A stretch of 64,000 bases of DNA, taken from Paucidesulfovibrio gracilis DSM 16080. Its GTDB lineage: Bacteria; Desulfobacterota; Desulfovibrionia; Desulfovibrionales; Desulfovibrionaceae. The position numbers were made by a program, and so were the translations under genes. Shown here piece after piece: positions 1 through 64,000 of the stretch (position 1 is its first letter; each line of letters starts with the position of its first letter). Where the stretch lies: assembly GCF_900167125.1 (NCBI RefSeq), contig NZ_FUYC01000008.1:1-64000 (forward strand). Direction: 5' to 3'. Below the pieces are notes generated by a model. It saw nothing but the letters and a program-made list of their open reading frames with translations. It was not told the DNA's origin and did not search any database.

Positions 1-10
1 GGGGCGCACC

Positions 11-59
11 GTTGCCGCGAGTTTCGGGAGGGCGCAGCCATCCCGGAAATCGCGGCAAC
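11..59. repeat. 19-bp imperfect inverted repeat (hairpin)
   Basis: Arms at 11-29 and 41-59 pair over 19 positions with two mismatches around an 11-nt loop. The stem begins GTTGCCGCGA. No T-run follows on either strand, so it is not a typical intrinsic terminator. The rest of 60-232 shows no convincing gene: the open frame there has the arginine/proline-rich composition of a shadow frame. Confidence 0.5.
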
Positions 60-232
60 AGAACGACACGCCGCCGCGCTGCTCCGCCTTGCCACTCCCC
101 GGACTCCATCCCACCGCACGCCCCCGGCCGCGCGCAGCGCGAGACCGGTAAATGGGGGTCCAGGGGGCCGCGGGCCTCCTGGCCGCCGGAGGCATGCCTT
201 TCAGCCCCACAGACAGCCCGAACGGCCGCGCC

Positions 233-1480
233 TTACTCCAATCCCGGCAATCCCTGTAGAAACGATGCCAGGGCCACTCGACGCCCTTTGAGACCCAACT
301 TCCGCCGAATATTTTTGCGGTGCGTTTGAATCGTCTCAAACGAAGCGTTGAGCAGTTCGGCAATTTCCTTGCCCCCGCGCCCTGTTCGGATGAGTCGGCA
401 GACCTCCAGTTCACGGGGCGTCAGGCGCAGCAGCAACGGGGACAATTCTTCGCCATCGCCGCAATAGAGTCCGTCCAGCCGTTCCCGCACCATTTCCAGA
501 TATCCGACACGCCGCTGGGCGTCCGGCTCCCGGGCCATACGCCGGATAGCGGGCAACAGATCGCGCCGCAGGTCATCGACGAGTTCCTTACGGGCTTCAT
601 TGCGGGCTTCATCCGCGGAGCGCACCACATTTTGCAGGGCCAGATTCATGCCTTCCACTTCCCGGCTTTTGCGCTCCAGGCCGCGTTCCAGGCGTGTTCG
701 GTTGGTCAGGTCGCGCAGGCTGAGGTGGTAGAGGCAATGCTGATCCAGATCAATACGCCGCAACACGGCCCGCACGGGCAGGTCCAGGCCTTGGCCGCCC
801 AGGGCGGTGAGCCGTGTGTTCCAGGTCTCTCCGTCGTCCAGGGTGGCAAGGGCCGCACTGAAGGGGTTGCGTTGTTCGGGGGCGAGCAATTCCACCATGT
901 CCCGTCCGGTTAAGCCCTGTTGTTCCGGATCGAACAGACGTGATGCCCGGGGGTTGACCGTGCGGATAAGCCGCTCTTCGTCCAGCAGGAACATGGCGTC
1001 CAGCGCGGTATCAAAGAGTGTGTTGAACAATCGCACGGAGTAGTCCAACAAGGCCACGCTTTCGCCCACGCGCTCCTGAACGCGTTCATGCAGCTCCACG
1101 ATGGGCCGGTTGTCCGTGGCCATGACCACGAACCCTTTGGCACCGCACGCCTCGGGCAGGCGCACAATGCGAAGAGACCAGGAGGTATCGCCCTTGGGGG
1201 CGCGAATTTCGTGTACGCGATCCGGGGGCCAGCGTTTGAGCACGCTTTGCAGCCCGGGCGATTGATCGGCATGGTTGTTTGGAGTCAGCCCCAGGACTTC
1301 CCAAAAGGGCCGCCCACGGTGCACCCTGTTGCCATAGAATCGTTGCGCCTTGGAATTTGCGTGGATTACGCGTCCTTGTGCATCGGTGAAGAGCATATGG
1401 TCGCGCAGGGCGTCCACCACGTCCGAGGGGGCGTGAATGGGTGTTGAATCCATATTCCGGCCGGTTGATTCATCGGTCAT
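233..1480 (-). CDS. PAS-domain LuxR-type transcriptional regulator
   Basis: This is a 415-residue cytoplasmic regulator. The N-terminal half has two PAS-like segments: the first around the DHMLFTDAQGRVIHANSKAQ motif and the second around DTALDAMFLLDEERLIRTVN. A short helical linker follows. The C-terminus is a GerE/LuxR helix-turn-helix, seen in LTPRELEVCRLI and KEIAELLNASFETIQTHRKNI. PAS domains bind small ligands or cofactors; the ligand here cannot be read. The start at 1480 is preferred because a longer frame would begin inside the terminator at 1490-1524, and GGAT lies just upstream of this ATG. There is no receiver domain, so it is a one-component regulator rather than a response regulator. 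Target genes are unknown. Confidence 0.85.
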   Translation of the reverse strand: MTDESTGRNMDSTPIHAPSDVVDALRDHMLFTDAQGRVIHANSKAQRFYGNRVHRGRPFWEVLGLTPNNHADQSPGLQSVLKRWPPDRVHEIRAPKGDTSWSLRIVRLPEACGAKGFVVMATDNRPIVELHERVQERVGESVALLDYSVRLFNTLFDTALDAMFLLDEERLIRTVNPRASRLFDPEQQGLTGRDMVELLAPEQRNPFSAALATLDDGETWNTRLTALGGQGLDLPVRAVLRRIDLDQHCLYHLSLRDLTNRTRLERGLERKSREVEGMNLALQNVVRSADEARNEARKELVDDLRRDLLPAIRRMAREPDAQRRVGYLEMVRERLDGLYCGDGEELSPLLLRLTPRELEVCRLIRTGRGGKEIAELLNASFETIQTHRKNIRRKLGLKGRRVALASFLQGLPGLE

Positions 1481-1489
1481 GATCGTATC

Positions 1490-1524
1490 CGAAAAACAAA
1501 TCGGGGAGTGTTTGCTCCCCGATT
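1490..1524 (-). terminator. Intrinsic terminator after rnhA
   Basis: Perfect 10-bp arms AATCGGGGAG (1499-1508) and CTCCCCGATT (1515-1524) surround a 6-nt loop. On the minus strand they are followed by TTTGTTTTTC. It sits 36 bp past the rnhA stop and separates that operon from the PAS-LuxR gene. Confidence 0.8.
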
Positions 1525-1559
1525 GTGCCATGATCTACGACCGGTGCCAAGAGCGGGCT

Positions 1560-2018
1560 TCAGGATGGGGTATCCTTGGGCAGACCGGGCTTGCCGGCTT
1601 CGGTCCGGGCGAGCACGTCGCAGCGCTCATTTTCCGGATCCCCGGCATGGCCGCGCACCCATCGAAAATCCACCTGGTGCTGCTGGGTCAGGGGGAGCAG
1701 TTTTTGCCAAAGATCCTGATTTTTGACTGGTTTTTTTGCCGCGGTTTTCCAGCCGTTTTTCTGCCAGCCGTCCAGCCAGCCCTTGGTCAGCGCGTTGCGC
1801 ACGTATTGGGAGTCCGTATGCAGGGTCACGCTGCAAGGGCGCGTCAGGGCGGAAAGCGCCTCAATCACGGCGCGCAGCTCCATGCGATTGTTGGTGGTCC
1901 CGGCGTATCCGCCTGCCAGCTCCTTGCGGGTTTCGCCGCAGAGCAGTACCGCGGCCCAGCCTCCAGGACCGGGATTTCCCAGGCAGGAGCCGTCCGTATA
2001 AATTGTCACTTCGCTCAC
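1560..2018 (-). CDS. rnhA: Ribonuclease HI
   Basis: RNase HI cleaves the RNA strand of RNA-DNA hybrids, removing Okazaki primers and R-loops. The 152-residue protein has the usual length and the whole active site: D9 in YTDGS, E47 in NRMELRA, D69 in HTDSQYV and D134, with H124 in the flexible loop ([11 protein letters not shown]). The basic-protrusion region is present ([13 protein letters not shown]). Its ATG overlaps the stop of the upstream membrane-anchored gene by 4 bp, so the two are co-translated, and a strong terminator follows. Confidence 0.97.
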
Positions 2019-2884
2019 TTGAACTCCTCTCCGGCCAATTGTTGCCAGGTGTGTATCAGGGCGGTTTTCAATCCACGGGACCAGTCCCCGTCCCCGAATG
2101 TTTCGGGAAAGTGCTCCCGCGTCAGGGTGCGGTCGAATCCCTTGCCCAGGGCGCGGCGCATAATGGGCGGGAAGCTGACCACAGCCTGATTGCGGGTCGG
2201 GGAGATTCCCAGAAACATGGTCTGGTTGTCCAGGTCCGGAACGATGATATTTCCCCGGAAAATGCGAATTACGGCCTTTTGTGCAAAATCGCGTTCCAGC
2301 GCCGAGGCAAAACGCTGCACAAAGGCACGGTCCTCCTGAGACAGGGTGCCGGTTTCATCAAGCAGCACGGCGTCTTCGTGCATCGCCTGCTCCAGGCTGG
2401 CGTTTCTGTCCCGCTGCTGGTTCCAGATGAGCACGAGCGCGGACTTCAGCCCGAGCTGCCAATCAGCGTCCCAATGCCGCGCAAAATGTTTTTGTTCCAG
2501 GTAGTCTTGCAATTCCGCAGCTTTTTCTCCGGGCCAGTCCGCGGGAGGCACAAACACCACGGCGCGATCGCTCGGGACCACGCCCAGGAAAAGCCGTCCG
2601 TTTTCCGGCTTGGGTCGGTCCGGCGTAGTACGACGGATGCGCAGCTTGACGCGCACGCCGAACTGTTCCCCCATGGTACGGATGAAGTCCTTGGCATAAG
2701 CCCGCATGGGCGCCTGAACCAATCCGGTCTCGTCCCAATACGGATTGTCCGCATACACGCGTTCAAGCATGTTCTGATTATTTTTCCAAAAAGCCCAGCC
2801 CACCACCAGAACCACCAGCAGCAAGGCGAGCATGCGGATGATTCTTTCCAAGGGTGATTTACCGTGAACCGTAAGCAGACGCAT
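2015..2884 (-). CDS. Membrane-anchored protein with TPM-like domain
   Basis: A 289-residue protein of unknown function. One membrane segment near residues 17-34 ([16 protein letters not shown]) places the rest outside the cytoplasm. Two similar halves follow, each with a [11 protein letters not shown]- or [11 protein letters not shown]-like helix leading into a beta-strand and an FLG(V/I)xP motif ([16 protein letters not shown] and [17 protein letters not shown]). This duplicated pattern recalls the TPM domain, but I assign that with low confidence. The start at 2884 has GAGG upstream. A longer frame reaching 3202 would overlap the divergent chemoreceptor start and is rejected. It is translationally coupled to rnhA, with no obvious functional link. 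Confidence 0.75.
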
Positions 2885-3191
2885 GGGAACAATACCTCGT
2901 CGAATTGGTGGGAGGAACGAAAAAATCGGATCGGCAGCAATGCCCGGGTGGCGTTCCGATTTGATCCTGGCCCGGAAGCCGTTGCGGGAAAAACGCAAAA
3001 TAGGCGCATGCCCCATCCACGATAATGCCTCCTGCACCCCGTGGCGAAGGGGAAATATAACAAAAAAGGCGCATGCGGTGAATAGCGCGTTTCCTGCCCG
3101 GGAAGCCCGCTTTTTTTTTGGCGCAAATGTGCTATTGTCCCTACCGTATACTCTTGTCGGCCATGGCCAAGCCGCATCCAAGGGGGACGCA

Positions 3192-5150
3192 ATGCGCATC
3201 AAAGCCTACCGGGACTGGAGCATTTTCACTAAAATCATGAGCCTGTTCAGCGGGTTCTCAATATTGATTCTGGCCGGGATGCTGCTGTACTACCTCCCGC
3301 TATTCGAGCGCACGCTCATGAGCGAAAAACAACACGCCGTGCAAAGCCACGTGGACGTGGCCTGGTCCGTGCTCAACCACTACGGCCGCTTGGAGGCCGA
3401 AGGACAACTGACCGGCGAACAGGCCCGACAGCGCGCCCTAGAGGACGTGCGGGACATGCGCTACCAGGGGGACCAGTATTTCTGGATCAATGACCTGGAA
3501 CCGCGCATGGTCATGCACCCTTTCAAGCCGGAACTGGAAGGCCAGGATATCTCCTCCTCCAAAGACCCGAACGGCAAGCGCCTGTTCGTGGAAATGGCCG
3601 ACGTGGCCCGGGCCAAGGGGCAGGGATTCGTCACCTATGAATGGCCCAAGCCCGGAAGTGAACGCCCTCAACCCAAGGTATCCTTTGTGCGTCTCTACAA
3701 GCCCTGGGGCTGGATCGTGGGCAGCGGCATCTACGTGGACGACGTAAACGCCCAGACCTCCGCGCTTCGCTGGGCCATTCTCCTCCCCTTTGTGCTGGGG
3801 GTCATTGCATTTCTCGTGCTGGTCCATCTGGTGGTGCGGGCCATCGTGATCCGGCTGCGACGGGCCGTAACCATGGCCGACGCGGTCCGCGACGGGGATC
3901 TCACCCAGCGCGTGGACTTTCCGCAACGCAATGAGTTGGGGCAACTGGCAGACGCGCTCAACGACATGACGAACAACCTTGAAGACAAGGCGCGCCTTGC
4001 GGGACGAATCGCGGCAGGCGATCTCACGGCCTCGGTGCAGGTGGCTTCGGACAAGGATACGCTCGGCATGGCCCTGCAACGCATGACCAACGAGCTAAAC
4101 ACCCTCATCGGGCAGGTGCGCCAAGCCACCGAACAAATGGACGAGGGCGCGGGGCAGGTTTCGGAATCCAGCCAGTCCCTTTCCGAAGGTGCTACGGAGC
4201 AGGCCGCTTCCATCCAGGAAATCAGCAGCTCCATGGCGGAAATCGGCTCCACGGTCGGCTCCAGCGCACAAAAGGCCACCAAAGCCAACACCCTGGCAGA
4301 TGATGCGCGCCTTGCCGCAGAAAAAGGCGGCGAACAGATGGACCAGATGGTGGAGGCCATGCAGCGCATCAATGAATCCAGCCAGGCCATTGGCAAAATC
4401 ATTAAGGTCATTGATGAAATCGCCTTCCAGACCAACCTGCTGGCACTAAACGCCGCCGTGGAAGCGGCTCGGGCAGGCAAACACGGCAAGGGATTCGCGG
4501 TGGTGGCCGAGGAGGTGCGCAACCTGGCGTCGCGCAGTGCCACAGCAGCGCAGGAGACTGCCGAACTCATCGAAGGGTCGGTACAGCGTGCCTCGGATGG
4601 TGACGCCATGGTTCGCCAAACATCGGAATCATTGCATATGATCGTGGAAAAGGCTGCGGACGTGGCGGAACTGGTGGCGGAAATCGCCCGGGATTCCGAT
4701 GGTCAGGCCCAGGGCGTCCAACAGGTTTCCGAAGGGCTTTCGCAGATCGACGACGTAACCCAGCGCAACACGGCCAACGCTGAAGAGACCGCATCCTCGG
4801 CCCAGCAGCTTTCAGCCCAAACCTCGCAACTGCGGCAATTGCTGGCCCGTTTCCAGGTTCGCGACCGCAATGCTGCCGCCGGATCAGACCGCCCGAGCGC
4901 ATCCCCGGCCCGCACCTATGCGGTTCGCCGTACACCAGCGGCTCCGCTTCCTGGCAGTCAGGATTCACAATCGACCGAAAAGAAGAACGAATCAAACGCC
5001 CCCACACCGCCGAAGCAGACTTCCGAACCAGAGGTGGGTACCGCCCCGGCCAAGGGCAAAGCAACCAGGAATGCGGCCCGCGGTGCGTGGGACGCCGCCT
5101 CCCCGGAGGAGATCATCTCCCTGGATGACGACGAATTCGGCAGGTATTAA
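3192..5150 (+). CDS. Methyl-accepting chemotaxis protein with single Cache domain
   Basis: A 652-residue transmembrane chemoreceptor that controls CheA activity and so flagellar rotation. The order is: TM1 at about 14-36; a periplasmic sCache ligand domain at about 40-190 with the typical [11 protein letters not shown] and [14 protein letters not shown] motifs; TM2 at about 193-215; HAMP; and a long signalling coiled coil. The conserved hairpin tip lies near residues 408-445 ([18 protein letters not shown]). The tail is proline/serine-rich and ends DDDEFGRY, so there is no NWETF-type CheR docking pentapeptide. The start at 3192 is set by AGGGGGA at 3181-3187. The ligand is unknown; sCache receptors of this type often bind small carboxylates. 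The partial cheB at the right edge belongs to the same pathway but is not linked. Confidence 0.93.
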
Positions 5151-5237
5151 ACCGGCGGCGCATCGGTGCGCCATTGAACGAACAATTCCCAGGACCAAGG
5201 CGGCAGCGAGCGGCACGTTGCGGCGGCGGATCACCCC

Positions 5238-5269
5238 GCGGGGCAGGCGTCTGGAGACGACTGCCCCGC
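5238..5269. repeat. Hairpin between convergent genes
   Basis: Perfect 9-bp arms GCGGGGCAG (5238-5246) and CTGCCCCGC (5261-5269) lie between the convergent chemoreceptor and permease genes. There is no T-run, so termination there would need another factor. Confidence 0.45.
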
Positions 5270-5296
5270 AATCGTGTGCGGCCATTCCCGGTCACG

Positions 5297-6535
5297 CTAC
5301 TCCTCATTGCCGCGAAGCGCCTGGATGGGATCCAGTCCAGCGGCCTGACGCGCTGGCTTGAGGCCAAAGATCACGCCGATGGCCAGGGCGCTGAGCAGGG
5401 AAAGAAAAAAGACCTTCCAGGAAAATTGAATGGTCAAGATACCCAGCCCGGTCAGCAACTGCCCCAGGCCTAGTCCCAAAAACAGCCCCAGCACCCCGCC
5501 GGTGAGGGTCAGGACCACGGACTCCACAAGAAACTGAACCAACACGGCCGAGGAGCGCGCGCCCATAGCCTTTTTCAACCCGATTTCCTCGCTCCGCTCG
5601 CTCACGGACAAGGTGAAGAGATTCACGAGTACGAACCCGCCCACCAACACGGCAATACCCGCTGTTATGCCCAGAAAGGCAAGCAATCCGCCCTTGAACA
5701 TGGCCACGAACTTGAGCACTTCGTCCGCCGTGAGAATTGTGAAATCGTCGTCTTCCCCGGGCCGGAGGTTGTGGGCGTCCCGCAACAGGGAGCGCAGGTT
5801 CTCGGTGTGCGCCTTCATGTATTCCGGCTGCAGGAATTTGACGCGCAAGGCCCGAAAATATTTTCGATCCAGATTAAAACGCACGGTCAGGGTGGAGAGC
5901 GGCATGATCAGACGGTTGTCCAGGTCGCGGCCGCCACCCGAGGCCATGCCCCGATGCGACAGCAGCCCCACCACCTGCACCGGGATGTTATTCACGAAAA
6001 TGACCTTGCCCACCGGGGATTCCTCCCCGAACAGCTCCCTGGCAGGCTGGGAACCGAGCAGGCAGACCTTGGCGGCGCGGCGCACGTCCTCGTCCGTGAG
6101 ATCGCGGCCTTCGGCCAGGGGCCAATTCCAGGAGTCCGCATAATTGGCCGTAGCTCCCACGCCCTGCACCCCGCTGAAATTGCGGTTGCGATGCTTGACC
6201 GTGAGATCGCTCTTGCCGCGCATGGGGACCACCAGATACGCGCCCGGCAGGGATTGACGGATGCGCCGCGCATCCTCCCAGGAAAGGGTCAGCCGCCGCA
6301 TGCCCACGGCCCGCTTCTTGATGTTGCCGCCCAGCACAAACGCCGCGTCCGGCCCAAACATTTCCACCATTTCATGAGCCATGCGATTGGCGCCGTCCAC
6401 GGACGTGACAATGAGCGTCAGGGAGGAAATACCGAAGGCCACGCCCAGAATCACGAACAGGGAACGCAATTTTGCGGCCCAGACCGCCTCCAGGGCCATG
6501 TTGACCACCCGGTTGAACAGACGCAGGGAATGCAT
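5297..6535 (-). CDS. MacB/FtsX-type ABC transporter permease (orphan)
   Basis: A 412-residue inner-membrane permease of the MacB/LolC class. It has an N-terminal TM (about 18-40, LRSLFVILGVAFGISSLTLIV), a large periplasmic domain with the MacB-like WPLAEGRDLTDEDV and GxxVxVxGLLSHRG motifs, and three TMs in the last 140 residues, ending with the FGLKPARQAAGLDPIQALRG signature. Such permeases need a cognate ATPase and usually a periplasmic adaptor; neither lies next to it. A matching adaptor-ATPase pair without a permease lies at 22029-23821. The start is uncertain: an in-frame ATG at 6571 has AAGGAA too far upstream, and the ATG at 6535 has no clear ribosome-binding site. Confidence 0.88.
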   Translation of the reverse strand: MHSLRLFNRVVNMALEAVWAAKLRSLFVILGVAFGISSLTLIVTSVDGANRMAHEMVEMFGPDAAFVLGGNIKKRAVGMRRLTLSWEDARRIRQSLPGAYLVVPMRGKSDLTVKHRNRNFSGVQGVGATANYADSWNWPLAEGRDLTDEDVRRAAKVCLLGSQPARELFGEESPVGKVIFVNNIPVQVVGLLSHRGMASGGGRDLDNRLIMPLSTLTVRFNLDRKYFRALRVKFLQPEYMKAHTENLRSLLRDAHNLRPGEDDDFTILTADEVLKFVAMFKGGLLAFLGITAGIAVLVGGFVLVNLFTLSVSERSEEIGLKKAMGARSSAVLVQFLVESVVLTLTGGVLGLFLGLGLGQLLTGLGILTIQFSWKVFFLSLLSALAIGVIFGLKPARQAAGLDPIQALRGNEE

Positions 6536-6618
6536 GCAAGCAGGATATGCCAAAGCCGGTTCCGAGTCCATGCACGGCTTGCCATTCCTTTGCGAACATG
6601 CAAAATTAAAGGATGATG

Positions 6619-6636
6619 GTTCAATATGTATTGAAC
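6619..6636. promoter_or_regulatory. 8-2-8 palindrome in divergent promoter region
   Basis: GTTCAATATGTATTGAAC is a perfect inverted repeat with a 2-nt centre. It lies midway between the divergent permease and sensor genes, the right place for an operator serving both. No regulator binding it can be named. Confidence 0.45.
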
Positions 6637-6670
6637 GGTATCCGTGTGATTCACTCTTAGGAGGTACGGT

Positions 6671-7837
6671 GTGGCAACAAACGAACTGAACACGGATTTC
6701 GCGCCTGCTGAACGCGAATCGCAACGTATCGTTGAAAAGCAAGCCGAGATGATCGCCCGGGAAACCCCGGAACGGTTCATCAACGGTCTGCCACTGCCCA
6801 TCGTAGTGGTCAACGACAAACGCCAGATCGTGTATTGCAACGATAAATTCGAAGCCTTTAGCTGCGAACATGAGCAGGTGCTGCCCCTTGGACGCCGCCC
6901 GGGTGAAGCGCTGGGGTGCGCCTATGCGAATATCAATCCCGGCGGTTGCGGCACCACAAGGTTCTGCCGCTTTTGCGGGGCCGCCCGCGCCATTTTGCGC
7001 AGCCTGGAAGGAGAACATTCCGTACAGATCTGCCGACTGATGCGCCGGGACGAACACCAATCCTGCCTGGACTTCCAGGTCTTTGCCCAACCCCTGGAAG
7101 TCAACGGCTCTTCCTTTGTCATCTTCAGCATCATGGACATCAGCCATGAACTGCGACTGGAATCCATCCGGCGCAAGGTGCTTGGCGACGTGCGCCGACG
7201 GGCCGAGGCCATCAACCGCATGTATGTGCGCATCAGCCGGGACATGGGCAACGAAATTCGTGGCGGGGTATTCGCCCTGGGCTATGCCTCGCGGCAACTG
7301 CTGGAGGAAATCGACAGCCAGTCCCGCTTGTTTGAGGCCGAGGAGGGCATTCTCGGGGTGGTGGAAGAACACGTGGACGCCCGGGAAGCCTTTGCCGAAG
7401 CCGTCCAGGGATTGCGCTTCGCAGGAGTGGAAATAGAACTGGAACAGACCGCCCCGCCCGAGCAGCCGGATCCAGGTCGAATCTATCTCCACCCGGATTG
7501 CGCCGATGCGCAGACGGTTTCGGACCGCCAACTCCTGGTCTACGCGCTACGGCAACTGGTGGAAAATGCCCTGGAAGCCGTGCAAGGCCAGGGTGCGGTG
7601 CAGTTGCGTTGCACCAGGAATGACCAAACCGTGGGGCTGCGCGTCCACAATCCGGGCGCTCTGCCGGAAAACGTACGCCGCCAGATTTTTCAGCGCGGCT
7701 TTTCCACCAAAGGGGACGGACGCGGATTCGGCCTGTATTTTGCGCGGCTGCTGGTGCGCCGCTACCTGAACGGAGAATTGGAGCTGCTGGAGCACGAACC
7801 CGACACCGTGTTTGAGGTGCGCCTGCCCCGGGCCTGA
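6671..7837 (+). CDS. PAS sensor with CX9CX5CX2C motif and HATPase domain
   Basis: A 388-residue cytoplasmic sensor. A PAS domain (about 33-160) contains a cysteine cluster at C83, C93, C99 and C102 in the setting NPGGCGTTRFCRFCGA, which looks like a metal, Fe-S or redox site. The C-terminal part (about 265-388) is a GHKL ATPase with an N-box (QLVENALEAV), a GFSTK box and G-rich DGRGFGLYF. The segment where the phospho-accepting His is expected reads ISRDMGNEI and has no His, so it may not autophosphorylate like a normal histidine kinase. It starts at GTG 6671 behind AGGAGG at 6659-6664. No response regulator is adjacent. Confidence 0.88.
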   Translation: MATNELNTDFAPAERESQRIVEKQAEMIARETPERFINGLPLPIVVVNDKRQIVYCNDKFEAFSCEHEQVLPLGRRPGEALGCAYANINPGGCGTTRFCRFCGAARAILRSLEGEHSVQICRLMRRDEHQSCLDFQVFAQPLEVNGSSFVIFSIMDISHELRLESIRRKVLGDVRRRAEAINRMYVRISRDMGNEIRGGVFALGYASRQLLEEIDSQSRLFEAEEGILGVVEEHVDAREAFAEAVQGLRFAGVEIELEQTAPPEQPDPGRIYLHPDCADAQTVSDRQLLVYALRQLVENALEAVQGQGAVQLRCTRNDQTVGLRVHNPGALPENVRRQIFQRGFSTKGDGRGFGLYFARLLVRRYLNGELELLEHEPDTVFEVRLPRA

Positions 7838-7872
7838 CCGCAATAAACAGCACGACACGGCAAATCCCCTTC

Positions 7873-7915
7873 CCCAAAAAGCGAAACGGGGTACCGGCGG
7901 CCACACCGATACCCC
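7873..7915 (-). terminator. Probable intrinsic terminator of rsgA
   Basis: Arms GGGGTACCGG (7888-7897) and CCGATACCCC (7906-7915) pair with one mismatch. Read on the minus strand they are followed by GTTTCGCTTTTTGG. It lies 37 bp past the rsgA stop. Confidence 0.6.
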
Positions 7916-7951
7916 TCGCATTGGTTGAAAAACGCCGCGCCTGCGCGTGGC

Positions 7952-9082
7952 CTACTTCCGTTTCCCTTGCTTTTTCATGCGTCGTTGCAGGCGGCTCACC
8001 TCCCGCCAGCGCTCCTTTTCCACGCGGTCCGATCCGCGCTGTATGCGGGCTTCGGCATGCTGCATTTCGCGCTGCAACTTATGATAGCTCTCCAGACGTT
8101 GCGCCGAGAGTTCCTTGGCTGCAACCGCGTCAAGGACAGCGCATCCCGGTTCGGCCGTATGCGAACAATCCGCAAAACGGCACTGCGCGGCCAGGGCGTC
8201 GATGTCAGGAAACGCGCCCACGGCTCCCTCGCCTTCCCGGTTCAGCGCTATCTCGCGAATGCCGGGATTATCCACCAGCAGCCCGCCTCCGGGAAGCCGG
8301 ATCAACTCTCGGGACGTGGTGGTATGCCGTCCTTTTCCCACGCTCCGGCTCACATCCCGGGTGGCCTGAACATCACTGCCGTAGAGCGCGTTGACCAGCG
8401 TGGACTTTCCCGCGCCCGAAGAGCCGACCAGGGCCGCGGTACGGCCCGGTTCGAGCAAGGCGGCCAGCTCGTCCAATCCCCGTCCCTGTGGTACGGAGCA
8501 AAGCAACACGGGTACGCCGGGGACCACGAGCTGCGCGTCCCACCGAAACGACTCCAGATCCTCGTGAAGATCCGCCTTGGTCAACGCCACCATGGGCGTG
8601 AGACCGCAATTGTATACCAGCGTAAGGTACCGCTCAAGCCGCCGGGGATTGAAATCCCGATCCAGGCCGCAGACAATGCAAACCATGTCCAGGTTCGCGG
8701 CGATGGGCTGCTCGCGTACGGCGCTTCGCGTTTCAGCTCCGCGAAATCCGGCCTCGCCCCGGGCCAGCATGTTGCGCCGGGGTACGACCGCCCGGACCGT
8801 GTTCTCGCAGGTCACCACCCAGTCGCCGGTCACGGGATAGTCCCGGGTGCGGCGGGATCGAAGCCGTCCGGCCGGGGTGCAGAACCATTCCTCCCGGCCG
8901 TTCGCCACCAGAAAGATGTCCTGCCCCACACTCACCACCCTGGCCATGCGCCAGGGTTCGTTCCGGGGCAGGTGTTCCTCCATGGTAGCGAGTTCACGGT
9001 CAAAATGTCCGCACCAGCCCAGGCGGACCAAGTCTTCCCGAAGGGATGTGTCAATGAGGGGATATGCGTTGTCATCGTGCAT
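7952..9082 (-). CDS. rsgA: Ribosome small-subunit-dependent GTPase A
   Basis: RsgA (YjeQ) is a circularly permuted GTPase that checks late 30S ribosome assembly. The 376 residues show an OB-fold (about 45-105), then G4 TKAD (168-171) ahead of the P-loop GSSGAGKS (220-227) and G3 DNPG (271-274), the permuted order that defines the family. A C-terminal zinc knuckle follows (CRFADCSHTAEPGC). The tail is strongly basic (RRMKKQGKRK), consistent with rRNA binding. The N-terminus is about 35 residues longer than in the E. coli protein. It appears monocistronic. Confidence 0.96.
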   Translation of the reverse strand: MHDDNAYPLIDTSLREDLVRLGWCGHFDRELATMEEHLPRNEPWRMARVVSVGQDIFLVANGREEWFCTPAGRLRSRRTRDYPVTGDWVVTCENTVRAVVPRRNMLARGEAGFRGAETRSAVREQPIAANLDMVCIVCGLDRDFNPRRLERYLTLVYNCGLTPMVALTKADLHEDLESFRWDAQLVVPGVPVLLCSVPQGRGLDELAALLEPGRTAALVGSSGAGKSTLVNALYGSDVQATRDVSRSVGKGRHTTTSRELIRLPGGGLLVDNPGIREIALNREGEGAVGAFPDIDALAAQCRFADCSHTAEPGCAVLDAVAAKELSAQRLESYHKLQREMQHAEARIQRGSDRVEKERWREVSRLQRRMKKQGKRK

Positions 9083-9470
9083 TCTTCTTCACCTTGTCTT
9101 TGGCCGACCATTGCATCGGCCGTGCAGCATGGCCGCGCACCGCGTTGAGCGGCTGCGACCGGGACAATTCGTCATGAGGTGAAGGGATCGCCAAAGCAAT
9201 GGACGCAACAAAAGAACGGTTTCGGATGAAACGCGTTCACCAGGCCGGATGCCCGGACAATGTCCACAGGCGCGAAAACCAGCCGCTTCTGGCCGGTTTC
9301 ACAGCACGGGGACAGTGGTTCCTCAGCAGCTAGGCCCGCACGCGCCGGACTTCGGCGACCCGGGACACAAGCTCCTCGTTCCTACGGAACATCAAATCTC
9401 CTTGGTTGCGCTTTTCCGATGCCCCAAAAGCGCTCAGCCGTCAATCCTCGGCCAACACGAATCAATCCCA
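9083..9470. other. Intergenic, no gene seen; weak hairpin
   Basis: No credible gene lies between rsgA and the DksA-like gene. A hairpin with arms AAACCAGCC (9276-9284) and GGCCGGTTT (9291-9299), one mismatch, is followed on the minus strand by TTTT and may terminate the transcript coming from the right. It is about 170 nt past the stop, which is far for a terminator. Confidence 0.4.
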
Positions 9471-9806
9471 TCACTCCGGCGCGCAATGAACGCAATATTC
9501 GGTTTCCGGCACCAGAAGCAGCCGCTTCACGGGGATGGGGTTCCCGCATTCCACGCACTCGCCGAATCCTGGATAATCCGCGTTGCGCAAGGCCCTGTCC
9601 AACAGAAGCAGCCGCCGCCGCGCCTTGCTCAGGGACTGGCCGCTCACGCCCTGGTTCACCAGGGTATCCATGCGCGAGAGTCTGCCCACGGCACTGTCCA
9701 CGGCCACGGGATCGGCCGTTGTCTCCAAACGGGCGATCTCCGCGCGGCAGCGTTCCATTTCCTCGGCCAAACACCGCTTCATGCGGTCGCGATCCGCGTC
9801 GTTCAT
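9471..9806 (-). CDS. DksA/TraR-family C4 zinc-finger protein
   Basis: A 111-residue protein with a helical N-terminal half (possible coiled coil, residues 1-50) and a C-terminal C4 zinc finger: CVECG followed 17 residues later by CVHC. DksA-family proteins enter the RNA polymerase secondary channel and tune promoter output with ppGpp. At 111 residues it is shorter than E. coli DksA (151), and the acidic DxxDxA tip motif is not obvious, so a canonical stringent-response role is uncertain. Its start overlaps the stop of the upstream flavin oxidoreductase by 4 bp. Confidence 0.82.
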   Translation of the reverse strand: MNDADRDRMKRCLAEEMERCRAEIARLETTADPVAVDSAVGRLSRMDTLVNQGVSGQSLSKARRRLLLLDRALRNADYPGFGECVECGNPIPVKRLLLVPETEYCVHCAPE

Positions 9807-10924
9807 GCTTCATCCTTGGATTGGCGTTCCAGGGTCAGACAGGAAAGATCCCCCTGCATGGCCGCCCGGAAACAAAGATTATCGGAAACACAGGACGACG
9901 GCTCCCGGCGGCCCTGCTCCCAGCGGCGCACCAAGTCCGGCTCCCGAATCAAAGGACGACACATGGAAACCACGTCGCACACGCCCTCATCCAACAACCG
10001 CTCCGCCGTATCCAGGCTGCGGATGCCGCCCACCAGCATCAGGGGCATGGCCCGTTCCGCCTTGAACTGCCTGGCCGCATCCTCGTACCAGGCCTCGCCC
10101 CCGGGGATTTCCGGACGACCGGTTCGCACCGGAATGTTCCGGCCGGAAAACTGGGTTCCCCCGGAAAGCTCCACTCCGTCCACGCCCATATTTTCCAGAC
10201 GCCGACAAAGCAGCAGGCTCTCTTCCCGAGTCAATTCACGGTCCAGGTAGTCCCGGCTGTTGAGCTTGACCAGCACCGGAAAGTCCGGCCCAAGATCCGC
10301 ACGCACAGCCTGCAGGGTTTCCAAAAGGAACCGGGCGCGATTTTCCAGTGGGCCGCCGTACTCGTCCGTACGCTGGTTGTAATGAGGCGAAAGAAATTGG
10401 CTCAGACAATATCCGTGGGCCGCGTGAATCTGCACGGCATCGAATCCCGCGCTCCTGGCGCGCTGGGCCGCATCGGCAAAGGCATCCACGATCCGGCCGA
10501 TCTCGGCGCAGGTCATGGCCTCGCAGGATTGTCCCCGGCCAAGATCCAGGGCGGACGGTCCCTTGGGCTGGTTCCCCGACCCCGAGGACAGAGCGTGCGC
10601 GCCCGCATGGGCCAACTGCAAGGCGCAGGCGCCTCCGTGCGCATGCACGGTCTCGGCCAGCGACGCCAAGCCGGGCAAACACTCGTCCCGGTCCGCGGCC
10701 AGCTGGCCGGACCCGGCGCGGCCGTCGGCCTGCACAAACGCGTGTCCCGTGACCACAAACCCCACCCGGCCCTCGGCCAGTCGGCCCATGCACCGGGCCA
10801 GCTTTTCCGTGGCCAGGCCGTCCGCATCGGCCATGCCTTCCCAGGTGGCGGAACGCATGAACCTGTTGCGCAGCCGCATACCATTGATTTCCAGGGGGTC
10901 GAAAGGTGAGATGCCCGTGGTCAT
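9803..10924 (-). CDS. Old yellow enzyme family NADH:flavin oxidoreductase
   Basis: A 373-residue TIM barrel that would use FMN and NAD(P)H to reduce activated alkenes or similar electrophiles. Visible family features are NRFMRSATWEG near the N-terminus, QLAHAGAHA (FMN/substrate), HAAHGYCLSQFLSPHYNQRTDEYGG (the strongest signature), LVKLNSRD, and GGIRS for the phosphate end. The C-terminal CVSDNLCFRAAMQGDLSC carries three cysteines, but there is no appended FAD/4Fe-4S module as in the large 2,4-dienoyl-CoA reductases. AAGGAGG precedes the start. The substrate is unknown. It forms a two-gene operon with the DksA-like gene. Confidence 0.9.
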   Translation of the reverse strand: MTTGISPFDPLEINGMRLRNRFMRSATWEGMADADGLATEKLARCMGRLAEGRVGFVVTGHAFVQADGRAGSGQLAADRDECLPGLASLAETVHAHGGACALQLAHAGAHALSSGSGNQPKGPSALDLGRGQSCEAMTCAEIGRIVDAFADAAQRARSAGFDAVQIHAAHGYCLSQFLSPHYNQRTDEYGGPLENRARFLLETLQAVRADLGPDFPVLVKLNSRDYLDRELTREESLLLCRRLENMGVDGVELSGGTQFSGRNIPVRTGRPEIPGGEAWYEDAARQFKAERAMPLMLVGGIRSLDTAERLLDEGVCDVVSMCRPLIREPDLVRRWEQGRREPSSCVSDNLCFRAAMQGDLSCLTLERQSKDEA

Positions 10925-11014
10925 GAATCCTCCTTGTGACGGTGAGGGCGGGTGCGGGTCGACAATGAGAGCCGAGCCGTGAGCAAAATGTCCTATGATA
11001 CGGATAAAATGGAA

Positions 11015-12004
11015 TTATGATCGGACCGGAGCGCGGCAATCCTTGCGGTGCCAATCCCAGGCGGAGCGAATAATGCTTTCCAGGTCGCCGTGGGCGGGCC
11101 GCCAGCCCAGCTCCGTGCGGGCACGCTTTGACGAGGCCACCAGCACGGGAGAATCTCCGGGGCGTCGGGCGGCTTCCTGCACCGGAATATCCCGGCCTGT
11201 GACCTCGCGGGCCGCGTCCACGACCTCGCGCACGGAATGGCCGTTGCCATTGCCCAGGTTGAAGGCGCGGGTCTCGCCCCGGTCCAGCCAGTCCAGGGCC
11301 AGCACATGGGCCTGGGCCAGGTCGTGCACGTGGATGTAATCGCGCACACAGGTACCGTCCGGCGTGGGATAGTCCGTGCCAAAGATGGAAATATGGGACC
11401 GCAGGCCCAGGGCCGTGTGCAGGACCAGGGGGATGAGGTGCGTTTCCGGTTCGTGCCGCTCGCCCAGTTCCCCGTCCGGATCGGCTCCGGCCGCGTTGAA
11501 ATAGCGCAATCGGCAGGAGGCCAGGCCGTGGGCGCGGTGATAATCCGCAAGCATCTGCTCCACCATGGCCTTGGACCGCGCATAGGGCGACAGGGGCCGC
11601 ATGGGGTGGGCTTCGTCCAGCAGTTCCTGCTCCGGCTCCCCGTAGACCGAGGCCGAGGAGGAAAACACCAGCCCGGGTACCTCGTGTCGCACCATGGCGT
11701 CCAGCAGGTTCAGGGTGGCGGCCACGTTGTTGTGGTAATATTTATTCGGGTCCGCCACGGACTCGCCCACCGCAATGAACGAGGCAAAGTGCAGCACCGC
11801 GTGGATACGCGGTCCGGCAAAGGCCCGCTCCAGGGCCGAAGGATCCCGGAGATCGCCCTTCACGAAACGGCCCCAGCGCAAAAAATCCGCGTGGCCCGTG
11901 ACCAACGAATCCAGCACCACGGTCTCCACGCCCCGGGCGTTGAGCATCTTATTGACATGGGAGCCGATATACCCGGCTCCGCCTGTGATGAGTACGGCGC
12001 ACAT
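11015..12004 (-). CDS. galE: UDP-glucose 4-epimerase
   Basis: A 329-residue SDR epimerase that interconverts UDP-glucose and UDP-galactose (or the N-acetyl forms) for surface polysaccharides. It has the NAD-binding ITGGAGYIGSHV at the N-terminus, the SSSASVYGEPE serine segment, the catalytic YARSKAMVE (YxxxK), and RYFNAAGADPDGELGE typical of GalE. Start 12004 puts the Rossmann motif directly at the N-terminus; the 13-residue longer frame is unlikely. It is the last gene of a same-strand run (rng, queH, FMN reductase, hemW, galE) with short gaps. Confidence 0.95.
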   Translation of the reverse strand: MCAVLITGGAGYIGSHVNKMLNARGVETVVLDSLVTGHADFLRWGRFVKGDLRDPSALERAFAGPRIHAVLHFASFIAVGESVADPNKYYHNNVAATLNLLDAMVRHEVPGLVFSSSASVYGEPEQELLDEAHPMRPLSPYARSKAMVEQMLADYHRAHGLASCRLRYFNAAGADPDGELGERHEPETHLIPLVLHTALGLRSHISIFGTDYPTPDGTCVRDYIHVHDLAQAHVLALDWLDRGETRAFNLGNGNGHSVREVVDAAREVTGRDIPVQEAARRPGDSPVLVASSKRARTELGWRPAHGDLESIIRSAWDWHRKDCRAPVRS

Positions 12005-12064
12005 AAATGCAGAATACCCCCGGCAGGATGGAACGGCAAGCAATTCTCAAAACCGCGTCGGAGA

Positions 12065-13279
12065 TCAAGCCTCCGTGAGCCGCGAAATAATCACATTGGA
12101 AACGGCCATGCCCTCCTTGGTGAGCCGCAAACGGCCGCGATTGATGCGCACGAGCCGGTTTTGCACCAGCGCCTGGATCAGGCGCTCATGCCGCTTCATC
12201 AGATCAAACCCGGCCAGCTTGCGATGCCGGGCCAGCTCCAGCCCCTGGGATGTGCGCAGGGAAAGCATGACCAACTCCACCAAACGGTCCTGGTCGGACA
12301 ACTCCTCAAAATCCATGCCCGCAAAATCCCCGCGCACGGCCGCGTCATAGGCGTCCAGGTAGGCAGGGTTGGTGAACCGGCGGCGGCCCAGGGTGCTGAC
12401 CGCGGATGGTCCCAGCCCGAGGTAGTCGCGGCCTTCCCAATAGCCGCTGTTATGAACCGCCCGGTAGCCCATGCGCGCGAAATTGGAAATTTCATATTGC
12501 AGATACCCCAGGGACTCCAGCAGTTCCGCTCCATACACGAACATTTTGGACTGCTCCTGCTCCCCGGCCAGTTGCAAGTCCACCTCCGCGGACATGCGAT
12601 GCAATTCCGTGCCTTCCTCAATGCTCAGGCCGTAGCAGGATAGATGTTCGGCCCCGAGTTTGGCCGCGGTTTTCAGTTGATCCAGCCAGTGCTTGAGCTT
12701 TTGTCGGGGCAATCCCCAGATGAAATCCAGGCTGATGTTGCCGAATCCGGCCTGACGCGCCATTCCATAGGCTTCCACGGCCATGCGCGCGGTATGCGGG
12801 CGGCCCAGGCGCACCAGATCCTCATCCGCGAGGCTTTGCACCCCCAGGGAGAGCCGGTTCACGCCCAGGGAAAGCAGCCCCCGAAACCAGCTTACATCCT
12901 GCGTGGACTCGGGATTGGCCTCCAGGGTGATTTCCGCTTCCGGTTCCAGCCAAAAATTATCCCGTAGCAGCCCGAGCACGTCGTCCAGGTCGGCCAGGGG
13001 CATGAGGCTGGGGGTTCCCCCGCCGAAATAGACCGTATCCAGCCGGACCCGGCCCAATCGCTCGGCCCAGAGAGGGATCTCGCGTTGCAGGGTTTGCAGG
13101 TACCAGGCATATGCTGCGGAGTCGAAGGCTTGGGAATGGAAGGAACAATACCGGCATTTGGACCGGCAAAACGGCACATGCACGTACAGCAGGAGCTTTT
13201 TGTCCGCGCATTCGCGTTGCACGGGAGCCGACGTTTGCGGCCGTTGGGGAGCGGGAGATTCGCCAAAGATTCGCGCCAC
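12065..13279 (-). CDS. hemW: Radical SAM heme chaperone HemW
   Basis: A 404-residue radical SAM protein of the HemN/HemW group. The cluster motif CRSKCRYCSF (C38, C42, C45) is followed by the YFGGGTPSLM SAM-binding motif and the NRLSLGVQS, YGLSIEEGTEL and YEISNFA family signatures. The C-terminal winged-helix part (ENRLVRINRGRLRLTKEGM-like) is present. HemW proteins bind heme and deliver it to respiratory proteins rather than making coproporphyrinogen. Translation starts at a GTG (13279) behind GGGGAAAGG. The N-terminal 28 residues before the barrel are extra and low-complexity. Confidence 0.93.
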   Translation of the reverse strand: MARIFGESPAPQRPQTSAPVQRECADKKLLLYVHVPFCRSKCRYCSFHSQAFDSAAYAWYLQTLQREIPLWAERLGRVRLDTVYFGGGTPSLMPLADLDDVLGLLRDNFWLEPEAEITLEANPESTQDVSWFRGLLSLGVNRLSLGVQSLADEDLVRLGRPHTARMAVEAYGMARQAGFGNISLDFIWGLPRQKLKHWLDQLKTAAKLGAEHLSCYGLSIEEGTELHRMSAEVDLQLAGEQEQSKMFVYGAELLESLGYLQYEISNFARMGYRAVHNSGYWEGRDYLGLGPSAVSTLGRRRFTNPAYLDAYDAAVRGDFAGMDFEELSDQDRLVELVMLSLRTSQGLELARHRKLAGFDLMKRHERLIQALVQNRLVRINRGRLRLTKEGMAVSNVIISRLTEA

Positions 13280-13294
13280 GGCCTTTCCCCGTTG

Positions 13295-13951
13295 CTATTG
13301 CCCGTCCACAAGCGAGGCGACGCGCTGTCCGAGGATTTGGCCCAGGGCGTGGGCGCGCTCCAGGCTTTCCCGGTCGTCGCGCACACCGGCCTTGTCGAAG
13401 ATGCGCAGTACGGCCAACTGGTCCAGCACCTCGTAGCCCAGGGCTTGCAAGGGGCGGGTCATGGCCTCCAGGGTCACGCCCATGTCGTCGGAGGATTCCT
13501 GCTCGCACACGGCCATGACCACGGCCACGCGTCCCTGTCCGGCCAGTCGGCTGCCCCAGGTCCGGGGCCGCGCCTGCATGTCGAAATCATAAAAGCAGTA
13601 CAGCCGGTCGATGAACGCCTTCATCCAGGCCGTGACATTATAATTGTGGGTGGGACAGGCCAGGATCAACCCGTGAGCCGCCTGGACCCGGGGATAGAGC
13701 AGCTGCATGCCGTCCTGCAGGCGCGTACAGGCCTTGGCCGTGCGGCATTGCTCACAGCCCACGCAAGGATCGAAGCGATAGTCCGGCAGATGCGCGGCAA
13801 AGCCGGCAGCCCCGCCCTGCGCGGCGCCGTCCAGGGCGGCCCGCAGCAGCAAATCGGAATTGCCGCCCTTGCGCGGACTGCCCGAGCAGCCCAACACCGG
13901 CGTCAATCCGGAAACACACGAATCAGCCTCGGTACGGTCGGATGGGGTCAT
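13295..13951 (-). CDS. NADPH-dependent FMN reductase family protein (iron-sulfur flavoprotein-like)
   Basis: A 218-residue flavodoxin-like protein. The FMN phosphate loop GCSGSPRKGGNSDLLL is followed by a compact cysteine motif CVGCEQCRTAKAC and the CPTHNYNVTAWMKAFIDRL loop typical of this family. The CX2CX2C...C spacing resembles iron-sulfur flavoproteins, which move electrons between ferredoxin and FMN. The start at 13951 has AAGGAG 7 nt upstream, although it lies inside the 3' end of queH (29-bp overlap), so translation is coupled to queH. It could supply electrons to QueH, but that is inference from position only. Confidence 0.88.
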   Translation of the reverse strand: MTPSDRTEADSCVSGLTPVLGCSGSPRKGGNSDLLLRAALDGAAQGGAAGFAAHLPDYRFDPCVGCEQCRTAKACTRLQDGMQLLYPRVQAAHGLILACPTHNYNVTAWMKAFIDRLYCFYDFDMQARPRTWGSRLAGQGRVAVVMAVCEQESSDDMGVTLEAMTRPLQALGYEVLDQLAVLRIFDKAGVRDDRESLERAHALGQILGQRVASLVDGQ

Positions 13952-14534
13952 GACCCAGCTCCTTATGAAAGCGTTCCACCTCGCTGTAGAGACAACCGCA
14001 ATATTGCTGACGGTAAATGCCCATGCGCTGGGATTCCTCAATGCCCCGTTGCCAACCCACGCGAAAATCCCGGTACAAAAACGGAACGCCCCGGGCGGCC
14101 AGATCACGGCCCAGCCCCCGGATGTCGTCGTGCCGCTGCTGTCTGGAATACAGCAATGTGGACGTGAAGGCCGCGAACCCGCCCCGCTTGGCGATCTGGG
14201 CGGCCCGCTCCAGGCGCATGCGGTAGCACAGCAGGCAACGGTTGGCCTCGCGGAACGTAATGTCCCGCATGTATCCCACGGGGTCGTATTCCTCGTCGCG
14301 CACAATGAGTTTGAATCCCATGCGTTCGGCCACTTCCAGCGCGCCGTCCCTGCGGCGCAGGTATTCGGAAAGGGGGTGGATGTTGGGATTGAGAAACAGG
14401 CCCGTGACCTCAAACCCCTCGTCGTGAAGCATCTCCACCGTAGCGATGGAGCAGGGACCGCAACAGACGTGAACCAGCACACGGTCACCCGGTGCGGGCC
14501 GTTCGATCTGTTTTACTGTGGCGGGATGCGGCAT
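13923..14534 (-). CDS. queH: Epoxyqueuosine reductase QueH
   Basis: QueH reduces epoxyqueuosine to queuosine in tRNA, the last step of the pathway, and replaces the cobalamin-dependent QueG in some bacteria. The 203-residue protein has the family motif HVCCGPCS (24-28), the LFLNPNIHPLSEY loop, a second cysteine pair in ANRCLLCYRMRLE and the SQRMGIYRQQYCGC C-terminal motif. Together these Cys bind a 4Fe-4S cluster and a nearby metal. Start 14534 is supported by AAAGGA; the 23-residue longer frame is arginine/proline-rich and rejected. It lies 80 bp downstream of rng. Confidence 0.95.
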   Translation of the reverse strand: MPHPATVKQIERPAPGDRVLVHVCCGPCSIATVEMLHDEGFEVTGLFLNPNIHPLSEYLRRRDGALEVAERMGFKLIVRDEEYDPVGYMRDITFREANRCLLCYRMRLERAAQIAKRGGFAAFTSTLLYSRQQRHDDIRGLGRDLAARGVPFLYRDFRVGWQRGIEESQRMGIYRQQYCGCLYSEVERFHKELGHDPIRPYRG

Positions 14535-14613
14535 GGGCGGTCCTTTCTGCCATGCGCCCGCGCCGCCCGGAACCGGTCGGTTCCGAGGGACGCGCTTTGG
14601 CATGGCGGCATGG

Positions 14614-16080
14614 TCAGTCGCTGATGGGCCGATCCATGAGCAAATCTATGCGGGTTTCAAAGAGGCGTTCCAGCTCCAGCAGCTGTTCCCGCTTATGATT
14701 GAGCATGTAGAGCGCCAGTTCCTCGCCCAGACGCATGACCAGGGGCGAAGGATGGCCCGGCTTGCGCAACTGGCGGTACATGTCTTTGATGACCTGGAGG
14801 CACTGCCATTCCATGTTGCGACGCAGGCCCGTGCCGCCGCAGCAGGGACACGGCTCCGTGGTCACGGCCAGGGCCGAGGAACCCATGCGCTGACGCACCA
14901 GCTCCATCAACCCGAACTCGGAGATGCGGCCCACCACGGTGCGCGCCCGGTCGGACTTGAGTGCCTGGCGCATGGTCTTTTCCACCTCGCGGCAGTCCTT
15001 GGGATTCTTCATCTCGATGAAGTCGATGACCACCTGGCCGCCGATGTCGCGCAGCCGGAGCTGCTTGGCGATTTCCTCGGCCGCCTCCATGTTCGTCTTG
15101 AGCACCATTTTTTGAAAATTGCGCTCCCCGGAAATCTTGCCGGAGTTGATGTCCACGGCGGTGAGCGCCTCGGCCGCGTCGAACACGAGCTGGCCGCCGG
15201 AGGGCAAGGTCACTTCCCGGGAATAAATTTCCTCGATCTGGCGGTGCAGGTTGAACCGCTCCCAAAGGCTTTTTTCCGGATCACTGTGCAGGCGCAGGTT
15301 CAATGCGGTGCGGGGGAAGGCCAGACGCATGAATTCCTTGATGCTGCCTTCCACCTGCTTGTCGTCCACCCATACCTCGCTCATATCCGTGGAAAGGTAA
15401 TCGCGCACGGCCCGGGTGGCCAATTCCATTTCCTGATAGATCAGGGCCGGGGTCTTGGCGGCCATGCCCCGCTTTTTGATGTCGTTCCACAATCGGCTGA
15501 GGTACTTGTAGTCCCTGGTGAGATCCTGCTTGTTGCGGCCCACGCCCGCGGTGCGCACGATCAGGCCCACGCCTTCTTCGGTCTTGACCTGCTCAATGAT
15601 TTTTTTCAGGCGGGCGCGTTCCTTTTCATCCTCGATCTTGCGGGAGATGCCCACCTGCCCGCGGCCGATGGTGTAGACAAAAAACCGGCCCGGCAGGGAG
15701 AGATAGGACGAGAGAAACGCCCCTTTCTTGCCCGTGGGTTCCTTGACCACCTGGACCAGCATTTCCTGGCCCGGACGCAGCACATGCTGGATCGGGGGAT
15801 ATTTCTGCCCCTTTTGCAACTTGTAGCCGCCCTGGTAGTATTCGGGATGCACCTCGTCGATCTGGAGAAATCCGTTGCGCTCGGCCCCGTAATTGATGAA
15901 CGCGGCCTGCAGGCCCACGTCGATGTTGTGGATATAGCCTTTATAAATATTGCCCTTGGTCTTGGCCATGTGCGCCATTTCCACATAGTACTCCATGACC
16001 TTGCCTTCTTCGGCGATGACCACTTCCACCTGCTCGCCGGGCAGCGAACTGATGAACATCTTCTGTCGTTTTTTCGTCAT
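14614..16080 (-). CDS. rng: Ribonuclease E/G family endoribonuclease
   Basis: A 488-residue RNase E/G enzyme of RNase G length, lacking the long C-terminal degradosome scaffold of RNase E. The S1 domain lies at about 38-125 (GNIYKGYIHNIDVGLQAAFI). The catalytic DNase I-like part carries the metal-binding aspartates in TAVDINSGK and VVIDFIEMK. The zinc-link motif CPCCGGTG needed for tetramer assembly follows. It processes rRNA precursors and mRNAs. GAGGATTC precedes the ATG. It heads the same-strand run of RNA- and heme-related genes down to galE. Confidence 0.95.
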   Translation of the reverse strand: MTKKRQKMFISSLPGEQVEVVIAEEGKVMEYYVEMAHMAKTKGNIYKGYIHNIDVGLQAAFINYGAERNGFLQIDEVHPEYYQGGYKLQKGQKYPPIQHVLRPGQEMLVQVVKEPTGKKGAFLSSYLSLPGRFFVYTIGRGQVGISRKIEDEKERARLKKIIEQVKTEEGVGLIVRTAGVGRNKQDLTRDYKYLSRLWNDIKKRGMAAKTPALIYQEMELATRAVRDYLSTDMSEVWVDDKQVEGSIKEFMRLAFPRTALNLRLHSDPEKSLWERFNLHRQIEEIYSREVTLPSGGQLVFDAAEALTAVDINSGKISGERNFQKMVLKTNMEAAEEIAKQLRLRDIGGQVVIDFIEMKNPKDCREVEKTMRQALKSDRARTVVGRISEFGLMELVRQRMGSSALAVTTEPCPCCGGTGLRRNMEWQCLQVIKDMYRQLRKPGHPSPLVMRLGEELALYMLNHKREQLLELERLFETRIDLLMDRPISD

Positions 16081-16428
16081 TGAATCCTCGTACTGAAATA
16101 TACAATAAAATTTTTTCCGCCCCGCGGCACGCCAGCGGGAGGGAGATGACGGCTGGCCGGTCTGTTGACCGGTTCACCGTCCAGGAAACATGCATGCTCC
16201 GTCCGGGGAACCTCTCCCCGGCGAAACCTTTCATGCGGCGCGAACAGCCAGCCCGGTTCGACGGCAACACGTCGAAATCCGAAAACAGGGGCTTTTGCGT
16301 CCTGCCGCAAGTGAAAAAATCATCCGACCGCCGCTGTTTGCCGCCAGGATTCCGGGGGATGCATCCCCGGCAACCACATGGCGGGCCGGGCGCGGACGCC
16401 GATACGCAACGGACGCGCGCCAGGGCGC
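16081..16428. other. Intergenic region with a 14-bp palindrome
   Basis: No gene is seen between rng and the radical SAM gene. GGGGATGCATCCCC (16355-16368 region) is a perfect palindrome. AT-rich sequence just upstream of rng (16090-16115) is where its promoter should lie, but no pair of boxes is convincing. Confidence 0.4.
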
Positions 16429-17361
16429 TCAGCGGCGCACGGAATAATACGGGCCGCCCTCTCCTTCCCGGGTGACCAGAGCGTTTTCCCGCTCCAGCCG
16501 TTCCAGCGCCTCGCGCACCCGTTCCGGGGCAAGCCCGATTCCACCCGCCAACTGTAGTACGGTTTGCGGTCTGCGCGCAAGCGAGGATCGCACCGCATCG
16601 GCAGCTTGCTCGGGTGGCAATTGCCGGACCCGGGCTTCGGCATGGGCCGCGTGCGGCTGATGCGCGTGCAGCGCCTCGCGCCAGCGGGCCATGGTGCTTT
16701 CATCCACGGCCCTGGCCGCATCCAGGGTTCCGGGCCGGGTAAGGGTTACCACGTCCACACGGTCCGGGTCCAGGCGGGGAACGAATTCCTGCAACGCCTG
16801 CAAGTTTTCCTTGGAATCGTTGTATCCGGCCGCCAGGAGCACCTCCAGAAAAATCGCGCCGGAAAACTCCTCACGAAAGGCCAACAGCCCCTGTGCAACG
16901 GTTTCCGGATCCACACCCGCCACACAACGGTTGAGTCGGCGCATTTCCTGGGGTACGAGAGAATCCAGGGAAGGAAGAACCACATCGGCAAGGCAAAGCT
17001 CCCGACGCACGTCGGGCAGGTGCAGGGTGCTGGCGTTGGTGAGCACGGCCACGGGCTTGCCCGGAACAATGCGCCGCACTCCCCGGATGACCTCGCCCAT
17101 GTCCGCGTTGAGCGTAGGCTCACCCGAACCGCCCAGGGTCACGTACTCGGTATCCCCGCCCTCCGCAACCCAGCGGGAAAGCTCGTCCAAAATTACCCGG
17201 GCGGGTACCCAGGCCCGGCGATCCAGGGTCAGGGTGGTGGTGGCGCCCACCTCGCAGTAGACGCAATCCATGCTGCAGATGTTTTCCCCAAGCAGGTCCA
17301 GGCCCAATGAAAGGCCAAGCCTGCCGGACATGACCGGTCCGAAAATATACTTGAATGCCAT
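16429..17361 (-). CDS. Radical SAM protein, wyosine-synthetase-like, with winged-helix tail
   Basis: A 310-residue protein. FGPVMSGRLGLSLGLDLL is followed by the cluster motif CSMDCVYCEVG and the LGGSGEPTLN and AVLTNAS motifs. This matches the COG0731-type radical SAM family, related to but not the same as the archaeal tRNA-wyosine enzyme TYW1. The last 70 residues look like a winged helix (VLQLAGGIGLAPERVREALERLERENALV), suggesting nucleic-acid binding. The function in bacteria is not established. It is divergent from trmI, a tRNA methyltransferase, and lies next to other RNA-modification genes, which makes an RNA substrate plausible. Confidence 0.85.
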   Translation of the reverse strand: MAFKYIFGPVMSGRLGLSLGLDLLGENICSMDCVYCEVGATTTLTLDRRAWVPARVILDELSRWVAEGGDTEYVTLGGSGEPTLNADMGEVIRGVRRIVPGKPVAVLTNASTLHLPDVRRELCLADVVLPSLDSLVPQEMRRLNRCVAGVDPETVAQGLLAFREEFSGAIFLEVLLAAGYNDSKENLQALQEFVPRLDPDRVDVVTLTRPGTLDAARAVDESTMARWREALHAHQPHAAHAEARVRQLPPEQAADAVRSSLARRPQTVLQLAGGIGLAPERVREALERLERENALVTREGEGGPYYSVRR

Positions 17362-17384
17362 GGCGTCCGTTTCCGATGGTTTGG

Positions 17385-17426
17385 AGCCGTCTTCGGCTTG
17401 ACGAGGTACGGGCCGCTACCGTACCT
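17385..17426 (+). promoter_or_regulatory. Two tandem hairpins upstream of trmI
   Basis: Hairpin 1 has arms AGCCG (17385-17389) and CGGCT (17394-17398). Hairpin 2 has perfect 8-bp arms AGGTACGG (17404-17411) and CCGTACCT (17419-17426). Both lie in the trmI leader, just before the ribosome-binding site, and either could act as RNA structure or as a DNA operator shared with the divergent radical SAM gene. Confidence 0.5.
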
Positions 17427-17457
17427 GATGGTGCGCGAACAGCGCGAGGAGGCTTCC

Positions 17458-18423
17458 ATGTTGAATTCTGGAGATTTGGTACTGCTCATCAGCCCCAAGG
17501 GCAAGCGGTATCTGCATAAGCTCGACCCCCAGGCCGAGGTCCACACCCACGACGGCCGCATTCTCATGTCCGAGGTGGCCGAGGCAGGATACGGACGCCG
17601 CGTCCGCACCCATTTGGGCAGACCCTATCTCGTGCTCCGTCCCACTGTGCACGATTTGATCAAAAACGTGAAGCGGTCCACCCAGATTATGTACCCCAAG
17701 GAAATCGGCTATCTGCTGCTGAAATTGGGGGTTGGCCCGGGCATGACCGTAATTGAGTCCGGCACCGGATCCGGCGGCCTGACCACGGCTCTGGCCTGGT
17801 ACGTGGGCGATACCGGCAAGGTCATCACCTACGAACGGCGCGAGGAATTCTACCGCCTGGCGCGCAAGAACCTGGAACGCGTCGGCCTGGCCCATCGTGT
17901 GGAGCAGGTCAACCAGGATATTTCCGAAGGATTCCGGCACAACGGCGCCCACGCTCTGTTCCTGGACGTACGCACGCCCTGGGATTACCTAGAATCCATC
18001 CCCTCCGCCGTGATCCCCGGAGCCATGTGCGGCTTTTTGCTGCCCACGGTGAACCAGGTCAGCGACCTGCTGCGCGGCCTGGAGCGCGGCCCGTTCCAGG
18101 ATGTGGAAGTGCTGGAAATCCTGGTCCGCCGCTACAAGCCCGTGGCCGACCGGCTGCGGCCCGAAGACCGCATGGTGGCCCACACCGGTTTCCTGGTCTT
18201 TGCCCGCTACATTGAGGCGGATTCTCCCAAGGATGCGCTTGAAACCGCGGCCCCCCAGACGGAACAACATCCCGCGGAGACCGACGGCGGCACCCTGGAA
18301 GCCGCTTCCGAACAGGCCGTGCCGAATCCGGAACCCGGCGAACGCATGCAGGCCGAATTCGGCGTACCCGGCCAGCACACCGCCGCCCCCGAAGCGGACG
18401 ACGACGGCAGCGACGCCCAATAA
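17458..18423 (+). CDS. trmI: tRNA (adenine-N1)-methyltransferase TrmI
   Basis: Methylates N1 of A58 in the tRNA T-loop using SAM. The 321-residue protein has the N-terminal beta domain (LVLLISPKGKRYLHKL), the KRSTQIMYPKEIGYLLL linker, the SAM-binding VIESGTGSGGLT and TYERREEFYRLARKN, and a catalytic-region FLDVRTPWDY. The family usually ends near residue 265; the last 55 residues here are acidic and disordered-looking (repeated E/P/A, ending DDDGSDAQ) and are an extra tail. Start 17458 is set by GAGGAGG at 17446-17452. A strong terminator follows. Confidence 0.94.
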   Translation: MLNSGDLVLLISPKGKRYLHKLDPQAEVHTHDGRILMSEVAEAGYGRRVRTHLGRPYLVLRPTVHDLIKNVKRSTQIMYPKEIGYLLLKLGVGPGMTVIESGTGSGGLTTALAWYVGDTGKVITYERREEFYRLARKNLERVGLAHRVEQVNQDISEGFRHNGAHALFLDVRTPWDYLESIPSAVIPGAMCGFLLPTVNQVSDLLRGLERGPFQDVEVLEILVRRYKPVADRLRPEDRMVAHTGFLVFARYIEADSPKDALETAAPQTEQHPAETDGGTLEAASEQAVPNPEPGERMQAEFGVPGQHTAAPEADDDGSDAQ

Positions 18424-18502
18424 TTCGCGGCCCAACGCGATGCCGACCAACCCACTGCCCCGGCCTACGGGCATGTCTGGTCGGTTCTGCCACAAACACT
18501 CC

Positions 18503-18538
18503 ACAGGGAGCGGCCCGGGCTGCTCCCTGTTTTTTTGG
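18503..18538 (+). terminator. Intrinsic terminator of trmI
   Basis: Perfect 9-bp arms ACAGGGAGC (18503-18511) and GCTCCCTGT (18522-18530) are followed by a run of eight T residues. Confidence 0.9.
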
Positions 18539-18605
18539 CACGGCGGGCAACGCGCCTTTGCGTTACGCGCTTGCCCGGGCTATACTTCCGACAGGAGGAT
18601 GCGAA

Positions 18606-19283
18606 ATGAGTGATTCCGTGATGCGCCGTCCCTTTTGCGGACTGCGCGACCCCCTGGCCGGCCTGACCCATCTGCTGGGCGCGCTCGGCGGGATTGCGGC
18701 CCTGGTGGTCCTGCTGGTCCGTGCAGCGACCCACGGCACGGCCTGGCATGTGACCTCATTCGCTATTTTCGGCGCGGCCATGATCCTGCTCTACACGGCC
18801 AGCACGCTCTACCACTGGATCCCCTACGCAGAGCGGCGCACCCGGCGACTGCGCAAGCTGGACCATCTGATGATCTTCGTGATGATCGCGGGTACCTATA
18901 CGCCCATCTGCCTGGTGCCGCTTCGCGGCGCATGGGGCTGGTCCATTTTCGGCGTGGTCTGGGGGCTGGCCCTGGCGGGCAGTGCGGTCAAGCTCTGCTG
19001 GATGAACGCCCCGCGCTGGCTTTCCACAGGATTTTATATTTTGATGGGCTGGGTGGTGGTGGCCGCGGTGTGGCCGCTGGTGCAAGCCCTGACCCCGGGA
19101 GCGCTGCTCTGGCTGCTGGCAGGCGGACTGAGCTACACCCTGGGCGGCGTGGTCTATGCCCTGCGCCGACCCGATCCTTGGCCCCGGGTGTTTGGATTCC
19201 ACGAGATCTTCCACATCTTTGTGCTGCTGGGCAGCTTTTGCCATTTTTGGGTCATGTACGCCTACATCGCCCAACTGCCCTGA
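18606..19283 (+). CDS. Hemolysin III / PAQR family membrane protein
   Basis: A 225-residue protein with about seven membrane segments. It has the family's conserved polar residues: an early THLLG, the STLYHW motif, KLDHLMIF...AGTYTP, and the C-terminal FGFHEIFHIFVLLGSFCHF with the metal-binding HxxxH. The conserved Asp/His set would bind zinc, as in PAQR receptors, which have hydrolase-like sites. The hemolysin name is historical and does not show haemolytic activity. Start 18606 has AGGAGG 8 nt upstream. Confidence 0.93.
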   Translation: MSDSVMRRPFCGLRDPLAGLTHLLGALGGIAALVVLLVRAATHGTAWHVTSFAIFGAAMILLYTASTLYHWIPYAERRTRRLRKLDHLMIFVMIAGTYTPICLVPLRGAWGWSIFGVVWGLALAGSAVKLCWMNAPRWLSTGFYILMGWVVVAAVWPLVQALTPGALLWLLAGGLSYTLGGVVYALRRPDPWPRVFGFHEIFHIFVLLGSFCHFWVMYAYIAQLP

Positions 19284-19393
19284 CATTTCCCAGCCATTGC
19301 CTGACAAGGCCGTAAATATTGCGGCAACGGTTTTTCCCTTGCGCATTCCATGCTACACTGCGTGCTGCTTAAGACTGTCTTCGGGGGTACGTG

Positions 19394-19861
19394 ATGCAAG
19401 GGAACCATCGTTTTTTGCAGACCATGGGGTATGGAATCGCAACGCTTCTTTTGGCGCTGCTCTGGTCCGGCATGGGCCATGCGCGCTCCAGCTCCGGGGT
19501 GGACGTCGAATTCTTTGGCATGCCCGGCACGTTGCGCGAACACAACGTCAATGAAAAAGGACTGCCCCAGTTCATGGCAACCCTTTCCCGCCATCGGGAT
19601 CTGCTGCAAAACGCCCATGTACTGGTTACGGAACAGAAGAGGATCGACGCCACCGGGTTCCGTTCCGCCACGGGCAAGGCATCCTTTGTAATCACCCTTG
19701 CACTGACCAATGACGTGGTGCTCAAAACCAGGGAGAATATCTGCCCCTGGTCCAATCTGGACCGCTGTTTGAACCGCTCGGCCGACCACGCGATGCGTAC
19801 CTATCGGCAAATGCAGCGCAAGCACGGCGTGAATCCCGGCTCCACGCTGATGAATCTCTGA
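19394..19861 (+). CDS. Secreted protein of unknown function
   Basis: A 155-residue protein I do not recognise. A signal peptide is clear (residues 8-31, GYGIATLLLALLWSGMGHARS). The mature part is soluble and mixed, with two cysteines in CPWSNLDRC that could form a disulfide. GGGGG lies upstream; a GTG directly before the ATG (19391) could also start. It stands alone between two genes of unrelated type. Confidence 0.72.
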   Translation: MQGNHRFLQTMGYGIATLLLALLWSGMGHARSSSGVDVEFFGMPGTLREHNVNEKGLPQFMATLSRHRDLLQNAHVLVTEQKRIDATGFRSATGKASFVITLALTNDVVLKTRENICPWSNLDRCLNRSADHAMRTYRQMQRKHGVNPGSTLMNL

Positions 19862-19904
19862 TTCGCGCAGGGGCAGCCAACCCCGCACCTTCACCCGGAT
19901 GCGG

Positions 19905-20945
19905 TCAAAAAAAGCGCCAGTTCAAAACGATCACAGCGGTCACCGCCAACAAAAGCATCGTCCAAAATGCCAGGGCGCGAAACACAGCAGACCGGGCGGA
20001 CCGGATTTCATGGTACCAGAGAGGCCGCACTCCGCGGATCGCAAAGGTCAATACCCCGGCCAGATTCAGACAGACCACGTTGGTCAGGGCGAGCAACCCC
20101 GCACTTGCGGCATGGTCCAGCTCTCCGGCTCCCCAAAACAACCCGCAGGCCGAAAGCGGCGGCACTAACGCCAGAGCCACCATGACCCCCACCAGGGCCG
20201 TGGATGCCCCCCGGCTCAACGAGACGATGCCCGCCACGCCAGCCGCCAGGGCCAGGGCCACGTCCGAAAGGCCCACCACGGTGCGCGCAGCCAATTCCCC
20301 GGACCCTGCATCAGCGCCCAGCAACCAGCCGAGCGCCAGCGCCGGAGCAACAACCAGAGCAATGCCCCCGGCCAGGGTTCCCAACGAGGCGCGGGCCAGC
20401 CGCGCATCCCCAAGAACCGTGGCCAAGGCCAGCCCCACATTGGGACCAAGCAGCGGCGCAATGACCATGGCGCCGATGACCACGGCGGGGTTGTCCCGCA
20501 ACAGGCCGATGGACGCCACCACCGACGCCAGCGTGGCCAGCAGCGCAAACAGCCCGGTGAACTCCGCTCCCTCCTGCACCGCGGCCCGCAACTCTTCCCG
20601 AATCACGCCCTCACGCTTTGGGGACGCGTCCGGCGTCTCGGTCTGCTCAGGTTCCGATCCAGGTTCGCTGTTGTTTTCCGGCGGTTCCAATCGGGGAATC
20701 GTGGCCTGGACCGGATAAATAACGATGCGGAAGCCGGTTTCCCCGGAAAAGCGTCGCTCCAGCCGGTCCACCAGCCCGGAAGCCACATCCCCGTCCAACA
20801 GCACCCGCGCCCGCAGCGGCTCATCGTCCTCGTCCTCGCCCGCGCTCCAGCTCAGAAAACGGTCGTCGTCGAATTGTCGCATTTCCGCGAGCACGCGATC
20901 CTTGCCCGCGTTGTCGCATACGATTTCCACCATGCGCAGACTCAT
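19905..20945 (-). CDS. DUF389 / TIGR00341 family membrane protein
   Basis: A 346-residue protein. The first 90 residues form a soluble ACT-like domain (VEIVCDNAGKDRVLAEM...). An acidic linker follows (about 90-115). The rest is membrane-embedded, with the family signature DNPAVVIGAMVIAPLLGPNVGLALA at about 150-175 and six or so TMs. Family members are conserved but functionally uncharacterised. The start overlaps the stop of the APH-fold kinase gene by 4 bp, so the two form an operon. Confidence 0.9.
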   Translation of the reverse strand: MSLRMVEIVCDNAGKDRVLAEMRQFDDDRFLSWSAGEDEDDEPLRARVLLDGDVASGLVDRLERRFSGETGFRIVIYPVQATIPRLEPPENNSEPGSEPEQTETPDASPKREGVIREELRAAVQEGAEFTGLFALLATLASVVASIGLLRDNPAVVIGAMVIAPLLGPNVGLALATVLGDARLARASLGTLAGGIALVVAPALALGWLLGADAGSGELAARTVVGLSDVALALAAGVAGIVSLSRGASTALVGVMVALALVPPLSACGLFWGAGELDHAASAGLLALTNVVCLNLAGVLTFAIRGVRPLWYHEIRSARSAVFRALAFWTMLLLAVTAVIVLNWRFF

Positions 20946-21907
20946 GCCGCTTCTCCCTCTGGAACGGCACTATTCCAAACAGATCGCAGGTGATCCGCCT
21001 CGCGCAGCAGCCATTCCATGTAGTCCAATTCCATGTCCACCAAATCCCCGTCGCCCTGCCGAAGCCACTCGGCAAGCCAGGCCGAGCGTTGCAAAACCAT
21101 AAACTCCGGAAGCACAGCCCAGGACGCGGCCGAAAGGATCCCGGCCCGGGCCACGCCCTGAACCAGCCCGGCCGCCAACGGACCCACCAGCCCCGACGGA
21201 TGCTCAAACCCGAGGCAACCCAGCATATTCCCCACATCCCAGCACTCGGGCCGCAACCCGAGAAATTCCCAATCAATGACGGCCACGGCTTTGCGGCCGC
21301 GCCAGAGCACGTTCAGGGGGTGAAAATCCCCGTGTTGCCAGGATACGGGCAACGCGGACAAGGCGTCTTGATGCGACTTCAAACCGCGCAATACAGCGCA
21401 AAGCCGGGAATGGACCCGGGGGTGGGCGCGCCGGACCGTTTCCTCCAGATCCCGGGCATAGGCAAGTGGATCCAGAGCCGGACCCAACGGATCAGCCGCT
21501 TTCAAAGGCAGGTTCCGGCAGGCCGGGGAAAAATCCGTGAGGAACGCGGCCAGTTCCACGCCCCGTTCGGCATGATCCAGATATCCCGGCCTGGGCAGAG
21601 GGTCGCTCGGCACATAACGGGTCAGCTGCCAATGCATGCCCGCACACCGGCCCACATGCTCCTGGTTCACGCTGCGGCGAATCTCGGGCAGACGCTCCAG
21701 CCCCATAGCGCGCAACCGCTCCAGGATGCCGGCCACGGCGCGCCGACGGTCCAGCTGATCCCGGCGAAGCTGCTCCAGGATCCATTGTCTGCCCTGCCGG
21801 TCCTCGCGCACGGAGCGTGCCGCGCAGCGTTGCGGACTGCCGCACAAGGCAACGCCCGGCAACACCCGACGGGTACGCAATCCGAACATTTCCAGGGGAT
21901 CAAGCAT
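20942..21907 (-). CDS. Aminoglycoside-phosphotransferase-fold kinase
   Basis: A 321-residue APH/choline-kinase-fold protein. The Brenner motif SWQHGDFHPLNVLW holds the catalytic Asp, and VAVIDWEFLGLRPECWDVGNML holds the metal-binding Asp. The N-terminal lobe is less typical. Such kinases phosphorylate small alcohols, sugars or antibiotics; the substrate here is unknown, and resistance should not be assumed. Start 21907 is set by GGAGGT. It is translationally coupled to the DUF389 gene. Confidence 0.88.
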   Translation of the reverse strand: MLDPLEMFGLRTRRVLPGVALCGSPQRCAARSVREDRQGRQWILEQLRRDQLDRRRAVAGILERLRAMGLERLPEIRRSVNQEHVGRCAGMHWQLTRYVPSDPLPRPGYLDHAERGVELAAFLTDFSPACRNLPLKAADPLGPALDPLAYARDLEETVRRAHPRVHSRLCAVLRGLKSHQDALSALPVSWQHGDFHPLNVLWRGRKAVAVIDWEFLGLRPECWDVGNMLGCLGFEHPSGLVGPLAAGLVQGVARAGILSAASWAVLPEFMVLQRSAWLAEWLRQGDGDLVDMELDYMEWLLREADHLRSVWNSAVPEGEAA

Positions 21908-21944
21908 GGATCGACCTCCGACGACGCCTGCCGGGTCGTTGAAC

Positions 21945-21978
21945 AAAAAACGGCCCTGATCACGGCGTGCAGGCCGTT
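21945..21978 (-). terminator. Intrinsic terminator of exporter operon
   Basis: Arms AACGGCCCTG (21949-21958) and CAGGCCGTT (21970-21978) pair with one bulge. On the minus strand they are followed by TTTTTTG. It separates the ATPase gene from the APH-DUF389 pair. Confidence 0.75.
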
Positions 21979-22028
21979 GCTGCCGTACAAGGCAGCAGGC
22001 GCGGCCAGGGAAACCATGGCCGGAACGG

Positions 22029-22751
22029 TTAGATAGGCTCTGCCTCCACCACCCGGCCGTCATGCAGGCGGATGACCCGTTGCGCGGCCGCGGCCGTGGC
22101 CTCGTCGTGGGTCACAAGAATGATGGTGGTGCCTGCGGCATTGATTTCCGTAAACAATTCCAAAATCTCCGCGCTGGTCTGCGAATCCAGCTGCCCGGTG
22201 GGTTCGTCCGCCAAAATCACGTCCGGGTCGTTGAGCATGGCCCGGGCCATGGCCACCCGTTGCTGCTGGCCGCCGGAAAGCCGCGTCGGTTTAAAGCGCA
22301 TCCGGTCGCCAAGTCCCACGCGTTCCAACAAGGAAGCGGCCCGGCGACGCAGTTCCGCCTGGGACCGGTCCGCGTACATGCCGGGCAGGAGCACATTGTC
22401 CAGGGCCGTGGCATAGGGAATGAGGTAAAAACTCTGAAACACAAATCCGAGCCGCTGGTTGCGCAGGTCCGACAGGGCGTTGTCGTCCAGGGTGGAGACA
22501 TCCGCGCCGTCCAGATAATACCGGCCCGAGGTGGCACGGTCCAACAGACCGATAATATGCAGAAGCGTGGATTTTCCCGAGCCGGAGGTTCCCTGCAAGG
22601 CCACAAACTCGCCGGGCCGGATGCGCAGGTCAATGCTCTTGAGGATTTCCACGGTGCCGCCGGAGCCGGTGTTTTCGTCCTCCCCGGCCATGGCAAACAC
22701 CTTGCCCAATCCTTCCAGCCGGATCATGTCCGGGCGTTCCTGACGGTTCAT
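22029..22751 (-). CDS. MacB/LolD-type ABC transporter ATPase
   Basis: A 240-residue ATPase with Walker A GTSGSGKST, the Q-loop VFQSFYLIPY, the signature LSGGQQQRVAMARAM, Walker B VILADEPTGQLD and the H-loop LVTHD. The SFYLIPYATALDNVLLP region is typical of the LolD/MacB group that pairs with FtsX-type permeases. Its start overlaps the adaptor stop by 4 bp. The permease expected to follow is missing: a terminator comes next. The orphan permease at 5297-6535 is the natural partner in this window. Confidence 0.95.
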   Translation of the reverse strand: MNRQERPDMIRLEGLGKVFAMAGEDENTGSGGTVEILKSIDLRIRPGEFVALQGTSGSGKSTLLHIIGLLDRATSGRYYLDGADVSTLDDNALSDLRNQRLGFVFQSFYLIPYATALDNVLLPGMYADRSQAELRRRAASLLERVGLGDRMRFKPTRLSGGQQQRVAMARAMLNDPDVILADEPTGQLDSQTSAEILELFTEINAAGTTIILVTHDEATAAAAQRVIRLHDGRVVEAEPI

Positions 22752-23821
22752 CGCGCCCCCGCCCCCACGTCCGGCAACACCAACTGGGTAACCACCTCGT
22801 CACCCACGTTCAGACCGGACCGCACTTCGCTCCGCTCCAGTCCGCGCAGCCCCAGCTCCACGTCCACACGCTCGGGAACGCCGCCGCGCAGCACAAACAC
22901 GGCCTGCTCGCCGTTGACCCACTTCACGGCCTCATTGGGCATGGTGGGCACGTTCTCCCGCCGCTCCACCACGATGCGACACTGGGTGGTCATCTCCGGG
23001 CGCAAGGGATGCTCGGGGTCGAAGATCACGTCCACCAACGCGCGGTAGTACACAATGTTGTCACGGATTTCCGGTTCGGGATAGACCAGCTTGACCTTGC
23101 CGGTAAAAGCGCGGTCCGGGTAGGCGTCCACGAAAAACTCCACATCCTGGCCCGGATGGGTGCGGCCCACGTCGGTTTCATCCACATAGATCCACATCTC
23201 CAGACGGGTGGGATCCAGCACGGTGATAAGGTTGGAGACCTGCAACCCCGAAACCACGGTTTCCCCTTCCTGGGCCGTGATGTTGGAGACCACTCCGTGG
23301 ATGGGGCTGAAGATGCGGTAATAGGAAAGCTGCACGCGCAGACTCTCCAAAGCCGCGGCCGCGGCCTGGGATTCGTAACGCGTCACGCGGGCGTCTTCCA
23401 GGGCTTCATCCAGAGAGGACTGCGGCTCCAATTTTTGACTGACGAGCCGTTTTTTGCGCTCCAGGTCTTTGGCGGCGCGCACTGCCTTGGCATCGGCAAG
23501 ACGCGCCCGGGCCTGGGCCTCGGCGAGCTTGGCCCGAATTTCCCGGTCGTCGATCTCGGCCACAAGCTGTCCGGCCTCGACCTCGTCCCCCACCTTCACG
23601 GGGATATCCACCAGCACGCCGGTGGCGCGCGCGCCGATCTTGACCTGCGCGCCCACCTGCGCCTTGACGATACCCGTGGCCTCCAGCAGGTGGCGCACCT
23701 CGCCCTGTTCCACCGAAGCGGTCTGCAGCACGGTGATTTCCCTTTGGGTGCCGCTGGAACGCCAGATCAGCACCCCGGCCACTACCGCCAGGATCAAGCC
23801 CAGGAGAATGAATTTTTTCAT
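22748..23821 (-). CDS. Periplasmic adaptor (MFP/HlyD-MacA family) of ABC exporter
   Basis: A 357-residue membrane-fusion protein. N-terminal anchor TM (about 3-20) is followed by the lipoyl/barrel-sandwich halves (VKAQVGAQVKIGARATG and FSPIHGVVSNITAQEGETV) around a helical hairpin rich in Ala, Arg and Lys (about 95-165), then a beta-barrel (LEMWIYVDETDVG) and a membrane-proximal domain. The hairpin would touch a TolC-like outer-membrane channel, absent from the window. Start 23821 has AAAAGGA upstream and overlaps the YkgJ-like gene's stop by 4 bp. Confidence 0.93.
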   Translation of the reverse strand: MKKFILLGLILAVVAGVLIWRSSGTQREITVLQTASVEQGEVRHLLEATGIVKAQVGAQVKIGARATGVLVDIPVKVGDEVEAGQLVAEIDDREIRAKLAEAQARARLADAKAVRAAKDLERKKRLVSQKLEPQSSLDEALEDARVTRYESQAAAAALESLRVQLSYYRIFSPIHGVVSNITAQEGETVVSGLQVSNLITVLDPTRLEMWIYVDETDVGRTHPGQDVEFFVDAYPDRAFTGKVKLVYPEPEIRDNIVYYRALVDVIFDPEHPLRPEMTTQCRIVVERRENVPTMPNEAVKWVNGEQAVFVLRGGVPERVDVELGLRGLERSEVRSGLNVGDEVVTQLVLPDVGAGAR

Positions 23822-24348
23822 GGATCCTTTTCCGCTTCCACGGCTCCTTCGGTTCCGTTTCCGTCCGATTTCGCACGGCTTTTCCGTTCCTGTTGCAACA
23901 CGTCGTTGAACTGGTCCGGTGGGTTGTCCCACGTCGGGGTCTTGCGTCGCAGCAGCCCCGAGAGGGTCGGTCCCGTCAGAGTATACCCGCAGGAGTCGGG
24001 AAGGTCCACGCCCCGCAACCACAAAGAGGGGCTTGGATGATTCCGGCACAGGGGCAAGCGATCCCGATAGCAACGGCAACGCCCGTCCGGGGCGAGCCAG
24101 GAGCATCGGAACAGTATACGGCCGTCCGTGTCGCGCCCGACCATGTTCAGACGCTCATACCCGGGTTGTTTTTCCATGAGCTGTCGGAAATGTCGCCGGG
24201 TCCGAACCCAGTGACCGCTGTCGCACAACGCGATTTCCCGACAACAGCTTCCGCATTGCAGGCAATGTCCCTCCACCCTGGGCTTTTGCCGGGTGAGCAG
24301 ACAAAGCAGCCTTCGCCACAATGAGCGTGCCGCCCAAACGGTCAGCAT
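23818..24348 (-). CDS. YkgJ-family cysteine-cluster protein
   Basis: A 176-residue protein with the cysteine pattern CLQCGSCCREIALC near the N-terminus and CSWLAPDGRCRCYRDRLPLCRNHPSP further on. This is the UPF0153/YkgJ pattern, thought to bind zinc or an iron-sulfur cluster. Start 24348 has GGAGG upstream. It is translationally coupled to the exporter adaptor. The function is unknown; the link with an exporter operon is positional only. Confidence 0.85.
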   Translation of the reverse strand: MLTVWAARSLWRRLLCLLTRQKPRVEGHCLQCGSCCREIALCDSGHWVRTRRHFRQLMEKQPGYERLNMVGRDTDGRILFRCSWLAPDGRCRCYRDRLPLCRNHPSPSLWLRGVDLPDSCGYTLTGPTLSGLLRRKTPTWDNPPDQFNDVLQQERKSRAKSDGNGTEGAVEAEKDP

Positions 24349-24478
24349 GGCCGCCTCCGGCCGGATCCGGGTCCGGCCCGCGTGTTCCCCCGCGGAAAGG
24401 GGCTTGGTTCTCCTTCGGCAACGGTCCGAACCGCAGCCGGCCACCCTCAAAAGGCAAGCCGGTCACCGGACCGCCCCG

Positions 24479-25885
24479 TCATTGCAATGCGCGTACAGCG
24501 CGATTCACTGCATCGCACACGACAGTGCGTAATTCCTCCAATTGTGTGCGGGTTGCGGCCTCGAAACGCAGCGTCAACTCGGGCTGCGTGTTGGAGGCGC
24601 GCACCAGACCCCACCCACCGGGGTGGAGCACGCGAACCCCGTCCACGTCAATGATGCGATGCTGCTTTTCCAAATCTTTTTGCACCCGGCGCACCACTTC
24701 AAACTTGTGTTCATCGGGACAGGGGATGCGTATTTCCGGAGTGGACTCCGCCGGGGACCAATCTTCCAACATGCGCGACACCGGCCGGGAGCTGCGGGAC
24801 ACCAGGGCCGTGAGCCGCAAGGCCGCGTACGCGGCGTCGTCCCAACCGAAAAAGCCTTGCCCAAAAAAAATGTGTCCGCTCAGTTCCCCGGCCAGGGCCG
24901 CGCCCTGCTCCCGAAGCGCCCGTTTCATGATGGAATGGCCGGTCACGCCCATGACCGCTTCCCCGCCATGGGTCTCGATGTCGTCAAACAGCCGCTGGCT
25001 GCATTTCACGTCCGCAATGATGCGCGCTCCGGGAACGCGGGTCAGCACATCCCGGGCAAAGAGAGCCAACAAACGGTCACCAGGCCATAATTCCCCGGTT
25101 TCATCCACCACGCCCAAGCGGTCGCCATCCCCGTCCAGGCCCAGGCCAAGGTCCGCGCCCACGGTTTTGACCCGTTCCTGCAACTGGCGCATATTCTCTT
25201 CCACAACCGGATCGGGATGGTGGTTGGGAAATGCGGGATCCACGTCACAAAATAGCCGCTCCACCCGGATACCGGCCTCGGCTCCGGCCCGCTCCAGCAG
25301 ATCCGCGGTGAGCGTTCCGGCCGGACCATTGCCGCCATCCACCACGATGTGCAGCGGTTTCGCCCCATTGGCTGGCGGCTGAATGCGTTCCAGTCCGGCC
25401 ACCTCTTCCAGCCAGGAGGGAATGGGATCGTGGCTGCCGAGCACCCCGCGACCGACAGCAAACACCCCGCGCTCGAAAATATAACGTACTTCCTGAATTT
25501 CTTCCGGGCTGAGTACGGTGTCCCCGCCCCACAACTTACAACCGTTGTACTCCGGCGGATTGTGGCTGGCCGTGACCATGCCCCCGGCCCTGGTCCCCAG
25601 GGAATGCACCGCATGGTACAGCACGGGAGTGGCCATGCAGCCCCCGAGGAGCACGTCCCGCCCCGTGGCGAGCAGCCCCCGCGCCATGGCCAGCTGGTAT
25701 TCCGGCGAGGAGGCCCGCCCATCCCTCCCCAGGACAACCCGCCCCAAACCGCGCTCCGAAAGCCAGGTTCCAAAAGCCCTTCCAAGACGCTCCATCCAGG
25801 ATGCGGTAAAATCCACACCAACCACACCACGAATGTCATAGGCCCGGAAAACGGCGTCCCCACTCCGTTGCATCGACTTTTCCAT
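24479..25885 (-). CDS. Phosphomannomutase/phosphoglucomutase
   Basis: A 468-residue alpha-D-phosphohexomutase. It interconverts hexose 1- and 6-phosphates for polysaccharide or LPS precursors. Present are the N-terminal FRAYDIRG, the phosphoserine loop MVTASHNPPEYNG, the metal loop GLDGDGDRLG, the sugar-specificity GELSGHIFF (the GEMSGH type of PMM/PGM enzymes) and the phosphate-binding RASNTQPEL. All four domains are complete. AGGGAAAG precedes the start. It may work with galE at 11 kb in nucleotide-sugar supply. Confidence 0.95.
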   Translation of the reverse strand: MEKSMQRSGDAVFRAYDIRGVVGVDFTASWMERLGRAFGTWLSERGLGRVVLGRDGRASSPEYQLAMARGLLATGRDVLLGGCMATPVLYHAVHSLGTRAGGMVTASHNPPEYNGCKLWGGDTVLSPEEIQEVRYIFERGVFAVGRGVLGSHDPIPSWLEEVAGLERIQPPANGAKPLHIVVDGGNGPAGTLTADLLERAGAEAGIRVERLFCDVDPAFPNHHPDPVVEENMRQLQERVKTVGADLGLGLDGDGDRLGVVDETGELWPGDRLLALFARDVLTRVPGARIIADVKCSQRLFDDIETHGGEAVMGVTGHSIMKRALREQGAALAGELSGHIFFGQGFFGWDDAAYAALRLTALVSRSSRPVSRMLEDWSPAESTPEIRIPCPDEHKFEVVRRVQKDLEKQHRIIDVDGVRVLHPGGWGLVRASNTQPELTLRFEAATRTQLEELRTVVCDAVNRAVRALQ

Positions 25886-25918
25886 ACCGATCTTTCCCTT
25901 TTCCGCCGCCGGATCATC

Positions 25919-25947
25919 TTGACCTGTTTGCGTACAATGCCTATGTC
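25919..25947 (+). promoter_or_regulatory. Promoter candidate abutting hflK start
   Basis: TTGACC (25919-25924) and TATGTC (25942-25947) are 17 bp apart. Transcription would begin at about 25954, the hflK ATG itself. No Shine-Dalgarno sequence lies before that ATG. Confidence 0.45.
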
Positions 25948-25953
25948 AACCCC

Positions 25954-27048
25954 ATGAACTGGGATTGGGAAAAACTGCAAAAGCAGCAGCAACAACGGCG
26001 CGGCCCTCTCGGCGGTGGTCCACCAAACATGGACGAATTCTCCGAGAAACTCAAACAATTCAAAAATTTCAAGTTCCCCGGCTTCAAGCTGCTCATTGTG
26101 GCGGTCGTGGTACTTTGGCTGCTGACCGGCATTTTCATCGTCGGACCGGCGGAACGGGGCGTGGTCAAACGGTTCGGAGAATTCAACCGGGAAACCGGGC
26201 CGGGACTGCATTATCACGTCCCCTACCCGATCGAAAGCGTGATCACCCTGAACGTGGACCAGGTGCGGCGCATTGAAATCGGCTTCCGCTCGGCCTCGCA
26301 GGACCGCAACTTCCAGCAGGGCCAGACGCGCAGCGTGGAGGATGAGTCCCTCATGCTCACCGGCGATGAGAACATCGTGGACGTGCAGTTCTCGATTCAG
26401 TACCAGGTCGCGGATGCCATGTCCTATCTTTTCAATGTGGACGGACCCGACGCCACGGTGAAATCCGCGGCCGAAGCCGCCATGCGCGAGGTCATCGGCA
26501 AAAACCGCATTGATGCGGCCCTGACCACGGACAAGCAGCGCATCATGAACCAGACCCAGGAACTGATGCAGCACATCCTGGACATGTACCAGACCGGCAT
26601 CCTGCTCGTGAACCTCCAGATGCAAAACGTGCATCCGCCGAACGAAGTCATCGACGCGTTCAAGGACGTTGTCAGCGCCCGCGAAGACCGGGACCGGCTG
26701 CGCAACGAGGCGGAAGCCTACCGCCGGGACATCCTGCCCCGGGCCAAGGGACGGGCTGAAGCCATGATCCGTGAGGCCGAAGCCTTCAAGGCCATGCAGG
26801 TGCTTGGCGCCGAGGGTGACGCCTCCCGCTTCAAGGCCGTGGCCGATGAATACAAAAAGGCCAAGGACGTGACCCGCACCCGCCTCTACCTGGAAACCAT
26901 GGAACACGTGCTCCAGAACCCGAATACCGAAAAATTGATCCTTTCGGACGACGCATTGCAAAAGGCCGTTCCCTACCTGCCGTTGGGCCAGTTGCCCGAC
27001 GCCCGCCCGCGTACCGGCGGAGCCAAGACCCAGGGAGGTGCCCAGTGA
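25954..27048 (+). CDS. hflK: FtsH protease modulator HflK
   Basis: A 364-residue SPFH/prohibitin-family membrane protein that with HflC forms a large periplasmic cage around the FtsH protease and modulates membrane protein turnover. A proline/glutamine-rich cytoplasmic N-terminus (1-45) is followed by one TM (about 46-64), the SPFH domain (VGPAERGVVKRFGEFN through QMQNVHPPNEVIDAFKDV) and a long helical stretch (RDRLRNEAEAYRRDILPRAKG). The start lacks a ribosome-binding site and may be leaderless. It overlaps hflC by 4 bp. Confidence 0.95.
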   Translation: MNWDWEKLQKQQQQRRGPLGGGPPNMDEFSEKLKQFKNFKFPGFKLLIVAVVVLWLLTGIFIVGPAERGVVKRFGEFNRETGPGLHYHVPYPIESVITLNVDQVRRIEIGFRSASQDRNFQQGQTRSVEDESLMLTGDENIVDVQFSIQYQVADAMSYLFNVDGPDATVKSAAEAAMREVIGKNRIDAALTTDKQRIMNQTQELMQHILDMYQTGILLVNLQMQNVHPPNEVIDAFKDVVSAREDRDRLRNEAEAYRRDILPRAKGRAEAMIREAEAFKAMQVLGAEGDASRFKAVADEYKKAKDVTRTRLYLETMEHVLQNPNTEKLILSDDALQKAVPYLPLGQLPDARPRTGGAKTQGGAQ

Positions 27049-27896
27049 AGCGCTCCAGCATCATTCTCCTGCTCCTGCTCTTCGTCGTCGTTGTCTCGGC
27101 GCTGGAATGCGCCTTTACCGTAGACCAGACCCAGCGGGCCATCCTGCTGCAATTCGGTCGCCCCGTGGGTGAATCGTCCTATGATCCGGGCCTGCATTTC
27201 AAGCTGCCCTTCGTGCAGGACGTGCTCTACTTCGACTCCCGCATTCTGGACTACGACGCCAAGCCCGAGGAAATCCTCACCGAAGACAAAAAGAACATGG
27301 TGGTGGATTCCTACGCCAAATGGCGCATTGAGAATCCCCTTACCTTTTACCGTAAATTCAAAACAATCCCCGGGGCGCTGGCCCGACTGGACGACGTGGT
27401 TCGCGGCCAGTTGCGCGAGGTGCTCGGCCGCTATGAGCTGAAGGAAATCGTGGCCCACAAGCGCAAGGAACTGCTTGAGGAAGTGACGGTGCGCACCCGC
27501 GAACAACTCAAATCCTTCGGCATCAGCGTGGTGGACGTGCGCATTCGCCGCACGGACCTGCCCCCGGAAAACCAGCGCGCCATCTTCAACCGCATGCGGG
27601 CCGAGCGTGAACGCCAGGCCAAGCAGTACCGCGCCGAAGGCCAGGAAATGGCCGCCAAAATCCGCGCCCAGGCAGACAAAGAACGGGCTGTGCTGCTTTC
27701 CGAAGCGCAAAAAAAGTCGCAGATCATCCGAGGTGAGGGTGAGGCCGAGGCCACCAGCATTTATGCTACCGCCCTGGAGGAAGCTCCCGACTTCTACGAA
27801 TTCAAGCGCAGCCTGGAAGCCTATGAAAAGAGCCTCAAGGACGGCACGCGGGTGATCATGACGCCCAAGTCCCCCTTCCTGAAGCACTTTCAATAG
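27045..27896 (+). CDS. hflC: FtsH protease modulator HflC
   Basis: A 283-residue partner of HflK. An N-terminal TM (about 4-22) is followed by an SPFH domain (VDQTQRAILLQFGRPVG, YDPGLHFKLPFVQDV, SYAKWRIENPLTFYR) and a charged helix (NRMRAERERQAKQYRAEGQEMAAKI). The VVDVRIRRTDLPPENQ motif is typical of HflC. It ends with a short LKHFQ tail and is followed by a terminator. Confidence 0.96.
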   Translation: MKRSSIILLLLLFVVVVSALECAFTVDQTQRAILLQFGRPVGESSYDPGLHFKLPFVQDVLYFDSRILDYDAKPEEILTEDKKNMVVDSYAKWRIENPLTFYRKFKTIPGALARLDDVVRGQLREVLGRYELKEIVAHKRKELLEEVTVRTREQLKSFGISVVDVRIRRTDLPPENQRAIFNRMRAERERQAKQYRAEGQEMAAKIRAQADKERAVLLSEAQKKSQIIRGEGEAEATSIYATALEEAPDFYEFKRSLEAYEKSLKDGTRVIMTPKSPFLKHFQ

Positions 27897-27922
27897 CCCC
27901 CGACCTGACGCGTAACAGACTT

Positions 27923-27963
27923 AAACCCTACCTTCCGCAACATACGGGAGGTAGGGTTTTTTA
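27923..27963 (+). terminator. Intrinsic terminator of hflKC
   Basis: Perfect 10-bp arms AAACCCTACC (27923-27932) and GGTAGGGTTT (27950-27959) end in a T-run. Confidence 0.88.
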
Positions 27964-28053
27964 TGCCCTATAGCTTGCTGTCCTGTATTTTGCCTTCCTG
28001 AACAATGTTCATTCTTCTGGAATAATTACATTTTTGAAAAATCGCAAAACCTA

Positions 28054-28079
28054 TTGACATTTTGACACAGTTGTATAGT
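28054..28079 (+). promoter_or_regulatory. Promoter with repeated TTGACA boxes
   Basis: TTGACA occurs at 28054-28059 and again at 28062-28067. TATAGT lies at 28074-28079, embedded in the inverted repeat TGTA-TAG-TACA. The 14-bp gap from the first TTGACA is short for sigma-70, so repressor binding or an activator may be involved. It drives the structured RNA and possibly the repressor gene behind it. Confidence 0.5.
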
Positions 28080-28085
28080 ACATGG

Positions 28086-28178
28086 ACCAGCATCCCGTGT
28101 GGGTGCTAAAAACGAGGGGATCGGGGTTTTCTCCCGATCAATCAACGAGGGGTGCGGGAGGCAACTCCCGCTTTTTTG
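28086..28178 (+). ncRNA. Predicted structured small RNA or leader RNA
   Basis: About 93 nt with three hairpins in a row: 28089-28107 (AGCATCCC/GGGTGCT, one bulge), 28119-28139 (GATCGGG/CCCGATC) and 28154-28171 (GCGGGAG/CTCCCGC with a GCAA loop) followed by six T residues, a near-ideal terminator. The two linkers between hairpins carry the same motif, ACGAGGGG (28112-28119 and 28145-28152). A promoter lies directly upstream. It could be a free sRNA or an attenuated leader of the repressor gene 190 nt downstream. No known RNA family is recognised. Confidence 0.55.
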
Positions 28179-28368
28179 TCCGAGGCGCGTCTGCCGTTCG
28201 TAGCCATTGCGCCCATGCCTGCACGGGCTGGGTCTGTCTGCTGTTCGAACTCAACCCGCTCTCATTTTTGCCTGCAATGCGCCCGCGGTATTGCGGGTTC
28301 CTTGCGGTGCTTCCGTTCCCCCCACACTCTCGGACACAAAGCCAGGTTAGGAATAAGGAGATTTGTAC

Positions 28369-29091
28369 ATGCCCAAACCCAAAAAGAAATGCGACGAAGC
28401 GTTGGAAAAATGGTTTGAATCCGCGCTTGAGCGCATTAAGAAAGCCACGGGAGCGCGCACCCAGGTGCAGCTGGCCGAGGTTCTCAATGTCCGTCAATCC
28501 AGCATCTCCGACGCCAAGCGTCGCTGTTCCATTCCTGCGGAGTGGTTTCTCAAGCTCTACCGTAGCCATGGACTGAATCCGGATTGGCTCTCGGACGGTT
28601 CCGAGCCGGTCTATCTGAACCCGAGCATGGCCAAGGTCTCCGCGGACCAGATTCTTCGTGAGACGCCGGCTCCCTACGGCAAGCCCCATTCCCGGGGTCG
28701 GGTTGTCCCGGTTTCCTCCACCGGCGGAAAAGATGCCGGTTCGGACACCTGGGAACCGCTGCCCGTCGAGGAATTGTCCATTCCCGAGTCCTACTACCGC
28801 GACGGTCTGCTCGTGGTCCGACAGGACAACCGCAGCATGGAGCCTCTGCTTCTGCGCGGCGGCTTCATCGGCATCGACACCAAGCAGCGTCAGCACCCGG
28901 ACGGCGATCTCTGCGCCGTGCACTTCCCCCACCAGGGGCTGCTCATCCGCCGCGTCTACTTCCGCGACGACCAGTTCGTGCTGCGCGCCGACAACAAGGA
29001 GCATGAAGACATCCATGTTCCCGCCGACCAGATGGACTCCCGCACTGTGGGCCGCGTCATCTGGGTTCTGCAAAACTTTGCGCCGCTCTAA
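28369..29091 (+). CDS. CI-type repressor with HTH and S24-like domain, catalytic Lys replaced
   Basis: A 240-residue regulator. The N-terminal HTH (about 15-75: RTQVQLAEVLNVRQSSISDAKRR) is of the phage CI type. The C-terminal half is the LexA/S24 fold, with Ser156 in QDNRSMEPLL. The position where the general-base Lys is expected reads LLIRRV, with Arg194, so self-cleavage is unlikely. The start at 28369 has AAGGAG at 28355-28360. It lies between a structured leader and a strong terminator, so it is monocistronic. Nothing phage-like is adjacent, which suggests a domesticated regulator. Its target may be its own promoter. Confidence 0.85.
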   Translation: MPKPKKKCDEALEKWFESALERIKKATGARTQVQLAEVLNVRQSSISDAKRRCSIPAEWFLKLYRSHGLNPDWLSDGSEPVYLNPSMAKVSADQILRETPAPYGKPHSRGRVVPVSSTGGKDAGSDTWEPLPVEELSIPESYYRDGLLVVRQDNRSMEPLLLRGGFIGIDTKQRQHPDGDLCAVHFPHQGLLIRRVYFRDDQFVLRADNKEHEDIHVPADQMDSRTVGRVIWVLQNFAPL

Positions 29092-29113
29092 GCCGGTTGC
29101 ATCGCTCTCATCA

Positions 29114-29148
29114 GGCCGGGCAGTCCGCTGTCCGGCCTTTTCTTTTTC
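29114..29148 (+). terminator. Intrinsic terminator after CI-type regulator
   Basis: Arms GGCCGGGCAG (29114-29123) and CTGTCCGGCC (29128-29137) form a stem with one G-T pair, followed by TTTTCTTTTT. Confidence 0.88.
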
Positions 29149-29226
29149 CCGGACTTGACTCCCCGTACGGCGCGGCCTAGTTTCATACCCCCTGTCATAG
29201 AGCCGCAACGCCTGGAGGTTGTTTCC

Positions 29227-30078
29227 ATGTCCAGCCGCCCCTGTTCCGACGCCAAGCCCGTCACCGTTCCCGAAATCCGCGCCGCCAAAGGCGAACGTAA
29301 ACTCTGCATGGTCACGGCCTACGACTACCCCTCCGCCCGCATAGCGGATCAGGCCGGGGTGGACATGATCCTGGTGGGCGATTCCCTGGCCATGGTGGTG
29401 CTCGGCCAGCAGGACACCCTCGGCGTGACCATGGAAGACATGCTCCACCATACCCTGGCAGCCTCCCGGGGCCGTTCCCGCGCCCTGCTCGTGGGGGACA
29501 TGCCTTTTCTCTCCTACCAGGCCGACGTGGCCGAGGCCGTGCGCAATGCCGGGCGATTCCTCGCCCAGGGCCGTGCCAACGCCGTCAAACTTGAGGGCGG
29601 CAAAGCCTATGCCCCGCACGTGGCCGCCATGGTGGGCGCGGGCATCCCCGTGGTAGGGCATGTGGGTCTTACACCCCAATATTTCAATACACTGGGTGGC
29701 TTTAAAACCCAGGGCCGCAGCGCTGCATCGGCGCGGGCCATGCTGGAAGACGCCAAAGCCCTTGAGGAAGCGGGCGCATTCGCCATGGTGCTGGAAGCCG
29801 TTCCCGAGGAAACCGCCGCCCTGATCACCCGGGAGCTGACCATCCCCACCATTGGCATCGGCGCGGGCAATGTCACGGACGGCCAAGTGCTGGTTCTGCA
29901 CGACCTGCTGGGCCTGTTTGACCGCTTTGTGCCGAAATTCGTCAAACAATACGCGCAAATCGGTCCAGCCATGGTGGATGCGCTGCAAAGCTACTGCGAC
30001 GAGGTTCGCTCGGGAGCCTTTCCCGCGCCGGAGCACACCTTCCGCCTGCCTCCTGAGGAACGGGATAAACTCGCATGA
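29227..30078 (+). CDS. panB: 3-methyl-2-oxobutanoate hydroxymethyltransferase
   Basis: PanB transfers a hydroxymethyl group from methylene-THF to ketoisovalerate, the first committed step to pantothenate and CoA. The 283-residue TIM barrel shows MVTAYDYPSARIAD, the metal/substrate loop VGDSLAMVVLGQQDTL, VKLEGG, the GHVGLTPQ motif and a late TIGIGAG. Start 29227 follows GGAGG; the 24-residue longer frame is not family-like. It overlaps the next gene by 4 bp. No panC or panD lies nearby. Confidence 0.96.
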   Translation: MSSRPCSDAKPVTVPEIRAAKGERKLCMVTAYDYPSARIADQAGVDMILVGDSLAMVVLGQQDTLGVTMEDMLHHTLAASRGRSRALLVGDMPFLSYQADVAEAVRNAGRFLAQGRANAVKLEGGKAYAPHVAAMVGAGIPVVGHVGLTPQYFNTLGGFKTQGRSAASARAMLEDAKALEEAGAFAMVLEAVPEETAALITRELTIPTIGIGAGNVTDGQVLVLHDLLGLFDRFVPKFVKQYAQIGPAMVDALQSYCDEVRSGAFPAPEHTFRLPPEERDKLA

Positions 30079-30449
30079 ACCGCCGCTGCATCACGGGTCT
30101 GCCCCTTCTCTTTTGGCGAGCCGTTTGGGTAGGGTACGTCCTCTGGGTGCTCTGCATGGCCCTTGGGCCTGCCTCGGTACAGGCCAGTCTGGAGTTGAAC
30201 GATAAGCTGCTGCATTTTGGCGCATTTCTGGTTATGGTGCTGTCGTTTCCGTTCCGCATCACCTGGCCCGGCCTCTGGATTCCCACAGCCCTTACCGTGG
30301 TTCTGGCAGGCTTCATTGAACTGGCCCAGGATCTCTCGCCCACCTGGGGACGTCATCCGGAATTTCTGGACTTTTTCGCCGGTGTAGCCGGAGGTCTGGC
30401 CGGGCTGGGGCTGCGCCTTTTTCTGCAACACCGCAACACACGACAATAA
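30075..30449 (+). CDS. VanZ-like membrane protein
   Basis: A 124-residue protein with four probable membrane segments. The LNDKLLHFGAFLVMVLSFPF and FIELAQDLSPTWGRHPEFLDFFAGVAGGLAG motifs (E-x-x-Q, R-x-x-x-x-x-D-x-x-x-N/A-x-x-G) match the VanZ family, first known from teicoplanin resistance but widespread and mostly of unknown role. It is translationally coupled to panB. Confidence 0.8.
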   Translation: MNRRCITGLPLLFWRAVWVGYVLWVLCMALGPASVQASLELNDKLLHFGAFLVMVLSFPFRITWPGLWIPTALTVVLAGFIELAQDLSPTWGRHPEFLDFFAGVAGGLAGLGLRLFLQHRNTRQ

Positions 30450-30457
30450 CACCGCCT

Positions 30458-31420
30458 ATGCCTGATCCGACACTGCTTTGGGATGGACTTTTCTGGCCGC
30501 TGCTGCGCTTGACCTTTTTCATCAGCGTAGGCCTGATGGTGGGCAACTTCATTGAGTCCCTGCATTGGACCCGGGGCGTGGCCAAGCTCGCGGAACCTCT
30601 GATCCGCACGGCCCGGCTCAAGGATATTTCCGGGGCAAGCTTTTCCCTGGCCTTTTTTTCCGGCGTGGCCGCCAACACCATGCTGGCCGAAGCCTACGAA
30701 AAAGGGGATCTGACCCGGCGAGAGCTGATTTTTTCCAACCTGTTCAACAGCCTGCCCACCTATTTTCTCCACCTGCCCACAGTGTTCTTCATCACAGCGC
30801 CGTTCATTGCCGAGGCCGCGTTTCACTATGTGGGCCTGACCGCGTTCGCGGCACTGCTGCGCACCGCGTTCATCGTGCTGCTGGGCCGCTTTATGCTGCC
30901 GCCCCTGCCCGAAGGCTGTGTTGTCTGCCTGCTCGACGATGAGCCAAGCAGCGAGAGCAAGTTCCGCAAGGCACTGCGCAAGACCTGGCAGCGGTTCAAA
31001 AAACGGCTGCCCAAAATCATGTACATCACCACGCCCATCTACACGGCCTTCTTCCTGCTCAAGCAGTTGGGCGCCATGGATATGCTGGAAGCATTCATGG
31101 CCGAACACGTTTCCCTGCTTTCCTGGCTGGAACCCCAAGCGCTCGGCATCGTGGCCTTTCATATGGTGGGCGAGTTCACGGCGGGACTTGCCGCGGCAGG
31201 CGCCCTGATTAACGACGGGGGACTCACGGCCCAGCAGATCGTACTGGCCCTGCTGGTGGGTAATGTGCTTTCTTCCCCCATGCGGGCCATGCGCCACCAG
31301 TTCCCCTACTATGCGGGCATCTTCCCTGCGGGCATGGCCCTGCGGCTCATTGTGTTCAACCAGAGCCTGCGCGTGATCAGCGTGGCCTTGGTGGCCACGG
31401 GATATGCCTTGCTTTTCTAA
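30458..31420 (+). CDS. Nucleoside-recognition (Gate) domain membrane protein
   Basis: A 320-residue protein with about eight membrane segments. Two Gate-like halves are seen: residues 30-120 (GASFSLAFFSGVAANTMLAEAYEKGDLTRREL, FNSLPTYFLHLP) and 215-320 (GEFTAGLAAAGALINDGGLTAQQIVLALLVGNVLSSPMRAMRHQFPYY). The family includes SpmA/B and the channel part of FeoB. The substrate is unknown. It is 8 bp after the vanZ-like gene, so probably in the panB operon. It is the last host-like gene before the AT-rich island. Confidence 0.85.
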   Translation: MPDPTLLWDGLFWPLLRLTFFISVGLMVGNFIESLHWTRGVAKLAEPLIRTARLKDISGASFSLAFFSGVAANTMLAEAYEKGDLTRRELIFSNLFNSLPTYFLHLPTVFFITAPFIAEAAFHYVGLTAFAALLRTAFIVLLGRFMLPPLPEGCVVCLLDDEPSSESKFRKALRKTWQRFKKRLPKIMYITTPIYTAFFLLKQLGAMDMLEAFMAEHVSLLSWLEPQALGIVAFHMVGEFTAGLAAAGALINDGGLTAQQIVLALLVGNVLSSPMRAMRHQFPYYAGIFPAGMALRLIVFNQSLRVISVALVATGYALLF

Positions 31421-31962
31421 CATCCCTCAATACCCGGCATTCAACGCGCACCCGCTCGGAATCACTGACCCAGCTTTGCATCCGTTGTAATCGTCTATTT
31501 TTTCACAGAATTTTTCCGCCCAGGCGCATGAAAGACACCCTGACATACTGTGAGTATATCAGGGTGAACCTTCATTGTTATGAAGCGACAGATGTTCACC
31601 CACTGAGATTGTCCAAGATGGGTATACTCTAGATGGGCTTTTCGTTAACGGCATCGCCAAAGCTCAGACCACGGCCATACTCTCCGATGCACAAATGAAA
31701 GAAATCAAGGTGCTAGTTGATGAAAACAACTTCGGCAAAGAAATATGGGATAGACCGCCAAACATCCTACCTTGTACCCAAGGAGGCCACCTGCCGTTCA
31801 TCTCACGCCAGGCTCGACTCGCATCGAAAACAAAATCTAAACACATTCTTATTTACAACAGCCACTGCCATAGTGCGCCGTCAACCGTTTACCCATTGTC
31901 ACAACGCACATCTTTAGATACTACTCAGAAAATTTTATAGCACCAACGTGTCAGGAGTAACA
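31421..31962. other. Island left flank, no confident gene
   Basis: Base composition changes here to AT-rich. Short open frames at 31695-31940 and 31717-31917 have no recognisable product and no ribosome-binding site; they may be decayed coding sequence. Inverted repeats at 31536-31601 are listed separately. Confidence 0.5.
31536..31601. repeat. Overlapping, mutually exclusive inverted repeats
   Basis: Hairpin A pairs CACCCTGA (31536-31543) with TCAGGGTG (31559-31566), extended by ATACT/AGTAT inside. Hairpin B pairs GGGTGAAC (31562-31569) with GTTCACCC (31594-31601) and encloses a third stem, CTTCAT/ATGAAG (31570-31585). A and B share GGGTG and cannot form together. Confidence 0.6.
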
Positions 31963-33474
31963 ATGTCATCGCCCTTCAAAGATCTTGCCAAACAGGTAAA
32001 AAACAAGAAACTGAAAATCCACAATATTTTTTCAGAAGAAAACATCCAACGCCTCTTTGGTCACGAAGCTGCAGAAGATGAAAACACCGACCGATTGAAA
32101 GAATACTATTTTAAGAATGACATCTTTGAACAAGTGAGTGCAGACCTCAAGTTGCGAATTCTTGTTGGACATAAGGGCATTGGGAAATCCGCCCTTTTCA
32201 AGATTGCTGCGGCTGAAGACTTTGACAATGGCATTTTACCAATTGAAATCAAACCGAACGACGTCTCTGGCATAGCCGAGTCAACTGACCGATTCCTTGA
32301 ACTTATTAGAGCTTGGAACGAAGGGATACGCGGAATTATTGCGGACAAGGCCATACGCTATTTCACGGAAGAAAGTTCAAAAAAAATGTCAAATAAAATC
32401 CCTTCAACTGGGAAATTGCTGACGACAATATCAGACACGTTAAAAGGCATTGCAATCGCAGACAAAGCGAAGATGTCTGTATATGAGAATTTTCAACGCA
32501 ATAAAAGAATAAATGTATACATTGACGATCTTGACAGAGGTTGGCAGGGAAAAAATGAGGATATAACAAGAATTTCTGCGCTGCTTAATGCAGTAAGAGA
32601 TATAAGCAATGAGTTAGAAAACGTACATTTTAAAGTATCACTAAGGTCAGATGTATATTATCTTGTCAGAACTTCAGACGAATCAACAGACAAAATCGAA
32701 GGTTCGGTTGTTTGGTATACTTGGCATAACACACAAATTCTTGCCTTGCTCGCAAAAAGGGTTGAGACATTCTATGGTCGAGAAATCGCAGAAGAAGACT
32801 TAATGTCCTTACACCAAAGCAAAATCGCCCAATACTTGAAGCCGATTATGACGCAGACATTCGACGGCGTCGGGAAATGGAATGGAGCACCGATATATAG
32901 AATTCTCATGTCCCTTGTACGAAAACGTCCTCGTGACCTTGTCAAACTGTGTTCTTTGGCTGCAAGACAAGCTCGACTAAATAAACATTCGATTATTCAA
33001 ACAATAGATTTTCAGGGTATTTTTGAAAACTATTCTCTGGAAAGAATACAAGACATTGACAATGAATTCCGATCAGAACTTCCTGATATCCGGCGCTTGT
33101 TATTCGCATTAAAGCCCTCGGTTAAAAAAGCCCGCAAATATTCTGATTCCTACGTATATTCAACAGAGCAAATTGAATCTAAAATCTCAACAGTTGCAGC
33201 AGAATCGCCCTTCTTTTTTTCGAAAAAGCCGGATCGACCTGCAACTGCTAATGACTTGTTGTTTTTCTTATACAAAATCAATTTTTTGACCGCTCGCAGA
33301 GTCAACAAAGACGATGTTACCGTCAGAAAAACTTTTGAGGAAAACAAATATCTTACTGCAAGCTTTGTCGACTTTGGCTTTGGGTGGGAGGTACATCCTG
33401 CATACCGATGGGCACTTGAACCCGATGACGGCACAAGCATTTATCAACGATTAGAATTGATCGATTTCGAATAA
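31963..33474 (+). CDS. P-loop ATPase, Sll1717-like family (candidate defence gene)
   Basis: A 503-residue AT-rich gene amid GC-rich neighbours. Walker A is GHKGIGKS (about 69-76). Walker B is YIDDLDRGW (about 186-194), in which two acidic residues plus DLDR recall the KAP/STAND-like group. The rest is helical, with a long C-terminal half (RKRPRDLVKLCSLAARQ) typical of P-loop ATPases of the Sll1717 (FunZ) family. No nuclease, TIR or other effector domain is visible. Start 31963 has AGGAG upstream. Family members are often found in defence islands; the activity here is untested. Confidence 0.75.
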   Translation: MSSPFKDLAKQVKNKKLKIHNIFSEENIQRLFGHEAAEDENTDRLKEYYFKNDIFEQVSADLKLRILVGHKGIGKSALFKIAAAEDFDNGILPIEIKPNDVSGIAESTDRFLELIRAWNEGIRGIIADKAIRYFTEESSKKMSNKIPSTGKLLTTISDTLKGIAIADKAKMSVYENFQRNKRINVYIDDLDRGWQGKNEDITRISALLNAVRDISNELENVHFKVSLRSDVYYLVRTSDESTDKIEGSVVWYTWHNTQILALLAKRVETFYGREIAEEDLMSLHQSKIAQYLKPIMTQTFDGVGKWNGAPIYRILMSLVRKRPRDLVKLCSLAARQARLNKHSIIQTIDFQGIFENYSLERIQDIDNEFRSELPDIRRLLFALKPSVKKARKYSDSYVYSTEQIESKISTVAAESPFFFSKKPDRPATANDLLFFLYKINFLTARRVNKDDVTVRKTFEENKYLTASFVDFGFGWEVHPAYRWALEPDDGTSIYQRLELIDFE

Positions 33475-33780
33475 AGAGGCGACCCTACCTCCTCCCCTTG
33501 CGTTTGGTCCAAATTTGGACCATTTTGACTGAAATTCGACGTTTCCCGGCATGGTAAACAACGGATTATTTCGTTGATAAAATGTTGAAATATCTGGCTA
33601 ATCAAAACAAATGTGCGGCAGTGATGTGACGGGCAGGTTCGACTCCTGTAGTTTTTCTCGGCCTGTCACACAGATTAGTCACTGATCAGTCGTGAATTTG
33701 GTTGTCCTGCTTTTTTTGAGGAAAAGCGCATGAGCTCTAGCTTCCCTAGTGGCAACAGAAATCTCATTAGGGGCAGAATG
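33475..33780. other. AT-rich intergenic with palindromes and a tRNA T-arm-like element
   Basis: No gene. TGGTCCAAATTTGGACCA (33505-33522) is a perfect 18-bp palindrome followed by TTTT and could terminate the ATPase transcript. A T-arm-like hairpin GCAGG-TTCGACT-CCTGT (33633-33649) sits between arms TGTGACGGGC (33625-33634) and GCCTGTCACA (33661-33670). ACTGATCAGT (33681-33690) is another palindrome. Confidence 0.5.
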
Positions 33781-33817
33781 CAAAAAAGAAAGGCTCGCAG
33801 ATTCAACTACGAGCCTT
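33781..33817 (-). terminator. Intrinsic terminator of small lipoprotein gene
   Basis: Perfect arms AAGGCTCG (33790-33797) and CGAGCCTT (33810-33817). On the minus strand TTTCTTTTTTG follows. Confidence 0.82.
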
Positions 33818-33830
33818 CCCATGAAATTGG

Positions 33831-34190
33831 CTATTGAGTTCGCATTCTCAAAATTGCTTCAAGAGCTTTTCGCTTTCCTTCAGTTTTTGCTTCTTCAACA
33901 TACTGATCAACTTGGATCGGAGCAAAATCCCGCCTTTTGAGATCAAGAGCCATCTGGACAAGCTGATCATTGCAATCCTTGGAACTCGCATCAACTATGA
34001 GCTTGGGATCAATTTTCCCATCATCCAAGTCGAGGCTCTTCTGAACAATGCACTTCGCATAGCTGTGTTTAATCTGCTCAACCTTATCAATCTCATTCTG
34101 ATTCATGGTTGAGATTTGTCGGTACGATCCACCACAAGCGTAAAGGGAGAGCAGCATGAACAAGGAACAAGCGATAGCAAGAATTCGCAT
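33831..34190 (-). CDS. Small lipoprotein of unknown function
   Basis: A 119-residue protein. A signal peptide with lipobox (LSLYACGG, Cys19) marks it as a lipoprotein. The mature part is charged and helical with two further cysteines (AKCIVQK and SKDCNDQ) that could pair. GGAGT lies upstream of the ATG and a terminator follows, so it is a complete single-gene unit. It is AT-rich like the ATPase gene and belongs to the island. No family recognised. Confidence 0.75.
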   Translation of the reverse strand: MRILAIACSLFMLLSLYACGGSYRQISTMNQNEIDKVEQIKHSYAKCIVQKSLDLDDGKIDPKLIVDASSKDCNDQLVQMALDLKRRDFAPIQVDQYVEEAKTEGKRKALEAILRMRTQ

Positions 34191-34695
34191 TATGACTCCA
34201 TATAAATAACAGGGTTAACAACATGATATAACAATTGGTATCTGCTATCAAAATATGAAGAAGCTTTCAATTGTTTAGTCACAAAAACAGCCTCATGTCG
34301 TACCGATGGTATAGCCACCGAGGAGGGGCAGTCGTCCATCATTCAGAAAGGCACTTGAAAAGCGGACGATTTTTGGTCATTCTGGCAATGACGATACAAG
34401 CAGAGGACAGGTAAAATCGTCAATTATCACGAAGCGATAGACTGTCACCAAGTCCCCCATGACGACAGGTTCCTGTACACTTTCGCCAAAAAGAAAAGTC
34501 ACCCTCTGAGGTAATCGGAGGGTGGCTTCAATTTTTAGTAAGATTTTTTTCGTATCGAGTCCCTTGCTTTTGCTACAGCAACTTGCTGCAGCAGAGCGAG
34601 CAGTTGCTGCGGTGACTTGCTGAAAAACAGACTGTAGGACGCTTTTCAAATACTATGTAACCATCCGGAATCAGAGTCGAAACATAGGAAGCCAT
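34191..34695. other. AT-rich intergenic with one terminator-like hairpin
   Basis: No supported gene. A hairpin with 7-bp arms CACCCTC (34500-34506) and GAGGGTG (34518-34524) is followed by GCTTCAATTTTT on the plus strand. A 90-codon minus frame at 34377-34649 has no ribosome-binding site. Confidence 0.45.
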
Positions 34696-34753
34696 CTAGA
34701 AAGCGTGTGTGGCTTCACGGCCACCGGAGGTTCAAATCCTCTCCTCTCCGCCA
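34696..34753 (+). pseudogene. 3' half of a tRNA-Ser gene (integration scar)
   Basis: The sequence contains, in order, an anticodon-loop-like CTAGAAA (34696-34702), the 3' anticodon stem GCGTG, a long variable arm GTGGC-TTCAC-GGCCAC, a T-arm GGAGG-TTCAAAT-CCTCT (34726-34742), the acceptor strand CCTCTCC, discriminator G and CCA (to 34753). The long variable arm and the acceptor sequence fit tRNA-Ser. The matching 5' half (acceptor GGAGAGG, D-arm, 5' anticodon stem) is absent upstream. A 3' half tRNA ending in CCA is what tyrosine-recombinase integration leaves at the far end of an element. Confidence 0.8.
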
Positions 34754-35036
34754 GCACCCCTAGATTTGAAGGGGAGAGATCAAATACACTCCCCGCCACC
34801 TCTAGGCATCCCCTTGCAATCAAACGTACATCAACCGCGTAGATCAAAACCTGACGAAGTGGATTTGGCTGTCGATGGGATCTGCCGACAGCAGTCTGGT
34901 ATACTAGCTGATTCTGTATGAACGGGGCTAAGGTTCCGCGCTTCTTGAGCATTTGACCTGGAATCATTTCCTCGCTGCAAAACCGAACCATTCCCCGGCA
35001 GGATGTGCATATCCGTGCAAGCCTTGAGTCCCAAGC

Positions 35037-35077
35037 GTTTTGCACGCTTGTGCAAAGTGCAAACGCCCTGTTTGCAC
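35037..35077. repeat. Cluster of four TTTGCAC/GTGCAAA heptamers
   Basis: TTTGCAC at 35038-35044, GTGCAAA at 35050-35056, GTGCAAA at 35057-35063 and TTTGCAC at 35071-35077, with GTGCAC close by at 35084. TTGTGCAAA and TTTGCACAA form a perfect 9-bp inverted repeat. The orientations are +, -, -, +, suggesting a multi-site DNA-binding region. Confidence 0.6.
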
Positions 35078-35291
35078 AAAAGGGTGCACGTTGGTTCACA
35101 ACACGCAGGGGAAAAATCTCTATGAAAGCACTCTGTTTTTTGCAACAGTCTGCTTTACATGAATAAATATATTATTGGCACAGGTGATGCTACATTCCAC
35201 GCAGGAAGCACGTCCCGCAGAAAAATAAAAACGGTTGAAGTGGGTGCGGGGCGGAGCATTTCCTGTCCATTACTCCCTCCTTTTTTGGGCA

Positions 35292-35312
35292 GGGGCCGGG
35301 TTCTCCGGCCCC
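35292..35312. repeat. GC-rich hairpin
   Basis: Perfect 8-bp arms GGGGCCGG (35292-35299) and CCGGCCCC (35305-35312) with a 5-nt loop. A second stem (CCCGC/GCGGG, about 35390-35402) follows. No T-run. Confidence 0.45.
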
Positions 35313-35432
35313 TCATATTTCGGGCCCCGCAGCGGGCCGGGTTCGTACCCTCCCGACGCGCGAACCCTGCCAAGCGGCCCCCTCCCTCCCCGCGGCTGCG
35401 GGTCCGGCTCCCCCTCAGGAGCATATGAAAAC

Positions 35433-35470
35433 CCCCTGCTTCCAATAACGGAAGCAGGGGCTCTCATTTT
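35433..35470 (+). terminator. Terminator-like hairpin
   Basis: Perfect 11-bp arms CCCCTGCTTCC (35433-35443) and GGAAGCAGGGG (35450-35460), then CTCTCATTTTT. No gene directly upstream explains it; it may end a non-coding transcript from the island. Confidence 0.6.
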
Positions 35471-35671
35471 TCAACCTGAGAATCCGCAAAGGGCAGGTCG
35501 AATTACAAACCACAAGAACAGGCTCCACCGACCCGAGGAACGACCAACGATACCGGCCCCGCCCGGAAGCGGGTGTAAAAAACAGAAAAAGTTCAATGCT
35601 GAGGGCGTATTTTCCCACGAGCAGTGAACTTTTTCTGACGTCGATGCAGGACGTCGTTCAGGAGCACCCCG

Positions 35672-36172
35672 TCAGCCCATTTCGATTTTTTCCACGTCCG
35701 TTTTTTCGTCTTTGGGTTCTTCCTCACCAAAAGCCACGGCATCAGCGTCAGCACCCGGCAGGGACGATTTCATGGTAGCGTCCACCGCTGTCAGGGTCGA
35801 GGAGCCACTGCCGTGCATTTCCACATCGCCCTCAATGGTGGCGCCCTCTTCCACAACCAGCGCCTTGGTGTGCAGGCTGCCCTCGAGAACCGCGTGCTTT
35901 TGCAGCACGACTCTCTCCTCGGCGGTTACATTTCCGTAAATCTGCCCGTTGGAGATCAGACCACCGATGTTGATATCGCCGCGAATCACCGCGTCCTTGC
36001 CAAGAACCAACGTTCCTTCGGAGGCGATTTCCCCGTTGAAAATGCCGTCGATACGGACCGTACCCACAAAATCCAGACTACCGCTGTATTCCGTGCCGGC
36101 ACCAAGAAACGCGTTCAGTTCACTGCCAGAACGATCCCCTGTACCAGACAATTTTTTCCGGAAAAAACCCAT
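35672..36172 (-). CDS. Bactofilin family cytoskeletal protein
   Basis: A 166-residue protein with the bactofilin beta-helix core (about 20-125). Repeating short strands are visible: FVGTVRIDGIFNGEI, GTLVLGKDAVIRGDINIGGLI, NGQIYGNVTAEERVVLQKHAVLEGSL, ALVVEEGATIEGDVEM. Bactofilins polymerise without nucleotides and organise cell shape, stalks or flagella. The N-terminal MGFFRKKL may bind the membrane; the C-terminal tail is acidic and disordered. Start 36172 has GGAGT upstream. It follows the PIN-PhoH gene after a 233-bp gap. Confidence 0.92.
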   Translation of the reverse strand: MGFFRKKLSGTGDRSGSELNAFLGAGTEYSGSLDFVGTVRIDGIFNGEIASEGTLVLGKDAVIRGDINIGGLISNGQIYGNVTAEERVVLQKHAVLEGSLHTKALVVEEGATIEGDVEMHGSGSSTLTAVDATMKSSLPGADADAVAFGEEEPKDEKTDVEKIEMG

Positions 36173-36405
36173 GCGCAAAACTCCTTTCGCTCCCCAGGCG
36201 GATCGTGCCCCGCACTGTAGAAATTCCGAATCTCCTATACGTTGAATCCATCCAAAAACCAAGACTTTTCTTGATCTGATGCGGTTTTCAAAGGAAGGGA
36301 GCAAACCACAGAAGGGTGGAGCACAATGCAAAAAACATCACAGCATCGCCGACGCCAATGCAAATGGCGCGGATGCATCAACAAAACTTATAGAATTCCA
36401 ATGGT

Positions 36406-37608
36406 CTACAACTTGCTTTTGATAACCATATCTGTAATAGGACCGCGGGAGCGTTCTCCTTTGAGCACAATGTGCGCATAATTCTGGAATCCTTTGAATT
36501 TGCGCACTACCCAGTTCAGCCCGTTATTGGATTCATTAAGGTAGGGATGATCCACCTGGCGGGTATCCCCCAGGCACACGCATTTGACTCCTTCGCCCAT
36601 GCGCGTGAGCAGGGCGCGGGTTTCGTTGCGTGAAAGGTTCTGCATCTCATCCACGATGACCACGGCATTTTCAATGTTCATGCCTCGAATGTAGGCAATG
36701 GGCTGCACCTCAAACCGCTTGGGATTCAGGCGCAGATTGTCTGCAGACGGATCCAAAAACAATCGGTTGGCCGGGCGAAGGTCATGCAGCTTGAGCAACA
36801 GGTCGTGCACGTAGCGCACATAGGGCAGCATTTTTTCTTCCACATCTCCCGGCAGGTACCCGAGCTTGGACCCGATCTCCACCACGGGTTTGACCAGGTA
36901 AATTTTGCGGTGCGGATTATCTTTTTTCTCCAGAGCCAGCAGCAGGGCCACGGCCAGGGAAAGAAAGGTCTTGCCGTATCCGGCCTCGGACTGAATGGAT
37001 ACCAAATCTATTTTGGGGTTGAGCAGCAGTTCCAGAGCCAAATTCTGATACACGTTGCGGGGCCGTACCCCCCAGGCTTCATGCTGGAAGGCCATGGCCT
37101 TCGGCCCATCCGGACCATGGAATACCGGAGTGCCGGAATCCCAGGTAAAACAATTCGGGACGTGCTCGTCCCCTTCGTCCACAAAGCCGGTGTAGCGCTG
37201 GGACGCGGACCGAAACGGATCGGAATCGCGATATTCCTCGCAAGGTATGCCATGGACCCGGGCTTTGAGCTGCAAAATCCGATCATTGGTAATCAAAATG
37301 GGCGCATCCAACAGCCCGCCCTGGCTGGCATGCCCTATTTCCCGCAAAATGCGGTCATCATAGCACTCCTCCACAAGCGAATGCGCGAACTCCGGGTCCA
37401 TGACGCGCACTTTTTCATCCTGTAGCAGGGTACGCACGGCCTGACTGACCACATGCCCCACACGGGCATCCTTTTTCAGCTTGTCCAGCTCGCGCAACAC
37501 AGTATAGGGAACATGAATTTGATTTTCCTGTCCATTTCGCAGAGCGGCAATGCACTTGGGATTTTCGATCAGCACATTGGTATCAAGGACAAAGCGTTTT
37601 TCCGCCAT
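36406..37608 (-). CDS. PIN-PhoH fusion protein (PhoH2-like ATPase/RNase)
   Basis: A 400-residue protein. An N-terminal PIN domain (about 1-135) has the acidic residues D8 and N10 in VLDTNVLIENP, with ELDKLK and ILITNDRIL further on. A C-terminal PhoH P-loop ATPase (about 200-400) has EAGYGKTFLSLA (Walker A) and VVIVDEMQNLSRNE (Walker B). Proteins of this architecture unwind and cleave RNA. Start 37608 follows GGGAG. It is complete and host-like in composition. Confidence 0.93.
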   Translation of the reverse strand: MAEKRFVLDTNVLIENPKCIAALRNGQENQIHVPYTVLRELDKLKKDARVGHVVSQAVRTLLQDEKVRVMDPEFAHSLVEECYDDRILREIGHASQGGLLDAPILITNDRILQLKARVHGIPCEEYRDSDPFRSASQRYTGFVDEGDEHVPNCFTWDSGTPVFHGPDGPKAMAFQHEAWGVRPRNVYQNLALELLLNPKIDLVSIQSEAGYGKTFLSLAVALLLALEKKDNPHRKIYLVKPVVEIGSKLGYLPGDVEEKMLPYVRYVHDLLLKLHDLRPANRLFLDPSADNLRLNPKRFEVQPIAYIRGMNIENAVVIVDEMQNLSRNETRALLTRMGEGVKCVCLGDTRQVDHPYLNESNNGLNWVVRKFKGFQNYAHIVLKGERSRGPITDMVIKSKL

Positions 37609-38193
37609 GATTTGGCTCCCTGGCTGGGGGTTGGCCGATCGCCGGCAATCCGGACACCGGTGGGTCACCATGACTCACAACTTTCTCTAGAGATTTTCAA
37701 GCAAAGGCATCGCTCCTGTTTTCTGGATCTACAGTTACTCTAGACCTAGCATGAAACAACCAGCTCCGAAAAGTGAAATCCAGGTGACAGCGCTGTTGTG
37801 CGATGCACCCCGATGGGGGAGCGGCGACAGAGGCTCTGCACGTGGGCTGAAAAGATGGGAGATCAGATCGGAAGGTTTTTGCCCGGTCGTTTGGATCGTT
37901 CAAAAAGAAAGGAGCGAAACGGACCGTTGAAAAATCAATACCCCAGGCTGTTCATAACAGTACGGGAGCAAGGCGCGAGGAACCATCCAGGCCCAGGCGT
38001 ATTCCCTGCGAGGATTTGATGTTTTTGAAGCAACGCAGCAATCGTGCGTTTTCAACAACCTGCCAAGGGTGCGGGTCGGAGCCTTGTCCCTCCCTGGAAG
38101 ATATATCCCTCAGGCACTGGCGGTGTCCTGAACGCGGCACGTTCGGCGGGCCGGGCAAAAGCCCAGAAAAGGTATGACGAAGATTGAGCGGAT
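37609..38193. other. Intergenic, holds a dispersed repeat
   Basis: No gene is supported. The right part (37922-38064) is a repeat element listed separately. CCCCGATGGGG near 37808 is a minor hairpin. Confidence 0.5.
37922..38064. repeat. Dispersed intergenic repeat element (~140 bp)
   Basis: It is bounded by GTTGAAAA (37925 on) and TTTTCAAC (to 38057), which are inverted. Inside are GCAAGGCGCGAGGA and GAAGCAACGCAGCA. This arrangement resembles a repeat I recall from intergenic regions of many Proteobacteria (GCAAGGCGCGA... and ...GAAGCAACGCAGCA between GTTGAAAAA ends). No open frame is present. Only one copy was seen in the window. Confidence 0.5.
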
Positions 38194-38391
38194 TCAGCTC
38201 ATGGGGTCCATGGCAGCGGCGAGCTGCATGGCAATGTCCTTGATGTCGGCACAGTAGGTTCCGGCGCGGATCTGCTCCTTGAGGCGTCGGAGCTTTTCCG
38301 CACGCTCGTACTCGCTTTGCCCATGGCTGCGGGCTTCACCCTTTTGCCGTTGGGCGCGACGATACGCCTCCATGTCGATCCGATCCTGCAT
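38194..38391 (-). CDS. flgM: FlgM-like anti-sigma-28 factor (short)
   Basis: A 65-residue protein. Its C-terminal AEKLRRLKEQIRAGTYCADIKDIA matches the conserved FlgM sigma-binding helix (I-x-x-G-x-Y-x-x-D/x-x-x-I-A). FlgM holds the flagellar sigma factor FliA inactive until the hook is complete. Start 38391 has GGGGAG upstream; an in-frame ATG at 38472 would give 92 residues, closer to the usual length, so the start is uncertain. A sigma-28-like promoter lies upstream. flgE is 9 kb away, so this is not within a flagellar cluster. Confidence 0.6.
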   Translation of the reverse strand: MQDRIDMEAYRRAQRQKGEARSHGQSEYERAEKLRRLKEQIRAGTYCADIKDIAMQLAAAMDPMS

Positions 38392-38637
38392 GCCTTCTCC
38401 CCGTGGCGAACCTTTCTGACGCGTATGAGCGTTGAACGCGGAGTACCATCCGTATGTTCGGCGACGTTGCATGTACCTGCTTCCACAGAGGGCGACATGG
38501 AGCGCACGGCGGCGCTTGCCGTCACAAGCTGGCGGAGGCGGTGCTCGCCTCCATCCGGCCTTCCTTCCTTGGAATCCGAAACGACGTCCCTTTCGCTCGT
38601 TTCCGGCAGTGCGGTTTCCCGTCCGCCGTTGGTTTTC

Positions 38638-38664
38638 TTATCGGACTCCGGCCGCAGATAATTA
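38638..38664 (-). promoter_or_regulatory. Candidate sigma-28 promoter
   Basis: On the minus strand TAATTATC (38657-38664), an 11-nt spacer and TCCGATAA (38638-38645). The -10 matches GCCGATAA at 7 of 8 positions; the -35 is a weak match. It reads toward the FlgM-like gene. Confidence 0.4.
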
Positions 38665-38821
38665 GGGTATGGACCATATTTTTTGTAACTGAAAATCAAG
38701 AAGTTATCGGTGTTGTTCCAGAACTTCCCCAACCTGTCGTGAACATGGAACAACTCATATACCGCCCGCCAGGAGCGCCCAAAAACGACACCGATGAGGT
38801 CCGTGGACCCTGCTGGTCCAC

Positions 38822-38855
38822 AAAAAAGGCGCGCCCCGGTGGTCCGAAGCGCGCC
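38822..38855 (-). terminator. Intrinsic terminator of vWA-OmpA gene
   Basis: Perfect arms GGCGCGC (38828-38834) and GCGCGCC (38849-38855). On the minus strand TTTTTTG follows. A second hairpin GTGGACC/GGTCCAC (38803-38821) lies just beyond. Confidence 0.85.
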
Positions 38856-38879
38856 GACAGTATGGCCATCAATGACAAC

Positions 38880-39950
38880 TTATTTCACTTCCACGAACCA
38901 CCCCGTCACAAACACCGTCACGCGGCGGTTTCGCTGTCGGGCTTCCGCGGTGGTGCTTTCCTGCGCCGGGAAGTTCTCCCCGTAGCCCACGGCCTCCAGA
39001 CGCCCGGGAGCCACGTTGAATTGCTGCATCAAATGCTTTTTCACAGCCTGCGCCCGGCGGGTGGAAAGCCGGATATTGGAGGTATAGGAACCAACATCGT
39101 CGGTGTAGCCCACGATCATGGCCGTGCTTTCGGGATAGCGTTGCAACAGTTCGCCCAGCTTGGCCACTTCGTCATGAAATTCCTGTCGGATCTCCGCGCT
39201 GTTGGTGTCAAACTCCAGATAGAGATCCATACGCACGGTGTGAAATTCCCGTTTGGACACGGGTGGCGCCGGGGGCGCGGGTTCGGGCTTCATGGTCCAG
39301 AGGGTGTCGCGGACAAAGGCATCCAACGCAGCCTGGTCCGCCAACAGATCCGAAGCCCGGGCCATTACGCTACAATCGCTCAGCCCGGCCAGTTCATTGA
39401 TGGTGGTCTGCTCTCGCTCGGAATTTGCAAAGCTGACCACATGCAGGCAAACGTCATAGTTGGCAAACAGCTGCTCGGCCACAGGCAAGGGGTGCTCCCC
39501 CTCATTCTGGCCGCCGTCCGTGAACAAAATCACGGCCGTGGGTCCGGGCACCTCGGCTATGGGCCAGGCCAGGTCATACAACCCCTGGCCAAGGGGCGTA
39601 CGGTTGCCGAACATGGGTACCGTGCTCGGCAGATCCGCCACAGCTTGCGTTATGTTCCCCAGCTCCTGCGGCTCAAGGCCACGCAATTCCTTAAACGGAG
39701 CAAAGCGATACAGCGCGCTCTTGTACCCTAAATCAGGCATGGCCCGCACCATGCGGTCCAGCAACACTTTTGCCGCAGCCAGGTCCGACATGCCGTCGCC
39801 GTGATATTCCGACATCATGGAACCGGACGTGTCCACGCAGAAAAAAACATTGTCCGCCTTGCGAACCATGATTTCACCGGCAGCCGCCCCGGTCGCCCAG
39901 ACCATCGCCGTCAACAGCAGCACAACGGTTACGAAACGTATGTTTCTCAT
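38880..39950 (-). CDS. Envelope protein with vWA and OmpA domains
   Basis: A 356-residue exported protein. Signal peptide at 1-25. A von Willebrand A domain (about 33-215) has the full MIDAS motif: DTSGS at 40-44, a Thr in NRTPLG and an Asp in LFTDGGQ. A proline-rich linker follows, then an OmpA C-terminal peptidoglycan-binding domain (about 245-350) with the NIRLSTRRAQAVKKHL motif and the RRVTVFV end. It would tether to peptidoglycan and bind a protein partner through the metal site. Start 39950 has GGAGG; a clear sigma-70 promoter precedes it. Confidence 0.92.
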   Translation of the reverse strand: MRNIRFVTVVLLLTAMVWATGAAAGEIMVRKADNVFFCVDTSGSMMSEYHGDGMSDLAAAKVLLDRMVRAMPDLGYKSALYRFAPFKELRGLEPQELGNITQAVADLPSTVPMFGNRTPLGQGLYDLAWPIAEVPGPTAVILFTDGGQNEGEHPLPVAEQLFANYDVCLHVVSFANSEREQTTINELAGLSDCSVMARASDLLADQAALDAFVRDTLWTMKPEPAPPAPPVSKREFHTVRMDLYLEFDTNSAEIRQEFHDEVAKLGELLQRYPESTAMIVGYTDDVGSYTSNIRLSTRRAQAVKKHLMQQFNVAPGRLEAVGYGENFPAQESTTAEARQRNRRVTVFVTGWFVEVK

Positions 39951-39980
39951 GGCATCCTCCCTGGATTTGCCTATCATTCT

Positions 39981-40009
39981 ATTATGTACGCCCAAGAGCG
40001 TCAGGTCAA
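39981..40009 (-). promoter_or_regulatory. Sigma-70 promoter of vWA-OmpA gene
   Basis: On the minus strand TTGACC (40004-40009), 17 bp, CATAAT (39981-39986). It lies about 30 bp before the start codon. Confidence 0.65.
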
Positions 40010-40104
40010 CAGGATAGGAAGCACCCACTCTTCCACCTCCTCATGTCTGGACAAGGCCCGGCGGTTTCTTTACCCTGATTGGCCTTCAACCAGAGGAGGA
40101 ATCC

Positions 40105-41127
40105 ATGCCCCAAAACGGAACCAGCCGCCGAACGTTTCTCAAAGCCGGAACAGCCCTGACGCTGCTGGCTGCGGGCGGTCTTTCCGGGTTGGTCCGCCCG
40201 GCACGGGCGGAAACGCCCTGCGTGAGCCAAACACGCGCCCTCATGGGAACCTTTGTGACCGTGAGCGTGGCGCACGAGTCCCGCAACTTTGCGCAGGACG
40301 CCGTTGGCCGTGCTTTTGAGCATATGCAGGAGCTGATCCCTGTGTTCAACAGGTTTGACACGGCATCGCCCCTCTCCGTGCTCAACGACCAGCGCGTTCT
40401 GCGCGGGGCGCCGCCGGAGTTGACCCAACTGCTGGAACAGGCGCGGGAATACCACGCCCTCACCGGCGGCACGTTCAACCCCGCGGTCAAACCCGTGCTC
40501 GACCTCATGGCCGAAACAGCCCGACGCAATCCGGACGTTCCCCTAAACAAAGAGGAACTGCGGCAACGTCTGGCTTTGGTGGACCTGGACGCCCTGCGTT
40601 CCAATGCCCGTTCCCTGGTCCTGGAGCGGCAAGGCATGGGCCTGACCTTGGACGGACTCGCCAAGGGACGCATCGTGGATGCGGCATCCGAAACATTGCG
40701 CTCTTTGGGCGCGCACGATCACCTGGTGGACGCGGGTGGAGATATCCGCGTTTCCGGCGGTCGCACGGCCCGGCGTCCCTGGGTCGTGGCCGTTCAAAAT
40801 CCCAAGGGGGGGGAGTATCCGGATGTGATCCGCCTGCGCGACGGCGCTGTGGCCACTTCCGGAGCCTATGAAGTCTGGTTCGGCGACAACCGCCTCGCGC
40901 ACCACATTGTGGATCCGCGCACGGGCCGTTCACCCCGAACCCTTTCCAGCGCCACGGTTCGCGCCGCCAGCGTGGCCGAGGCCGACGCCCTTTCCACTGC
41001 CCTGTTCGTGGCTTCGCCGCGGCAGGGGCTGGCGCTCATCGACTCCCTGCCCGGGGTCGAAGCCCTGCTGCTCTCGGCCCAAGGCTCCCGCCTGGCCTCC
41101 CGCGGCTGGGATCGACTCCATTCCTGA
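40105..41127 (+). CDS. apbE: FAD:protein FMN transferase
   Basis: ApbE attaches FMN covalently to Thr/Ser of flavoproteins such as Nqr/Rnf subunits. The 340 residues begin with a Tat signal (SRRTFLKAG). Family motifs follow: ALMGTFVTV, LTLDGLAKGRIVD, VDAGGDIRVSGG, VATSGAYE and HHIVDPRTGRSP with the magnesium-site residues. It is exported folded to the periplasm. AGGAGG precedes the start. The lipoprotein gene 25 bp downstream is probably co-transcribed. No Nqr or Rnf genes are in the window. Confidence 0.95.
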   Translation: MPQNGTSRRTFLKAGTALTLLAAGGLSGLVRPARAETPCVSQTRALMGTFVTVSVAHESRNFAQDAVGRAFEHMQELIPVFNRFDTASPLSVLNDQRVLRGAPPELTQLLEQAREYHALTGGTFNPAVKPVLDLMAETARRNPDVPLNKEELRQRLALVDLDALRSNARSLVLERQGMGLTLDGLAKGRIVDAASETLRSLGAHDHLVDAGGDIRVSGGRTARRPWVVAVQNPKGGEYPDVIRLRDGAVATSGAYEVWFGDNRLAHHIVDPRTGRSPRTLSSATVRAASVAEADALSTALFVASPRQGLALIDSLPGVEALLLSAQGSRLASRGWDRLHS

Positions 41128-41152
41128 ACCTGAAACACAACGGAGAATTTCC

Positions 41153-41713
41153 ATGCTTCGCAAACTTCTTCTGCTTCCTCTACTGGCCCTGACCCTGCTG
41201 GTCGGCTGCAATCAGGAATCCGGCGGCACGGCCGTGGTGGACCTGGCCCGCGTGCAGCAAGAAAGCCAGCTGGTGCAACGTATTCAGGCCCATCTCGGTG
41301 CCATGAACCAAAGCCTCATGGCCGAGGCCATGCAAGCGGATCAAGCCCGCAAGGATGCGCCCGGCGAAGAGACCGACAAGGCCTTTAACGAGACCATGAC
41401 CCGCCTGCAGGAAAAAATGTATGCCGAACAAGAGCGCCTGGGCGGTTTTCTGGGTGACGAGCTGAAACGGATTATGGAAGAGTATCGTGCGGAAAAGGGG
41501 CTGGACGCGTTGCTGCTCAAGGAAGCCGTGGCCAGCATGGATCCCTCCCTGGACGTGACCGATGAGATCCTGAGCCGTTTGGATGCGCTTGATCCCGGAC
41601 TGGAAACCCCGCAGGCCCAGCCCGAGATGGAAGCCGCTCCCGAAGCCGAAGCCCAGGACCAAGCCCCGGTCCCGGCGGAAGAGCAGCCCGAGGAAGCCGA
41701 AGCCCAGGAGTAG
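41153..41713 (+). CDS. OmpH/Skp-like lipoprotein
   Basis: A 186-residue lipoprotein (signal peptide with lipobox LLVGC, Cys19). The mature part starts TAVVDLARVQQES, the usual OmpH/Skp opening, and has a long helical middle (about 40-130). Skp-type proteins chaperone outer-membrane proteins, but they are normally soluble. The last 45 residues are acidic, rich in Glu, Ala, Pro and Gln. A 20-bp perfect terminator follows. Its position after apbE suggests co-transcription only. Confidence 0.8.
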   Translation: MLRKLLLLPLLALTLLVGCNQESGGTAVVDLARVQQESQLVQRIQAHLGAMNQSLMAEAMQADQARKDAPGEETDKAFNETMTRLQEKMYAEQERLGGFLGDELKRIMEEYRAEKGLDALLLKEAVASMDPSLDVTDEILSRLDALDPGLETPQAQPEMEAAPEAEAQDQAPVPAEEQPEEAEAQE

Positions 41714-41735
41714 CTTCGACGTTCCCGGCCTGTTT

Positions 41736-41779
41736 GGGCCACAAAAAAACCCGCATTGCTGCGGGTTTTTTTGTGGCCC
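41736..41779. terminator. Bidirectional intrinsic terminator
   Basis: Perfect 20-bp arms at 41736-41755 (GGGCCACAAAAAAACCCGCA) and 41760-41779 with a 4-nt loop. The internal T7 and A7 tracts make it work on both strands, between the convergent lipoprotein and Hpt genes. Confidence 0.92.
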
Positions 41780-41818
41780 ATGGCGATAACCACGCACCGG
41801 AACAACGCACGCTCGGCA

Positions 41819-42169
41819 TCAATTCGTTGCCAAATACTCTCTGGCTTGAACCAGCACCCGTTCCAAATCGTGTTGAAATGTCGAAAACAGCGTGCGTATT
41901 TTGTCCATATCCCCGTCCCGGCCTGCCATCTCCAGTTCCAGCGCCTGCTGCTCCAGGCCGTTCACCCGGATGACGCTGGACATGCCTTTCAGGGAGTGGG
42001 CCGCCGTGACCACGCCGCCCGGTTCATCATTCTCCACACTGCTTGTGAGCGCTGCCAGACGAATGGGAGCATCTTCCACATATGCCTGCAACAATTCACA
42101 AAGCAGCTCCCGGTCATACTCCAGATTCTGCATCAACGCGTCGGGATCAAAATCCACCCGTTGCCCCAT
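41819..42169 (-). CDS. Hpt-domain phosphotransfer protein
   Basis: A 116-residue single-domain histidine phosphotransferase. The phospho-accepting His58 lies in AAHSLKGMSSV. The helical bundle spans about residues 15-110. It would relay phosphate between a hybrid kinase and a response regulator, neither of which is nearby. Start 42169 has GGGGG upstream; the 26-residue longer frame is not family-like. Confidence 0.88.
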   Translation of the reverse strand: MGQRVDFDPDALMQNLEYDRELLCELLQAYVEDAPIRLAALTSSVENDEPGGVVTAAHSLKGMSSVIRVNGLEQQALELEMAGRDGDMDKIRTLFSTFQHDLERVLVQAREYLATN

Positions 42170-42818
42170 ATTCAGCCCCCTCGACCGACTTTCGGGTTCG
42201 TGTTCCTTGGTTCCGCCCCGGACGGCCGCAGTACTGCTTTTTTGCATGTTCCGTGTACCGCGATTGCTGAAACGTCCGTTCGGCGGCAGAGGGAAACACC
42301 GTTATCGACCTTTACGTTCATCTTGTACCACGCCGGTCGGAAAGTGCAACTCTTGAGAAACGACTTTTCAAGCAATGGGACGGTTCCAGGCCGCAACGGC
42401 ACCGTAGCGTCGCGTTTTGAACAGATGCGTCCGTATTTTTCCTTTACCGCCGCATACGCCTTCTCATGGCGCAATAAGAGGCATGCGAGGAAAGGCACAA
42501 TCGACATTCCCGCCAATGCATCTTCCGCAACACAACGCCATGGACAAAGGAATTTTTGGGGCGCACGCCGTTGCAAGACGTTTTCAGAAACAAGAGCGCG
42601 GCCTTGTACCGCCATGGAAAGAGACCCGCGAATCGTATTCTTTTTCTTGTAGCGCGAAAGCCACGCCGGAATCGGCATGGTATAGGGGTAGAGGGCTGCT
42701 TTGCAACGTCCCGATCAGGCCACATGCCGAAGGGAAACGTTTTCGTTCTTCTTTCGGAAAGTACGGGCCGCGGCAAGGCAGCCCGTACATATATTCATGC
42801 GTCAGACGTTCAACTCCA
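42170..42818. other. Intergenic, no gene recognised
   Basis: About 650 bp between the Hpt gene and the BCCT gene. Open frames here are short or overlap the BCCT gene antisense and lack ribosome-binding sites. Nothing specific is seen beyond AT-rich patches at 42420-42450 and 42630-42660. Confidence 0.45.
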
Positions 42819-44453
42819 TCAGCCGGTCTTTCCCAGGGTAATCACGGGTTCGGCAACCGCGACCTTTTGTTCGGCCTCGGCCTGCCGCTTGCGATTGCGT
42901 ATCCGCCGTTCGCGGAAGGCTTTCATCAGCCCGAACATGGAGATCAATTCAATAACCAGAATGGGAAGCCCGGTTACGATACTGGTGGTCTGGAGCGCCG
43001 TTGTGGCGGCCACTCCCGCAATGAGCAGGAACAAGATGGCCATGGAACCCACCAGGAACGCCCAAAACAGTTTCATACCTGCCGGGGGTTCGCCATTGGC
43101 GGTCTTCACCTTGCGGGTGCAGATTTCCGCAATGGCCGAAACGCCCGAGTCCACCAGCGTGATCAGGGAGATGGCCACGACGATCAGAGCCAGAGGAAGG
43201 GTCAACGCCGACAGGGGATAGCCCTTCAGGAACTCGTAGATGGTGTATTCCACGCCCTTGGTATTGATCACGGACCAAAGCGTGCCCCCGGTTTCCATGT
43301 CCATGGCAATGGCGCCGCCGCCGTACAGGATGATCCACATGACACTGAACGTGGCCGGCGCCAGCACGTTCACGGTCAGGAATTCACGAATGGTCCGGCC
43401 ATAGGCGATTTTTGCCAGGAACACCCCGAGAATGGGGGCAAAGGTCAACCACCAGGCCCAGAAGAACACCGTCCAGGAGCCGACCCAGTTGTTGCCCTCC
43501 TGAAAACTGTCGGTCCAGAGGGAAATCTTGAGCAGATCGCCCAGGAATCCTCCGAAACTTTCCGTACCCAGATTCAGGAAATACGTTGTGGGACCAGTGA
43601 GGAAAATAAACACCAGCAGGAAGATGAAGAGCTTGGCGTTGTGACTGCTGAAAAACCGGATGCCCTTTTGCAGGCCGGTATAGCTGGAAAAGGCAAACAG
43701 CAGCGTCAATCCGCAGACCACAACCACAAACATGGCGTCGCTCTGCGGCACTCCCAGCAAATACTCCATCCCACCGGTGATTTGCAGCGTACCGAACCCG
43801 GTGGACGTGATCACGCAGCCGACCGTGGCAAAGATGCACAGCGCGTCGATGAACTGCCCGAACCGCCCCTGGAGCCGCGTTCCGAAGATGGGATACAGGG
43901 CCGTACTGGCCTTGAGCGGCTGTTTGAGTTCGTAATGGCTATAGGCAATGGCCAGTCCGAAAACCGAGAAAATGGCATAGGGGTGGAAGGACCAGTGCAG
44001 GATGGATATCTTCATGGAATCCAATGCCGCGCCCGTGCTTTCCGGAGTCCCTCCATAGAGGCTCGGCGGATTGTGGAAGTGGTAAAGCGGCTCAGCCACC
44101 CCCCAGAACACAATTCCGGAGCCGATTCCAGCACATAGGGCAATGGCCCACCAGTTCCAATAGGACAATATGGGTTTGGCCTTTTCCCCCCCGAGCTTCA
44201 CGTCCCCAATGGGCGAGAACGCGACAAAGGCCACAAAAACAAAGAATAAAAACACAAAAAGACAATACATCCAGCCGAATTGTCCCACGGCAAAAGCCAG
44301 GGCGGCATTGGCACCATTCAGGAATCCCTCGCTATCCACGATGCCCATGACCAGAAGACCAATGACCAGCAGCGCCGGAGGCCAGAAAACTCCCTGTCGC
44401 ACGTTGCTGAAAAGTCCGCTTTTGCCGCCCGTATATCCACTATGACTATCCAT
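42819..44453 (-). CDS. BCCT-family transporter
   Basis: A 544-residue secondary transporter with 12 membrane segments. The family core is clear: WAIALCAGIGSGIVFWGVAEPLYHF, and WAWWLTFAPILGVFLAKIAYGRTIREF with the WxWW signature. BCCT carriers take up quaternary ammonium or sulfonium compounds (betaine, choline, carnitine, DMSP) with Na+ or H+, or exchange them. There is no long C-terminal osmosensing domain, so a catabolic uptake role fits better than osmoprotection (inference). GGAGTGGG precedes the start. It is third in a unit with the isomerase and the MFS transporter. Confidence 0.95.
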   Translation of the reverse strand: MDSHSGYTGGKSGLFSNVRQGVFWPPALLVIGLLVMGIVDSEGFLNGANAALAFAVGQFGWMYCLFVFLFFVFVAFVAFSPIGDVKLGGEKAKPILSYWNWWAIALCAGIGSGIVFWGVAEPLYHFHNPPSLYGGTPESTGAALDSMKISILHWSFHPYAIFSVFGLAIAYSHYELKQPLKASTALYPIFGTRLQGRFGQFIDALCIFATVGCVITSTGFGTLQITGGMEYLLGVPQSDAMFVVVVCGLTLLFAFSSYTGLQKGIRFFSSHNAKLFIFLLVFIFLTGPTTYFLNLGTESFGGFLGDLLKISLWTDSFQEGNNWVGSWTVFFWAWWLTFAPILGVFLAKIAYGRTIREFLTVNVLAPATFSVMWIILYGGGAIAMDMETGGTLWSVINTKGVEYTIYEFLKGYPLSALTLPLALIVVAISLITLVDSGVSAIAEICTRKVKTANGEPPAGMKLFWAFLVGSMAILFLLIAGVAATTALQTTSIVTGLPILVIELISMFGLMKAFRERRIRNRKRQAEAEQKVAVAEPVITLGKTG

Positions 44454-44484
44454 AAACCCACTCCTTGTTACATTCCCTCAGGAG

Positions 44485-44517
44485 AAAGGGGGACCGCACC
44501 GCTTGCCGTCCCCCTTT
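44485..44517 (-). terminator. Intercistronic hairpin before BCCT gene
   Basis: Perfect 10-bp arms AAAGGGGGAC (44485-44494) and GTCCCCCTTT (44508-44517) in the 72-bp gap between isomerase and BCCT genes. The T-tract is weak, so partial termination or mRNA processing could lower BCCT expression relative to the isomerase. Confidence 0.5.
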
Positions 44518-44525
44518 ATTGTTGT

Positions 44526-45425
44526 TTACCGACCGATCTTCAGCACTTCACGTGCGTACTTGATGCTGCGGATGCAGGCATCCAACTGCTTTTTCCGGGC
44601 TTCTTCCAACGAATCATTTTCCATGTCCCACTCGATCTCAAACGTGATGCGATCGGTAGGCGAATTTTCAATGATGGTGTTCAGGGTTTTAAAGCAATCA
44701 ATGTCGCCGTCGCCCAGGGCCACACCGTGGAAGCGGATGCCGAACTGGTCGCGATCCAGCTTATGGTCGCAGAAGTGGTTGCTGAAGGCGTAGGGAGCCA
44801 GCACTTCCGTGGCGTATTCGGGATTTTCCAGCACGCCCATGGAGTTGACGGTGTCCACGCAGGCACCGACCAGCGGGTGGTTCACACGATTGATCAGCCA
44901 GAGCACTTCGTCGGCAAAGGTTTCGGTGTGGTTTTCCAGGGCAAGGCGAACGCCGGTCTCTTCCAGCTTGGGCAGCACTTCCATGACCTCGTCATAGACG
45001 TTGCAGAGCTGGCGCATGACCTGCGGGTGGAAGCAGCTTCCGTACAACGGGCGGGGACGCCGAATATCCAGGCTGATTTTGGCCAGGTCGGATCCCAGGC
45101 CGCTGGCGATACGCACGCCTTCGGCAATGGTGTCGGTGAGGCGGGAGTCGAACTCCTCATCCAGAGAGAAGTTGTACTCCAGGTACAACCCGCGTTTTTC
45201 CGCTTCCTTGCGTACTTCGGCCAGGCGGGCGTCATCCTTGCTCTCCAGGTCGCATCCCGTGATGTGCAGCCCATCCAAACCCCACTCCACCGCGTTGTCC
45301 ATGAGCTGGAACAGGTTCATTTCCTTGGGACGCGGGTCCGCCTGGATACCCCAGTTCTGGCCGAGACCCCAGAGATGCAGTGTGTAGGAATGCAAACCGA
45401 GCTTCAGATCTTTTCTTTCAGCCAT
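44526..45425 (-). CDS. Sugar phosphate isomerase/epimerase-type TIM barrel
   Basis: A 299-residue AP-endonuclease-2-fold TIM barrel. It has LGLHSYTLHLWGLG at the N-terminus, the metal-site segments DGLHITGCDLES, LALENHTETFADE (Glu), GACVDTVNSMG, FSNHFCDHKLD (His) and ITFEIEWDM (Glu). The set is right for a divalent-metal isomerase, epimerase or decarboxylase. The substrate cannot be read from sequence. Start 45425 has GGAG upstream; a longer frame to 45437 has no better site. Flanked by two transporter genes, it likely handles their substrate. Confidence 0.85.
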   Translation of the reverse strand: MAERKDLKLGLHSYTLHLWGLGQNWGIQADPRPKEMNLFQLMDNAVEWGLDGLHITGCDLESKDDARLAEVRKEAEKRGLYLEYNFSLDEEFDSRLTDTIAEGVRIASGLGSDLAKISLDIRRPRPLYGSCFHPQVMRQLCNVYDEVMEVLPKLEETGVRLALENHTETFADEVLWLINRVNHPLVGACVDTVNSMGVLENPEYATEVLAPYAFSNHFCDHKLDRDQFGIRFHGVALGDGDIDCFKTLNTIIENSPTDRITFEIEWDMENDSLEEARKKQLDACIRSIKYAREVLKIGR

Positions 45426-45580
45426 GACAATCTCCAATTGATTAGTTGGTTGATAGTTAATATTCTATATGCCTGTTTGGTTGTCCGCTTTCCGGGGCAA
45501 AGGTTGTGCGGAACCGCGCCCCCGCGTTCACGCGGGTGCGACAAGGCACGCGAAATGCCGCCGGGTACGGTGACCGGCTT

Positions 45581-46921
45581 CTAGACGGTTTGTGGTTGTG
45601 CTTCGGCCGTGGCGCTACGGCGCTTTGGCCGGGATGTTTCCGGTGCCCACATCTGGCAGATGATGCCGCTGAAGAGCGTGACTCCGGCACAGCCCGCCAG
45701 GGCCGCGTACACACCGAAGTGCTCCACAATGATCGGCAACAGGAACGTTCCCGAGGCCGCTCCCAGGCGGCTGATGGCCACGGACAGGCCAACGCCTGAT
45801 CCGCGCACTTCGGTGGGAAACAGCTCCGAGGGGTAGGAAAACTCGATGACGATGGCCACGGCCAGCGCCAGGGAGAGAGCCAGAATGAACAGCAGGCCTA
45901 CGTAGCCGGGCATGGAGCGCCACAGGAACATGACTGCGAGAATCCCGGTAATTACGTAGAAGGTGGATGTGAGGTAGGCGCGTCTGCCGATGCGATCCGC
46001 CAGCCAATAGGTGCCGAAAAGCACTCCCACCATGGTGCAGACGTTGTAGAGCACGCCCGAGAAGTACGGGCTGTCGATGTGCAGGCTCGTCATGACCTGC
46101 GGCAGGAACAGGCTCACCGCATAGAACGGCAGCACCTGCCCGGCAAAGAATACTCCGCCCACCACGGTATTGCGCCACAATTCCGGGCTGAACAGACGGA
46201 GCCAGGAACCCGAGCTTTCCTCTTCCGCTTCCTGCGGGGCAAGGCCGTAGCCGGGTCCGATGTGTTTACGGATCAGTTCCATGGCTTCCCGGATGCGATC
46301 GTTCTTGGCCAGCCACGCCGGGGATTCCGGGGTGCCGATGCGGATCAGGAAGGAGGCGCAGGCCGGAATGGCCGCGGAACAAAGGATCATCCGCCAGGAC
46401 GTGACGCCCATGGTGTTGAGCAGCACGCCGGTGATGTACGAGATCACATAGCCCACCGACCAGGTCACGAGCAGGGTATTCAGCACCCTGGCCCGTTTCT
46501 TTTCCGGCACCCATTCCGCCAGCATGGCAATGCCCACGGTGTAGTCCGCGCCGATGCACAGACCGAGCGCAAATCGCAACAACGTGAGGGTCAGGGGATC
46601 CGAGGTAAAGAAGGGAGCGATGGACAGCAGCACCATGGCCAGCATCACGTATGTGAAGATCTGCTTTCTGCCGACCCGGTCCGCCACGTAGCCTATACAG
46701 AGGCTGCCGAACAGAATGCCGAGCATGGATGCCGCGTTGATGAGACCGAGCCAGAAACTGGTAAGTCCGAGCACTTTGGTGGCGTAGCTCATGGCTATGC
46801 CCACGATGCCCAGCATGTACCCGTCCGTAATCTGGCCCAGGAACGCGCCGGAAACAATCTTCCGATGTATGGGCGCGTGGGGGGCGTTTTCGTAGTGTAT
46901 AATCGATTCCGCTGTCGCCAT
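45581..46921 (-). CDS. MFS transporter, sugar-porter/metabolite:H+ symporter type
   Basis: A 446-residue protein with 12 membrane segments. MFS signatures are present: GYVADRVGRKQIF after TM2, RFALGLCIGADY in TM4, GTPESPAWLAKND after TM6, WLADRIGRRAYL after TM8, and the late SYPSELFPTEVRGSGVG characteristic of the sugar porter and MHS groups. GGAGAGG precedes the start. It is the first gene of the operon that ends with the BCCT gene, with a palindromic operator 340 bp upstream. Confidence 0.92.
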   Translation of the reverse strand: MATAESIIHYENAPHAPIHRKIVSGAFLGQITDGYMLGIVGIAMSYATKVLGLTSFWLGLINAASMLGILFGSLCIGYVADRVGRKQIFTYVMLAMVLLSIAPFFTSDPLTLTLLRFALGLCIGADYTVGIAMLAEWVPEKKRARVLNTLLVTWSVGYVISYITGVLLNTMGVTSWRMILCSAAIPACASFLIRIGTPESPAWLAKNDRIREAMELIRKHIGPGYGLAPQEAEEESSGSWLRLFSPELWRNTVVGGVFFAGQVLPFYAVSLFLPQVMTSLHIDSPYFSGVLYNVCTMVGVLFGTYWLADRIGRRAYLTSTFYVITGILAVMFLWRSMPGYVGLLFILALSLALAVAIVIEFSYPSELFPTEVRGSGVGLSVAISRLGAASGTFLLPIIVEHFGVYAALAGCAGVTLFSGIICQMWAPETSRPKRRSATAEAQPQTV

Positions 46922-47261
46922 TATCCTCTCCTTATAATGACCACTTCCATGGTTGTTCTCCGATACGTTCCCGCGCTCACCCTAAGCGCAGGCCGTGATT
47001 CAGCAGAGACCTATGGGCGGTTGTATCGCGGCTCTTCTTGCCGCGAATAGGCTCACCTCCATTTGTTTGAACATGGACATCATCAGTTCCCGCCGGAATC
47101 CATGCCGCTCGCAAACACGTTAAAGAATGTTCCGTCCCGTTGTTCGCGGCTTGTTGCGCTTCACCTACACCGGCCAAGAGAAAAAGGATTCCCAGGCCGT
47201 CTCCCAATAGAATGAAACCGTGCTACGGACATCGTTGTTACGGAAATGATCTATACCACAT
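46922..47261. other. Long 5' leader of MFS operon, no gene
   Basis: About 340 bp between the predicted transcription start and the MFS gene. No open frame with a ribosome-binding site is seen. A leader of this length could hold an RNA regulatory element, but no known fold is recognised. Confidence 0.4.
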
Positions 47262-47280
47262 ATCGGTATTTAATACCGAT
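47262..47280. promoter_or_regulatory. Palindromic operator of MFS-isomerase-BCCT operon
   Basis: Perfect arms ATCGGTATT (47262-47270) and AATACCGAT (47272-47280) around one centre base. It overlaps the predicted transcription start, where a repressor would block the promoter. Confidence 0.6.
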
Positions 47281-47287
47281 GCGTTGA

Positions 47288-47316
47288 ACATAATCCACCG
47301 TTTTGATTCCCGTCAA
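47288..47316 (-). promoter_or_regulatory. Promoter of MFS-isomerase-BCCT operon
   Basis: On the minus strand TTGACG (47311-47316), 17 bp, TTATGT (47288-47293). The palindrome at 47262-47280 follows directly. Confidence 0.55.
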
Positions 47317-47715
47317 CACGTTTCATTAAATTTTAGTGACGATTTTTATGTATTATTAGCGCATAAATAGAAAAGTATATCGCTGGAAAGCCTTTTCACT
47401 TCTTCTCTTACCATCGTTTTGGCACATGTCGTCTGTGCCATTATTTTTTTCTTCGTTTCATATAATGGTACATTGCACGCTTCGCGCAATATCCACATGC
47501 ACATTTTAAATCTTTTTTCGTGTCACTGTATCGCTTTTTCTATTTCAAAAACCGCAAAATAACCTCTGGCGCGCCGAACAATCGCACCTCACCGGCCCGA
47601 ATTTTTTTCGGGTCATTGAAGCGCCTGCCCAGAATCCGGAAACACACCACACAGCAAGACGCCCCGGATGCATGGCGCTTCCGGGGCGTCGGTCAACACA
47701 AGCTACCTGGCCGGT
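47317..47715. other. AT-rich intergenic with strong hairpin
   Basis: No gene is seen. A hairpin with perfect 11-bp arms GACGCCCCGGA (47658-47668) and TCCGGGGCGTC (47680-47690) lies near the flgE terminator. CCCGA-T7-TCGGG near 47596 is a small stem with a T-rich loop. Confidence 0.45.
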
Positions 47716-47742
47716 AAAAACGCAACGCAGCCGTGCGTTTTT
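47716..47742. terminator. Terminator of flgE, symmetric
   Basis: Perfect arms AAAAACGCA (47716-47724) and TGCGTTTTT (47734-47742), 30 bp past the flgE stop. The T5 and A5 tracts allow it to act on both strands. Confidence 0.8.
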
Positions 47743-47772
47743 CACCAGCCGGGCAAGTGCGCTTGTCTCGCG

Positions 47773-49344
47773 CTATCGCTTGATGCCGATGGTGGTGTTC
47801 AAAATGGAATCCGAGGTGGTGATCACCTTGGTATTGCTTTGGAATCCCCGCTGGGTCACGATCATCTTGGCGAACTGGTCCGCCATGTCCGCGTTGGATG
47901 TCTCCAGGGAGTTGCCGTACACGGAACCCCGGCCCTCCTCGCCGGCAAAACCGGCCAGGGCATCTCCGGAATCCGGACTGGCGGAGAACAGATTGCTCCC
48001 CTCGCGTCGCAGGCCGTACTCGCTGTTGAATCGGTACAGCCCCACCTGGTACAACTTCTCGCTCTTCCCGTTGCTGAACTGGCCGACCACAAACCCCTTT
48101 TCGTCCACATTCAGGGCGCGTAAATACCCTTCGGCATAGCCATCCTGCCGCGCCGCCGATGTCATGGAACCCAGCTCATAGTTGGTCGTGGCCATGGCGT
48201 TTTTGCCCGGCGTGGCCATACTGCCCAGATTGGCTACATTCCGCCCTACCTCGGCGGCCGAAGCCGGCATGCCCCCGGCCCAGGATGCCGACGACGTGCT
48301 TAGCCCCATGTCCAGGCCGATTTCCTGGGCCTGCGCCCCATTGAACTGGAGGTTGAACGTGGGAACGCCGTCCCCGTTGAACGCGGCCGGTGTCCAGTTG
48401 CTGAGCACCGAGGGGTCGCCCCCGGTCAGGGAAAAGGCGCTCTGGCCCGTCAGTTCCCCATACTTGTTAAAGGTCAGCACGCCCGTTCCCACCAGACCGG
48501 CACCGGATGTGCCGGCCGCCGCGGAACCGTCCTCAGACGGTGGCATGGTCACCACGTATTCCCAATACTGGTTCGCGGGTGCCGCGTTGCTCACCGTGGC
48601 CGTGTCCACCGGGTCGAACCGCACGGTAAGATTATGGGCAGCCCCGTTTTCATCATAGACCTTCAAATTTGTTTCGTACCCTGGAGCCGGGGTCAACGGT
48701 TCCTCGTTCAACCCGTTCCAGGCCGAAGCCATGGAGAAAAACGGGTTCGAGGGATCCGTGTGCGCGTCCACAGTGGCGAAATCCAGGTTGGTATTCAGTA
48801 CGGCAGAGGTGGTGGCCCGCGGTGCGGACACAACTGCGGGAACAGTCTCCCCGTTGACGTCGATTTCCTGGAACGGCAACCGGATGTCTTCCATGCTGCC
48901 CACGGCTCCGGTTTCCCTGTCCACGGCCCCGCCCTGCACGCGGTACCCCTGGGGAGTGAGCAGGTAGCCCTGCTTATCAAAGCGGAACACACCGGAACGC
49001 GTAAAATATTGATTGCCGTCCTCGGGATTCACCACACCAAAAAATCCATGCCCGGCCACCGCCATATCCGTGGCTGTGTTGGAAGGCTCAAAGGATCCCT
49101 GGATGAAACTGGTACGCACCTCGGCAACGCCCACGCCCATGCCCTTTTGCGAGATATGCACCGCGCTTTCGCCCCGCCGGTTGGATCCACAGGCCATCTG
49201 CTCGCTGATGAGCGTCTGAAAATGGGTTTCCGCTCGTTTATACCCGGAGGTATTCACGTTCGCGAGGTTGTTGCCGATCACGGCCATCCGCTGGCCGTGA
49301 CTGATCAACCCCGTGGATCCGATGAAGAGCGATGAAAATGCCAT
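47773..49344 (-). CDS. flgE: Flagellar hook protein FlgE
   Basis: A 523-residue hook subunit exported by the flagellar type III system. The N-terminus has the rod/hook signature MAFSSLFIGSTGLISHGQRM and IGNNLANVNTSGYKR. GVGVAEVRTSFIQGSFEPSNTATDMAVAGHGFF follows. The centre is variable, and the C-terminus has the helical SLETSNADMADQFAKMIVTQRGFQSNTKVITTSD motif. Its length is greater than the roughly 400 residues of E. coli FlgE. Start 49344 has GGAGT upstream, and a sigma-54 promoter lies at 49425-49440. No other hook genes are adjacent. Confidence 0.93.
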   Translation of the reverse strand: MAFSSLFIGSTGLISHGQRMAVIGNNLANVNTSGYKRAETHFQTLISEQMACGSNRRGESAVHISQKGMGVGVAEVRTSFIQGSFEPSNTATDMAVAGHGFFGVVNPEDGNQYFTRSGVFRFDKQGYLLTPQGYRVQGGAVDRETGAVGSMEDIRLPFQEIDVNGETVPAVVSAPRATTSAVLNTNLDFATVDAHTDPSNPFFSMASAWNGLNEEPLTPAPGYETNLKVYDENGAAHNLTVRFDPVDTATVSNAAPANQYWEYVVTMPPSEDGSAAAGTSGAGLVGTGVLTFNKYGELTGQSAFSLTGGDPSVLSNWTPAAFNGDGVPTFNLQFNGAQAQEIGLDMGLSTSSASWAGGMPASAAEVGRNVANLGSMATPGKNAMATTNYELGSMTSAARQDGYAEGYLRALNVDEKGFVVGQFSNGKSEKLYQVGLYRFNSEYGLRREGSNLFSASPDSGDALAGFAGEEGRGSVYGNSLETSNADMADQFAKMIVTQRGFQSNTKVITTSDSILNTTIGIKR

Positions 49345-49424
49345 GACGACTCCTTCCGTTCCTTTCAACCGGGGGCAACGCAGCCACCGGCAAAAAATTC
49401 CCCACCGGGAAGAAAGCAACGGAC

Positions 49425-49440
49425 GTGCCAAAACCATAGC
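49425..49440 (-). promoter_or_regulatory. Sigma-54 promoter of flgE
   Basis: On the minus strand TGGCACGTCCGTTGCT, matching the consensus TGGCACG-N4-TTGCW exactly, with GG and GC correctly spaced. Transcription would start about 65-70 nt before the flgE ATG. A flagellar NtrC-type activator is implied but not encoded in the window. Confidence 0.88.
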
Positions 49441-49531
49441 CCCCGTTGACACAACACTCAGGCGCAGGTAGTGGGCGTGTCATGGGTTCCCGCCCGATAA
49501 CGCGGACACATGAAGCAACGGGGGTTCGTTC

Positions 49532-49693
49532 ATGAAACATCTTTTTACCCGCTATGATGCGCTGGCCCTGGCCGTGGTTCTCGCGGTGGCGCTTTTTTGC
49601 CTGCGCTACTCCCAGGCCGTGGAGCAGGCACCGGGCAGCCCGCTGGGCCACATGATGGACAATTTTCTGCGGCTGTCGAGGCTCATAGGCTGA
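49532..49693 (+). CDS. Small single-TM protein (53 aa)
   Basis: A 53-residue protein beginning MKHLFTRYDALALAVVLAV. One membrane segment (about 9-24) is followed by a short polar tail ending in RLSRLIG. GGGGG lies upstream and a terminator 56 bp downstream. It precedes the phage packaging genes. No family recognised; too short for confident coding assignment. Confidence 0.5.
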   Translation: MKHLFTRYDALALAVVLAVALFCLRYSQAVEQAPGSPLGHMMDNFLRLSRLIG

Positions 49694-49748
49694 GCGTTTG
49701 CTCCGGCTCCCTCAACACGGTCCGCCTTTTCCACCATCCTTGTCCTCC

Positions 49749-49770
49749 AGCCCTGTCAAGGGGGCTTTTT
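49749..49770 (+). terminator. Intrinsic terminator
   Basis: AGCCC (49749-49753) pairs with GGGCT (49762-49766) around a short loop, followed by TTTTT and C. It ends the small upstream gene. Confidence 0.55.
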
Positions 49771-49858
49771 CATCCTTTTGCCGCACGTTGTGCTTCCGTT
49801 TTCATCCTGCGCCTTTTTCCCGGGCTAGGATGCGGCAAACACAACAAGGAGGACGACT

Positions 49859-50290
49859 ATGGCAATTCCTATCGTGGGTGCGGTGGCCGGGCTGCTTTCC
49901 CTGGTGGTGGACGGAGTGCGCGAGCACTTGCGCGGCCGACGGGAAATCCGGCGCGCCGTGGTCAAAAACAAGGTCCGGCTGGCCCAGTCCAGTCAGGAGT
50001 TCAACCAGGCCTGGGAGATGAAGCAGCTTGAAAACGCAGGCTGGAAAGACGACGTGCTGTTCTACGCCTGGCTCGCGTTTTTCATCTGGTCCGGTTTCGA
50101 TCCCCAGGGTGCGGACCAGGTGCTCCAGGCCTGGAGCAATCTTCCCGAATGGTTTCTCCAGGTCACGTTTTGGATTGTGGCCGCGGTGCTCGGGGTTAAA
50201 AAAATCGGCGACTACCTGCCCGCCACGGTGCGCGGCGTGCGTCGCGCCCTGGCCCGGGAATCCCGATCCGATTCCGGGGGTCCGGCATGA
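49859..50290 (+). CDS. Phage holin-like membrane protein
   Basis: A 143-residue protein. An N-terminal amphipathic/hydrophobic segment (IPIVGAVAGLLSLVVDGV), a basic middle, a membrane segment near 68-84 (LFYAWLAFFIWSGF) and another near 102-117 (FLQVTFWIVAAVLGV) fit the holin-type proteins found just before terminase genes. AAGGAGG precedes the ATG. It overlaps the next gene by 4 bp. Holin function is inferred from shape and position. Confidence 0.65.
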   Translation: MAIPIVGAVAGLLSLVVDGVREHLRGRREIRRAVVKNKVRLAQSSQEFNQAWEMKQLENAGWKDDVLFYAWLAFFIWSGFDPQGADQVLQAWSNLPEWFLQVTFWIVAAVLGVKKIGDYLPATVRGVRRALARESRSDSGGPA

Positions 50291-50553
50291 GCGGCGCATC
50301 CTGGCAACTGGACCGGCGCATCAACCTGGCCACACTGGTATCCCTCGGCTCCTGCCTGCTCATGGCCCTGGCCGCCGGTGCCGGGCTTGGAGCACGGTTG
50401 CAGGTCATGGAGGAAAAACTCTGCACCCTGGAGGAACGGGTTCACGAAACCCGGCGCACCGCAGTGAAGGTGGAACGCATTGAGGAGCGGGTCGCGGGCA
50501 TCCAGGAAATGCTGGTGGACATCCGCTCGGAACTGCGGCGGAGGCGTGGATAA
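50287..50553 (+). CDS. Phage accessory membrane protein with coiled coil
   Basis: An 88-residue protein: one membrane segment (about 14-34, LATLVSLGSCLLMALAAGAGLG) and a C-terminal coiled coil (VMEEKLCTLEERVHETRRTAVKVERI region). This layout is common beside holins and may be a lysis-timing or spanin-like component. Its TAA overlaps the next ATG by one base. Confidence 0.6.
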   Translation: MSGASWQLDRRINLATLVSLGSCLLMALAAGAGLGARLQVMEEKLCTLEERVHETRRTAVKVERIEERVAGIQEMLVDIRSELRRRRG

Positions 50554-51002
50554 TGGCCCGCCCACCCGCCTGGACCCGCCAGCGACGCGCCGCGTTTTTG
50601 GAGGCATTGGCCCTGCGGGGCAACGTGACCTGGGCCGCGCACCAGGCAGGCATTTCCCGCAGCCGTCTGTATAAACTGCGTAAAACGGATCCGGAGCTGG
50701 CAAAGGAATGGGACGAAGCCCTGGCCGAAAGCGCGGACCTGCTCGAAGCCGAGGCCGTGCGGCGCGCCGTGGAAGGAACCGAGGAGCCGTATTTCTACCA
50801 GGGAGAACAGCGCGGGGCCGCACGAAAATATTCGGACCAACTGCTGATGTTCCTGCTCAAGGAGCGCCGGGGCGAGGCCACCAACAAGGAAAGCCCTTCC
50901 GCACCCGTGATTTTTGAGCTGCACCTTGGGCCACCCGAGTCTGAAAACGGCCCTGCGGCCACCGAAGCGCCTCCCGACACGGAAGATGATGCCGGGGCGT
51001 GA
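50553..51002 (+). CDS. Terminase small subunit
   Basis: A 149-residue protein. The N-terminal HTH (ALALRGNVTWAAHQAGISRSRLYKLRKTDPE) recognises DNA at packaging sites. A central helical region (LAKEWDEALAESADLLEAEAVRRAVEG) would form the oligomer. The C-terminus is Pro/Glu-rich and disordered. It lies directly upstream of the large subunit, the usual order. Complete by length. Confidence 0.8.
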   Translation: MARPPAWTRQRRAAFLEALALRGNVTWAAHQAGISRSRLYKLRKTDPELAKEWDEALAESADLLEAEAVRRAVEGTEEPYFYQGEQRGAARKYSDQLLMFLLKERRGEATNKESPSAPVIFELHLGPPESENGPAATEAPPDTEDDAGA

Positions 51003-51164
51003 TTTCACCGCCGCCCCCATCCACCTGCCCGCTTTGCATCATGGCGGATACCGCGACCATGCGCCCGCCTTTCCTCCCCCTGTCAACAGGGAATTTCCTT
51101 TCCAATTTCGCCCGTACAGCAGGTCATTTCATCCCCTGCCGCAAGCCGGGGGTATGCTCCGGCC

Positions 51165-52622
51165 ATGACAAACAACGAACACCCCATTCAACGGATAACC
51201 TACGCGGCCCCGCCCACACTGACCCGTTTTCACGCATCGGACGCCTTTTACCGAGGCGTCATGGGACCGGTGGGGTCGGGCAAGTCCACGGCCATGTGCA
51301 TGGAGCTGATGCGGCGCGCCCAGGCCCAGCAACCCGGACCGGACGGCATGCGCCGTTCCCGCTTCGCCATTGTGCGCAACACCTACCGGGAGCTGGCAGA
51401 CACCACGCTCAAGACCTGGCTGGACTGGTTTCCCGAAGACCTCTTCGGCCAGTACAACCAGACCGGCATGACCCACACCGTACGTTTCGGGGACGTGCAT
51501 GCGGAATTCATGTTCCGCTCACTGGACCGGCCCGGGGACGTAAAAAAGCTGCTTTCCCTGGAGCTGACCGGCGCCTGGTTCAATGAATGCCGGGAAATGC
51601 CCAAAGCCATCGTGGACGCCATGGGCGACCGGGTGGAGCGCTTTCCGCCCCGGCGCATGGGCGGCTGTTCCTGGGCGGGCGTGATCATGGACACCAACCC
51701 CCCGGACACGGACCATTGGTGGTATCGCCTCGCCGAGGAGGACCGCCCCCGGGGATGGGCGTTCTTCCGGCAACCGGGCGGCCTGCTTGAAAAAGGGGAG
51801 GAAAACGGACGCCCACGTTTTGCGCCCAATCCCAATGCCGAAAACCTGACCAACCTGCCGGAGCAGTATTATCTGCGGCGCATGGCCGGAAAGCCAGCGG
51901 ATCACATCCGCGTCTATTACTGCGCCAAATACGGCAGCGTACAGGACGGCAAGCCCGTGTTTCCGGAATTTCACGCCACTGTGCATGTTGCTTCCACGCC
52001 CTTGCGCGCCCGGCCCGAATCGCCGCTGTTCGTGGGCCTGGATTTCGGGCTGACCCCGGCGGCCGTGTTTGGTCAGCGGGAGATCAACGGGCGCTGGCTC
52101 TGGCTCGGGGAACTTGTGGCCGAGGACATGGGCATGACCCGTTTTGCCCGGGAATTGCGCCGAACCCTCAACGAACGCTGGCCGGGAATGGAGGTGGTTC
52201 TGTACGGCGACCCTGCGGGAACCCAACGCTCCCAGGTGGACGAGCGCACACCGTTCGACATCCTTCGCGCCGGAGGCATTGATGCCAGGCCCGCTCCCAG
52301 CAATGATCCCCTGCTGCGGCGCGAAGCCGTGGCCCTGCCCCTCACGCGCATGGTGGACGGCGGTCCGGGACTGCTGACCTCGCCGGAATGCCGCACGCTC
52401 ATCAAAGGCATGTGCGGCGCATATCGCTACCGGCGCGTGGAGATCAGCGGGGAGGAACGGTACAAGGATGAACCGGACAAAAATCGCTATTCCCACGTCT
52501 GCGATGCGGCCCAATACCTGATGATCGGGGCGGGAGAAGGTCGCGCCGTGCTTGGACGCGATGCCGGACCGCGCCCGGCCCGGGCGGAAAACCACTATAA
52601 TCCGTTTCGTAGAAGCGTATGA
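51165..52622 (+). CDS. Phage terminase large subunit
   Basis: A 485-residue packaging motor. The ATPase Walker A is GPVGSGKS (34-41), with an Arg-rich strand RFAIVRNTYREL after it, and GAWFNECREM as Walker B with catalytic Glu (about 137). The RNase H-fold nuclease begins with VGLDFGLTPAAVFGQ (Asp near 290), with a second acidic set around YGDPAG and HVCDAAQYLM. All catalytic parts are present. The next gene overlaps by 4 bp. No portal, protease or capsid gene follows, which is unusual. Confidence 0.88.
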   Translation: MTNNEHPIQRITYAAPPTLTRFHASDAFYRGVMGPVGSGKSTAMCMELMRRAQAQQPGPDGMRRSRFAIVRNTYRELADTTLKTWLDWFPEDLFGQYNQTGMTHTVRFGDVHAEFMFRSLDRPGDVKKLLSLELTGAWFNECREMPKAIVDAMGDRVERFPPRRMGGCSWAGVIMDTNPPDTDHWWYRLAEEDRPRGWAFFRQPGGLLEKGEENGRPRFAPNPNAENLTNLPEQYYLRRMAGKPADHIRVYYCAKYGSVQDGKPVFPEFHATVHVASTPLRARPESPLFVGLDFGLTPAAVFGQREINGRWLWLGELVAEDMGMTRFARELRRTLNERWPGMEVVLYGDPAGTQRSQVDERTPFDILRAGGIDARPAPSNDPLLRREAVALPLTRMVDGGPGLLTSPECRTLIKGMCGAYRYRRVEISGEERYKDEPDKNRYSHVCDAAQYLMIGAGEGRAVLGRDAGPRPARAENHYNPFRRSV

Positions 52623-53068
52623 GCATGCAGGGATTGCTTTGTGCGCCGCCCTGCCATGCCCATTTCCCGGCCGGGGAGTACGCCTTTTTGCGCCTGTTTG
52701 ACGCGCATGGCACCTATGCCCTGGCTGCCGTGGCAGAACGGACCGTGTGCGCAGAACTCCACCTGGAGGTGGTCCGGCCCGGACCACGGGCCATGCGCGG
52801 CATGGTCGCGGATCTGGAGCTGTTTCGCCAGCGCATGGCAAAAAAGGGGATCATGAGAATCGTCGGGTTACGGCAGATTTCCGATTTGAACGCGGCTTCC
52901 GATGCACAAGCCCAGGATCGCTGGTTCCGGTTCACCCGCGCATTCGGCTTTACCGAACAAAGCCTGGTGCAGACCGCCTTTTTGGATACGGACGCCAGGC
53001 CGAAGCGTCACATCTCCGGCCCGGAAAACAGGGACCAGGTCTCGCAATGCCGCCACACCCGGGAATAA
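52619..53068 (+). CDS. Phage-associated protein, C-terminus probably chimeric
   Basis: A 149-residue protein. Its core (about 5-125) has TYALAAVAERTVCAELHLEVVRPGP and a FTRAFGFTEQSLVQ end with a GNAT-like feel, as in some phage proteins found after terminases. The last 20 residues (RPKRHISGPENRDQVSQCRH) are antisense to the 3' end of the TRAP gene, with a 61-bp overlap. This suggests that the phage sequence was cut near 53.0 kb and the stop is now supplied by host DNA. Confidence 0.6.
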   Translation: MSMQGLLCAPPCHAHFPAGEYAFLRLFDAHGTYALAAVAERTVCAELHLEVVRPGPRAMRGMVADLELFRQRMAKKGIMRIVGLRQISDLNAASDAQAQDRWFRFTRAFGFTEQSLVQTAFLDTDARPKRHISGPENRDQVSQCRHTRE

Positions 53069-54066
53069 TCCTCGCTGATACTGCGGCAGAGCGGGCAGGT
53101 GGCCGCCAGTTCGTTCACCACCTCCTGGCTGATCATCCACATGCGGTTCAGGAAGCTGTCCGGCAAGACCTGGACCCAGACCTCGGGCAACTGACGCAGG
53201 GAGCTGAGCGAAAGCGCGTTCAGGGTATCGAACCGGGCCTGCATCCAAAGATCGGTTTCCGCGGCGGCAGCGCGCAGGGCCGCCTGTTGCGACACGGTGA
53301 GCTTGTCCATGGCCGTCCGATTGACCAACGTCTCCAACCGGCCGGACGGTTCCTGCCATCCCGGACCATAATACCAGACCGGGGATTGGGCCAGCCCGAG
53401 CTGCATGTCATGATGCGGACCGATCCAGTTCACGCCGTCCAGAGCGCCGGAAGCAAAGGCTTCGCTCAATTCCTGAGCAGGCATCAGGGAGACATCCGCC
53501 CCCACGCGCTGGAGCACGCGGCCCGCCAGACCCGGGAACCGCAGTTTGCGGCCCTTGAGATCCTCCACCGTTTCCAATGGCTTGCGGAACCAGCCGAACA
53601 TCTGCCCGCCCGTATCCCCCATGGGCAAAGGAATCACGCCGTAAGGCTCATACGCTTTTTCCCAGAGGCGCAGCCCCTGGCCGTCGTACAACCAGGAATT
53701 GAGGCAATTTTTGTCCATGCCGAACGGCACCGAGGAAAACCACTGGGCAGCGGGAATCTCTTCCGCCCAATAATACGCGGTGGAATGCCCCATCTCGGCC
53801 CGCCCCTCGGCAACGGCCTGAAAGACCTCCAACGGTCCGGCCAGGTCACCGGCGGGAAGCGGGGTGATCTGCAAGGTGTTATCCGTCAGCTGGGCCACGC
53901 GGCGGCAAAACCGCGACAACCCCGGCCAGAACACATCCATGTCCCGGTTCCAGGCCGTGACCATGCGCCACTCCAGGCGCTGTCCGGCCCGGGCCGGAAC
54001 CGCCATTGATCCGGCCGCGCCCACGGCGGCCATTCCCAATGTTTTGAGCAAATCCCTTCGGCGCAT
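53008..54066 (-). CDS. TRAP transporter solute-binding protein (DctP), orphan
   Basis: A 352-residue periplasmic binding protein. A Tat-like signal (MRRRDLLKTLGMAAVGAAG) is followed by LEWRMVTAWNRDMDVFWPG, PLPAGDLAGPLEVFQAVAEGRAEMGHSTAYYWAEE, LKGRKLRFPGLAGRVLQRVGA (the carboxylate-binding Arg) and SGALDGVNWIGPHHD. This is the branch of large TRAP binding proteins for keto acids and similar compounds. No DctQ or DctM membrane subunits are nearby. Start 54066 has GGGGG upstream. Confidence 0.92.
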   Translation of the reverse strand: MRRRDLLKTLGMAAVGAAGSMAVPARAGQRLEWRMVTAWNRDMDVFWPGLSRFCRRVAQLTDNTLQITPLPAGDLAGPLEVFQAVAEGRAEMGHSTAYYWAEEIPAAQWFSSVPFGMDKNCLNSWLYDGQGLRLWEKAYEPYGVIPLPMGDTGGQMFGWFRKPLETVEDLKGRKLRFPGLAGRVLQRVGADVSLMPAQELSEAFASGALDGVNWIGPHHDMQLGLAQSPVWYYGPGWQEPSGRLETLVNRTAMDKLTVSQQAALRAAAAETDLWMQARFDTLNALSLSSLRQLPEVWVQVLPDSFLNRMWMISQEVVNELAATCPLCRSISEDYSRVWRHCETWSLFSGPEM

Positions 54067-54114
54067 GTTTCCCCCACCGGTATGATGGACCGCTGTTCCG
54101 GTCCGGGTCCGCAA

Positions 54115-54495
54115 TCAACGATTGCGGTAATATTTCACGCTGTCCCCGCCCTGGCCCTTTCCCAGGTTGGGATAGTGCCGCACATAATCCCGCGTGCAGC
54201 GCAGATAGCACGCATTGTATCGGTCCTCCTGGGCCAGACGGCGGCGCTGCTGCGCCGCGCTCTCCCCGGCCTGGTACCGTAGGGACGGCTTGGGACAGGC
54301 CGCGATGCAGCGTTGTTCCTGCCGCTTCCAGTCCGCCGGTCCCTGGGCATGGGCGGCGTCGGCCCCAGCCCCGGCCAGACCCAAAACCAACAGCACCAAA
54401 AGCATTGGTCCCACGGCCCGTGCCGGACCGGTCCCTTGGGCTTGTTCGCGCGTGCTCCAGGCGCATGCGGTCCCGTGGATCGTGCGTTCACACAT
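54115..54495 (-). CDS. Secreted twin CX3C protein, copy A
   Basis: A 126-residue protein. A signal peptide spans about residues 31-50 (MLLVLLVLGLAGAGADAAHA). The start is uncertain; ATG 54405 would begin at the signal. The mature part holds WKRQEQRCIAACP (C63, C67) and RYNACYLRC (C96, C100), a twin CX3C motif with 28 residues between the pairs, in a predicted helical hairpin. The motif and surrounding residues recur in the gene at 57633-58007. Two disulfides holding the hairpin are likely (inference). Function unknown. Confidence 0.75.
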   Translation of the reverse strand: MCERTIHGTACAWSTREQAQGTGPARAVGPMLLVLLVLGLAGAGADAAHAQGPADWKRQEQRCIAACPKPSLRYQAGESAAQQRRRLAQEDRYNACYLRCTRDYVRHYPNLGKGQGGDSVKYYRNR

Positions 54496-54644
54496 ACTGT
54501 AACCATGCCGTCACGGGCCTCGGGAGTCAACAGGGGAACGGGGCTGTGCTTCGTTGGGAAAACTGGTATGCCTCGTGCATCAAAGGGACACATGCAGGGA
54601 TTCCTTGTGTCCGGACACAGCGCTGACACTCTTCCGGAGGTGGT

Positions 54645-55418
54645 ATGACCCGTTTTTTCGGCGTGTTCGCATTCCTGGCGGCCCTGGTTTTGGGCGGCTT
54701 TCTCTTGGTCGGAAATTTGACGTCCGGCATGTCTGAAAATGCAAACGCATTCTTCCAAACCGTGCGGGACGGACAGTACGACACCGCTTACAATTATCTC
54801 TCCAAAGGGTTTCGCAATACCGTGACGCCGAGGGAACTTCGCGCGTTTTTGCGGCGCGGCTCCCTGGACCGCTACATGACCTCGGCCTGGACTTCCAGGG
54901 AATACGACGGAGACACCGGACTGCTCAAAGGAACCCTCTACGCCCAGGACGGAACCGTCACGCCCCTGGAACTGACCTTTGTCCGTGAAAACGAGGAATG
55001 GCGCATTCACTTCATTGATGCCCGTCTGCCCGGACTGGCGCGGCGGGAGATCACCAAGGACATTCCGGACCAGGAAGTGCTGGAACGCATGGCCTCGGAC
55101 ACGGCGGCCCTGTTCGCCGAAGCGGTTCGGCTGAAGGATTTCCATCGCTTTCACGACGAGATCGCCCGCATCTGGGCCTGCCGTGCCACCCCCGAGGAGC
55201 TTATGGAGGCTTTTGCCCCGTTCCTGGCCGGGAAATCCGACCTCACGGGGTATGACCAAGTGGCCCCTGTTTTTAGTGAACCCCCGGTCATCAACGCGGA
55301 AGACGCGCTCGTGCTCAAGGGATACTTCCCGCATGAACGCGGGCCGCTGCGCTTTCGCATGGAATTCGTGTTCGAGTACCCGGAATGGAAACTCCGGGGC
55401 ATCGACATGCGCATTTGA
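54645..55418 (+). CDS. Membrane-anchored protein with duplicated NTF2-like domain
   Basis: A 257-residue protein not recognised by family. One N-terminal TM (4-24) anchors it. Two similar halves follow, each with a helical start (ENANAFFQTVRDGQYDTAYNYLS and ASDTAALFAEAVRLKDFHRFHDEI) and a beta sheet end (LTFVRENEEWRIHFIDAR and FRMEFVFEYPEWKLRGIDMRI), the NTF2/DUF4864-like layout. GGAGG precedes the ATG. It is 2 bp before the HEAT-Sel1 gene, so the two are translationally coupled. Confidence 0.75.
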   Translation: MTRFFGVFAFLAALVLGGFLLVGNLTSGMSENANAFFQTVRDGQYDTAYNYLSKGFRNTVTPRELRAFLRRGSLDRYMTSAWTSREYDGDTGLLKGTLYAQDGTVTPLELTFVRENEEWRIHFIDARLPGLARREITKDIPDQEVLERMASDTAALFAEAVRLKDFHRFHDEIARIWACRATPEELMEAFAPFLAGKSDLTGYDQVAPVFSEPPVINAEDALVLKGYFPHERGPLRFRMEFVFEYPEWKLRGIDMRI

Positions 55419-55420
55419 CC

Positions 55421-57610
55421 ATGCTCCGCATCCTCGTTTGCAGCACGTTTCTCTTTCTCCTCGCCCTTGCCTGGGTTCCGGCCCATGCCGATGGCGACGC
55501 GCCCACGGCCGACCTGATCCGCCGCCTGAACGACGAAAACGCGGACGTTGCCCGCAACGCATTTGACGAACTGGTGCGCCGCGGAACCGAAGCCGTACCC
55601 GAGCTGATCAAAACCCTGCGCGGCACCAACCGGTCCCTGCGCGGCGCCGCCACCCGCGTACTGGCGCGCATCGGCGCTCCCGCCGTACCCGAGCTGGCCC
55701 GGACCTTGGAGGATCAGGCCCGGTCCGCCCGCATTCAGGCGGGCATTGCCTTGGGCCTCATGGGCAGCACAGCCTCGGACGCGGTGCGCCCCCTTTCCCG
55801 CGCCCTGCACGACCATGTGGAAGACGTTCGCGGCAATGCCGCGGCTGCGCTGGCGGAAATCGGCGCGGACTCCGAACCGGCGGTTGCGGACCTGCAACGG
55901 ATATTGGCTGATCCCAGTCCCTGGGTGCGCCGCAATGCGGCCCTGGCTCTTGGACGCATCGGCCCGGGAGCACGCCCTGCCATGGCAGCCCTGCTGGAAA
56001 CCGCCACGCAGGATCGCAGTTCCAAGGTGCGCTCTGAGGCGGTACGCGCTCTGCCCCGCATTGATTCGGAGCATCCCGAGCTGCTGCCCAGCCTGAAAAA
56101 AATCACAACCACCGACACCTCCCAGGCTGTGCGGGATGCTGCATCGGAAATCCTGGAAGACTTGCTCTCCAAGGAACAAGAAGATCGGAATGAATCGATA
56201 ACTGACGATGTAACCTCGGATTCCGCCCTTGCCGACGACCCGGAACGCTCCCAGAGCGGGCAATCCGTGGCCCAACTCGTACGCCGGTTGCAAGGCGAAG
56301 AAACGCCGGCGCAGGCCGCGGCCCAGGAACTGAAGCAGCGAGGTGCCGACGCTGTTCCGGCTCTGGCCTGGGCCTTGGACGGCAATGATGCCACCCTGCG
56401 CCGAAGAGCCGCCAGCGTACTCGCGGCCCTGGGAGAACAAAGCGCCCCGGCCCGCGCCGCTTTGGGCCGCGCCCTCAGCGATGTGGATGCTCGCGTGCGT
56501 GAGCAGGCCGCCCGCGCTCTCGGCGCCATGGGTCAAACAGGTCTGCGCGCCTTGCCCCAGCTCGCCCGCGCCCTTTCCGATGCCGATCCTCTGGTCCGCA
56601 CGGCCGCAGCGCAATCGTTGGCCGGTTTCGACCACGAACTGCCCGAGGCGGTTCCCGGCCTGACCGACGTGCTTTCCACGGGACCGGATGCGGCCCGGGT
56701 GGCGGCCTGCCGGGCCTTGGGCAACACCGGTCCCCGCGCCGCCCAGAGCGTCACCGCCCTTACGGACGCCCTGACCCTGGGTGATCCAAAGGTCCGAGCA
56801 GCAGCAGCGCAAGCCCTGGGCAACATTGGTCCCCTCTCTCTTGCGGCCCTGCCCCGCCTGCGCGGACTGGCCCACGATCCAAATTCCAGCGTGCGATCGG
56901 CCGCCCTGAACGCCATTCGCTCCATATCGCCGTCCGCCACACTGCCGGCCCAGCCCACGGACCCGGCAATACCGGACACCGGCACACCGCAGCCCCCCCA
57001 AGACCCTTCCATGGACGGCTCGGCCCGGGACGATCAACAAACCGACACCCCGTGGCCCACGTCCCTCCAGGATTTGGAGCCGGATCCGCGCTACCCGGAT
57101 TTTCCTGTCTCCGTCACGGACTCGCCCGAACCGACACCTCCGGCAACGCCTGTTATTCCTGCGCCCCAAAAACCCGACACACCCCAGACGCCGCCAGTTA
57201 CGGCGCTTCCGGACCTTGCCCAGCCCTCCCCTGCCGCGCCGGACCCTGCGGGCAGCCCCCAGGCGCATCTCTTTGCTCAGGCCAGAAAGCTCTACGCCTC
57301 GGGTCGATACGAGGACGCGGCCCAAACCCTGCGCCAAGGCGCGGAAACGGACCACTCCCCTTCGCAGGTACTATTGGGCATGCTTTTTCGTGAAGGGCGC
57401 GGCGTGGACAAAGACAATGAGGAAGCTTTACGCTGGTTCCGCCACGCCTCGGCTCTGGGCGACGCCGCTGGCTACTACAACATGGGCTGGATGTATGAAC
57501 ACGGGTTGGGAGTGCCTCGGGATGTGGACGCGGCCCGGCGCTGGTATGAACGCGCCGCCAAGCGCGGCCATCCCGCTGCCGGGGATCGGCTCAAGGCCAT
57601 GCGCGAGTAA
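55421..57610 (+). CDS. Secreted HEAT-repeat / Sel1-repeat fusion protein
   Basis: A 729-residue exported protein (signal peptide 1-23). It has two blocks of HEAT repeats (about 25-245 and 275-515), with repeated motifs such as VRRNAALALGRIG, VREQAARALGAMG and VRAAAAQALGNIG. A Pro/Thr-rich linker spans about 520-625. Two Sel1 repeats follow (about 650-725: GMLFREGRGVDKDNEEALRWFRHAS and GWMYEHGLGVPRDVDAARRWYERAA). All parts are protein-binding scaffolds. The codons run continuously with no frameshift. Its role is unknown; it is coupled to the NTF2-like gene and followed 22 bp later by twin CX3C copy B. Confidence 0.88.
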   Translation: MLRILVCSTFLFLLALAWVPAHADGDAPTADLIRRLNDENADVARNAFDELVRRGTEAVPELIKTLRGTNRSLRGAATRVLARIGAPAVPELARTLEDQARSARIQAGIALGLMGSTASDAVRPLSRALHDHVEDVRGNAAAALAEIGADSEPAVADLQRILADPSPWVRRNAALALGRIGPGARPAMAALLETATQDRSSKVRSEAVRALPRIDSEHPELLPSLKKITTTDTSQAVRDAASEILEDLLSKEQEDRNESITDDVTSDSALADDPERSQSGQSVAQLVRRLQGEETPAQAAAQELKQRGADAVPALAWALDGNDATLRRRAASVLAALGEQSAPARAALGRALSDVDARVREQAARALGAMGQTGLRALPQLARALSDADPLVRTAAAQSLAGFDHELPEAVPGLTDVLSTGPDAARVAACRALGNTGPRAAQSVTALTDALTLGDPKVRAAAAQALGNIGPLSLAALPRLRGLAHDPNSSVRSAALNAIRSISPSATLPAQPTDPAIPDTGTPQPPQDPSMDGSARDDQQTDTPWPTSLQDLEPDPRYPDFPVSVTDSPEPTPPATPVIPAPQKPDTPQTPPVTALPDLAQPSPAAPDPAGSPQAHLFAQARKLYASGRYEDAAQTLRQGAETDHSPSQVLLGMLFREGRGVDKDNEEALRWFRHASALGDAAGYYNMGWMYEHGLGVPRDVDAARRWYERAAKRGHPAAGDRLKAMRE

Positions 57611-57632
57611 CGGACAGGCAAGGAGACGACGC

Positions 57633-58007
57633 ATGAACATCCGGACCGGACCACTTTCCGATCGATCCCGCCCAGGCCGTTTTCTCTCCCGAGCGCAAGG
57701 TCTGCTCCCGGGCGCGGCGTTGCTTCTCTTGGTCCTGCTGCTGCATCCAGGCGCGGCCGAGTCCCGCGGATTTCCCAACGCCCGCTGGAAGGCGGAGGAA
57801 CAGCGCTGCATTGCGGCCTGCCCCTCATTTCCACGCTTTTCCGGCACGGAGACACCGGCCCAGTATCAACGCCGCATTGCCGCGGAAAACGCCTACAACC
57901 GTTGCTATGCCCGTTGCATCCGGCAATATCAGGAACGGGTGCTGCTGCCCCGGGAACCTTATGACGACGGGAGCCAGGGCTACCTACGGCGCAATGGCGG
58001 CAACTGA
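57633..58007 (+). CDS. Secreted twin CX3C protein, copy B
   Basis: A 124-residue protein. A signal/TM segment lies at about 24-42 (LLPGAALLLLVLLLHPGAA). The mature part has WKAEEQRCIAACP (C59, C63) and AYNRCYARC (C91, C95), 27 residues between pairs. It shares the pattern W-K-x2-E-Q-R-C-I-A-A-C-P...Y-N-x-C-Y-x-R-C with copy A. AAGGAGA precedes the ATG, 22 bp after the HEAT-Sel1 gene, so it is in the same operon. Confidence 0.8.
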   Translation: MNIRTGPLSDRSRPGRFLSRAQGLLPGAALLLLVLLLHPGAAESRGFPNARWKAEEQRCIAACPSFPRFSGTETPAQYQRRIAAENAYNRCYARCIRQYQERVLLPREPYDDGSQGYLRRNGGN

Positions 58008-58010
58008 CGC

Positions 58011-58721
58011 CTATTTTCCCTGGTTTACCTCTCGGGCCAGGTCGTATTGCAGCACGATCCATTCGCGGTCATCGGCGTCGTGCAACAGGGCCAGGGCGGC
58101 CTGTCGCGTGTCGGGCCGGGCCATACCGAGCAAATCCCGCACATCGGCTGCCTTTTTCAAGGCCTGATGCACTCCGGAACGTTCCAAAAACACGTACACC
58201 AACTCCCGCCGCTGCATGGCGCGGGTCTCATATTCGGTCATCTGCTTGGAGGCGTACCCCGCATGCGGCGCATTCCGCCACAGGGCCACCAGATCCAGGG
58301 TCGGTTCCGAGGACTGCAGGGCCACCAGTTCAAAACGCTCGTCCAACGCCGCAAACGCCCGCACATACACGGACCGCACAAACGGCGTACGCAGGGAAAC
58401 ACTTCGCAATCCCTGCTGGTCAAACGCGAAATCCATGTCCCAGCCATGGTCCAGATAGCGCGCCCCGTTCCGGCACACCGCTTCGGAACCGAGTTGTTCC
58501 GCGCAGTCAAAGGCTCCCGGCAACTCCAACACCCGCTCCCGGGGCATGCCCCGGACATAGTTCTCAAACAATATGATTTGGGAATCCGCCCGCCCTGGCA
58601 GCGCGGGCCAAAGCAAGCACACGGCCAGCGCACAAAGCAGCACCCGGGCCGCAGCGGATTTCAGGCAGGGACAACCAGCAGACAAGGGGATCCGCTGTAA
58701 GGGACACGGAACCAGGGCCAT
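58011..58721 (-). CDS. Secreted protein of unknown function
   Basis: A 236-residue protein. GGAGG fixes the start at 58721, giving a long n-region before the signal core (about 25-45, ARVLLCALAVCLLWPALPGRA). The mature part contains FENYVRGMPRERVLELPGAFDC and a second cysteine in EAVCRNG. No family recognised. It converges on twin CX3C copy B with 3 bp between stops, so it belongs to the same neighbourhood of exported proteins. Confidence 0.75.
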   Translation of the reverse strand: MALVPCPLQRIPLSAGCPCLKSAAARVLLCALAVCLLWPALPGRADSQIILFENYVRGMPRERVLELPGAFDCAEQLGSEAVCRNGARYLDHGWDMDFAFDQQGLRSVSLRTPFVRSVYVRAFAALDERFELVALQSSEPTLDLVALWRNAPHAGYASKQMTEYETRAMQRRELVYVFLERSGVHQALKKAADVRDLLGMARPDTRQAALALLHDADDREWIVLQYDLAREVNQGK

Positions 58722-59011
58722 TGGAACCTCCTGGATGTTGAGCCGGGCAATGGGGCATGTGCTCGTGCAAAATCCGTTTTCAACAGTACGGTATAGATAA
58801 ATACGCGTTCCCGCGGGGCGCGTCCAGTGGTCAACCCCTGCAATGTATTCGACAAGAGCCTGCCCATTCTGGTACCAATGGATCAGGGCGTCCGAGGGTT
58901 TGCCGCAGGAAGCGGCCCTGGCCCGAAGCCCGGATCATGGTTTCCATGCCCGAGGTTATGTCCAAAGGCGATCACACGGCCCGGCACCACTGGCCGAGAT
59001 ACGGAGGAACA

Positions 59012-59569
59012 ATGCGCCATTTTATGCTTTGCGCCGCTTTGCTGGCGGCTTTGTCCCTGCTCGCGGGCTGCACCGTGGAACAGGGCGGAACCGAAGATCC
59101 CAAAGACTTTTCGCAGGTGGAGGGGTTGGAGCAGCCCAACCTGGATGCCGAAACAGTGCAATCTCCCGACCTCACGGAAGATGCGGCTGCCGTGCTTCCC
59201 GAAGCATCCTCCCAAGTGGACACCCTGAAAACCGAGGTGGCCACCCTGACCGAACGGCTGAACACCCTGGAAGCCCGCCTGGAAAAACAGGCCCGCCGCA
59301 TCGACCAACTCACGGGCCGAACCCAGGAGCCGAAAATGCAGGGCGATGCCGAGGGGCAAACCCCGCTCATCGACCTTGGCGACGACAAAGCCTTTGAGGA
59401 ACAGGTGGTTCGCGAAGGTCTCGAACAAATCGTAAACATGTCCAGACTGTTGCTGGATAAAATGGAATATGAAATGAATCAGGAGCTGGGCGGCGCCCTT
59501 CAGGAGACGCCCGCTGCCGAATCCCCGGACCAGGGGACAATGGATCGGCCTGCTGAAAACCAACAATAA
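59012..59569 (+). CDS. Lipoprotein with coiled coil
   Basis: A 185-residue lipoprotein (lipobox LLAGC, Cys18). An acidic segment follows the anchor. A coiled coil spans about residues 65-105 (LKTEVATLTERLNTLEARL...). Then a C-terminal helical segment (QVVREGLEQIVNMSRLLLDKMEYEMNQEL) and a polar tail follow. GGAGG precedes the ATG. The trimeric-coil-like N-terminus resembles YbgF-type or Lpp-type envelope proteins in general layout only. Confidence 0.75.
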   Translation: MRHFMLCAALLAALSLLAGCTVEQGGTEDPKDFSQVEGLEQPNLDAETVQSPDLTEDAAAVLPEASSQVDTLKTEVATLTERLNTLEARLEKQARRIDQLTGRTQEPKMQGDAEGQTPLIDLGDDKAFEEQVVREGLEQIVNMSRLLLDKMEYEMNQELGGALQETPAAESPDQGTMDRPAENQQ

Positions 59570-59656
59570 CTGTGTTCGTGCGTGGACCAGGGACCGTTTT
59601 CCAGCGGTTCTGGTCCGCGCACGGCCTGTCCCGCCAGTCTTTCGCCTTTTCCCGCC

Positions 59657-60502
59657 TTACCGGGCCAGGTGGTTCACCGCTTCCGTGGCCTCTCGCATAT
59701 AGGCCTCCACAATGGCATCAATCTCTCCGGTTTCGCGAAGCCGCCGCAACTCGGTGTTGAACCGCGCCACAAAATCCCGGGCCTCGGCTCGACGGGCAGA
59801 AAACCCGATGTGTCCGGCATAACGGGCCACTTCGGAAATTTCACGCACGCCCTTGATGCGGGCGCTTCCTTCCTGTGTTGCAATCTCGTGGAGCGTCCAG
59901 ATAATGGAACGACGGTCGTTGATGTAACAATCCACACGCCCCAGCAGCATGCGTTCAATATTGCGCCGGGTTCCGGGTACGGGATCCACGCTGACGCGAC
60001 CCTGTTGCACGGCCCGCTGGAACGGCCGGGCCACCACGTGAAAACCGGTATTCAGGCCGAAGGTGACGCCGTCATAATCCTTTGGGAACGCGGCTCCCGG
60101 CTCCATGCCAGCGTCATCGCGACACCAGGCGACCGTGATCTCCTCCAGAATCGGATCGGAATAGGGAGCCAGATAGGGCCGCTCCTCATACCCCAGATAG
60201 GGCGGGACAACCCCTAAAGCCCGGCCCTGCTCCACCATGCGCAGGGCGCGTTTCCAGGGATAGAGGCGTACCTCCACGTCATATTCGGGCATGGCCGCGA
60301 ACACGCGCTCCAATATCCGGTGGTATATTCCCTGGTTGCTTCCATTCTCCAGGTACGAGTACGGCGGGTAGTCATCATCACCGACAATGAGAACAGACTG
60401 CTTCGCCTGGACCACGGAACACAACAGCATCCAGGACAATATCCCGGTCGCCGCGGCAAGCCGCATGGAAAAACGGGCGGCAACGCCCTGTCGCGTGCTC
60501 AT
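59657..60502 (-). CDS. Solute-binding protein family 3 (SBP_bac_3), orphan
   Basis: A 281-residue periplasmic binding protein. A signal peptide (about 1-32, ending VVQAKQ) is followed by LIVGDDDYPPYSYLENGSNQGIYHRILERVF, the usual family opening, and lobe motifs GVTFGLNTGFHVV and LLGRVDCYINDRRSI. No ABC permease or ATPase is adjacent, so it may serve another permease or act as a periplasmic sensor. Start 60502 has GGGGG upstream. The 3' end converges on the coiled-coil lipoprotein. Confidence 0.85.
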   Translation of the reverse strand: MSTRQGVAARFSMRLAAATGILSWMLLCSVVQAKQSVLIVGDDDYPPYSYLENGSNQGIYHRILERVFAAMPEYDVEVRLYPWKRALRMVEQGRALGVVPPYLGYEERPYLAPYSDPILEEITVAWCRDDAGMEPGAAFPKDYDGVTFGLNTGFHVVARPFQRAVQQGRVSVDPVPGTRRNIERMLLGRVDCYINDRRSIIWTLHEIATQEGSARIKGVREISEVARYAGHIGFSARRAEARDFVARFNTELRRLRETGEIDAIVEAYMREATEAVNHLAR

Positions 60503-60733
60503 GCGCTGATCCCCCTTCCCCTTGTGGTACCACAAAAGAATGTTCGTCTGAAGTCCGTAATCGTTCCATGTTGCTGCTTTGCCGTGGCTGCGGACCATTC
60601 AACCACATTTTCTTGTGTATGCGAAAAAAAAGCCCGCAGCGTTCCTCCACATGGAAAGAAAACCCTGCGAGCCGTTTCCCCCGCTTCGGGCGGAGAAAGT
60701 CGGTCAGGCCAATGGCCGCCTTTGGTCCATTTC

Positions 60734-61135
60734 TCAGGACTGTTCCTGGGGCAACACGTAGAGGGGCAACCCCTTGACCAGGCGTTGTTCCCCATCCTGC
60801 GTCACGGAAAGATTGATGGTATGCCGCCCTTCCTGGGACACGTTCAACCCCGGAAGCTGGAAATTGACCTTGTGCAGAGTGGCTCCTGTGGGTTGCACCT
60901 GATTGCTGCCCAGGTCGGTTTCTGTGCCGTCCGGCGCCACCAGGCTCAGTCCGATGGTGAACCCGCTGCTGTTCGGGCCGGTCTCCCAAAGGGTGACGAT
61001 AAAGCAGGACGGCACTGTGGCGGGCAGGCTGGGAACGGTGCCGTGTTCAAAAGCTCGGATAAAGGACGCGGAACCGGATTCGCGGTCCACAATCACATCC
61101 CGGCAAAGCAACGCGTATACGAGTTCGGGAAACAT
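60734..61135 (-). CDS. DUF6941-like protein
   Basis: A 133-residue all-beta protein. The opening MFPELVYALLCRDVIVD and the HKVNFQLPGLNVSQEGRHTI middle fit the DUF6941 family as I recall it; its function is unknown. AAGGAG fixes the start. It lies 19 bp after the heptulosonate synthase gene on the same strand. No signal peptide. Confidence 0.65.
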   Translation of the reverse strand: MFPELVYALLCRDVIVDRESGSASFIRAFEHGTVPSLPATVPSCFIVTLWETGPNSSGFTIGLSLVAPDGTETDLGSNQVQPTGATLHKVNFQLPGLNVSQEGRHTINLSVTQDGEQRLVKGLPLYVLPQEQS

Positions 61136-61154
61136 GGCTCTCCTTGGTTTCCGG

Positions 61155-61952
61155 TCAGTTTTCCAGAAGGCGCATGGCTTCGTCAACCGAACCGTTCTCA
61201 TGCACGATGTGGTGCAGCGCACGTACCAGTCCGGTGGGGTCGTCATGCTGGAACACATTGCGTCCCACGGAAAGGCCGGCTCCTCCGGCCATCAGGGAAT
61301 TCTTGACCATTTCCAGAAGATCCTGCGTGGAATCCAGCTTTTCCCCGCCGGCAATGACCACCGGTACGCAGCAGCTCTCCGTCACATGGGCAAACGATTC
61401 CACGGAACCCGTATAATTGACCTTGACGATGTCCGCGCCCAGTTCCATGCCCACACGGGCGCAATGGGCCACAACCTCAGGCTCGTACTCGTTGCGGATC
61501 TTGGGTCCGCGGGCATAGACCATGGCCAGCAGAGGGATGCCCCAATAGTCGGCGCGTTCTGCGGTGCTTCCCAGGTGTTCCAACATCACGGACTCGTTCT
61601 CGTCCCCGATGTTCACATGCACGCTCACGCCGTCCGCGCCCATGCGCAGCGCTTCTTCCACGGTGGTGACCAAGGCCTTGCGGTTGGGAAAGGGAGAAAG
61701 ACTGGTGCTGGCGGAAAGATGTACGATCAGTCCGAAGTCCCGTCCCTCGGACCGATGCCCGCAGGCCACGCATCCCTTATGGACCAGCCCGGCGTTGGCT
61801 CCGCCGTTGACCAACCGGGTGACCATTTCCCGGATGTCTTCCAGTCCCTGAATCGGTCCCACGGTCACGCCGTGGTCCATAGGCACCACGATGGTGCGGC
61901 GGGTGTTGCGGTTGAAGATCCGATCCAGCCTGAGGGCTTTTCCGGTGTTCAT
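61155..61952 (-). CDS. 2-amino-3,7-dideoxy-D-threo-hept-6-ulosonate synthase
   Basis: A 265-residue class I aldolase. The family markers are [77 protein letters not shown] and [11 protein letters not shown], with the Schiff-base Lys at about residue 177. The similarity to archaeal ADH synthase (MJ0400) is extensive. It condenses aspartate semialdehyde with DKFP to start the alternative shikimate route. The partner, dehydroquinate synthase II, is not adjacent here. AAAGGAG precedes the start. Confidence 0.92.
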
Positions 61953-62038
61953 GGCGGCGCTCCTTTTCGGGTAATAATGACCAGGTGGTCACCCGGAAGT
62001 GATACCGCAAAACAACGCGGTGCGCCAGGGGCGGAAGG

Positions 62039-62788
62039 TTACTTTCTCGTCATATCGCTCCAGGCCCAGACCACCTTGCCCACAATGGCGCGGGTGATGT
62101 CGTCGTCGTAATCGCGGGCCAGGCGATAGACCATGGGCGGAAAATCCCGGCTGTTGTCGGAATAAAAGATCAATTCGATGTCCTCGGAGGTTTTGTGGGT
62201 GGACACGCGCTTGACCATGGCTCCGGCGTCGTCGCCGCCCGGCTCGGTGACCAGCATGATCTTCCCCGCGGGAACGGGATCCCGTTCATTGCGGTCCACA
62301 AGCACGATGTCGCCGGGGTGCAGGGTGGGAATCATGGAGAGTTCATTTTTGCCGATCTGCACGGCCACCATGTTGGACCGAAAGCGCACGGCCTCGTGAT
62401 GCCGCCAGACCAGCACCCAGCCGTCGATCTTATCTTCGGGGATCAGGCCCGGTCCCGCGGCCACGGGCGAGGCAGCCAGAGGGACGGCGATGTAATCCTC
62501 GGAATCCGGCGGCGGAGCTTCCCGGCCCACCTGGGAGCGCTCCGGAACCACGAAACAGACTTCCCGCGTCGCATCGTCCGGGTCATCGGGAAACGCCAGC
62601 CGCGCCCCCAGCCGGTCCAAAATGCGCCCCAGGGAGTCCACGGTCAGCCCCCGCTCTCCGGAAAGAAACCGGTTCAATTGGGACGGATCCACCTCCAGAG
62701 CATCGGCCATACGCTTCTTGTTGGGAAACGGCTTGCCCTTGCCCACCAGTTCCTTCAATCGATTTCGCAGCTCATCGGTGAACGCCAT
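62039..62788 (-). CDS. Phage-type repressor with HTH and active-looking S24 peptidase
   Basis: A 249-residue repressor. An N-terminal XRE/CI-type HTH (about 5-60) with KRMADALEVDPSQLNRFLSG is followed by a linker containing AASPVAAGPG, a possible Ala-Gly cleavage site. The S24 domain has Ser151 in NELSMIPTLHPGD and Lys193 in AMVKRV, the full catalytic dyad. It should therefore respond to RecA like LexA/CI. It reads away from an operator at 62877-62899. It probably controls the phage-type genes to its right. Confidence 0.88.
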   Translation of the reverse strand: MAFTDELRNRLKELVGKGKPFPNKKRMADALEVDPSQLNRFLSGERGLTVDSLGRILDRLGARLAFPDDPDDATREVCFVVPERSQVGREAPPPDSEDYIAVPLAASPVAAGPGLIPEDKIDGWVLVWRHHEAVRFRSNMVAVQIGKNELSMIPTLHPGDIVLVDRNERDPVPAGKIMLVTEPGGDDAGAMVKRVSTHKTSEDIELIFYSDNSRDFPPMVYRLARDYDDDITRAIVGKVVWAWSDMTRK

Positions 62789-62876
62789 GCCCCCTCCGGA
62801 TTGGATTTCCGCTCATTTTGCATAATGGAGCATACCCGCGGGCTTGGCTCTTTGTCTAATGCTTTCTGACAAAATT

Positions 62877-62908
62877 ATTTGACACTACGTTTGTCAAATC
62901 GCTATAAC
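62877..62908 (+). promoter_or_regulatory. Phage promoter overlapped by repressor operator
   Basis: Inverted repeat ATTTGACA (62877-62884) and TGTCAAAT (62892-62899), 7-nt spacer. TTGACA (62879-62884) and TATAAC (62903-62908) are 18 bp apart, a good sigma-70 promoter. The operator covers the -35 box, so repressor binding would block transcription toward the DUF5675 gene. The TGACA motif also occurs at 62867-62871. Confidence 0.75.
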
Positions 62909-63018
62909 GTATCCCGGGGCCGAGAACGGCGCGCTCCTGTCCCGGAGCACGCCAACCGTCACAGGTTCTGCCGATATCTATCGGATTTTTTGTTAAAAAG
63001 AGCAACAAAGGAGGATAC

Positions 63019-63435
63019 ATGCATTCTCAGGTGGAAATCGTTCGCCTGGAGGACTCCACCAACGGCACCTTGGGCGCGCTCCGCGTGCGGGGGCTGGTGC
63101 TGTGCTGCACGTTGGAGCCGCCATCTTTGGACAATCGGCAATTTGTTTCCAGCATACCCGCGGGAGAATACCATTGCCAACGGACACACTCCCAGCGCTT
63201 CGGCAACACCTTCGAGGTTCGCAACGTTCCGGGACGGAGCCGGATTTTGTTTCACCCCGGCAATACCGTGGAAGACACCAGCGGATGCGTGCTGCTCGGG
63301 CGGCATTTCGGTTCCCTGCAAGGGCGGCGGGCCGTGCTGCGCTCCCGGGATGCCTGCCGGGATTTTCTTCATCAATTCCAAGGATGCGAATCCTTTTGGC
63401 TGCACATCCATCCCGTGACGGAGTGCCGCGCATGA
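63019..63435 (+). CDS. DUF5675 family phage-associated protein
   Basis: A 138-residue protein. EDSTNGTLGALRVRGLVLCCTLEPP, SIPAGEYHCQRTHSQRFGNTFEV and ILFHPGNTVEDTSGCVLLG match the DUF5675 pattern, in which a P-x-G-x-Y segment and an H-x-G-N...D-x-x-G-C-V segment are conserved. The arrangement recalls L,D-transpeptidase-like folds; an enzymatic role is not established. AAAGGAGG precedes the ATG. It overlaps the next gene by 4 bp. Confidence 0.8.
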   Translation: MHSQVEIVRLEDSTNGTLGALRVRGLVLCCTLEPPSLDNRQFVSSIPAGEYHCQRTHSQRFGNTFEVRNVPGRSRILFHPGNTVEDTSGCVLLGRHFGSLQGRRAVLRSRDACRDFLHQFQGCESFWLHIHPVTECRA

Positions 63436-63659
63436 ACGACCGGATCTGCATCAAGGGGGCCAAGGCCATTTGCATGGCCGTGGGGGAGAACCCCAAGGAA
63501 ATCGTGCGGCTGGTACGCGAGCAGGGACTGCCCGCCTGGAAGCGCGAAAACCGCGGCACGTGGCGCGCCCTGCCCGAGGATCTGCTCATGTGGATGCGCC
63601 TCCAGCGCAACCGGCATCTGGATGTGGCGGGCACGTGCGGACGAAAATTTGATATGTGA
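63432..63659 (+). CDS. Small phage-type DNA-binding protein
   Basis: A 75-residue protein with a likely HTH (AKAICMAVGENPKEIVRLVREQGLPAWKRENRGTWRALPEDLLMWMRLQ), as in excisionase/AlpA-like and other phage helix-turn-helix proteins. The Trp-rich end is typical of the wing. It is translationally coupled to the DUF5675 gene. Whether it is an excisionase cannot be decided; no integrase is in the window. Confidence 0.6.
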   Translation: MNDRICIKGAKAICMAVGENPKEIVRLVREQGLPAWKRENRGTWRALPEDLLMWMRLQRNRHLDVAGTCGRKFDM

Positions 63660-63666
63660 CAAAAAA

Positions 63667-63697
63667 ACGGGACGAAAGCATTCGTCCCGTTTTTTGT
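63667..63697. terminator. Intrinsic terminator between phage genes and cheB
   Basis: Perfect 10-bp arms ACGGGACGAA (63667-63676) and TTCGTCCCGT (63681-63690) with a 4-nt loop. T6 follows on the plus strand and the mirrored A7 gives T7 on the minus strand, so it serves both directions. Confidence 0.92.
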
Positions 63698-63717
63698 TTC
63701 CCCTGCCTACGGAAGCG

Positions 63718-64000
<283 letters not shown>

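Follow-up and report, generated by a model that had tools for sequence, protein, structure and literature searches.

A conserved gene unit encoding NTF2-like, HEAT-Sel1 and twin-CX3C proteins, and an unnamed twin-CX3C family, in the Desulfovibrionaceae

Organization of the locus

The window, a stretch of 64,000 nucleotides from a bacterium of the Desulfovibrio group with a 3.18-Mb genome, includes two divergent groups of genes whose products comprise small proteins with paired CX3C motifs, a duplicated NTF2-like protein, and a large HEAT-Sel1 repeat protein (Table 1). Export of these products was judged by eye from N-terminal hydrophobic segments. A preliminary description of the locus had proposed five adjacent genes, with tight spacing between those on the plus strand; all five open reading frames lie where it had placed them, and the measured gaps, 2 bp from the NTF2-like gene to HEAT-Sel1 and 22 bp from HEAT-Sel1 to copy B, agree with the proposed spacing. 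The start codon of copy A is uncertain, with a candidate internal start near 54405.

Table 1. Features of the locus in window coordinates
Feature	Positions	Strand	Basis
DctP-type TRAP solute-binding protein	53008..54066	-	PF03480; Tat-like start MRRRDLLK
Twin CX3C copy A, small predicted exported protein	54115..54495	-	Open reading frame, homologue alignment
Conserved intergenic block separating A from NTF2, control region	54502..54579		Three- and four-species alignments
Duplicated NTF2-like protein, N-terminal hydrophobic helix	54645..55418	+	Weak DUF4864 match, fold alignments, orthologues
HEAT-Sel1 protein, predicted exported	55421..57610	+	Domain models; start taken as internal ATG at 55421
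Linker motif WPTSLxDLxPDPRYPDF in HEAT-Sel1, residues 545-561	57053..57103	+	Orthologue alignment
Twin CX3C copy B, third and final gene of the unit	57633..58007	+	Open reading frame, homologues, structure model
Further protein (fifth gene)	58011..58721	-	Convergent with B

A gene for a DctP-type TRAP solute-binding protein (109.3 bits for PF03480, cut-off 23.4), which had been overlooked earlier, lies 48 bp downstream of copy A on the same strand. This arrangement is kept in three species, and copy A and DctP are likely co-transcribed; the DctP proteins beside copy A in two congeners, G054 and G013, show 74% and 70% identity. Upstream of DctP, window positions 51165-53068 encode the large subunit of a phage-type terminase and hold a small second gene next to it. 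The terminase has kept its position in G054 and G013 (84% and 79% identity), as has the small gene, and these phage-type genes represent a conserved phage remnant or a domesticated cassette.

At the opposite end, the fifth gene had been counted as a member of the same system. It is encoded on the minus strand, convergent with copy B, and its orthologues lie on another contig in G054 and about 40 kb away in G013, with none found in the other genera tested. With its orthologues elsewhere in both congeners, the fifth gene was rejected as a member of the system.

The non-coding block between copy A and the NTF2-like gene is conserved within the genus and partly in G022, a genome of another genus. 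Its minus strand includes the element TTGACT-N17-CATGGT, invariant in the genus, and its plus strand a sigma54-like site, TGGTATG-N5-TGCA (54564-54579), present in three species. The sigma54 consensus for Desulfovibrio has been published as tGGcacg / tTGCt (PMC4641369). A sigma54 promoter for the NTF2-like gene was considered and dropped, since the TGG-N10-GC element is missing in the fourth species, G022, and equal scores are common: 38 sites in the window, this one included, score at least as high.

The HEAT-Sel1 and NTF2-like proteins

The HEAT-Sel1 fusion proposed at the outset is borne out by domain models far above their cut-offs, HEAT_2 at 195 bits (E=2e-58, cut-off 27.7) and Sel1 at 69.6 bits (E=2e-19, cut-off 30.7). 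Two HEAT arrays, at approximately residues 28-262 and 285-508, are followed by a proline-rich linker and then by Sel1 repeats at residues 616-725. The closest PDB sequences, designed alphaRep and other HEAT and Sel1 repeat proteins, are generic repeats, and PADLOC matched the protein by HEAT-repeat models only, with no match for A, B, the NTF2-like protein, or the fifth gene. Conservation is strongest at residues 110-149, within the first HEAT array, and one peptide of the otherwise variable linker (Table 1) is conserved in the genus and degenerate in G022 (WTASPEDLEPAPWLPKDL). Judged from sequence conservation, residues 110-149 and the linker peptide are candidate binding sites.

The NTF2-like protein is matched in its N-terminal half by DUF4864 (PF16156) at 26.4 bits, borderline below the cut-off of 27.1, and NCBIfam, PHROGs, and PADLOC gave no match specific to it. 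An AlphaFold2 model built from two sequences (mean pLDDT 57) has three helices followed by strands, repeated twice. When this low-confidence model was compared using VIA-align, residues 24-127 aligned with the NTF2-fold design 6w3f (Z 7.9, 4.2 Å, 101 residues) and residues 140-257 with the NTF2-like structure 3blz (Z 8.2, 3.9 Å, 107 residues). Membership of both halves in the NTF2-like superfamily is supported by the helices-then-sheet cone fold of the model, and the duplication claimed earlier agrees with the fold alignments at this low confidence; the two halves show no similarity to each other by BLASTP. Orthologues of the protein are 81, 77, and 47% identical.

A family of twin-CX3C proteins

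Copies A and B both contain the twin CX3C motif that had been ascribed to them (CIAAC...CYLRC in A, CIAAC...CYARC in B), with 27-28 residues between the Cys pairs; shuffled sequences of A or B hold such a motif in 0.07-0.08% of cases each. Across 14 Desulfovibrionaceae homologues the four Cys are invariant, as are E56, E73, and R81 (B numbering), most of the homologues share the C-terminal tail DGSxxYxxRN, and their alignment includes a conserved loop, CPxFPRFxGxE. Modelled from four sequences (mean pLDDT 73), mature B is predicted to form a helical hairpin in which helices 6-19 and 33-62 carry the Cys pairs, with the tail at low confidence. A Foldseek search with B gave no match at E<0.001, and no PDB entry resembled it significantly.

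Neither A nor B matches a Pfam family above cut-off, an NCBIfam family, or a PHROG. With a profile of the family (A1), 13 genomes out of 297 from the order were found to have members; these represent 7 of the 55 genera, and all 7 belong to one taxonomic family. A search of 395 genomes from 252 genera of the phylum gave no match outside the source genome. These proteins constitute an unnamed twin-CX3C family, judged to be exported and so far seen in the Desulfovibrionaceae only. The copy A paralogue is found in this genus only (its orthologues in G054 and G013 are 84-85% identical over residues 48-126), and a tree of A, B, a third paralogue, C, and the proteins of a genus designated g28 is mostly unresolved.

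The family also occurs in no fewer than five further neighbourhoods that are unrelated to one another, and in other genera it is present without HEAT-Sel1, so that proteins of the A/B type are not obligate HEAT-Sel1 partners. Paralogue C (L024, L025, L026), present in G000 (contig C3, near 93875) and in both congeners, precedes a PAS histidine kinase gene and is divergent from a gene for a bacterial alpha-2-macroglobulin, which in G000 adjoins a gene of Transgly + Transpeptidase composition (PBP1C-like). In g28 (L027, L028, L029), a PF00912 transglycosylase gene immediately precedes the homologue, with a 45-bp gap or a 4-bp overlap, and distant homologues adjoin a CheW-response-regulator gene and other genes. 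Two of the family's settings touch peptidoglycan glycosyltransferases, an association that is suggestive only.

Conservation and distribution of the unit

The order NTF2-HEAT-Sel1-B and its close spacing are kept in all four genomes that have the NTF2-like gene: three of three species examined in the genus (the source genome, G054, and G013) and G022. Across the four, gaps range from 2 to 18 bp between the NTF2-like and HEAT-Sel1 genes and from 3 to 22 bp between HEAT-Sel1 and B. Both congeners have the same layout as the window, with A divergent from NTF2-HEAT-Sel1-B and DctP after A. In G022 the three genes are separated by 18 and 3 bp, A and DctP are absent from its 14-kb contig, and the neighbourhood is also without the phage genes. 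The conserved unit is NTF2-HEAT-Sel1-B and, within the genus, also A-DctP. For a neighbourhood shared by all of the genes first proposed, the outcome is divided: the three-gene unit is kept in two genera, with A-DctP beside it in one, but the fifth gene falls outside it and the CX3C family recurs in the unrelated settings described above.

Full-length HEAT-Sel1 orthologues were found, among 12 genomes tested, only in G013, G054, and G022 besides the source, the others giving generic HEAT or Sel1 matches only. An NTF2 profile applied to 307 genomes of the class gave matches confined to the genus, G022 having been left out as it falls under the completeness filter of that search, and a contig scan for wider distribution had a sole match, one Desulfovibrio MAG contig. 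As the unit occurs in just four genomes, of which two are incomplete, its co-occurrence represents few independent events. Within the genus, the NTF2-like protein, HEAT-Sel1, A, and B are all under purifying selection (pN/pS 0.19-0.53), and divergence is quicker in HEAT-Sel1 (58-59% identity) than in its partners (77-81% for the NTF2-like protein).

After copy B, L022 (4284-6522) and L023 (2-2232) carry in the same order a lipoprotein-like gene, a gene for a small exported protein, which in L023 is CarboxypepD_reg-like, and one for a CheB-type regulator; two genera share this series, whereas in the window B lacks these neighbours. In G013 and G022, the surroundings of the module also include small lipoprotein-like genes ending in a WKxC-type motif (L022 12143-12607, L023 6426-7436), for which no Pfam match was found.

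The initial view of the system as undescribed stands, with A and B outside any Pfam, NCBIfam, or PHROGs family and the NTF2-like protein outside any NCBIfam or PHROGs family. Literature searches for twin CX3C systems in bacteria, or for HEAT-Sel1 systems in the periplasm, found nothing of substance and no description of this one, and no known system with this gene set was found.

Functional interpretation

The locus contains a lineage-restricted conserved unit that combines known folds with an unnamed small exported family, and the products of its three genes probably act jointly in the cell envelope. The leading mechanism, put forward tentatively and somewhat short of probable, is that the NTF2-like, HEAT-Sel1, and B genes constitute a short operon whose products would build an assembly in the envelope on HEAT-Sel1, with B as a disulfide-locked adaptor. 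The NTF2-like protein would have its N-terminal helix in the inner membrane and its two NTF2 domains in the periplasm, and HEAT-Sel1 would be a secreted alpha-solenoid scaffold. Once exported, B would be oxidised by a DsbA-type enzyme to give a disulfide-locked helical hairpin; the genome has a DsbA-family gene, which would permit disulfide formation. The hairpin would then attach to the solenoid, either as a client or in the role of a small adaptor, its conserved tail DGSxxYxxRN staying free. Copy A would belong to a second unit with the TRAP-type binding protein, and since that unit is divergent from the first, the two may be co-regulated. Periplasmic location, disulfides, physical contact, co-regulation, and any chaperone-like role are the presumptive parts of this scheme, which is supported by gene order, spacing, selection, the invariant residues, the model of B, and the conserved divergent control region. 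Counting against it are the small number of genomes, the occurrence of the CX3C family beside unrelated genes elsewhere, and the faster divergence of HEAT-Sel1.

The main rival to scaffold assembly is a cell-wall accessory role, possible but rather unlikely, in which the CX3C proteins would be stand-alone periplasmic accessory or stress proteins, involved in peptidoglycan synthesis or envelope defence, that have spread among operons by duplication. HEAT-Sel1 and the NTF2-like protein would form a separate pair with which B is only co-transcribed. The transglycosylase gene preceding the g28 homologue is consistent with such a role, as are the histidine kinase and alpha-2-macroglobulin genes by paralogue C, with the PBP1C-like gene next to the latter, and the chemotaxis and other genes adjoining more distant homologues. 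However, the window locus has no peptidoglycan gene in or beside it, B remains with HEAT-Sel1 in the second genus, and the peptidoglycan settings occur in two lineages only, so that the association may be due to chance.

It is also conceivable, if improbable, that these are independent envelope proteins with no joint function, adjacent by common descent in a shallow lineage. The unit is present in two genera only, and the upstream phage-type genes and DctP have also been kept in place, so some of this synteny is simply inherited; yet in G022, where these genes and A are absent from the neighbourhood, NTF2-HEAT-Sel1-B stays together at short spacing.

The boldest form of the scaffold proposal, to which little probability is attached, is a periplasmic machine in which CX3C hairpins would dock on the HEAT-Sel1 solenoid, membrane-tied by the doubled NTF2-like protein, to serve as adaptors or as chaperones of the small-Tim kind, while paralogues would have found further use next to the TRAP binding protein, the histidine kinase and alpha-2-macroglobulin, and the peptidoglycan glycosyltransferases. 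Another reading, with only a slim chance of being correct, would make A and B convergent bacterial counterparts of the mitochondrial small Tim chaperones, shielding periplasmic hydrophobic clients with HEAT-Sel1 as their platform. The twin CX3C helical hairpin would fit this role, and there are weak, non-significant echoes of Tim9 (3dxr; sequence E=0.52, Foldseek E=7.7; Z 3.1 and rmsd 6.3 over 65 residues for the B model, a chance-level match) and a chance-level match to the periplasmic chaperone Spy (Z 4.4). Helical hairpins, however, give such matches by chance, and the Tim10/DDP Pfam model (PF02953) reaches only 11.7 bits for B against a cut-off of 22.3, with no match for A. The stretch between Cys pairs is also longer in A and B than in small Tims, where it spans approximately 11-16 residues. 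It is very improbable that A and B act after secretion as inhibitors or as antimicrobial hairpin peptides comparable to alpha-hairpinins, with which they would share a four-Cys helix-loop-helix layout (PMC11591084), and to which the conserved loop and the neighbour of paralogue C, alpha-2-macroglobulin being a protease-trap family, could also point, but A and B are longer, have a conserved C-terminal tail and no immunity-like gene, and gave no match in a defence library.

If, as the scaffold proposal would have it, the unit forms a complex, it would represent a new envelope scaffold and bacterial twin-CX3C hairpins with dedicated partners. Even without a complex, an unnamed twin-CX3C family has been outlined, in the Desulfovibrionaceae only so far, whose neighbours (transglycosylase, PBP1C/alpha-2-macroglobulin, and TRAP binding protein) suggest envelope roles.

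Comparison with known systems

Each component has recognizable relatives from which it departs in particular ways. The weak DUF4864 match of its N-terminal half relates the NTF2-like protein to DUF4864/DUF4878 NTF2-like proteins, whereas here two NTF2-like domains lie in tandem in a protein that scores below the curated cut-off and has no NCBIfam match. HEAT-Sel1 is clearly a member of both alpha-solenoid repeat families (PF13646 and PF08238); it differs in joining two HEAT arrays to Sel1 repeats through a Pro-rich linker that carries a conserved peptide, all within a single predicted exported protein, with full-length orthologues in just two genera among those tested. The gene beside A encodes, by Pfam, a TRAP solute-binding protein (DctP, PF03480), but no DctQM membrane genes adjoin it in the stretches read, and its apparent operon partner is instead a twin-CX3C protein. 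Alpha-hairpinins likewise have two CX3C pairs in a helix-loop-helix, although they are shorter, plant peptides with no detected sequence relation to A or B. Small Tims (Tim9/Tim10, PF02953), which are hexameric holdase chaperones, are similar in their two CX3C pairs, in the helical hairpin modelled for B, and in a presumed oxidising compartment, whereas A and B differ from them in a longer inter-Cys stretch, a conserved C-terminal tail, and a predicted bacterial export signal.
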